From the IMG/VR virus record IMGVR_UViG_3300001450_000090, positions 10,043-37,515 of that record: DNA of 27,473 nt; one strand, given 5' to 3'. Positions 1 through 27,473 of this stretch are shown here, piece after piece. A program made the translations under genes and the position numbers. This DNA comes from a virus. The notes under the pieces were generated by a model. The model was not told the DNA's origin. It searched no databases and saw nothing but the letters and a program-made list of their open reading frames with translations. Position 1 is the stretch's first letter; each line of letters starts with the position of its first letter.

Positions 1-13
1 TCATAATCAAGAA

Positions 14-919
14 TCACTCTTCGTTCTTAATATCTTGAATTAGCTGGTGAATATCCAAGCCGGCACAATCAATCTTTCGTTTGCTACAGTGGTAGTGGCT
101 GACGATACCTTGGTACTTTCCGTACACTACGTCTTGCACATATTTCGTAGACGTCTTGTCAAACTGGCTTAAGGGGGTTTGCATCTCTACGTTGGTGGCC
201 TTGTCGATTGCTACCCACAAAGCTTTAGCTGCCTCAATTTGGGCTGGGTAGAAGTCCAAGAAGGGGTCAAGTTTTGTCCCATGAACCCATGCATCGTCGA
301 TGGTTGCGCGCTCTCCATGACCATTCCTTACGTACCAATCTTGATACTTGGGGTAATAGGCATTTGAAATTTCTACACCCACTGAGGACCTATTAACGCG
401 GCTTGTGCCGGCATGCCAAGCACCGTGCTGCATGTCCATCGTCTGGTAGATGGTCCCGTCGTTATCAATCAAGAAATGCACAGAGATGCCGCGGCGATTT
501 AAGACACTGTTGCATGCATGTGAATTTAAACAAACGTCCCAGTGGTTAACAAAAAGTCTAATGCCGCGCTGTGGTCGGCCAGAATAGTCATAGTAGTTAC
601 CTGCCTTGGCTGCTAACCCACCTTTCTCAGTCCACAAAACAACTTTGTCCCACTCGATAGGAACAAACGAGCTATTGTATACGAGATAGTTAGAGTATTG
701 ACAGTCCACTGGTTTGTGTTGATCTATCTCTGACTGTCTTTCGGTCCAGATGCGTCGGAACGTGGCTGGGCCACACAAGCCGTCACCAGTCAAACCATGC
801 GCCTTCTGCCATTTTTTGACGGCGCGTACTAATTTGTCGTCGAAATGTCTTTCGCCAAACCAAGATGGGTTCCAACCCAATTGTGTCGCCGATGACTGAT
901 TATAGAAGTCTTTGTCCAT
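14..919 (-). CDS. N-acetylmuramoyl-L-alanine amidase endolysin with N-terminal peptidoglycan-binding domain
   Basis: This is probably the lysis enzyme, a zinc amidase that cuts the bond between the glycan strand and the stem peptide of peptidoglycan. Residues about 10-60 look like a PG_binding_1 domain (WFGERHFDDKLVRAVKKWQK, then DGLCGPAT). Residues about 115-290 form an Amidase_2 domain: zinc ligand H126 in NHWD, the core GTIYQ..D..HGAWHAG, then SVGVEISN, second ligand H275, and K282-x-D284 (C285 follows) as the catalytic lysine and third ligand. There is no signal peptide, so export would need a holin, and none is seen in the window. The start ATG at 919 has AAAGGAGAA upstream. An unusual point is that it lies at the end of a replication operon and not beside the tail genes. 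The class is secure; the role as endolysin, as against a virion enzyme, is inferred from the lack of structural linkage. Confidence 0.9.
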   Translation of the reverse strand: MDKDFYNQSSATQLGWNPSWFGERHFDDKLVRAVKKWQKAHGLTGDGLCGPATFRRIWTERQSEIDQHKPVDCQYSNYLVYNSSFVPIEWDKVVLWTEKGGLAAKAGNYYDYSGRPQRGIRLFVNHWDVCLNSHACNSVLNRRGISVHFLIDNDGTIYQTMDMQHGAWHAGTSRVNRSSVGVEISNAYYPKYQDWYVRNGHGERATIDDAWVHGTKLDPFLDFYPAQIEAAKALWVAIDKATNVEMQTPLSQFDKTSTKYVQDVVYGKYQGIVSHYHCSKRKIDCAGLDIHQLIQDIKNEE

Positions 920-935
920 ATGCTATTGTTCTCCT

Positions 936-1220
936 TTAGATTATGCCCACTACATAATTATCTAGAATCACAGTAATCTTCTCATTATTTATTCGAATTT
1001 CTTCTATCATGCCCTGATCAATGATTATTTTCGTGTCGCGGCGCAAGGAACTATCGAACCTGACATCGGGAGACCAGCTAATCACACGTGCTGGTGCATA
1101 CCTTTCTTTTACGGGGGCATAGTCTTCAGGGAGCACTATTCCCGACGCTGTAGTGTCGGTTTCTTCGACCTCTTCAGCCTCTACTACCACTTGTATATAT
1201 CTATTTACTGGTCTAAACAT
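936..1220 (-). CDS. GroES-like co-chaperonin (T4 gp31-type)
   Basis: At 94 aa this matches the Cpn10 length and plan. It has N-terminal RPVNRYIQV (GroES begins with RPLHDRVIV), a mobile loop rich in E/D/T ending in S26-G27-I28-V29-L30, where the IVL triplet is the known GroEL-contact motif, then a beta-barrel part (ARVISWSPDV, TKIIIDQG, ITVILDNYVVGII). T4 gp31 replaces host GroES for folding the capsid protein; a similar role here, as a partner for host GroEL, is inference. The start overlaps the upstream zinc-ribbon gene by 8 bases, so translation is coupled, and AAGGAGA lies just upstream. The capsid genes it may serve lie outside the window. Confidence 0.8.
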   Translation of the reverse strand: MFRPVNRYIQVVVEAEEVEETDTTASGIVLPEDYAPVKERYAPARVISWSPDVRFDSSLRRDTKIIIDQGMIEEIRINNEKITVILDNYVVGII

Positions 1221-1440
1221 TTCCTATCTCCTTTTCGATTAGTTTACGGTGTATATCATATTCACTCTCGGTGAGAAAAATATCCTCGCGAGACTGACAT
1301 CTCTTGCAATACATTGTTATATTAACGTTTTTGCCGGCGGTGGCTGTGCCGTCTCCAACAGGAAGCCAGTAGCACTCGTTGTTGTTTCCATGACAACGCG
1401 TACGTTGCTGACGCTCATCCAGCAGGTGATTAAAATTCAT
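1213..1440 (-). CDS. Small zinc-ribbon protein, function unknown
   Basis: This 75-aa protein is not recognised as a named family. It has C16-H17, C23 and a later C45-x2-C48 pair (YCKRCQ), a spacing that suggests one zinc ribbon or knuckle, followed by a charged helical tail. The start ATG at 1440 has AAGAGG six bases upstream, and the 3' end overlaps the GroES-like start by 8 bases, so it belongs to the same operon as nrdJ and the chaperonin. Small zinc proteins next to phage ribonucleotide reductase genes could bind nucleic acid or modify transcription, but nothing in the sequence fixes this. Confidence 0.65.
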   Translation of the reverse strand: MNFNHLLDERQQRTRCHGNNNECYWLPVGDGTATAGKNVNITMYCKRCQSREDIFLTESEYDIHRKLIEKEIGNV

Positions 1441-1452
1441 TTTTACCTCTTG

Positions 1453-3420
1453 TTAAATGGTACAAGTATCATTTGTACAAAATTTGCTGCCAGTGCCACC
1501 CTCGTCATAATCAAAACGATGGATAGGTGACACAAGCTTAATTCTTTTTTCGTATTCCTCTTTCGTAATTGGTTCGTATGGGGCCTGTTCATAGCCTGTC
1601 TCTTCATACTTCAAGAACGAAACTGCCTTCAGTCGAGTCTCGTACATTTCTAATGCACTTTTCAACTGAGAAGCTTCGTCAGAATTAAATGTAACTGTCA
1701 CGGAAACCGAGTTATCCGCCCAGTAATGCTGATACTGTGCAGCAATTTCTAGTTGTTCCCATATAGATACGTCTTTCTTGCCTTTCTGGTAGTAAGGCTC
1801 TTGTACTGGGAATTCCACACAAACAGTGTTCGGAGAATACTTGTCATCCTCAATAGTATAGCCGGCTTCACGTAGCGTAGGTAGCAGCTTCGAATCTTTG
1901 CCAAATCTAATCCGGCGAATATAATATTCGTTCTCTGGAAAGTGAATACCCGGTGAAGAGCCATTAAGTAGGGATACAGTGCCTGAAGGCTTTATCGAAG
2001 TTGTCCTAATAGACTTGGGTATGCAAAGCCAATTGGAATATTCTTCATCCAGCGTTTGAACATGGGTATACGCGCGATCACACCAGTTGTACATTTCGCG
2101 GCGGCCAAACTTGTTAAAAGCCTGTACTACGCCAGACTGAGATAGACCGATACGTCTATTTTTGAGCATTTTGGCATTAGTCTCGGGCCAGTGCGTGTTG
2201 GATAGTGTAATTGTTTTACCATATAGATAGGCGATCTTCAATGTGCGCTTATAATCTTCATAGTCTTCGTGCTTGGCGGGGAATGTTTCAACTAAGCAGC
2301 ACAGCTCGGCGTCTTCTAATTGCTGCTCGACGCAAGGGTTAAAGCCAGCAACATTAACGTCATCCAAACGCTCGCCATCCTTAAATCGGCCGCGGGTTCG
2401 TGCATTGTCCAGCCAAATATAGCCGGGCTCTCCGTTGTTCATGCTTTGTTCGGCATGCCATTCATAATCCATGCCCACCTTAGCATTGAAAGAGTTGTTC
2501 GAACCCCAACGATGGTGGTAGAGCTTTTCTTGATCATTCTTCATCTCAAGATACTGCCGATCATCATGGCGGCCCATAGCCAACGCGGCGGAGCGCCGGA
2601 CGTTCCCGGCCACAACGCAACGACCAATCAGGTTTTCTGTATCCACAATATCAACCGATGTAATCGATTCGCCAAGTTTGTCAGAGTATAACTCAGTAAG
2701 GTTTTTGTGCAACTCCTTGAGGGGGCCGGCGCCGCTTGAGGTTCCCCCGAAACCATGAATTAGGGCGCCTTCAGGACGAATCGCAGAATAGTCAAATCTA
2801 GGAATTTTTTGGCCGAAAAAAAATCCGTCCAATAGCATATGAACCGAATTTACCCACCCCTCTCGGGAGTCATCAATCACATGAATGTCTTTGGTGTACT
2901 CAGGCTCACAGATGGTGATGCTTCCGGCACCCTCGGTGTCAAATCCGACGCCAATGCCCACCATGAGGGCATCCATCATCCATGCAAACAGATAGCCTCC
3001 CTTGGTCGGAAGGTCTCGGGTGGAGCGGAAGGCACAATTAAAAAGGCCGGCTGCAGTGCGCTCTTCAACAAACTTGGTGCCCATCATCCAGAGCCCTCGG
3101 CCCGGAGGTGTCCACTTTAAATTGAACAAGCGCTCATATGCTTCTTTGGCGGTCGCCTGCGCTTTGGCGTCGATCCACTCTAAGCCCAGCATGAATACAT
3201 GCTGCTTTTGCATGTTAAACATGCCTTCGATTACTCGGCGGCATGTCTGCCACCACTCTTCTGAACCAGTAGCCTCTGGATCAAACTCGCTTAGTCGACG
3301 GGAATAGGTACGTTTAAATGTTATATATCCAAGGGGACCCCATGGGACCTTTTGGATTTTATACGGCTCAATAAATGTGTCCGACAGTCTAAATCGGCGA
3401 ATGTTTTCTAGTGTTCTCAT
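1453..3420 (-). CDS. nrdJ: Adenosylcobalamin-dependent ribonucleoside-triphosphate reductase (class II, monomeric)
   Basis: The enzyme reduces ribonucleoside triphosphates to dNTPs with a radical generated from adenosylcobalamin, supplying phage DNA synthesis. Residues line up with the Lactobacillus leichmannii enzyme: C129 (NCAFRSTRD; C119 there), C363-x-E365 in NPCVEQ (C408, E410), C374 eleven residues later in LCCL (C419), and the tail pair C648/C653 with the same spacing as C731/C736. Also present are GGTSSGAGP, AGNVRRSA and the glycine-rich IKPSGTVSLLNGSSPGIH. At 655 aa it is somewhat shorter than the 739-aa bacterial enzyme. It needs no oxygen and no small subunit, but it does need B12 from host or environment. 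It lies 8 bases after the helicase gene, and GGGAGA precedes the ATG. The call is firm. Confidence 0.95.
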   Translation of the reverse strand: MRTLENIRRFRLSDTFIEPYKIQKVPWGPLGYITFKRTYSRRLSEFDPEATGSEEWWQTCRRVIEGMFNMQKQHVFMLGLEWIDAKAQATAKEAYERLFNLKWTPPGRGLWMMGTKFVEERTAAGLFNCAFRSTRDLPTKGGYLFAWMMDALMVGIGVGFDTEGAGSITICEPEYTKDIHVIDDSREGWVNSVHMLLDGFFFGQKIPRFDYSAIRPEGALIHGFGGTSSGAGPLKELHKNLTELYSDKLGESITSVDIVDTENLIGRCVVAGNVRRSAALAMGRHDDRQYLEMKNDQEKLYHHRWGSNNSFNAKVGMDYEWHAEQSMNNGEPGYIWLDNARTRGRFKDGERLDDVNVAGFNPCVEQQLEDAELCCLVETFPAKHEDYEDYKRTLKIAYLYGKTITLSNTHWPETNAKMLKNRRIGLSQSGVVQAFNKFGRREMYNWCDRAYTHVQTLDEEYSNWLCIPKSIRTTSIKPSGTVSLLNGSSPGIHFPENEYYIRRIRFGKDSKLLPTLREAGYTIEDDKYSPNTVCVEFPVQEPYYQKGKKDVSIWEQLEIAAQYQHYWADNSVSVTVTFNSDEASQLKSALEMYETRLKAVSFLKYEETGYEQAPYEPITKEEYEKRIKLVSPIHRFDYDEGGTGSKFCTNDTCTI

Positions 3421-3428
3421 AAAGCTTT

Positions 3429-4817
3429 CTATCTCCCTTTCTTTCTAAGCTTGGTGTATTTTTCCTTCAGCAAATCTCGCTGCATTGACGAGTCCAAAGT
3501 TACCGGATTTAAGGGCACCTTGCCGTTCTGTATGTGTGGATTGTTCTGTGGCAATATTCTAATATTGACATTGGATGTATCCATGTGAATGGGATATATA
3601 ATCCCATCCGGGCCATTTCTGTTCTTGGCTATGAAAATCTTTCCTAAGTTCTTTTGTTTGTCTTCAATGGTACGGGACACAGAGAAGATAAAGTCAGCAA
3701 CGAAACACTTGTTAAAGGCTTCGGAGATCTGTTCCATTGTGATAACTTCAGCATTCAAACCGGATCGATTTGTCTGTGATGCGGTCCAAATAGGACATTG
3801 AAATTCTGTGGAGATCGCGCGCAACTCTTCGTAGATGGATTCCAGCTCGTTTCTCTTTTCTTTCCTGACTGTTACCGGGCGCAATAGATCTCCATAGTCT
3901 ACGATTATCATACCGGGCTTAATCCCCCTCTTAACGAGGCGCGAGAGATGCGACCGGATTGTGTTTGTGGACGCAGACTTCGTGGGGTATTCTTTAATAA
4001 TTAGAGAACCATCAAGGTTCTTGACTTCTTCATATATCTCTTCTTTGAAATTAATGATGTCTGATAGCGGATAACCGGTGAGGCAACTGTCATACCTGTT
4101 AGCAATGACTGTATCTTGTAACTCCAAGGTATAATGGACTACCGTCTTCCCTTCTCGCATTGCCTCTGTTCCAAGGTGCACCAGCACCATTGACTTGCCG
4201 GCGCCGGTGGGCGCAATAACAACGCCAAGCTCGCTCTTGCCTAAACCACCGCCTTGGATCCGATCCATATCTGCCCAGCCAGTGCTCACAGGGCGTCGAT
4301 GCTTAGGTACAAATCGCTTTTCAAAGTCTGCTATATAATCGTAGCCAAAGTTGTTTTCCGAACCAAGCTTTAGTGCGTTGTTGATAACACTAGAGATTTC
4401 ATCAAACGAACAATTCTGGAGTAGACCTACTGATTTCAGCATGGCCTCTTTAAGTTTCTGCTTCCGGCAGAAGTCTAAAGACTGCTCTTTGATATACTCT
4501 ATGTCGGTTAGCTCGTGGGTGTGAATGCGGTGGAAGTATTCTCGCAATTGCTTCTGTACCACCTCATCTTCGTGACCAATGTCTGTCTGGACAATTGTCA
4601 TCATAACTTCAACAGATGGGTGCTTGTTGTACTTGGCTCGGTAAGTAACGATCTTATGTACAAATGCCCTCAAGTACTGCAGGTCTATAAAGTTTATATC
4701 CAGAACCTCTGTAATCTGATCTGCAAAAGGTCTGTCCTCAAAAATTAGTTGTACTAATCCTTCTTGGAAAGTCTTTCCATACCTGCTAAAATTGACGTTT
4801 TCCGCCGTTGCTATCAT
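3429..4817 (-). CDS. DnaB/gp41-like replicative DNA helicase
   Basis: This is a hexameric 5'-3' helicase at the fork. Residues 1-150 are a helical N-terminal domain; residues about 170-430 are the RecA-like motor. Visible motifs are Walker A (A-P-T-G-A-G-K-S, 202-209), the catalytic glutamate in YTLEL (E232; SLEM in DnaB), Walker B MIIVDYGD (D307), the sensor ASQTNRSG (Q348), and the arginine-finger segment IAKNRNGPDG (K398, R400), which matches the KxRNGPxG of DnaB. The length of 462 aa is close to T4 gp41 (475). It starts at ATG 4817 behind AGAGGGG and has its own near-consensus sigma-70 promoter. No primase domain is fused and no separate primase gene is seen in the window. Confidence 0.93.
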   Translation of the reverse strand: MIATAENVNFSRYGKTFQEGLVQLIFEDRPFADQITEVLDINFIDLQYLRAFVHKIVTYRAKYNKHPSVEVMMTIVQTDIGHEDEVVQKQLREYFHRIHTHELTDIEYIKEQSLDFCRKQKLKEAMLKSVGLLQNCSFDEISSVINNALKLGSENNFGYDYIADFEKRFVPKHRRPVSTGWADMDRIQGGGLGKSELGVVIAPTGAGKSMVLVHLGTEAMREGKTVVHYTLELQDTVIANRYDSCLTGYPLSDIINFKEEIYEEVKNLDGSLIIKEYPTKSASTNTIRSHLSRLVKRGIKPGMIIVDYGDLLRPVTVRKEKRNELESIYEELRAISTEFQCPIWTASQTNRSGLNAEVITMEQISEAFNKCFVADFIFSVSRTIEDKQKNLGKIFIAKNRNGPDGIIYPIHMDTSNVNIRILPQNNPHIQNGKVPLNPVTLDSSMQRDLLKEKYTKLRKKGR

Positions 4818-4837
4818 TTTGCCCCTCTTAATAATTT

Positions 4838-4867
4838 ATTATACAACATTCGCCGGTGGAATGTCAA
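4838..4867 (-). promoter_or_regulatory. Consensus sigma-70 promoter for the helicase-nrdJ operon
   Basis: On the minus strand TTGACA (4867-4862), an 18-base spacer and TATAAT (4843-4838) match both sigma-70 consensus boxes exactly. The expected start is near 4831, giving a leader of only about 14 bases that contains the AGAGGGG ribosome site. The TGA stop codon of the upstream nuclease gene (4866-4864) lies inside the -35 box, so the promoter is fused to the end of that gene. It should be read by host RNA polymerase without phage factors. Confidence 0.85.
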
Positions 4868-5832
4868 CCTTCTTGTGTGTTATTATACACGATTCGATTC
4901 AAATTGGTACGTAAATCTTCCCAATTTAATTCACCGAAGCCATCTTCTCTCATCATCCCAATAATCTCAGTCTTATTGAAGGTGTATTCAAAGTTTTGTA
5001 TGGCATTTTTGACTACCATTTTTGACTGGATTGACATCGTGGGTGCGTATAGTTGCATCATCTTATAATTATGTTCAATTACCCCCTTTCCCTCAACAAT
5101 ATTAGAAAAGAATTTTAATTTACTGTTAGTTTTTTCGCAAAAGTCAATAACCTCTTGGATTGTATAGGTTTTCTCTGCAGACAAAAAATTGAGCCTTTTT
5201 GCTACTGTAGCAAAGCCAGCGCCACGAATACCCGGTAGGTTATCCGACGCATCACCGATGATTGCTCGGGCTAATGCCATGTTGGTGGGGTGGACCCCTG
5301 TCTGCTCAACGATCCTCTGCTTGTTTAGGACTTCTTTTTGAGTTGGCCGGTAGAGAACAGTCTCATCGTCGCAGAGCTGCATGAAGTCTTTATCATTGGA
5401 TACAATAATTTTTTGCCATCCCTTATAGTGCTCCATCTGTGTGAGATAAGCGATCACATCATCGGCTTCAATCTCTGGAATGATCGTTTGCACAATCGGC
5501 ATTTGATTCAGATATTCCATCGCTCTCACCTGCTGCCAAGTTTTGTTTTCTAGTACCTCGCTTTCTGTCAGGTTGTTGAACGCCCTGTTGAGCCGCAAAG
5601 GCTTACGGCCGGCCTTGTAGTTCTTGTCCATGAGCTTGCGCTTGGCGGATCCGTTAGGTCCATCCCAACATATGATAATATTATCAGGACTAGCTTCACG
5701 GACATGCTTCTGAAGAATCTTAATGAACCCCTTGATCCCCCCGATTGGTTGTCCGTTGGACGACAGTGAGGGATCTACAATATATGCCCTCAAGTATGCA
5801 TTTAACGCATCAAAAATTAGTACTCTTTTCAT
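4864..5832 (-). CDS. 5'-3' exonuclease / FEN-like RNase H (T4 Rnh type)
   Basis: It probably removes RNA primers and 5' flaps during lagging-strand synthesis. The N-terminal metal-binding part has D8 (IFDALNAY), D57 in CWDGPNG and basic KNYKAGRK. The acidic cluster E122-A-D124-D125 is followed by SNDKDF (D147, D149) and GDASDNLPGIRGAG (D194, D197), the helix-3-turn-helix that binds duplex DNA. The length of 322 aa is close to T4 RNase H (305). Its ATG directly follows the TAA of uvsE (TAAATG), with AAAGGAGAG inside the uvsE end, so the two are translationally coupled. No polymerase domain is attached; the polymerase is a separate gene. Confidence 0.92.
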   Translation of the reverse strand: MKRVLIFDALNAYLRAYIVDPSLSSNGQPIGGIKGFIKILQKHVREASPDNIIICWDGPNGSAKRKLMDKNYKAGRKPLRLNRAFNNLTESEVLENKTWQQVRAMEYLNQMPIVQTIIPEIEADDVIAYLTQMEHYKGWQKIIVSNDKDFMQLCDDETVLYRPTQKEVLNKQRIVEQTGVHPTNMALARAIIGDASDNLPGIRGAGFATVAKRLNFLSAEKTYTIQEVIDFCEKTNSKLKFFSNIVEGKGVIEHNYKMMQLYAPTMSIQSKMVVKNAIQNFEYTFNKTEIIGMMREDGFGELNWEDLRTNLNRIVYNNTQEG

Positions 5833-6762
5833 TTAAGCAGCTCTCTCCTTTGTAATATCGCGATAACGCAACAGTGCTTGTTCTTTGTGTTTGGCTTCGA
5901 TCATGATGTCGAGGTCGTGGCCGTAGTCTGAGAACTCATTGACAATGAGATCTGAATGGGCCTGTGGTTTAATCTTGGGGTTGCCGTGCTCGACTGAACG
6001 AGACTCTGCGTAGTGCACAACTGGCTTGATGTCGCCCCACGTAGACAGGGCAAGCTCAAGTGCTTCTTGCTCGGACTGGCCGCCGGGGTGCAGCATGTGG
6101 TGGTGATAGTCGAACACAATAGGAATGCCAATGCGCTTGTAGACACTGTCGTACAATTCTTTGGTAGAGTATAGCGAAGCCTTGTCATCGTTCTCGACAG
6201 TCAAGCGAGATTGAACGGCTGGTGATAGGCGTTCGAAGTTGCGACAGAAGTTGTCGAGAGCGAACGGCTTGTCACCGTAGGCGGCACCAACATGAATATT
6301 TAGCTTGGCATACGGCGTACGTGGCAAGCCGATAAGATCGAACAATTCTGCGTGTACAGACAAGTCGGTCTTGGTAAGCTGGAACACACGCTCTTTGGGT
6401 GATGCAAGCTTGTTGAAGGGGCCCGGATGTGATGTGAGGCGCATGTTGTGCTTGCGGGCAAAGTTGCCGGCTGACAATGCAGCGGCGTGAATGGCGCCGA
6501 AATTGGGCATGTCTATCAGCTTATACTCGCTGGCCCATGGCAGGATATCAGACGACAAACGATAAAAGTAAATGTCGTTGGCAAGATTCCACTCTAAGAT
6601 CTTGCGTAGATCGCGTAGATTCTGTAACGCAAGCTCGGAAGCGTAGGCAATGCCACGTTCCTTGAACGTGCGCTTGATCATAGTACGGTTAGTGGTGATG
6701 CGTTTGGACTTGGGCAACGACGAAAATTCGTGGTTGATACAAGCGTAGCCGTAATTTCTCAT
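5833..6762 (-). CDS. uvsE: UV-damage endonuclease, UvsE/UVDE family
   Basis: This is a TIM-barrel metal endonuclease that nicks 5' of cyclobutane dimers and 6-4 photoproducts, starting repair without light. N-terminal RNYGYACIN is the family opening (GYxxxN). Metal and catalytic positions are visible: H112 in TSHPGPFN, H157 in LNIHVGAAYGDK, E190 in LTVENDD, D218/H220-H222 in FDYHHHML, H250 in VVHYAESR, H269, and E289 in MIEAKHKEQALL. The 309 aa is full length for the family. It has its own promoter at 6815-6843 and is coupled to the 5' nuclease downstream, which could process the resulting nick. T4 itself uses the unrelated DenV, so this is a different solution to the same problem. The assignment is firm. 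Confidence 0.93.
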   Translation of the reverse strand: MRNYGYACINHEFSSLPKSKRITTNRTMIKRTFKERGIAYASELALQNLRDLRKILEWNLANDIYFYRLSSDILPWASEYKLIDMPNFGAIHAAALSAGNFARKHNMRLTSHPGPFNKLASPKERVFQLTKTDLSVHAELFDLIGLPRTPYAKLNIHVGAAYGDKPFALDNFCRNFERLSPAVQSRLTVENDDKASLYSTKELYDSVYKRIGIPIVFDYHHHMLHPGGQSEQEALELALSTWGDIKPVVHYAESRSVEHGNPKIKPQAHSDLIVNEFSDYGHDLDIMIEAKHKEQALLRYRDITKERAA

Positions 6763-6792
6763 AAGGTATAGCTCCGGGCAATTGATGGACAG

Positions 6793-6832
6793 AAAAATCT
6801 CCTGACCGATTATTAGTATAGCCGATCAGGAG
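6793..6832 (-). terminator. Intrinsic terminator after uvsX
   Basis: The minus-strand RNA would fold CUCCUGAUCGG with UCGGUCAGGAG (11 pairs, two of them G-U) around a 12-base loop, followed at once by A and five U (6797-6793). This is a classic Rho-independent terminator about 50 bases after the uvsX stop. It shares its bases with the uvsE promoter. Confidence 0.75.
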
Positions 6833-6843
6833 GTTAAAGTCAA
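6815..6843 (-). promoter_or_regulatory. Sigma-70 promoter for uvsE and downstream genes, overlapped by a palindrome
   Basis: On the minus strand TTGACT (6843-6838), exactly 17 bases, then TATACT (6820-6815). The expected start is near 6808, leaving a leader of about 45 bases before the uvsE ATG. The -10 box lies in the centre of an 11-bp inverted repeat (6799-6809 with 6822-6832), so a dimeric repressor could bind across it, or the palindrome may serve only as a terminator for the uvsX transcript. Confidence 0.8.
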
Positions 6844-6880
6844 CAACTATCTTTCAGATTCTGTAATTAATTTCCCATCG

Positions 6881-8029
6881 TTATTCATTTAGGGGGACTG
6901 TCAAATCTTCAGGGTCAGCATAGAAAGCATCAGCGCTTCCTTCCCGACGATGAAACTTTTGTACAATCTCCTCATCCATTAGACGCACAATGTGCTCTTT
7001 AAATTCGGCATCAGATGTAATTATCTGCGTCCACTTAGACGGCTGAAATTTCTTGGTGTATCCATCTGGCATTGTCAGAGTATACCATGCGCCGGCAGAG
7101 GTTAAACATTCGGAACCCTTAATCGCATCGAACCAGCTTTCTTCGTCTCGGATGCCAATCTCATTAGTACCCCACAGAATCCTGAAGGCACACGATCTTC
7201 CTTGTGTTCCAAAGCGTGACTTCTCAAGTCTACATTTCACCTCGGAACCAATCCGAAACCCCTTTTCATCCTCGATGAATGCTGACTTGGCCTTGCGACC
7301 GGTTAGCCAGATGCGTAGGGAATAGGAATAATGCATAGCCTTACCGCCGGGTGTGGTGTAGGGGGTTGTCATTGCTATAATCCGCGCATTGGGACCTTGG
7401 GGAATATTTGTCTTAAGCTGGTTGAGCACCAACAGTGTGGCCTTCTTATCTGCAATCGGGATAACAAGCTTGGACATTCCTTTAGCCAGAATGCGAGCTT
7501 TAACAGCCATCGATGATTGCGGATTGAAGTCACCCTCAACGTCCGAAACAGACGGCGTGAATGCAAGGGAGTCCCACACAAACAGAAACTGTTCGTCCGT
7601 CGCACCCAGTAATTCTTCAATCGTCTCCAAGACAAACTCGACAGAGGATGCTTGGACATACATTAATCGTGCAAGATCACACCCAGAGCGCTCCAAAAAT
7701 GCCGGGTCAATGGCAGACTCCGAATCAAAATATACAACCATCTTGCCCTGTTTCTGGGCGTTTGCTGCTACTTGTGCAGCCATATAAGATTTCCCTGTAG
7801 ATTCCAACCCGGCGATTTCCGTTACCTTCCCAACGGGTATTCCACTAACCTGACCTTTACTGATAATAGAATCAAGCCAGCGCGAGCCGGTTGGGATCCA
7901 CTCCTTGACCTCAGTAGGGTTATCGCCAGTCAAATCGTGTGCGACATTACGGCCGGCTTTCTTGTTAACTAACTTCAATAGGTCTTGCATATTTACTCGA
8001 CCTGCTTTTGTGGTGGCTTTCTTAGCCAT
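6881..8029 (-). CDS. uvsX: UvsX/RecA-like recombinase
   Basis: This is the strand-exchange protein for recombination-dependent replication and repair; it works with gp32-type SSB. It is 382 aa (T4 UvsX has 391). Motifs: Walker A G74-L-E-S-T-G-K-S81, closer to RecA GPESSGKT than to T4 UvsX; E104 in YFDSESAIDP at the RecA E96 position; Walker B FLFVWDS (D153); LNQLKTNI with Q204 at the RecA Gln194 switch; and PGGKAMHYSYSLRIWL. The start ATG follows TATAGGAGAGCAC. It lies downstream of ssb with a lipoprotein gene between them, and is closed by the terminator at 6793-6832. No UvsY-like mediator is seen in the window. Confidence 0.95.
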   Translation of the reverse strand: MAKKATTKAGRVNMQDLLKLVNKKAGRNVAHDLTGDNPTEVKEWIPTGSRWLDSIISKGQVSGIPVGKVTEIAGLESTGKSYMAAQVAANAQKQGKMVVYFDSESAIDPAFLERSGCDLARLMYVQASSVEFVLETIEELLGATDEQFLFVWDSLAFTPSVSDVEGDFNPQSSMAVKARILAKGMSKLVIPIADKKATLLVLNQLKTNIPQGPNARIIAMTTPYTTPGGKAMHYSYSLRIWLTGRKAKSAFIEDEKGFRIGSEVKCRLEKSRFGTQGRSCAFRILWGTNEIGIRDEESWFDAIKGSECLTSAGAWYTLTMPDGYTKKFQPSKWTQIITSDAEFKEHIVRLMDEEIVQKFHRREGSADAFYADPEDLTVPLNE

Positions 8030-8045
8030 GTGCTCTCCTATAATT

Positions 8046-8077
8046 AAAAAATGGCGGCAGACTTTTACCGGTCTGCC
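8046..8077 (-). terminator. Terminator-like hairpin between the lipoprotein gene and uvsX (repeat copy A)
   Basis: The minus-strand RNA forms GGCAGAC (8077-8071), an 8-base loop and GUCUGCC (8062-8056), then GCCA and six U (8051-8046). It could end or attenuate transcription after the lipoprotein gene, just before the uvsX ribosome site. The sequence is nearly repeated at 8216-8249. Confidence 0.65.
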
Positions 8078-8088
8078 AGCGGCTGTTT

Positions 8089-8196
8089 TTACTCTGCTGT
8101 ATCAGCAGAGCTAGCGGTGTCGGCCGCAGTGTCTTCATCCTTGTCGCCGCAAGCCATTAACATGGCCACAGCTAGGATTGGTAGGACTATTCTCAT
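8089..8196 (-). CDS. Very small secreted lipoprotein (35 aa)
   Basis: The ORF begins MRIVLPILAVAMLMAC: a short basic start, a hydrophobic core and a lipobox L-M-A-C16, then G-D at +2/+3. The mature part of 20 residues is acidic and rich in D, A, T and S. The ATG at 8196 follows AAGGAGAGAAG, an excellent ribosome site with correct spacing, so I take it as a real gene despite its length. The product should be lipidated and held in a membrane of a Gram-negative host; D at +3 gives no clear prediction of inner or outer membrane. Phage T5 Llp and similar small lipoproteins block receptors against superinfection, and such a role is possible here but is inference. It sits between ssb and uvsX, flanked by two copies of one hairpin, so it looks like an inserted moron gene. 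Confidence 0.75.
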   Translation of the reverse strand: MRIVLPILAVAMLMACGDKDEDTAADTASSADTAE

Positions 8197-8215
8197 CTTC
8201 TCTCCTTGAATATGG

Positions 8216-8249
8216 GGCAGACTATTTTTTACACCGGTCTGCCATCGGC
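8216..8249 (-). repeat. Repeat copy B of the hairpin element, upstream of the lipoprotein gene
   Basis: The plus strand reads ggcagac (8216-8222), a 14-base loop and gtctgcc (8237-8243), the same 7-bp stem as copy A. The segment ccggtctgccatcggc (8234-8249) matches 8068-8083 at 15 of 16 bases. Each copy stands just before a gene with an AGGAGAG ribosome site. This copy has no U-run after the stem, so it is less likely to terminate. Confidence 0.75.
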
Positions 8250-8269
8250 CCCCACACGAGCTACTTATG

Positions 8270-9043
8270 TTAGTTGCTCATCAGCTCATCGAATGCACGG
8301 TCAACATCGCTCTTACCGCTGGCGGGACCGTACTTTGCCGTTTCAGACGAACGGCTCTCTGCGGAACCATCGTTAGAAAGCTGCTCATCGAGGATGGCAT
8401 TTACCTGTGCTGGGCTGAGACGATCCCAAAGGGAGTCAAAGTCCGGCATGCGATCAAGAAGGGCAGGGATCGCTTCAGGGTCGCCTAACAAAGTAGACGT
8501 GTTTCGACGCATCTTAAGACTTGTCTGGGGATAGGCACCCGGTTTAGTGGGCTTTGTGTATGTCAGAGTAATGTCGGTGCCTTCATCAGCATCTGTGATG
8601 TCGCCATACTCTGGGTCGAGGATGTATCCAAGAAGCAATTCGTATGCAGTCTTACCGTAGCCGTATACTTTAATCCCTTCGTCCTCGCGACCACGAACTA
8701 CAACCGGTGAGAAGTAGCGGGTGCGAACGAAAAGGGACTTGGCGAGCTTCTTGCTCTCCTCGTCGTTGTTGTCAACTCCCTCTCGCCATAGCGAGGAAGC
8801 AAATTCACAAATTGGGCAGCCCTCTCCAAAGTTGCGCTTTGGACAAAGCACGCCGCCCTTGTGATTTCCCACGTTGTAGTGGAAAAACATTTCCTTCAAC
8901 GGATCGCCGTCGTTGCTCGGCACAATCCGAATATCGGTGTCGCCCTCGTCGGGCCTGAACCAGACGGAATTTCCTCCGTCCTTGTTTCCTTCTCCGCGAA
9001 GGGATGCGAGCTTACGTCGCATAAGTTCCATGTCAATTGTCAT
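8270..9043 (-). CDS. Single-stranded DNA-binding protein, T4 gp32-like
   Basis: This coats single-stranded DNA at the fork and in recombination. Basic N-terminal residues (ELMRRKLASLRGEG) match the cooperative self-association end of gp32. The structural zinc site is complete: H61, C67, C76 and C79 (NHKGGVLC...GEGCPIC; T4 has H64, C77, C87, C90). The OB-fold core follows, with aromatic FVRTRYFSPVVV and YGYGKTAYELLLG. The C-terminal tail (VDRAFDELMSN) is acidic, as needed for partner proteins. The 257 aa is a little shorter than T4 gp32 (301). The ATG follows AAAAAGGAGAAATAGATA, behind one or two promoter elements. It is the first gene of the ssb, lipoprotein, uvsX unit. Confidence 0.9.
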   Translation of the reverse strand: MTIDMELMRRKLASLRGEGNKDGGNSVWFRPDEGDTDIRIVPSNDGDPLKEMFFHYNVGNHKGGVLCPKRNFGEGCPICEFASSLWREGVDNNDEESKKLAKSLFVRTRYFSPVVVRGREDEGIKVYGYGKTAYELLLGYILDPEYGDITDADEGTDITLTYTKPTKPGAYPQTSLKMRRNTSTLLGDPEAIPALLDRMPDFDSLWDRLSPAQVNAILDEQLSNDGSAESRSSETAKYGPASGKSDVDRAFDELMSN

Positions 9044-9078
9044 TATCTATTTCTCCTTTTTGTTTTTAGATAAAATAT

Positions 9079-9087
9079 AGTATACCA
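9079..9087 (-). promoter_or_regulatory. Extended -10 element upstream of ssb
   Basis: The minus strand reads TGGTATACT (9087-9079), a TGn-TATACT extended -10 motif. No good -35 is found 16-18 bases upstream. It would start RNA about 30 bases before the ssb ATG, so it may act as a second start beside the TTGACA promoter. Confidence 0.45.
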
Positions 9088-9104
9088 AGCGTTCCTTAGT
9101 ATCT

Positions 9105-9133
9105 AATGTAACACACTCAACTTAGCCTGTCAA
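9105..9133 (-). promoter_or_regulatory. Sigma-70-like promoter upstream of ssb
   Basis: TTGACA (9133-9128) is followed by a 17-base spacer and TACATT (9110-9105), a perfect -35 with a 4 of 6 -10. The TGA stop of the FtsZ-like gene (9132-9130) falls within the -35 box, the same arrangement as at the helicase promoter. Confidence 0.6.
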
Positions 9134-9972
9134 GTGTTTTCTTGTATTGCGTTAGTTCTGGCAACGCAAAAGCCAAAGTCTCTGCCCGAAGGCGTCTCGT
9201 AAATAGCATACGATACATTTCTGAAAGCATTTCTCGGCTTTTCTTTAAGAATGTCAACGTATCGCTTGTGTAGTGAGCCATCTTTAGCAAGTTTTTCCTC
9301 ATTTATACATAAATAATAGCACACCTCGCGGGGGATGTCAAGCTCAAAGAACCACTTTTCTTGAAGTTTCTGCATATCGACCATACCCATCGTTCTAATA
9401 CGACAAACTTCAGATGGGGTTGTGGTTATTCCGATTTCAGGCTCGTTGTGATCAAAGTAATTTATGTAGTGTGCACTGGATTGGATCAATGAGTTAAGGG
9501 CACCATAATATTGTTTGACCGGCACGTTCTGAAGGGTCTCTTCCATCTTCAGATTAGATATCAATGTCATGCTGTTTAATAGTCCAGAACGAGCGTACTG
9601 CTGGAGTATACCAAAGGCGGCGTTCTCCATCAATCGAGGGATCCCAGATAGAAGTTCTATGTCTGGCTTGATATAAAACAAATCTACCTTCTTTCCCTGC
9701 AGTTGTTCCAAAACACCCAAAGAATAGTTTGAACTCATGGTGGAACCGATTACGAAGAATTGTACGTGTTCATCTACGTTCTCAAAAAACTTAGATAGAT
9801 CTGGAATGTCGCTTTCACAGGCCTCGGGTGTCTCCGCAGTCTTCAGCTTGAACTTGTACTTAGACGTACGCTTTACTTTGTCATTAATGCAAAATACATT
9901 ATACTGCGGCATTTCCTTAAACAATTCTGCAATATTAGATGCGCCGGTGCCCAAGCCAACAATCGTGATCAT
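9130..9972 (-). CDS. Divergent FtsZ/tubulin-fold-like protein with altered nucleotide loops
   Basis: No close family is recalled, but the plan resembles FtsZ. Residues 3-17 TIVGLGTGASNIAEL align with the FtsZ opening VIGVGGGGGNAVN. FFVIGSTMSSNYSLGVL (about 72-88) stands where FtsZ has its GGGTGTG loop. YIKPDIELLSGIPRL, then AAFGILQQYARSGLLNSMTLISN (100-140) copies the FtsZ stretch TKPF..EG..R...AE.GI..L....DS...IPN. The glycine-rich loop is degraded and the catalytic NxDxxD (T7 loop) is not found; TTTPSEVCRIRTMG stands near that place. So GTP hydrolysis by the usual mechanism is doubtful. The start ATG overlaps the polymerase stop as ATGA, so it is coupled to the polymerase gene, and it precedes ssb. 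A Rossmann-fold enzyme unrelated to FtsZ is the main alternative. Confidence 0.5.
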   Translation of the reverse strand: MITIVGLGTGASNIAELFKEMPQYNVFCINDKVKRTSKYKFKLKTAETPEACESDIPDLSKFFENVDEHVQFFVIGSTMSSNYSLGVLEQLQGKKVDLFYIKPDIELLSGIPRLMENAAFGILQQYARSGLLNSMTLISNLKMEETLQNVPVKQYYGALNSLIQSSAHYINYFDHNEPEIGITTTPSEVCRIRTMGMVDMQKLQEKWFFELDIPREVCYYLCINEEKLAKDGSLHKRYVDILKEKPRNAFRNVSYAIYETPSGRDFGFCVARTNAIQENT

Positions 9973-11144
9973 ACCTTTAATTCCTCAAGTTCCAGATAGT
10001 TCTTTCCAGCTTGGATGTTTGTCTTAAAATCATCAGTTTCAAAAATATCTTTCATCTTTATTAGTAACTCTCGTTCTTCGTCGCAAAAATCTATGACAAC
10101 CTCATCGTGAACAATGTGAGAAATAAACGACTTCTTCCCTTGAAGAAACTTGTCGATCTCAACTGCTCGGGTCAGCACGCGGTCAGACGTTGTGCTTTGA
10201 ATCAAGTAGTTGAGTGCTCGGCGTTCGTCCACCTTGATCTTTCGGTTGTACGGAGTACTAATATACTCCCCATCGTACCACTTGTCAAGCACTTTTTTAC
10301 GATCATAGTATTTTGTTTTAATCGCATCTGATTCTGGGTTGTAAAGCCATCCAAAAAACAGGGTCTTAGCTGTATCGCGATCCACATCGTTGTTAAATAA
10401 GTTCTTTACATTCCAATCGTGTATGTCGACATCAGGTTGATCATGGCCACACAACTGCAGCAGTGTTCTAACCTCTGCACCGTTATAATCCAATGACACA
10501 AACCAGTCGTTGTGCGGTTTCACAAGCTTCCGAAATTCTTTCTTCAGAGTAAGTATCGGAAACGAATTTCGGTGTGTTGTTAGGCGCCCTGTGACCGTAC
10601 CAAAAAGATTGTAATCAATGTAGTATTGCTTTCTCATAAGCTCGTTGGCCTTGTGGCGGCCGGCCGTAGTATGGTACAGTTCCCTACACCCTTCCTTACT
10701 AAGCTTGAGATCCTGATATCTGATCTTATGGATCAGTTTTTGAAAGCTGCTAAGTAGCTCATAATTCTCTGGGCGCTCTCGGGTATCAAATACATGTTCC
10801 GTAATCTTGTTCTTGACCTCACACATATCCTCTAAGAAGGATGACGGTACTAAATCAAAAAAGCAGTGCTCGCGTAAGTCTATCTTACCGATCTCAAAGG
10901 CGCGACGATAGGCAACCAATCGTTTGCGGCACCGTTCCCAGTCATCCTTCAAAGAATCGGGGCAGCTTTGTTCCAGCGAAGCGCCGCTAGCATACAGCCA
11001 CGCATATTCAATATTGGACTCGTTGATAGAACCGGTATATCTCCATGTTCTCGTCAGGCTCTGTGGGATCTTGTCGAAGTGTAAGTTACCATCTACATAT
11101 ACACCCACGCACTCGCTTTTGTCGTCAAGAGTCTGAAAATACAC
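9969..11144 (-). CDS. Family A DNA polymerase, polymerase domain only
   Basis: This is the phage replicase. Polymerase signatures are complete: TVTGRLTT (R187, as R668 of E. coli Pol I), motif A SLDYNGAEVRTL with D219 and E224, motif B DRDTAKTLFFGWLYN with R256, K260, F264 and Y268 (R754, K758, F762, Y766), LIQSTTSDR, and motif C IVHDEVVID with H346-D347-E348. At 391 aa there is no room for a 3'-5' exonuclease; residues 1-150 show none of its DxE motifs and are probably thumb or unknown. Rhodothermus phage RM378 also has polymerase and exonuclease on separate genes, as I recall. The start is GTG at 11144, directly after a TAA stop (TAAGTG), with GGGAGGG just upstream. The polymerase family is secure. 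Confidence 0.92.
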   Translation of the reverse strand: MYFQTLDDKSECVGVYVDGNLHFDKIPQSLTRTWRYTGSINESNIEYAWLYASGASLEQSCPDSLKDDWERCRKRLVAYRRAFEIGKIDLREHCFFDLVPSSFLEDMCEVKNKITEHVFDTRERPENYELLSSFQKLIHKIRYQDLKLSKEGCRELYHTTAGRHKANELMRKQYYIDYNLFGTVTGRLTTHRNSFPILTLKKEFRKLVKPHNDWFVSLDYNGAEVRTLLQLCGHDQPDVDIHDWNVKNLFNNDVDRDTAKTLFFGWLYNPESDAIKTKYYDRKKVLDKWYDGEYISTPYNRKIKVDERRALNYLIQSTTSDRVLTRAVEIDKFLQGKKSFISHIVHDEVVIDFCDEERELLIKMKDIFETDDFKTNIQAGKNYLELEELKV

Positions 11145-12437
11145 TTATCCCTCCCGTGGGATTTGTCCGTATGCCGCCCATGTTTGGGTCGACGCGGCTT
11201 CAACTTCTTTCTCGGCGTCAGAAAGTTTCTGCCAGTTACTATAATAGCTCAAAGAGCCAGCATAGTCAAATGTTTTATTTAAAATTATTTCAAATCTGCC
11301 GATGGCCAACGACCGGTTCCGGCTGCGGGTCAACTCTATCACATCATCGATAAGCAATTGGCGCTCGTTTTCAGTATGAGTGCTCTCTTCTTCTTCAAAG
11401 CGTATTTTACAATATAAGGATAAGAAATGGCTATCTTTATAGAACTCTTTTAACTTCTTTGGGCTGCCATATTTATTTGGAAGCCTTTGCTTAGTCAGTA
11501 CAACACCATTACATTCTTCGGCATACATGATTACTGCCGGCGTGCTTTTGTTATACATGTTATAAAGCTGAGTGGCGAAAGTTTTGGAGGAGCGAGAGGA
11601 CACCGCTTGATAGCACTGTGTAAGGATGTCATCCGTACTATTCATATCATAAGCGGCCGCATACCGTACCATAGCCGGGGCGCCAATGTCCGCCACCAAG
11701 CGCCATGGAATCATTTTGTCGATCATGAAGCCATACGTGGCTGCTGTGTTGACAAAAAAATCCCAGTTTTTGCTTTTAAGAAATTGCGACACTTTTACTT
11801 CATCATCGGAAGCGTTTAAATCGGCTATCTCTATTACCAGTCCGGATACATTAATCGGGCACCGGCGACTTTTAACAAACCCGGCGTAAGTTATGGGCGA
11901 CGATAAGCCGGTCAATCTTGCTGCTTCAGTAATTTCGTTTTCAAATTGATCAAAGTTCTCTAATGGTTTTAGCGGATCTGAATTAACATTGGCTTTGAAA
12001 AGGGCTAAGTACCTAACCATATATTGTTGATATTTGAGAATGGGATTCTCAAAAGCACGATATGCTTTCAATCTAGATAAGAAAGGATCGTTGATGTTAA
12101 TCTTGCCTTCCATGGCACACTTTTCAAACTGCGCTGCCATGGCATTAAAGGCATCCACTACAAAATTTATGGCGCGCAAGTTCTTTTCTTGTGATTGTGC
12201 GGCCGAAATAGTTTTAAGGTGGCGTTGCTGGCGCGGCTTTGACATTGCAATTGGTACGAATTTACGATTAACGCGGCCATAGAGAAGTTTTTCTGCTAAA
12301 AAATCCGTCATAGCTTTGGCCGGCGGATTAGTAGTGCCGCTAGTTTGGGGGAGGCCGGCCTCTCGTGCATAGATCAGGCGCTTGTTAAACAACTGACGGG
12401 CGCCCTCGGCGTTAGCTTTTACATATTTTTCTGACAT
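11145..12437 (-). CDS. Protein of unknown function, probably virion-associated
   Basis: I do not recognise a named family in these 430 aa. The sequence is helix-rich and soluble-looking, with no signal peptide or membrane segment. Notable stretches are a basic N-terminal part (YGRVNRKFVPIAMSKPRQQR), VSGLVIEIADLNASDDE, and NTAATYGFMIDKMIPWRLVADIGAPAM, which looks like a conserved core. It lies between the baseplate hub gene (26-base gap) and the polymerase (stop TAA touching the GTG start). The ATG follows AAGGAGCCACAAT. Its place at the end of the baseplate series suggests a tail or baseplate part, but a link to replication cannot be excluded from position. Confidence 0.6.
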   Translation of the reverse strand: MSEKYVKANAEGARQLFNKRLIYAREAGLPQTSGTTNPPAKAMTDFLAEKLLYGRVNRKFVPIAMSKPRQQRHLKTISAAQSQEKNLRAINFVVDAFNAMAAQFEKCAMEGKININDPFLSRLKAYRAFENPILKYQQYMVRYLALFKANVNSDPLKPLENFDQFENEITEAARLTGLSSPITYAGFVKSRRCPINVSGLVIEIADLNASDDEVKVSQFLKSKNWDFFVNTAATYGFMIDKMIPWRLVADIGAPAMVRYAAAYDMNSTDDILTQCYQAVSSRSSKTFATQLYNMYNKSTPAVIMYAEECNGVVLTKQRLPNKYGSPKKLKEFYKDSHFLSLYCKIRFEEEESTHTENERQLLIDDVIELTRSRNRSLAIGRFEIILNKTFDYAGSLSYYSNWQKLSDAEKEVEAASTQTWAAYGQIPREG

Positions 12438-12463
12438 ATTGTGGCTCCTTGCAAATAACTACT

Positions 12464-15400
12464 CTACGATGGCTTTTTGGTTCCGTCGTCTTTTTCTTTT
12501 TTGTCGTTGATTCCGAAGGGATCATAACTCATTATCATATCTCCAATCCCAAGGCTGGCCAGAAGGCCTTGATCCATCGCAGCAGTCTTGCGCTCGCCAC
12601 CGCCGCTATAACATTTCCCTTTCTTTTCTTTCGGCTTCTCGTCTGCTTTACCTTTTTCCTCTATGTTTTTCTCTACTTCAGCAACCCACTTAGCTGATAT
12701 CTCGGTTTCTGCAATGCCGGGGCCTATAGTGTGTGACGACCGAATAATCATATAGTAACCCCCAACGCCCATCCGTGTCAAGTCTGTTGATGAGGCGCCC
12801 GGATCAAACCCGCGGGGCTCAACGTAAATGTAGCTACCCGGATATGCATTGACATCTAAATATGTCTTAATCTTCGCGTCATAGAGAACTCGAAGCTGTG
12901 CAAGACCGTCGTAACCCTCTTGTTCAAAACGAACCTCGGCTAAGCCGGGAGAGTCTGTTTTTTCTAACTGAATAGTCTTCACGATTCCCCGGTCTTTGCC
13001 GATCTGATAGTGCCATAAACCTCTGTCATGATCGCCTAATATCTCTACACCTTCACTATCATAGCATTTGTGTTTCTTGCCACCTTTACAGCCGGTCATT
13101 AAATCTGTTGGCTGTGTTCGGGCGGCGTAGAAGACCATGAAATGGGTTTCATCTTTCACATCTTTGCTGGACACTGGAGAGCCCCTTTCGCCGAAGACGT
13201 CTAAGACCGGCAGTTGTTCTCCACTATAATTTGTGATATCTAAACGTGATGCGGACCCCATAGCTGCTGTGATATTGTCTAAGGGTGCTTTCTTTTTATA
13301 GGAAGTGATCGCAGCTTGGCCAAGGCGTGTCTTTTGTTTTGCCCGGTTGCCATAGCACGTGTCATTGTTCAAAAAGTCGGAGAGGAGTTGCGTGAAAAAA
13401 TCATTTAAGAATTTAGGCAACGAGTAAGCCTGTCGGTCTGTCTTTAATACTTTGGTTGTTAAAAATTCCATGAAATATTTTGCTGAAATGGGCACATCAC
13501 CTAAATTAACAAAGGCGGATTCCACGACCTTGCCTTTCTTGTTAGCGTTGAGCAGTTCCAACGGGCCCAAGGTTAATCGGTACTTAGCAAAGTTTTCTGC
13601 GTATCTTGTATAATCGCGAACCTCTTCTAGCAAGAACTCTTTATATTCTTCGTCTTTCATTTTGTCCATATTTTTAATTTTGTCTGGTAGGCCGGAGAGA
13701 GTTTCGCCGATGCATTGCAAGATCACGTCCATCAGATCAGAAACCCAGAAAAAAGTAACTGTTTGAAGGGGGTTTAAAGCAGCTTCAACTTGGCTGGGTG
13801 TCGGTACCGTTCCGGTAGAGCCGGACTTGGCCTTAGTATCGTCTCCGGGGTCCGTGGGATCGGTTGTTTTCTTTTTGTCTGATGTGGCCTCGGCGACACC
13901 CTTGTCCACCTGCTCATTGATCGACCGTGCTACGGCGCCTGAGCCGGCGCCTCCTGCTTCGGCCGTTTTTACACTGTCAACAAACTTTTTAACCAGCGCT
14001 GGGTCGACTTGCTTAATGGGACCTCCTTGCCTATATTTCGATAAATCTTCAATCGGTATCTCCATAAACCTCATTTTTTTATTCTTTAACATGCTTTTCA
14101 TAAGGTAGCGAAAGTTCTTTATCTTTTCCTCTTCGATTTCTTTGGCAGCGGATTCGGAGTTCTTTATTTCATTAACCTCTTTGCTGTCGCAGTCTTCACT
14201 TAGTTTTTTATATCTAACTTTACGAGCTACTTGCTTAATGACTACTTCAGGATTAGTGAAAATGTTAAAGCTCGGGTTATCAAAAAAGTCTTCCACATAC
14301 GCAAAATAGTTTAAAGTAAATTTAACGCGGCCCATCTCATCAATATCAAAAGTATGCACAGTGGGAGTAAGACTCAGAGTGATACACGAATCATAAACTG
14401 CATCTAAAATATTAGGAGTAATTCGGCCGCCGGTTGTGGCCGCCCACGTACCGCGGGATGTTTTGGTAGTTTTGGCAGAAGGGTTTGCCCACCCCAGCAC
14501 AGCCTTTAAGCGAAAAGTAAGCTTGTCCATATTTTTTTGGACGACCTCTCTTTGTTGGGGGTTTATTTTATTCATATCTCGGGTGGCGCCGTCAGGATCC
14601 CATGTCTTCATTGCTAAGTCAATATAGCGATAAGGTACTGGGCTTCCCGGTGGTGCATACGGTCCGTTCTTAGAAGGGTCAACGGTGCCGTTTCTATCCC
14701 TTAGCAATTCGGAAAAGTTATTCGCATGAATCACCAATTTGGCTCTAATGCTTTTCTTGATAGACTGAGGATTATTTCCCTCGTACGTACAATTGAAGCT
14801 TGATATGCCAACCCCGTGGCCGCGGTTTGCTTTGTTGGTAAGCAAATCTTTAGCGTCTTCTGTGCTATAATGTGAATCAAATTTGACCTCTACTTGCCTT
14901 TCATTTTTGCCATTGTCGTCAGCTACCACTTTATAAAGTCGAATCATCGGCTGTAGTGAACTAAGAGCTGCGGTTGGCATATCAAAGAACTCTTCCTTGT
15001 GCGCATTTTGTGTTAACTTGTTGATGAGCCCAAAGGGATCCCCCTGTAATTGCACGCATGCATTGCCGGCGGCTGTGTTATCGGGCTTTTTCTTTGGTAC
15101 GGTAACCTCAAGGCTCTTTTTAACTTGCGACAAGATTGAAATATTGGACAATAAGAAGCATTGTTCTTTAAACTTGATATTGTCGACGCGTGTGTATGCG
15201 GCGATTTCTTTGAGGGCTTGAGTTGAGCCAGACAAAAAATTTGTTTCGTCCGCTTTGCTCATTCCGCCCCATGTGCCTGTGTTGTCATCTCGTATTTTGG
15301 CAATGACTACTTGGCTGTACTGCTGAGCGAACTGAGCCTGTACGTGGCCGGCTATCCATTTCTTGTAAGCCTCCTCACTGAACGCATTAGGGTCGCATGG

Positions 15401-15979
15401 GTTAAATCCAGCCTCATCTGGAATGGCGCCTCTCCCGTATGAATCAGCGCCGATGCCGGCTGTATCCTTCTTCCAGATTGCTTCGATAAGATCGTATTTA
15501 GGTGAGCCTTCCTCAAATTGTGCCTGCAAATTTTCCCATGCATTCGCATCGTTTGCAACTTCGCTGGTCTTGCCGAGAAGCTCAATCAATGATTTCGATG
15601 AGCAGCCGCCATACACCTGCCCGGGCGACAACTGGGCGCCAATGCCTTTTGTAATTTTTGTGTGGAGTTCACGGCCCATGGCGGTACCGTCTTCCGCGTC
15701 GGTTTTGATGAGGCCTTCCACCCAGCCTACGTCCCTGTATACGTACTCCGCATAGGAGGTATGATCTTCATCGTCGTAGTCATCGTCGTATTTAGGTATC
15801 GGGGCTTCTTCGTCGGCAGTATACTGAGCAAATATATACTCCCCCTTAGCCACGATTTCGTTTTGTATCGGACTGCTGAGGGCAGCATAGGCTTTGTCTG
15901 AGTCATTTTTTTTCGCTTTTTGAAACCGGGATGCATGGCCAAGCACGTGCTCAAGGAATTTTTTAGCGTTTTTAGCCAT
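12464..15979 (-). CDS. Large baseplate hub protein (gp27/gpD-like C-terminal part)
   Basis: At 1171 aa this is the biggest protein in the window. The N-terminal part has an acidic patch (residues about 56-73). A Lys/Pro/Thr/Gly-rich linker lies near 670-725 (DKKKTTDPTDPGDDTKAKSG). The C-terminal part, about 985-1100, has the hub pattern seen in gp27/late-control-D-type proteins: LWHYQIGKDRGIVKTIQLEK, then VNAYPGSYIYVEPRGFDPG, then GVGGYYMIIRSSHTIGPGIAETEI. T4 gp27 has only 391 residues, so much extra mass is present. It directly follows the LysM wedge gene, whose end carries its AGGAG site. A hub forms the centre of the baseplate and the start of the tube. The hub role is fairly likely; the function of the first 900 residues is unknown. 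Confidence 0.7.
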   Translation of the reverse strand: MAKNAKKFLEHVLGHASRFQKAKKNDSDKAYAALSSPIQNEIVAKGEYIFAQYTADEEAPIPKYDDDYDDEDHTSYAEYVYRDVGWVEGLIKTDAEDGTAMGRELHTKITKGIGAQLSPGQVYGGCSSKSLIELLGKTSEVANDANAWENLQAQFEEGSPKYDLIEAIWKKDTAGIGADSYGRGAIPDEAGFNPCDPNAFSEEAYKKWIAGHVQAQFAQQYSQVVIAKIRDDNTGTWGGMSKADETNFLSGSTQALKEIAAYTRVDNIKFKEQCFLLSNISILSQVKKSLEVTVPKKKPDNTAAGNACVQLQGDPFGLINKLTQNAHKEEFFDMPTAALSSLQPMIRLYKVVADDNGKNERQVEVKFDSHYSTEDAKDLLTNKANRGHGVGISSFNCTYEGNNPQSIKKSIRAKLVIHANNFSELLRDRNGTVDPSKNGPYAPPGSPVPYRYIDLAMKTWDPDGATRDMNKINPQQREVVQKNMDKLTFRLKAVLGWANPSAKTTKTSRGTWAATTGGRITPNILDAVYDSCITLSLTPTVHTFDIDEMGRVKFTLNYFAYVEDFFDNPSFNIFTNPEVVIKQVARKVRYKKLSEDCDSKEVNEIKNSESAAKEIEEEKIKNFRYLMKSMLKNKKMRFMEIPIEDLSKYRQGGPIKQVDPALVKKFVDSVKTAEAGGAGSGAVARSINEQVDKGVAEATSDKKKTTDPTDPGDDTKAKSGSTGTVPTPSQVEAALNPLQTVTFFWVSDLMDVILQCIGETLSGLPDKIKNMDKMKDEEYKEFLLEEVRDYTRYAENFAKYRLTLGPLELLNANKKGKVVESAFVNLGDVPISAKYFMEFLTTKVLKTDRQAYSLPKFLNDFFTQLLSDFLNNDTCYGNRAKQKTRLGQAAITSYKKKAPLDNITAAMGSASRLDITNYSGEQLPVLDVFGERGSPVSSKDVKDETHFMVFYAARTQPTDLMTGCKGGKKHKCYDSEGVEILGDHDRGLWHYQIGKDRGIVKTIQLEKTDSPGLAEVRFEQEGYDGLAQLRVLYDAKIKTYLDVNAYPGSYIYVEPRGFDPGASSTDLTRMGVGGYYMIIRSSHTIGPGIAETEISAKWVAEVEKNIEEKGKADEKPKEKKGKCYSGGGERKTAAMDQGLLASLGIGDMIMSYDPFGINDKKEKDDGTKKPS

Positions 15980-15980
15980 G

Positions 15981-16319
15981 TTACACTCCTAACGCCGGCA
16001 GTACTTCTTCTAAATTCAGGGGAATATAAATCGTAGCTCCCGTGTTTATTTGAGATTCCATACAGTAGCCGTTCCACCATGCGATAACCCACCAATATCG
16101 TGTATCGCCATAGTACTGATGAGCTAAATTGTAGAGACGATCTCCGTACTTCCAAATGTGAGAGTTGGTAAGCGTGGCTGCGCGTTGGCTAATTGTGGGA
16201 TTTCTCAAGGAGAACGTAGCGTATTGCTCGATCTCTTTTAGATCTCGCGACTTACGCAGCGGCTCATAGTATTCTGTGTTGTTGAATATCTTTCGTATTT
16301 TATAGTATCTTGATGGCAT
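15981..16319 (-). CDS. LysM-containing baseplate wedge protein, gp53-like
   Basis: This 112-aa protein carries a LysM-like fold from about residue 50 to the end: THIWKYGDRLYNLAHQYYGD, then YWWVIAWWNGY, then GATIYIPLNLEEVLPAL. Small phage LysM proteins of this type (T4 gp53, P2 gpX) tie the hub to the wedges. The first 50 residues (RYYKIRKIFNNTEYYEPL..SRDLKEIEQYATFSL) are typical of the gp53 N-terminus. Its ribosome site is weak (AAGAAAAC), unlike its neighbours. Position between the hub gene and a baseplate/tube-initiator gene agrees with this role. Confidence 0.8.
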   Translation of the reverse strand: MPSRYYKIRKIFNNTEYYEPLRKSRDLKEIEQYATFSLRNPTISQRAATLTNSHIWKYGDRLYNLAHQYYGDTRYWWVIAWWNGYCMESQINTGATIYIPLNLEEVLPALGV

Positions 16320-16355
16320 AAATGTTTTCTTTTGTTCTTGTGGTGTGTCCTCAAC

Positions 16356-17411
16356 CTATGTCGTGATGTCGTGAACCTCTACTGTTGTTCTGTTCCCGCC
16401 GCCGCCGGGCTCTCCAGAAATTCCACGGCCGTGGCCTTTTTTGTAATCCTCTGGCAAATCCGAAACGTCTAGATCATCGAGGGCTGCTCCAGCGTCTTTA
16501 GAAGCTTGCGTTGCTGGGTCTTCTGGCTTCGCAGCTTCGGCGGCTTCTTGTTCTGTTGTTTCTCCACCGGTACCGGTCGGGAGAGGTGCGTCGGCATCTC
16601 CACCAAGAGCGCCTTTGGCGCCATCGGTGGGGCCCGCAGCTGGTTTGGCGGTTGCACTAGCAAGCTGGGCACCATAAGGAAAGTTGGGGGCTGCGAATTC
16701 TGGCTGGGCGTTACCGTCTTTCCCGATCCAACCAACTGTATGTTCGTGAATCGGAGCAAAGTCTATAATAATCTCGATACCTTTAGGTAACAACGCTTCT
16801 AGCGTTCCTTGTGAGTTCTTTTCTATTGAACCCATGTCTAAGTTATCTATGTTGTGATTGATCGTACAGTTCGTGATGACTCCTAACAAACCTTGGGATG
16901 CATCATTCGATGATTTATATGATGAATATGTCTGAGTTGCGTTTTTGGTATTCGGCCCAACTGAACTATCCGTTTTCTGAAGAAGGTTTACGAGCTTGAG
17001 GCGCACTAGCGGTGACTGCGCGATAGTCGTAGCGCTCTGTACGTCCGTGTACATTGGATATAAAAACTGAACAAGCTGTTGCGCCTTGGCTAAATTTTCG
17101 TACGCTTCTCCGGACGATGCAGCCGGCACCATGAAGGCTATTGCAATCTTACGCTGAGTTTGTTTAAACATGTAGATAGGATCAGCGCGGCCATATACTG
17201 TTTCGCCCGACCAATCAGATGCGTAAGTCTCGTTAAATGTGTTGATAAACGCCTTAAAGAACAATTCTTTGCCTGACGGCATATGCATAAAGGATATGAC
17301 AGCGCCGCCGTTGCCGCGCGCATCTCCACCATCAACATAGGGAGAACCTTTGCTAGCATCGTATCCAAGATTATAGTCTTTGTAATTAAAACTTTTTGGG
17401 TCAGTACCCAT
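16356..17411 (-). CDS. Baseplate or tail-tube-initiator-like structural protein with low-complexity tail
   Basis: This 351-aa protein has a folded first part (about 1-245): KAFINTFNETYASDWSGETVYGRADPIYMFKQTQRKIAIAFMVPA, then AQQLVQFLYPMY. The pattern YGR-DP-Y-TxR with a later LYPxY recurs in baseplate proteins of many contractile phages. Residues about 250-340 are low complexity, rich in A, G, P, E, D and T, ending GEPGGGGNRTTVEVHDITT. The start has AAGGAGATAGAAA. It lies between the tape measure and LysM genes, where tube-initiator and baseplate genes usually are. The exact counterpart in T4 (gp48 or gp54) cannot be settled by eye. Confidence 0.65.
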   Translation of the reverse strand: MGTDPKSFNYKDYNLGYDASKGSPYVDGGDARGNGGAVISFMHMPSGKELFFKAFINTFNETYASDWSGETVYGRADPIYMFKQTQRKIAIAFMVPAASSGEAYENLAKAQQLVQFLYPMYTDVQSATTIAQSPLVRLKLVNLLQKTDSSVGPNTKNATQTYSSYKSSNDASQGLLGVITNCTINHNIDNLDMGSIEKNSQGTLEALLPKGIEIIIDFAPIHEHTVGWIGKDGNAQPEFAAPNFPYGAQLASATAKPAAGPTDGAKGALGGDADAPLPTGTGGETTEQEAAEAAKPEDPATQASKDAGAALDDLDVSDLPEDYKKGHGRGISGEPGGGGNRTTVEVHDITT

Positions 17412-17432
17412 TTTCTATCTCCTTGCTGATAA

Positions 17433-20123
17433 TTAGGCGTTAGCCACTTTTACTTCTCCACCGACCACATCGATGACGAAGTTTTTCAGTGTGTCGTTGG
17501 TGTCGCCCAACTTAATTACTAATGGTGCTTGAATCTTCGTTGCGCCTTGGCTACCATCACTCTGTTTTTGGCCGGCTTGCATTGCGGCTGTCACACCGCC
17601 GCCTACTGCGCCGGCCATCAACGTTGCGGGCGCTAACGCTGCGCCGACTGCGGCGCCGGCCACAACAGTTGTTGCCAGCACTGCTTCTAAAAGTAGTGTC
17701 TTTTTCAGATCCATCTGTTCGATGGTGTTGCCCAGCAGTCGGATGGAGTCCGTGATGTCATCAATATATGTAACTTGAAAATCTTCGAATGTCTTCATAA
17801 AGCTGGTAATATCTCCTAGCTTATTAAAGTTCATTAGCTTAAGGGCTATGCTGAGGCCGGCCATGGCTATCCCCAGTGCTCCCAGAGCAATGCCGGCCGC
17901 GGCCATCAAGGGGGCGCCGTATATGAGTATTCCAAAGAACAAACTAAGTGCAAGAAGTTTGGGTACTTCGATGACACCGAACATCGAGGTCAGGCCCTCT
18001 GCCATAAATCCAACGCCGGCTGCAGCTATACCAATTCCTGCGCCAACCATAAAGATGGAGGCTCCAATAGATATCAAGACCGCAGCAAAAACGGCCATAC
18101 CGATCATCACTGGGGGTGCTGCAAGAGTTGCTCCTAAGACACCCAATCCGGCGGCCATAAACTTCGCCCCGATGGCAAGTCCAATAAGAATAATACCCAT
18201 GCCCGCCATCTGCGTGTTATCAAGCTGAGAGAATCCTAATGCCATGATCCCCAAACCGATTCCAATCATCAATATCGCTGCGCCGAACGCTAGAAGTGTC
18301 GGGATCATTGTGGATTTCGCTGCAGTAGCGGCCGTGGCGGCGCCGGTGTTCGTGCCGACTGCCGTTGTATTAGCGCCTTGGGCGATTGTGTTCAGCCCCA
18401 CGGCAGTTGTGTCTGCTGATTTGGTGAGTGTATTTTTTGCGGTTGACATTGCATTCAATTCTTCGGCGGCCGTATTGGTTGTTGTGGCAGTGGTCGCTGC
18501 CCATGTTGCATAGGAGTTGAGCAATGTAAAGAATGTGTTCGCAATCATGGCCAGCTTGATGAGGCCGAAGATACCCAGCGCTAATCCCAAATAGTATTTG
18601 TTCTCAATGATGGCTCCAGTGAATTTGGTCAAGATCTCGACAGTGGGGAGGATTGCCGTGCTGAAATCGGCCAAAAGGTTTTTGTATGAGTCCATCACAC
18701 CCTGTGCCGCGGCGGCGCGCTTCTTCTGTTCGATTAAACTTTCGGCACTTTCGTTAGTTGCCCCGCCCAATGAATCCATATCTCCAGACAGCATCATAGC
18801 CAACTCGCCAACGTCTTTAAGTCCCAGTGTGTCTTTATAGAAGTTCTTCTGGTAATAGCTCATGTCGTCGAACGATAGGCCGGCGTCGAGGATCGAATCT
18901 CGAATCATTCCGAATCGTTCAGCGGGGTCTGTCGCCATCATTAGATCCATCGCGTTAACCATATTTCCGCCCAAGGCTGCATTTAGCTTCCCGGCTTGTT
19001 CGGCTGCACCCTCAAAAGTGTCAAACTTGTTGGTGATAGCTAAGACCTTTTCCATTTCCATGCCAGTAATTTTTTGAATGTGGGCAAGGTCCTTGAAGGC
19101 TTTTACACCCTGAGAACCAAACTTGGCTAAGGAGCCGCCCATTTTTGCATATTGTGCTGCGAATTGTCCCTGTTCTATGCCTAGCGCCCGGGCGGTGGAG
19201 GCCAGTTCGCCTTGGGTTTGGATGGCTTGGATCGAGCCTTGGTTGGCAAACTTCATACTGTTCTGGACGCCCTGTGCATAGTCGCCGTATGCTACCCCAA
19301 GCTCACCGGCCAGAGAGGCAGACGTCACCAAAGCATCCTGCTCTGATTTGTTCATCAATGTAAAGTCGGTGGTAGTCTTGATTAAAGCATTCTGAGCCTC
19401 AGCGGCATTCGTCATGGTGACACCATAGGCTCGGAGTGACTGAGTGGTGCTGGTAATGCGCGACTCGTAGGCGTCTCCAAGCTGCATGTTTTTGCGAAAA
19501 TCAGCAAACACTTTGTCTGCCTCTTTAATCTGTTCGATCATGGCTGAGAAGGCCGACGTTAAGATGCCATCGCCCATAGCGGAGATCTTATTAAGTGCAA
19601 GCTGTGCTTTTTGTTTGCCTTTTATCGCTACTATGGCCTGTGCTGCAGCTGCGGTGAACTTTTTCTCAAGCGGGGATGCGGCGCCGAGGGAGCTATTTAC
19701 CTTTTCATGAGCCTCCCTGAGAGCAGTTACTGCATTCAGCTGTTTATCAAGCTCTGCAAGCGTACCGCCGGCGAGTTCGAGGGTCTTTTTTTCTTCGTCT
19801 GTCAGTTCTTTTTGTGAGATGAGCTTTTGGCGAATAACCTCTAGAATCTTTTCTTCTCTTTCTAAGCGAACTTGAGCTAAAAGGCGTGATCTTTCAGACG
19901 TCGCATATCTTTCTTTGTCTGTCGCTAGCGCTTGTTCTAATATTTCTGCTTCAGATTTAAGTTTATCGATCTTCTCCTGTGATCTGGCGATAGTGTCTTT
20001 TTCAATCTTTGCTCGTTCTTTGAGAATGTCATTAATAGCCTGAGCTTTAGTGCGACCCTCCTCCATGAGTCTATTGATTTCTGTTAATTCTGCAGGGGTA
20101 TATTTACTTTCGTCGCCAGCCAT
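17433..20123 (-). CDS. Tail tape measure protein
   Basis: This 896-aa protein sets tail length and is ejected before DNA. Residues about 15-140 are a coiled coil rich in K, E and L. A soluble helical part follows. A Thr/Ala-rich repetitive section lies at 540-605 (copies of TTAVGxNT). Long hydrophobic segments occupy about 508-540, 605-660, 672-708 and 722-760 (Gly/Ala-rich, such as ILMIGIGLGIMALG), likely to enter the host inner membrane. With about 1.5 angstrom per residue the tail would be near 134 nm. Its place after tube and chaperone genes is canonical. An AAAGGG site precedes the ATG, and a terminator stands between it and the chaperone gene. Confidence 0.9.
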   Translation of the reverse strand: MAGDESKYTPAELTEINRLMEEGRTKAQAINDILKERAKIEKDTIARSQEKIDKLKSEAEILEQALATDKERYATSERSRLLAQVRLEREEKILEVIRQKLISQKELTDEEKKTLELAGGTLAELDKQLNAVTALREAHEKVNSSLGAASPLEKKFTAAAAQAIVAIKGKQKAQLALNKISAMGDGILTSAFSAMIEQIKEADKVFADFRKNMQLGDAYESRITSTTQSLRAYGVTMTNAAEAQNALIKTTTDFTLMNKSEQDALVTSASLAGELGVAYGDYAQGVQNSMKFANQGSIQAIQTQGELASTARALGIEQGQFAAQYAKMGGSLAKFGSQGVKAFKDLAHIQKITGMEMEKVLAITNKFDTFEGAAEQAGKLNAALGGNMVNAMDLMMATDPAERFGMIRDSILDAGLSFDDMSYYQKNFYKDTLGLKDVGELAMMLSGDMDSLGGATNESAESLIEQKKRAAAAQGVMDSYKNLLADFSTAILPTVEILTKFTGAIIENKYYLGLALGIFGLIKLAMIANTFFTLLNSYATWAATTATTTNTAAEELNAMSTAKNTLTKSADTTAVGLNTIAQGANTTAVGTNTGAATAATAAKSTMIPTLLAFGAAILMIGIGLGIMALGFSQLDNTQMAGMGIILIGLAIGAKFMAAGLGVLGATLAAPPVMIGMAVFAAVLISIGASIFMVGAGIGIAAAGVGFMAEGLTSMFGVIEVPKLLALSLFFGILIYGAPLMAAAGIALGALGIAMAGLSIALKLMNFNKLGDITSFMKTFEDFQVTYIDDITDSIRLLGNTIEQMDLKKTLLLEAVLATTVVAGAAVGAALAPATLMAGAVGGGVTAAMQAGQKQSDGSQGATKIQAPLVIKLGDTNDTLKNFVIDVVGGEVKVANA

Positions 20124-20164
20124 GAGAGTTTTCCCTTTTTTCTAGAAATAATTAGTTATGTACC

Positions 20165-20191
20165 AAAAAAGGTGAGGCTTTTAACCTCACC
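20165..20191 (-). terminator. Intrinsic terminator between tail chaperone and tape measure genes
   Basis: The minus-strand RNA folds GGUGAGG (20191-20185) and CCUCACC (20177-20171) around a 7-base loop, followed by six U (20170-20165). The TGA stop of the chaperone frame (20189-20187) lies in the rising stem. It probably lowers tape measure expression relative to tube and chaperone, since far fewer copies of it are needed. Confidence 0.8.
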
Positions 20192-20510
20192 CTCCGGCGC
20201 CGGGCCAGCCGCGGGGGGCTCCCGGTTGATTTTGAGCAGACAAAGTTTGCGTATTACTGCCGCCTTGACCCTTTGAGGCTTTTTGCATTGCCTCAGCTTC
20301 ATCTTTCAGTTGCTTCATAAGTCGTTTAACAAACCACTCGCGTAAACCAATTGGAAGATTGTAAGCTTCGGAAAATGACCAGCCTCCTGAATATTTTAAG
20401 AAGAAAAACTGCTCATATATGTGTTCCGAGTACTCATCGGTCAGGCCAAAAAAAGTCCGCAGTGAGCGGAACCTCCAGTTCCTGCGCATGATCACACTCA
20501 TTGCACTCAA
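20187..20510 (-). CDS. C-terminal frame of the tail assembly chaperone, probably reached by frameshift
   Basis: The frame is open from 20510 to the stop at 20189-20187. The part after the T7 run, 86 residues from G (codon at 20447), reads like a real protein: LTDEYSEHIYEQFFFLKYSGGWSFSEAYNLP in pieces, then LREWFVKRLMKQLKDEAEA and a Gly/Pro/Gln-rich tail. The upstream residues are an antiphase reading of the neighbouring gene. The only candidate starts (TTG 20510, ATG 20501) have no ribosome site, so independent translation is unlikely. The frame is +1 relative to the upstream gene. A fusion made at the T7 run would have 367 aa. In many phages a longer chaperone made by frameshift (lambda gpGT) recruits the tape measure, and this frame lies directly before that gene. 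Confidence 0.65.
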   Translation of the reverse strand: MSAMSVIMRRNWRFRSLRTFFGLTDEYSEHIYEQFFFLKYSGGWSFSEAYNLPIGLREWFVKRLMKQLKDEAEAMQKASKGQGGSNTQTLSAQNQPGAPRGWPGAGG

Positions 20511-21291
20511 AATGCTGATTCATGTCGAGATTCGGTGCCGCCATTTTAAAGACGAGCCGAAGGTGACGAGCATCCTGAGAAGGCATGTTCTCTACAAGAT
20601 AGTTAATAGATTTCTGTGTCTCATCTCCATTAACTGCGTTGATAATGAGCTTGAGTTGTCGCGTTACTGCGTTTTCATCTCGCCGGTTCTTACGTGCAGT
20701 CTCCATTTGATTCATAAGAGACTTTTCGTCGCCGCCGGTGAGAAGTCGATAAACAACTTCAACTTTTGTTTGAGGAAGAATCGTTGTAAACGTTCCGTCT
20801 CCGTTGTCTGTTGCCTCATCGGCACTCAAGCCCGCGCCGGCGTACGTTTCAATCTCATTCAAATCAAAAGAATACTCTTGATTAGCGCCACAAGCAGGGC
20901 ATCCGATTTTGGTTACGTAATCGTTGCCGTAACCGGAAATGCGTGTAGCCACAAGCACAGCGTTTCTATCGCCGACTAGCAACTGGGAAGGGTTTATGGT
21001 CTTGTTCACGATGACACTCTGTAAAAGCCGATCAAGGGCGATGCCCTTCTTTAGCAGCGAGCGCGACGTGAGTAAGTCCTCTTCTTTCGCGGTCATTTGT
21101 TTGATCTCAATTGTAGACACCCCATGTAGGGGGTGTCCTTCTGGGTAAAATTTGCCCCCAGATGGTAGCTCAACGAAATCGGTCGGGACAACAAATGAAA
21201 ATCCGTCCGAGTTACCGTCTTGCATAAGTGGCGCGGGGGGAGTGCTGTCAGTGTTACTGTGCGTTCCCATACGCTCTTTGTTTCTAGCCAA
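20434..21291 (-). CDS. gp26-like baseplate/tail assembly protein, likely the short form of a tail chaperone
   Basis: This 285-aa protein has a T4 gp26-like plan: an N-terminal part (FVVPTDFVELPSGGKFY, then STIEIKQMTAKEEDLLTSRSL), a first zinc knuckle CPACG with EYSFDLNEIE, a middle with MNQMETARKNRR, and a final knuckle CNECDHAQELEVPLTADFFWP. I take TTG 21291 as start because GAGGTG lies at the right distance, while the in-frame ATG at 21270 lacks a good site. The gene stands between the tube and tape measure genes, the usual place of tail assembly chaperones. Its last 77 bases overlap the next frame and include a T7 run and two small hairpins. Whether it remains in the virion or acts only in assembly is unknown. 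Confidence 0.7.
   Translation of the reverse strand: MARNKERMGTHSNTDSTPPAPLMQDGNSDGFSFVVPTDFVELPSGGKFYPEGHPLHGVSTIEIKQMTAKEEDLLTSRSLLKKGIALDRLLQSVIVNKTINPSQLLVGDRNAVLVATRISGYGNDYVTKIGCPACGANQEYSFDLNEIETYAGAGLSADEATDNGDGTFTTILPQTKVEVVYRLLTGGDEKSLMNQMETARKNRRDENAVTRQLKLIINAVNGDETQKSINYLVENMPSQDARHLRLVFKMAAPNLDMNQHFECNECDHAQELEVPLTADFFWPDR
20448..20454 (-). promoter_or_regulatory. Putative programmed frameshift site (T7 run) in the chaperone overlap
   Basis: The upstream frame reads GAC TTT TTT TGG. A +1 slip of the Phe tRNA on TTT-T, or a -2 slip, re-pairs fully and enters the next frame at GGC. A 5-bp hairpin (20456-20470, TCCGC/GCGGA) lies right before it and another (20468-20482, GGAAC/GTTCC) before that, with an internal GGAGG in the loop region. 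A -1 slip would not reach the open frame. Confidence 0.6.
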
Positions 21292-21314
21292 TGTTCACCT
21301 CGTTATTTGCTATG

Positions 21315-21899
21315 TTAAATCTTGAAGAACTCAGAACCGCCGGAAGTCTTAAGGGCGGAACCATCTGTGTTCTCGGTTTTGAGCATGGCCCAGTCATACT
21401 TGAGGGTCAGTGCAACTTCAGTTAAGTCGTCACCGCCATACTCCAAATCTCCGTACTTGACTTCAGAGAGCCAAGAGTTATAAAGTGTCCACTTCTCAAG
21501 AGAGTTGCCATCCGAATCAATTTGTGTTACGGTAACGGCACCAAGCGCAGTAGAGGCCTTAGCCTTCGACATTGTAGCCCACTCGTTAACGTTGGGGGGC
21601 GGTGTATAACCTGCCTGAACAACAATGTCCGAGAAGGTAGCCGCAACGTCTGGATCGACGGGGTCTACTAAGGTAATACTCACATCTTGCCATGTCACCG
21701 AACCGGGGTAAAAGAACGTATGGTTAAGGTACTTGTGCTCTGCGGCGCCGATTTGGAACGAAGGCTTAGATGCTGCCTTAGCGTACCATGCGGTTGCGTT
21801 CTCGCCAGAGATACCGTCAAAGTTTACAATAAATCTAAATTTTCTTTTGGGGTCTCTTAAAGTAGCGTCTTCGCTATGATTTTTTGTCCAGAATGGCAT
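21315..21899 (-). CDS. Tail tube protein, gp19-like
   Basis: At 194 aa it fits T4 gp19 (163 aa) with small additions. Typical features are the N-terminal PKRKFRFIVNFDGI, the central AASKPSFQIGAAEHKYLNHTFFYPGSVTWQDVSITLVDP in pieces, and the late LYNSWLSEVKYGDLEYGGDDLTEVALTLKYDWA, which form the beta-sandwich of stacked tube rings. It follows the sheath gene and precedes the chaperone gene, the normal order. The start has CAGGAG about 11 bases upstream, a rather long spacing. Confidence 0.92.
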   Translation of the reverse strand: MPFWTKNHSEDATLRDPKRKFRFIVNFDGISGENATAWYAKAASKPSFQIGAAEHKYLNHTFFYPGSVTWQDVSITLVDPVDPDVAATFSDIVVQAGYTPPPNVNEWATMSKAKASTALGAVTVTQIDSDGNSLEKWTLYNSWLSEVKYGDLEYGGDDLTEVALTLKYDWAMLKTENTDGSALKTSGGSEFFKI

Positions 21900-21943
21900 A
21901 GTATGGGAACTCCTGTAGTGTTTCTAACTTTAATTAGTGTGCC

Positions 21944-21959
21944 GGGGCGAAATCGCCCC
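21944..21959. other. Perfect GC hairpin between sheath and tube genes
   Basis: ggggcga and tcgcccc form a short perfect palindrome around an AA centre. On the plus strand it is followed by cTTTCTTTT, so it could end antisense transcripts. On the minus strand no U-run follows; there it may protect the tube mRNA 5' end after processing. Function is inferred from shape only. Confidence 0.5.
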
Positions 21960-21966
21960 CTTTCTT

Positions 21967-24885
21967 TTAGTCATCAAATGATGCGCCGGTAGACATAATC
22001 ACGAAGTCAATCGCGATGTATTCGATGGCGCGTGCGGGCTTGACCATGATCTTCGCATAGAGAATGTTTTGATCAATCAAGTCCGGTGTGGTCGTACTCT
22101 CATCAAGAATCAGGCGATAATCGGTGATGCCGAAATCAACCTTGACATTGGCAAGGAACGGCTCAATAAGGTTAATGAATCGACTCCATGTGGCCTGTAC
22201 GTTTTGCTCAAACAACACCTGTGTGGAGAGAACCGAAATCTGCTTCTTGAGATAGATAACGAGTCGTCGCACGTTGATGCGGTCGAGAGCGGACTGGCGC
22301 TCTTGGAGTGTCTTCTGTCCGAAGACAACGATTCCACTGGAGGGGAACGAAGCAATCGGGTTGATTCGTGCCTCATAGAGAGTGTCGCGGTCCTTGGAAG
22401 ACAGTCGCTCGGTCACGTTTGTAACCGGGATGCCTGCAGCACCGTCGGTGAGACCACCGCGGTTGAATCCGGCCGGAGCAAACCATGCAGCCGACTTGGC
22501 TTCAGAGCTTGCAAGAACGCCCAACATAACAACACTGGGTGGGACCCACAGCAAACGGCCGGTGGACTCATCGCGAGTCTGAACCCATGGGTAGTAGGTT
22601 GCACCATAGCTGGTGTCAAGCCTTCTGTCCTTGAGGGAGCTGGCGGCTGTTGTCGGGGTTGTGCCAATGCGACTTGTTTTGTCAGAGTAGTATCGCTCCG
22701 AAGAGGGAATGTACACGTCTGCCAAGTCGATAAGGGCCATGGCGTCGGCGCGCTCGGAACACACATTCAACATGTGAGTGGTGAGCGTATCTTGGGTAAG
22801 ACCCGGCGTTGCCAGAAGGTTCATATTAATGTACTCTGGATCGGCAACCGTGTCAATTGCGCGCTTGTACGTGTGGAAGGCGTAAGATGTATCTTCCGTT
22901 GCTGCTGCGGCGATGCCTCGGTTGTACATCGGGTCAGGCTTCATAATGTCAAAGCCATCGAAACCACCCCAGAACGGTGCCGTGAAGCGGTTATAGCCGG
23001 CATCCAACAGTGTCGTGTAGGTGTTCGACCCGCGTGCCGATGTGCTTAGGCCGGTCTTACGAGAACCAGAAGCGTATGTCTGCACACTGTCACTTGAGGA
23101 ACTCACATTATCCATCGTAAAGATGTATGAGTAACCTTCAATAGCAGAAGATGCGGACACGTTATAGCTAGCTGCTGTAGTGTCAACTGGAACTCCAGAG
23201 GTGCTGCCTAAGTTGGCATACCATAAGCGCTGCGGATCTGCAACGCTTGCGTCGGGGCGCGTAGACGTCGAGGTGCGTGTGACCTCGAAACCGAAGTAAG
23301 CTTTGGTGGGATCCGAGAGACTTCCATCTGTCGCCTTGGAGCGCAAGCGCACCGAAGGGAAGAAGAAGGTTGCGCGGGCGGAGGCGCCGAACGACGAGGA
23401 GATCATCGGAACTCCTGCAGTATTGCTGTAGCCCGGGGTACCCTTTCCAACTCGGATGAATCTTTGCAAAAGCTGATTTCCGTTTGACGATACGCATGGA
23501 ATTGGTTCCGAGATGTCTCGGAGCTTGGGAGGCCCATAATAGCCGAATGGCAGAAGGATTGGGTCTGTTGCGCCAGCCTCTACGTCCGCATTCATTTCAA
23601 CTCGGACAAATTTAGACAAGTTATCAAAATCGCCATAAGTCTTAAGTGTGCGCGAAGTGGAATCCCAGCGATCAAACTTATCGCCAATCTTACGAGCTAC
23701 GTAATTGGGTGAAGAGGGGTCAAGTGTCAGGTTATCATAACGCTCCATAACGACCACATTACTGTCGGTGTCCGAGAGTTGTCTGAGAACAATCGAGAAT
23801 GTTCCATAATCAGTAGTGGTGGTGTTGGACTGGCGAACCTTCTCAATAGATACCTTAAGGTTCCTGTTGATCCATTCGCCATGGCCGCGGCCAATAAGGC
23901 GGAACAGCTTCACGGCTGATGCCGGATTATAAGACGCATAGTTTCCGAGATCCTGACCAATGAACCAGCCAGCTACAGCTTCCTGAGATGGAATTCCCTT
24001 CATTCTGTGTGGACCGATAGTTTCAGCGGAGCCCGAGGCCAAGCCGGCAATGAAGCCAACAAGCTTGGTGCTGCCACCGCCTGTAAGAGAGCGCTCGCGC
24101 AGTTCCTGCTCGAAAGACTCACCAAGCCAGTAGTAGTTGTAAGAAGCCGACGGATAGAAGTCCCCCTTATCGGAAGTCAATTGGGGGTTTGTGTTCAGAC
24201 GCTTGCGAATAAACAACTCGGAAGTGTCATTAAAGTTGACGGAATAAACCTTTTCGCCTTCGGCGAGGTTGCGGAGACAAAGCTTGAAGTTACCATTTGA
24301 ATCGCTCTCGACCAATGTCGAAGAAGCACAAACAGTGAAGCCGCTGCCGCTGCCGTGGGCGATGGTTCCGGATAGCATCACGGAGCCGCTCTGTGCATAG
24401 ATGATGGCTCCCAGCTGCAGGCCGTAAGTCGAGCCGGTCAGAAGGCCGTTAGAAGAAGAAGGGGCCACGAAGAATCCGTAAGCGCCGCCATCCGAACCCG
24501 TAACCGGGACACCAGTGGTCTTCCAGCCTGATTGGGCATCTGCAGTGCCATCGTTAGTGGTGGTCTGTTGGCCAAGGAGGCGCATGTATGTAAGAGGAGC
24601 CACGTTTGCGCGAAGGAATGCCTTGGCGGCGTAGGTGCCGTACATCGGGGACTGTTTGTTGCCGTTGCGGTAAATGTCACCACCGCCGTTACCGGGAACT
24701 GTGTCGCCGAACATCTCCACAAACTTGGAGTAAGACTCTACCGTGACCGGCGTCATTGCAAGGCCACGTTGGGAGCGGCCGATGACTACCGGTCCGATTG
24801 CATCTGCCGATTTCGGGATAAACGAGTTATCAATCTCATGGATAAATACCCCCGGAGATACAAATTTAAAACTTTTTACTGACAT
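21967..24885 (-). CDS. Contractile tail sheath protein, gp18-like, enlarged
   Basis: The N-terminal handshake part is typical: FVSPGVFIHEIDNSF, then GPVVIGRSQRGLAMTPVTV and SYSKFVEMFGD. The conserved C-terminal part from about 780 has NPIASFPSSGIVVFGQKTL, then DRINVRRLVIYLKKQI, FEQNVQATWSRF, and PARAIEYIAIDFVIMSTG. At 972 aa it is about 300 residues longer than T4 gp18 (659). The extra mass lies in the middle (about 100-750), a Ser/Thr/Gly-rich region that should form outward domains. The start follows GAGAGGAACCAATA. The order neck, sheath, tube is that of T4. Confidence 0.95.
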   Translation of the reverse strand: MSVKSFKFVSPGVFIHEIDNSFIPKSADAIGPVVIGRSQRGLAMTPVTVESYSKFVEMFGDTVPGNGGGDIYRNGNKQSPMYGTYAAKAFLRANVAPLTYMRLLGQQTTTNDGTADAQSGWKTTGVPVTGSDGGAYGFFVAPSSSNGLLTGSTYGLQLGAIIYAQSGSVMLSGTIAHGSGSGFTVCASSTLVESDSNGNFKLCLRNLAEGEKVYSVNFNDTSELFIRKRLNTNPQLTSDKGDFYPSASYNYYWLGESFEQELRERSLTGGGSTKLVGFIAGLASGSAETIGPHRMKGIPSQEAVAGWFIGQDLGNYASYNPASAVKLFRLIGRGHGEWINRNLKVSIEKVRQSNTTTTDYGTFSIVLRQLSDTDSNVVVMERYDNLTLDPSSPNYVARKIGDKFDRWDSTSRTLKTYGDFDNLSKFVRVEMNADVEAGATDPILLPFGYYGPPKLRDISEPIPCVSSNGNQLLQRFIRVGKGTPGYSNTAGVPMISSSFGASARATFFFPSVRLRSKATDGSLSDPTKAYFGFEVTRTSTSTRPDASVADPQRLWYANLGSTSGVPVDTTAASYNVSASSAIEGYSYIFTMDNVSSSSDSVQTYASGSRKTGLSTSARGSNTYTTLLDAGYNRFTAPFWGGFDGFDIMKPDPMYNRGIAAAATEDTSYAFHTYKRAIDTVADPEYINMNLLATPGLTQDTLTTHMLNVCSERADAMALIDLADVYIPSSERYYSDKTSRIGTTPTTAASSLKDRRLDTSYGATYYPWVQTRDESTGRLLWVPPSVVMLGVLASSEAKSAAWFAPAGFNRGGLTDGAAGIPVTNVTERLSSKDRDTLYEARINPIASFPSSGIVVFGQKTLQERQSALDRINVRRLVIYLKKQISVLSTQVLFEQNVQATWSRFINLIEPFLANVKVDFGITDYRLILDESTTTPDLIDQNILYAKIMVKPARAIEYIAIDFVIMSTGASFDD

Positions 24886-24995
24886 TATTGGTTCCTCTCT
24901 TTAAAAATAGAATTAATTGGTGTCACAATCATACTTTAAATAGTATTTTGGATTTCAAAAGTCTTCAGGAAGTCCAATAAAATCTAACTTTGACT

Positions 24996-25880
24996 TCAGG
25001 AACTGATGTTGAAGTAGCCTTCTTCGTCTTCTGGGACAATCCCTTCTTGTGGCCATGTTATCTCTACAACGTTTTCATCTACTCTTACCAAAGGCCTATC
25101 ATCGTTTTCGCCTTCGCCTATCAAGTAGCCCAGAATTTTAATTGAGATATCCGAGTTAAACATGCGAATTTCTTCATCAAGATTGCTGACATTGTTATTG
25201 TGTGTGAAGGTTTGATCGATGAACACCTCATAACGATGGCCGGCCTCTTTAAGTACAAAAGAGTTAATTTGACCTGTGCGTGTCATGAAAGGCTGCAGCA
25301 AGCTGTTCATTTGCTGTTGATATTCTGTCTTGATCGTAATCTTATATTCAACATTCACGTAAATCGGAATAGGAATGGACAAGCTCCTGACCACAATCTT
25401 CTTATTCTGGCGTGGATAGTAGCGTTGTTCTGTGCCACCGGTGTAGTTCCCCCGGCGCTCGTTACCCACTACAGCAAAGTTTCTTGTCTTGTCTTCTACT
25501 ATCTGCTTCGCAATAACCCAGCGACCTGTGCGTCCATTGTGTCTTTTAGAATATATCTGCGCCTGAAAGGAGCCTTTGCGTTGTGGGTCTTTTACTATGT
25601 TTGTACGCTCGACACTAATAAGGGGCAGGATGAGAGCACCGTTGCTATCTCGCAGGGCTTTATCGTGCTTTACTTGATAAGCTCGCTCCGGGGCCTGCCA
25701 AAGAACCGGGACACGCTTCCAGCCTTCGTTTGTGGATGCACCCAGCTCAAGATCATTCTTGAGCCACGAGACCAAAGACCGATCAATCGTCTCTATAGTA
25801 GACGAGAGCATTCCAATCTCGCGGAGAGCTAATTCTTCTCCGGGTGGAATCATTGCAAAATCAAAATCATCAGGAAGCAT
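24996..25880 (-). CDS. Tail completion/sheath-stabiliser protein, gp15-like
   Basis: I place the start at ATG 25880 (294 aa, MLPDDFDFAM...), not at the earlier TTG 25946. The ATG has AAAGGG at 8 bases and overlaps the upstream gene by 11 bases, while the TTG would overlap by 77. Around residue 170 the stretch SIPIPIYVNVEYKITIKTEY and then QQQMNSLLQPFM resembles the gp15 segment (PVPYTLTMKVDI...QILEQIL) of tail-end completion proteins. The C-terminal part has YEVFIDQTF and ISIKILGYLIGE. T4 gp15 (272 aa) caps the tail for joining to the head. Position between a neck gene and the sheath supports the call; the resemblance is by eye only. Confidence 0.65.
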   Translation of the reverse strand: MLPDDFDFAMIPPGEELALREIGMLSSTIETIDRSLVSWLKNDLELGASTNEGWKRVPVLWQAPERAYQVKHDKALRDSNGALILPLISVERTNIVKDPQRKGSFQAQIYSKRHNGRTGRWVIAKQIVEDKTRNFAVVGNERRGNYTGGTEQRYYPRQNKKIVVRSLSIPIPIYVNVEYKITIKTEYQQQMNSLLQPFMTRTGQINSFVLKEAGHRYEVFIDQTFTHNNNVSNLDEEIRMFNSDISIKILGYLIGEGENDDRPLVRVDENVVEITWPQEGIVPEDEEGYFNISS

Positions 25881-26364
25881 CGAATAAACCCTTTCTTGCT
25901 CTGCGGCATCGAGCGGCGATTTCAAACGAGTGGTCAATTTGCCCAAACAAAAGTTTCGGCTCCACCAGTTTAACTATCTCATAGTAATTATCACCATATA
26001 ATACAAAGTCACCTTCACGTACATACATGTTTTGATCTTGTTCAAGTCTGCGCTTGTGAAAATGGATGTTAATCTCCCAACTTTTATCTACGCCGGCGCC
26101 TTCCATGTAATCTGTGGAGAAGTCAGTGAACTCTACAAGTGCATATACGCGAACAGGGGGCAGGTATGTCTTTTCTATAGCCTCACCATAAAGATCATTG
26201 AAGTTTGTGCGATCCATATCAATGGGATAGTATAGGATTTGCTGCCCAATAACCTTCTCAATAAGCTCATCATTGACTTGCTTAACAAGATCTCGCTCCT
26301 TCTTTCCTAAAAAGAGAGGAGGGGGTGGTGCTGCTGGTCTACTCCATTTGTTGTCTTCTGACAT
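25870..26364 (-). CDS. Neck / head-tail connector protein, gp14-like
   Basis: This 164-aa protein has a proline-rich start (AAPPPPLFLGKKERDLVKQV) and the core IGQQILYYPIDMDRTNFNDL, YGEAIEKTYLPPVRVYALVEF, then WEINIHFHKRRLEQD and VREGDFVLYGDNYYEIVKL. This beta-rich pattern is common in neck proteins of T4-like phages, placed between gp13 and gp15. It is shorter than T4 gp14 (256 aa). AGGATA precedes its ATG, next to the upstream TAG stop. Its exact partner in the neck is inferred from gene order. Confidence 0.65.
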   Translation of the reverse strand: MSEDNKWSRPAAPPPPLFLGKKERDLVKQVNDELIEKVIGQQILYYPIDMDRTNFNDLYGEAIEKTYLPPVRVYALVEFTDFSTDYMEGAGVDKSWEINIHFHKRRLEQDQNMYVREGDFVLYGDNYYEIVKLVEPKLLFGQIDHSFEIAARCRRARKGLFDAS

Positions 26365-26372
26365 CGATCATA

Positions 26373-27473
26373 TTATCCTACAAAGATTGGCAAGGGGGAA
26401 TTCTTCAAAGCCTGAACTGCAGCGTCTGTCATCTCGGCATCGGTCTTGGCCAACTCGTTGTAGTTCATCCTGTCAAGGATTTCTATCAACTTATCTCTTA
26501 GTTGCTGCTGCTCGTCCTTTGCTTGCGATAAAAGTTCTGCGTGATTTAAGGTGACACTTTCCCCGGGAATTGGCACCGATGTAAATTTACCGCGAATCTG
26601 GCCAAGCATTTCTTTACAGACTGCTAACGCATACTTGCGGATCCACTGTTTTCCTATTGCATTGATGTTCTTATAAGGCAAGTTATCAAATGGAACCGAG
26701 TTCGGGTTGTTGATTCCGTCTCTGCCGTCATCATAGCCGCTATTGTTGTCCCACGCATTCTGGTTGTCAATGTAAAAGTTAACCCAAATGCGATCATTGA
26801 ACCCGTCTCCAATCGAGTACGGAGTGGGGAAAAGGCGCAGCTTGTTATCTTTTATCTCATAAGAATAATGGGAAGTCCGAGTGTATAGCGAATCTTCATA
26901 CATAATTGCCTGCATCTTGTTCTGCCATGTCGGAATAATTTCAAATGTGGAATCATCTGAAAACTGACCGTACGTCGAATAGTTTCCCACGACACCAATA
27001 CCGCCATAATAGCCGTAGAAGCGCCACATAGCCATTGGGGACTTGTAAAAAACTTTAGTGATGACAACACGCTTGTTGCCAACTTCGCCGGCAAAGGGCA
27101 CCGCCTTATCGGCGTCGTTCGTACCATCAGCAGACGACGCAGAAATGATGTTTTGAAGATCATAATCCTGCTGGTTCCGCTTTGTCGCAAAAGAAGCAGA
27201 GTAAATAGGCACCGTGCCGCCGTAGCCGCCGGCGGTTGCAACTGCATCACCTATCTTACGTGCTTGAGCAAACTGGAACCGGGGGTATTTAAGATTCACG
27301 TTTTCTGGACCGGTCAGGCGTTCGCCTAAATGATCAAACGTGCCTGTCTGTTGGCCCAGAACGTCCGACATAATGTTTTCGCTCTGGTGCAAGTTTATAA
27401 TGTATGAATATTCTAGTACAGCTTCTTCGTATGCTGCATAAACATTGGCCGGCGTTAGCTCGATGTCCACCAC
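26373..27473 (-). CDS. Neck protein, gp13-like (5' end cut by window)
   Basis: The frame runs off the window end; the first codons seen are GTG GTG GAC, so the true start is not known and at least 366 residues are present. The last third shows the pattern of phage neck proteins: AIGKQWIRKYALAVCKEMLGQIRGKF, then SVPIPGESVTLNHAELLSQAKDEQ in pieces and a helical end. The centre has Tyr/Gly-rich sequence (WRFYGYYGGIGVVGNYSTYG). T4 gp13 (309 aa) joins the filled head to the tail with gp14. The gene order, 13-like, 14-like, 15-like, sheath, tube, follows T4. Confidence 0.65.
   Translation of the reverse strand: MVDIELTPANVYAAYEEAVLEYSYIINLHQSENIMSDVLGQQTGTFDHLGERLTGPENVNLKYPRFQFAQARKIGDAVATAGGYGGTVPIYSASFATKRNQQDYDLQNIISASSADGTNDADKAVPFAGEVGNKRVVITKVFYKSPMAMWRFYGYYGGIGVVGNYSTYGQFSDDSTFEIIPTWQNKMQAIMYEDSLYTRTSHYSYEIKDNKLRLFPTPYSIGDGFNDRIWVNFYIDNQNAWDNNSGYDDGRDGINNPNSVPFDNLPYKNINAIGKQWIRKYALAVCKEMLGQIRGKFTSVPIPGESVTLNHAELLSQAKDEQQQLRDKLIEILDRMNYNELAKTDAEMTDAAVQALKNSPLPIFVG

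Follow-up and report, generated by a model that had tools for sequence, protein, structure and literature searches.

In phage lambda, the tail assembly chaperone pair gpG/gpGT arises by a −1 frameshift, and Listeria PSA carries a +1 frameshift site. Phage Mu uses a −2 mode, the chaperone of halovirus HSTV-2 has been called "very likely +1," and T4 has long been listed as an exception to chaperone frameshifting (PMC5009743). In T4, gp26 and gp51 come from separate genes that lie on opposite strands. Tail assembly chaperones (TACs) of T4-like phages were reportedly described by Vladimirov, Gautam and Davidson 2022 (Virology 566:9). One-base forward slips are known from prfB, in which the P-site tRNA slips at CUU_UGA with the help of an upstream Shine-Dalgarno (SD) sequence, and from influenza PA-X, whose measured +1 shift at UCC_UUU_CGU provides a precedent for slipping at UUU_C (PMC3498833).

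Here we describe a chaperone locus in the window, by which we mean the whole stretch of 27,473 nucleotides that was analyzed, itself part of a 38,771-base virus record. Judging from comparative sequence analysis, this locus very probably expresses two forms of a T4 gp26-family tail assembly chaperone through a programmed +1 frameshift with upstream stimulators. The pair looks like a counterpart of lambda gpG/gpGT, but the predicted shift is +1 at a UUU_Y site (UUU followed by U or C), and the N-terminal protein belongs to the same family as T4 gp26 and gp51 (PF12322). Whereas T4 has separate genes for the short and long forms, both are predicted here from one locus. The predicted event resembles prfB in combining a one-base forward slip of the P-site tRNA with an upstream SD, and it resembles PA-X in its slip codon. 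It differs from known +1 sites in that the A site holds no stop codon (UGG in most loci) and the SD is separated from the slip codon by a hairpin. As far as the papers citing Vladimirov et al. 2022 indicate, the +1 mode, the stimulatory elements, and the direction switches appear to be new.

Gene order and overlapping frames

Domain matches and annotated relatives give the gene order as tail sheath, gp19-like tube, gp26-like protein, extension, and presumed tape measure, all on the minus strand. The tube gene (21315..21899; PF06841, phrog_4542) is directly upstream of the chaperone frames. Directly downstream is the presumed tape-measure gene (17433..20123, 896 aa), whose product has no PHROG or Pfam match of its own and is named from its position and from the annotation at the equivalent position in Flavobacterium phage immuto and in LIS04. 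The chaperone pair lies between the tube and the presumed tape measure, as expected of a TAC pair. The sheath protein (21967-24885) is long at 972 aa, with sheath homology confined to its C-terminal 60%.

The upstream, zero-frame ORF (20434..21291, minus strand) encodes 285 aa from a TTG at 21291, with an AGGTGA-type ribosome binding site within 21305-21292. Its product had been predicted to be gp26-like, and it matches PF12322 with 68.7 bits against a cut-off of 24.5 (E 7.6e-19). The match to phrog_150 (E 5.5e-19) spans positions 12-233 of 282, the N part only; this product would be the short form (TAC-N). Structures were predicted from sequence alignments made up of window proteins and proteins from related loci. 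The AF2 model of the N part (pLDDT 86.6, pTM 0.80) has as its top PDB fold match 2OB9, the HK97 gp13 tail assembly chaperone, although the match is weak (E 0.16, prob 0.82, TM to target 0.47).

The zero frame ends at a TGA (20434..20436), the fifth codon past the second TTT of the sequence GAC TTT TTT TGG. The downstream frame is offset by +1 (equivalently −2) and is open from 20519 to a stop at 20189-20187. The two frames share a stop-free overlap of 86 nt (20434..20519); the 77 bases given in the original prediction count from the first TTG, at 20510. As that prediction also stated, the overlap holds a T7 run (20454-20448). A +1 slip at this run joins ...LTADFF to GLTDEY... and is followed by 86 codons, yielding a 367-residue product. 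The added helical domain of 86 aa (20187..20447, minus strand) would be found only in this frameshift product (TAC-NC). A −1 slip of the lambda type would instead reach a stop after two residues (LA). A single open frame this long has a probability of about 0.0025 in random sequence of the same GC content. The extended frame has strong sequence evidence, and the locus is predicted to give a short and a C-terminally extended form. Right where the extension stops, ahead of the presumed tape measure, a GTGAGG/CCTCAC stem followed by T6 (about 20193-20167, minus strand) resembles an intrinsic terminator; our terminator pattern scan did not list it.

Conservation of the offset and the slip codon

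Two viral-contig scans and Microcystis phage Mel-JY01 provided a first pass of 156 sequences, counting the window, in which both parts are present; the offset is +1 in all 156. We then widened the survey with divergent relatives from isolate phages and four more scans, using single divergent proteins as queries. Among 356 loci with a scorable N-domain end, a count that includes overlapping loci of one contig, the C-domain lies in the +1 frame in 332 and in the −1 frame in 17; the other 7 are cut by the contig end. Dereplication left 212 +1 and 17 −1 sequences, and the +1 offset holds as well in seven MAG contigs (L365-L371) that we found later. In the +1 frame, the C-domain has a pN/pS ratio of 0.14, compared to 3.1 and 0.94 in the other two, and conservation starts at the slip, with the GLT motif. 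This comparative evidence is decisive: the conserved offset and the coding constraint in the shifted frame confirm the proposal of overlapping frames with a conserved protein downstream, and the arrangement is not due to chance. Agreement among hundreds of contigs and several isolate genomes leads us to reject a sequencing error in the T run. Programmed +1 frameshifting to make the long form of this gp26-type chaperone is, by these comparisons, well supported.

At the junction, every one of the 212 dereplicated +1 loci has a zero-frame TTT codon with T or C as the next base, so that its tRNA could re-pair after a +1 move. The commonest form is that of the window, TTT TTT TGG (161 loci), followed by TTT CTT (28), TTC TTT TGG (8), and TTT CTA (4). 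A few other variants include those of Streptomyces phages (CTG TTT CAG/CGC), LIS04, Bacillus phage SP-15, and Streptococcus phage SagM-GXN1 (TTC TTT CGT). Thus, among relatives, the frame offset has been kept while the T run has been interrupted in several lineages.

The variant sites bear directly on the direction of the slip, which the original prediction had left as +1 or −2. In a Mu-like −2 slip, a mode with published precedent (PMC5009743), the ribosome would move back by two bases within the T7 run, inserting one extra Phe. Re-pairing after such a slip is also perfect on the window's T7, and the GGAGGU motif upstream is at a greater distance from the slip codon than the SD of prfB, a spacing that would favor backward slips if the intervening hairpin were unformed. 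However, at TTC TTT T, CTG TTT C, TTC TTT C, and NNC TTT C, the +1 move re-pairs fully, whereas a −2 move at TTC TTT TGG, CTG TTT CAG/CGC, TTC TTT CGT, or NNC TTT CTN would place tRNA-Phe on a mismatch (UCU, UGU, ACU, or similar), and these loci keep the offset. The TTT CTT clade is by itself undecisive, since a −2 slip at CTT could re-pair there. Because −2 cannot re-pair in several relatives in which +1 can, we favor +1 and consider −2 slippage very unlikely. Programmed frameshifting as such is supported by the conserved offset, the slip codon, and the synonymous constraint described below.

The same interrupted runs (TTC TTT TGG, CTG TTT CAG, TTC TTT CGT) speak against slippage by RNA polymerase, which had been named as the rival explanation. 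Here, a one-base deletion or two-base insertion at the T7 run in some of the mRNAs would allow standard decoding to yield the fusion. A homopolymer is present in most relatives, and a hairpin followed by a T run resembles an intrinsic terminator; indeed, our terminator scan flags the hairpin and T7 at 20470-20456. Yet T7 is short for efficient polymerase slippage, and several lineages with no homopolymer longer than 3-4 bases (TTTCTTTGG, CTGTTTCAG, TTCTTTCGT, TTTCTATTC) keep the offset. For the latter reason, we regard transcript slippage as highly improbable.

Annotation raises a third possibility, namely that the C-domain is a separate gene translated by reinitiation or coupling from its own start, an ATG in some relatives and a non-canonical codon here. 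In the annotated phage records that we inspected, the C part either stands as a hypothetical gene of its own or is missing, and the gp26-family gene is nowhere given as a joined frameshift CDS (PP395634, MW353176, KT624200, OQ999172, PQ819873, NC_004735, OR725497, AY939844, AY283928, and others). An ATG precedes the core in the open +1 frame in 131/212 loci, so separate initiation is possible in individual loci. Nevertheless, an ATG with an SD-like motif is found in only 10 of the 212, and 31 have no ATG, GTG, or TTG before the core. The window itself has none of these codons in the +1 frame from the slip to an ATG inside the C-domain (about 20318). Moreover, conservation begins at the slip rather than at a downstream start, the slip codons are under synonymous constraint, and the site in −1 relatives is a textbook slippery heptamer. 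Two loci, L273 and L278, do look like separate genes, but they are derived losses within the +1 clade (see below). We therefore give separate initiation hardly any weight as a general explanation; the variation at the slip site, the start codons, and the derived losses together count against it and the two slippage alternatives. If the +1 reading is correct, annotation should be amended in the many phage genomes in which the C part has been split off or missed.

Constraint on the upstream SD-like motif and hairpin

Two elements precede the slip site (20448..20454). A hairpin of the form CCGC-N5-GCGG (20457..20469, minus strand), with arms at 20469-20466 and 20460-20457, ends two nt 5' of it; of the two small hairpins originally proposed before the T run, this is the one that is conserved. 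On the 5' side of the hairpin is an SD-like GGAGGU (20471..20476, minus strand). A search of Rfam found nothing.

We examined selection on these elements in the window clade, a set of 82 sequences. Synonymous variation collapses at codons 250-261 (numbering internal to the constraint analysis, near the 3' end of the gene), where the lowest 9-codon window ratio is 0.20 against a gene median of 0.94. The GAG codon within GGAGGU is invariant (82/82), compared to a usage of about 41%, and the hairpin codons CCG (79/82) and GCG (81/82) have usages of only about 22% and 21%. Similarly, Asp is encoded by GAC in 80 of 81 cases, and TTT is used in 81/82 sequences as the first slip codon and in 82/82 as the second. 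The constrained string of the clade can be written GGAGGU-N-CCGC-N5-GCGG-AC-UUUUUUU.

Folding and pairing calculations agree with this pattern. The 21 nt before the slip (−21 to −1) have a minimum free energy of −6.7, compared to −1.3 in synonymous shuffles (mean z −3.75, with all 82 sequences below −1). Pairing to the anti-SD is likewise stronger than in synonymous shuffles (z of the mean −14.7); because the sequences are related, the z values for both hairpin and anti-SD are descriptive. We found no compensatory base changes in the hairpin, and exceptions in the window clade simply weaken it. In other clades, the SD-like and hairpin signals are weaker or farther away, with a mean hairpin z of −0.5 to −1.8. 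Synonymous constraint, folding, and SD pairing thus indicate selection on the candidate stimulatory signals in the window clade.

These features suggest how the two forms would be made. Most ribosomes would stop at the TGA (20436-20434) and release TAC-N. In a minority, the P-site tRNA-Phe (anticodon GAA) at UUU UUU U would slip +1 onto the overlapping UUU, or UUC in some relatives, and the ribosome would continue in the +1 frame to add the 86-residue helical domain. The resulting TAC-NC would be the analog of lambda gpGT, and the pair may act on the tape measure and tube as gpG/gpGT do. Pairing of GGAGGU with 16S rRNA and the CCGC/GCGG hairpin just upstream would both stimulate the forward slip. 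If the hairpin were looped out, only 3 nt would separate the SD from the first UUU, the distance seen in prfB; this geometry applies to the window clade only. UUU_Y sites with a conserved upstream SD and hairpin offer a comparative data set useful for the study of bacterial +1 frameshifting.

The T4 proteins, −1 relatives, and in-frame fusions

Comparison with T4 clarifies the relationship of the two parts. The family profile aligns to T4 gp26 by hhalign (P 3e-5), and the PHROG scan places gp26 at positions 14-235 of phrog_150 and gp51 at 13-280. T4 gp51 gave only a weak match to the N profile alone, a discrepancy that the PHROG scan resolved. Small cyanophage proteins called "gp51" match phrog_150 at 230-278 or phrog_634. 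By these matches, T4 gp26 is the short form and gp51 is the long form, which fits both the title of Vladimirov et al. 2022 and the papers citing it. Since gp26 matches N only and gp51 matches N and C, the window gene looks like a TAC-N/TAC-NC gene, equivalent to gpG/gpGT, and the earlier proposal that gp26 corresponds to gpG gains support. T4 gene 26 (5803-6429 of its locus, L170, minus strand) ends ...GAG TTC TTT GAG TTA CTA TAA, in which Phe-Phe is kept and the slip motif is gone.

The direction of the offset varies within the family. In a 13-row clade of cyanophages, KVP40, and jumbo phages, gp26 and a small gene ("gp51") correspond to homologous N and C parts whose frames overlap at the same Phe-Phe. 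However, these pairs have a −1 offset at T_TTT_TTC or T_TTT_TTT, in contrast to the +1 of the window. Most have the canonical T_TTT_TTC, while XacN1 and RAS14 have the −1 offset at T_TTT_TTT. A second small group (LR756511, L283) is also −1. L273 and L278 are counted among the 17 −1 loci and are nested in the +1 clade; they lack UUU_Y (TTC TTG and TTC CTT), and the C-domain, out of frame in both, has an ATG of its own just past the upstream stop. On the tree, the +1 label must have changed at least three times, with the positions of some long branches unsure. One tentative reading, which we think possible but somewhat doubtful, is that a single homologous Phe-Phe codon pair has been repeatedly re-tooled between −1 (T_TTT_TTC) and +1 (UUU_Y), and that the forward slip of the window clade is driven by an SD brought to within 3 nt of the first UUU by the looped-out hairpin. 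If this reading is true, the direction of the shift would be set by flanking elements and not by the slip codons.

The C-domain may have relatives outside phages. Its model (pLDDT 72) has no PDB fold match, and in the window it scores 14.9-16.1 bits against DUF6760 (PF20546), below the cut-off of 27; the domain is likely related to DUF6760 without reaching Pfam membership. Bacterial contractile injection loci contain proteins with a similar domain order, PF12322-like followed by DUF6760, but there the two are fused in one ORF (L374 and L375, both 859-1623). The fused gene adjoins a gp19-like tube, with Pvc16_N also present in L374, and the ORF would represent a long-form chaperone made without a frameshift. 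Relatives in which the two parts share a frame had been named as evidence against the frameshift; those found are confined to these distant systems, and the fusion indicates that the N and C parts belong to a single protein as its domains, which does not refute the frameshift. The comparison also points to DUF6760 having a role in injection systems. The gp26/gp51 pair falls on a spectrum of one locus with +1, one locus with −1, an in-frame fusion, and two genes, so that the way in which a programmed shift changes direction or is lost can be tested directly.

Three further loci deserve mention. L379 resembles L374 and L375 by sequence, although the domain model did not confirm its C part. In L373 (reverse; N 1115-1486, C 1471-1665) and L377 (reverse), the C part is in the −1 frame and overlaps N near a G run, at TCG GGG GAA TCA TAG and TTG GGG GAG TCC TGA, respectively; frameshifting and stop-start coupling are both possible at these junctions.
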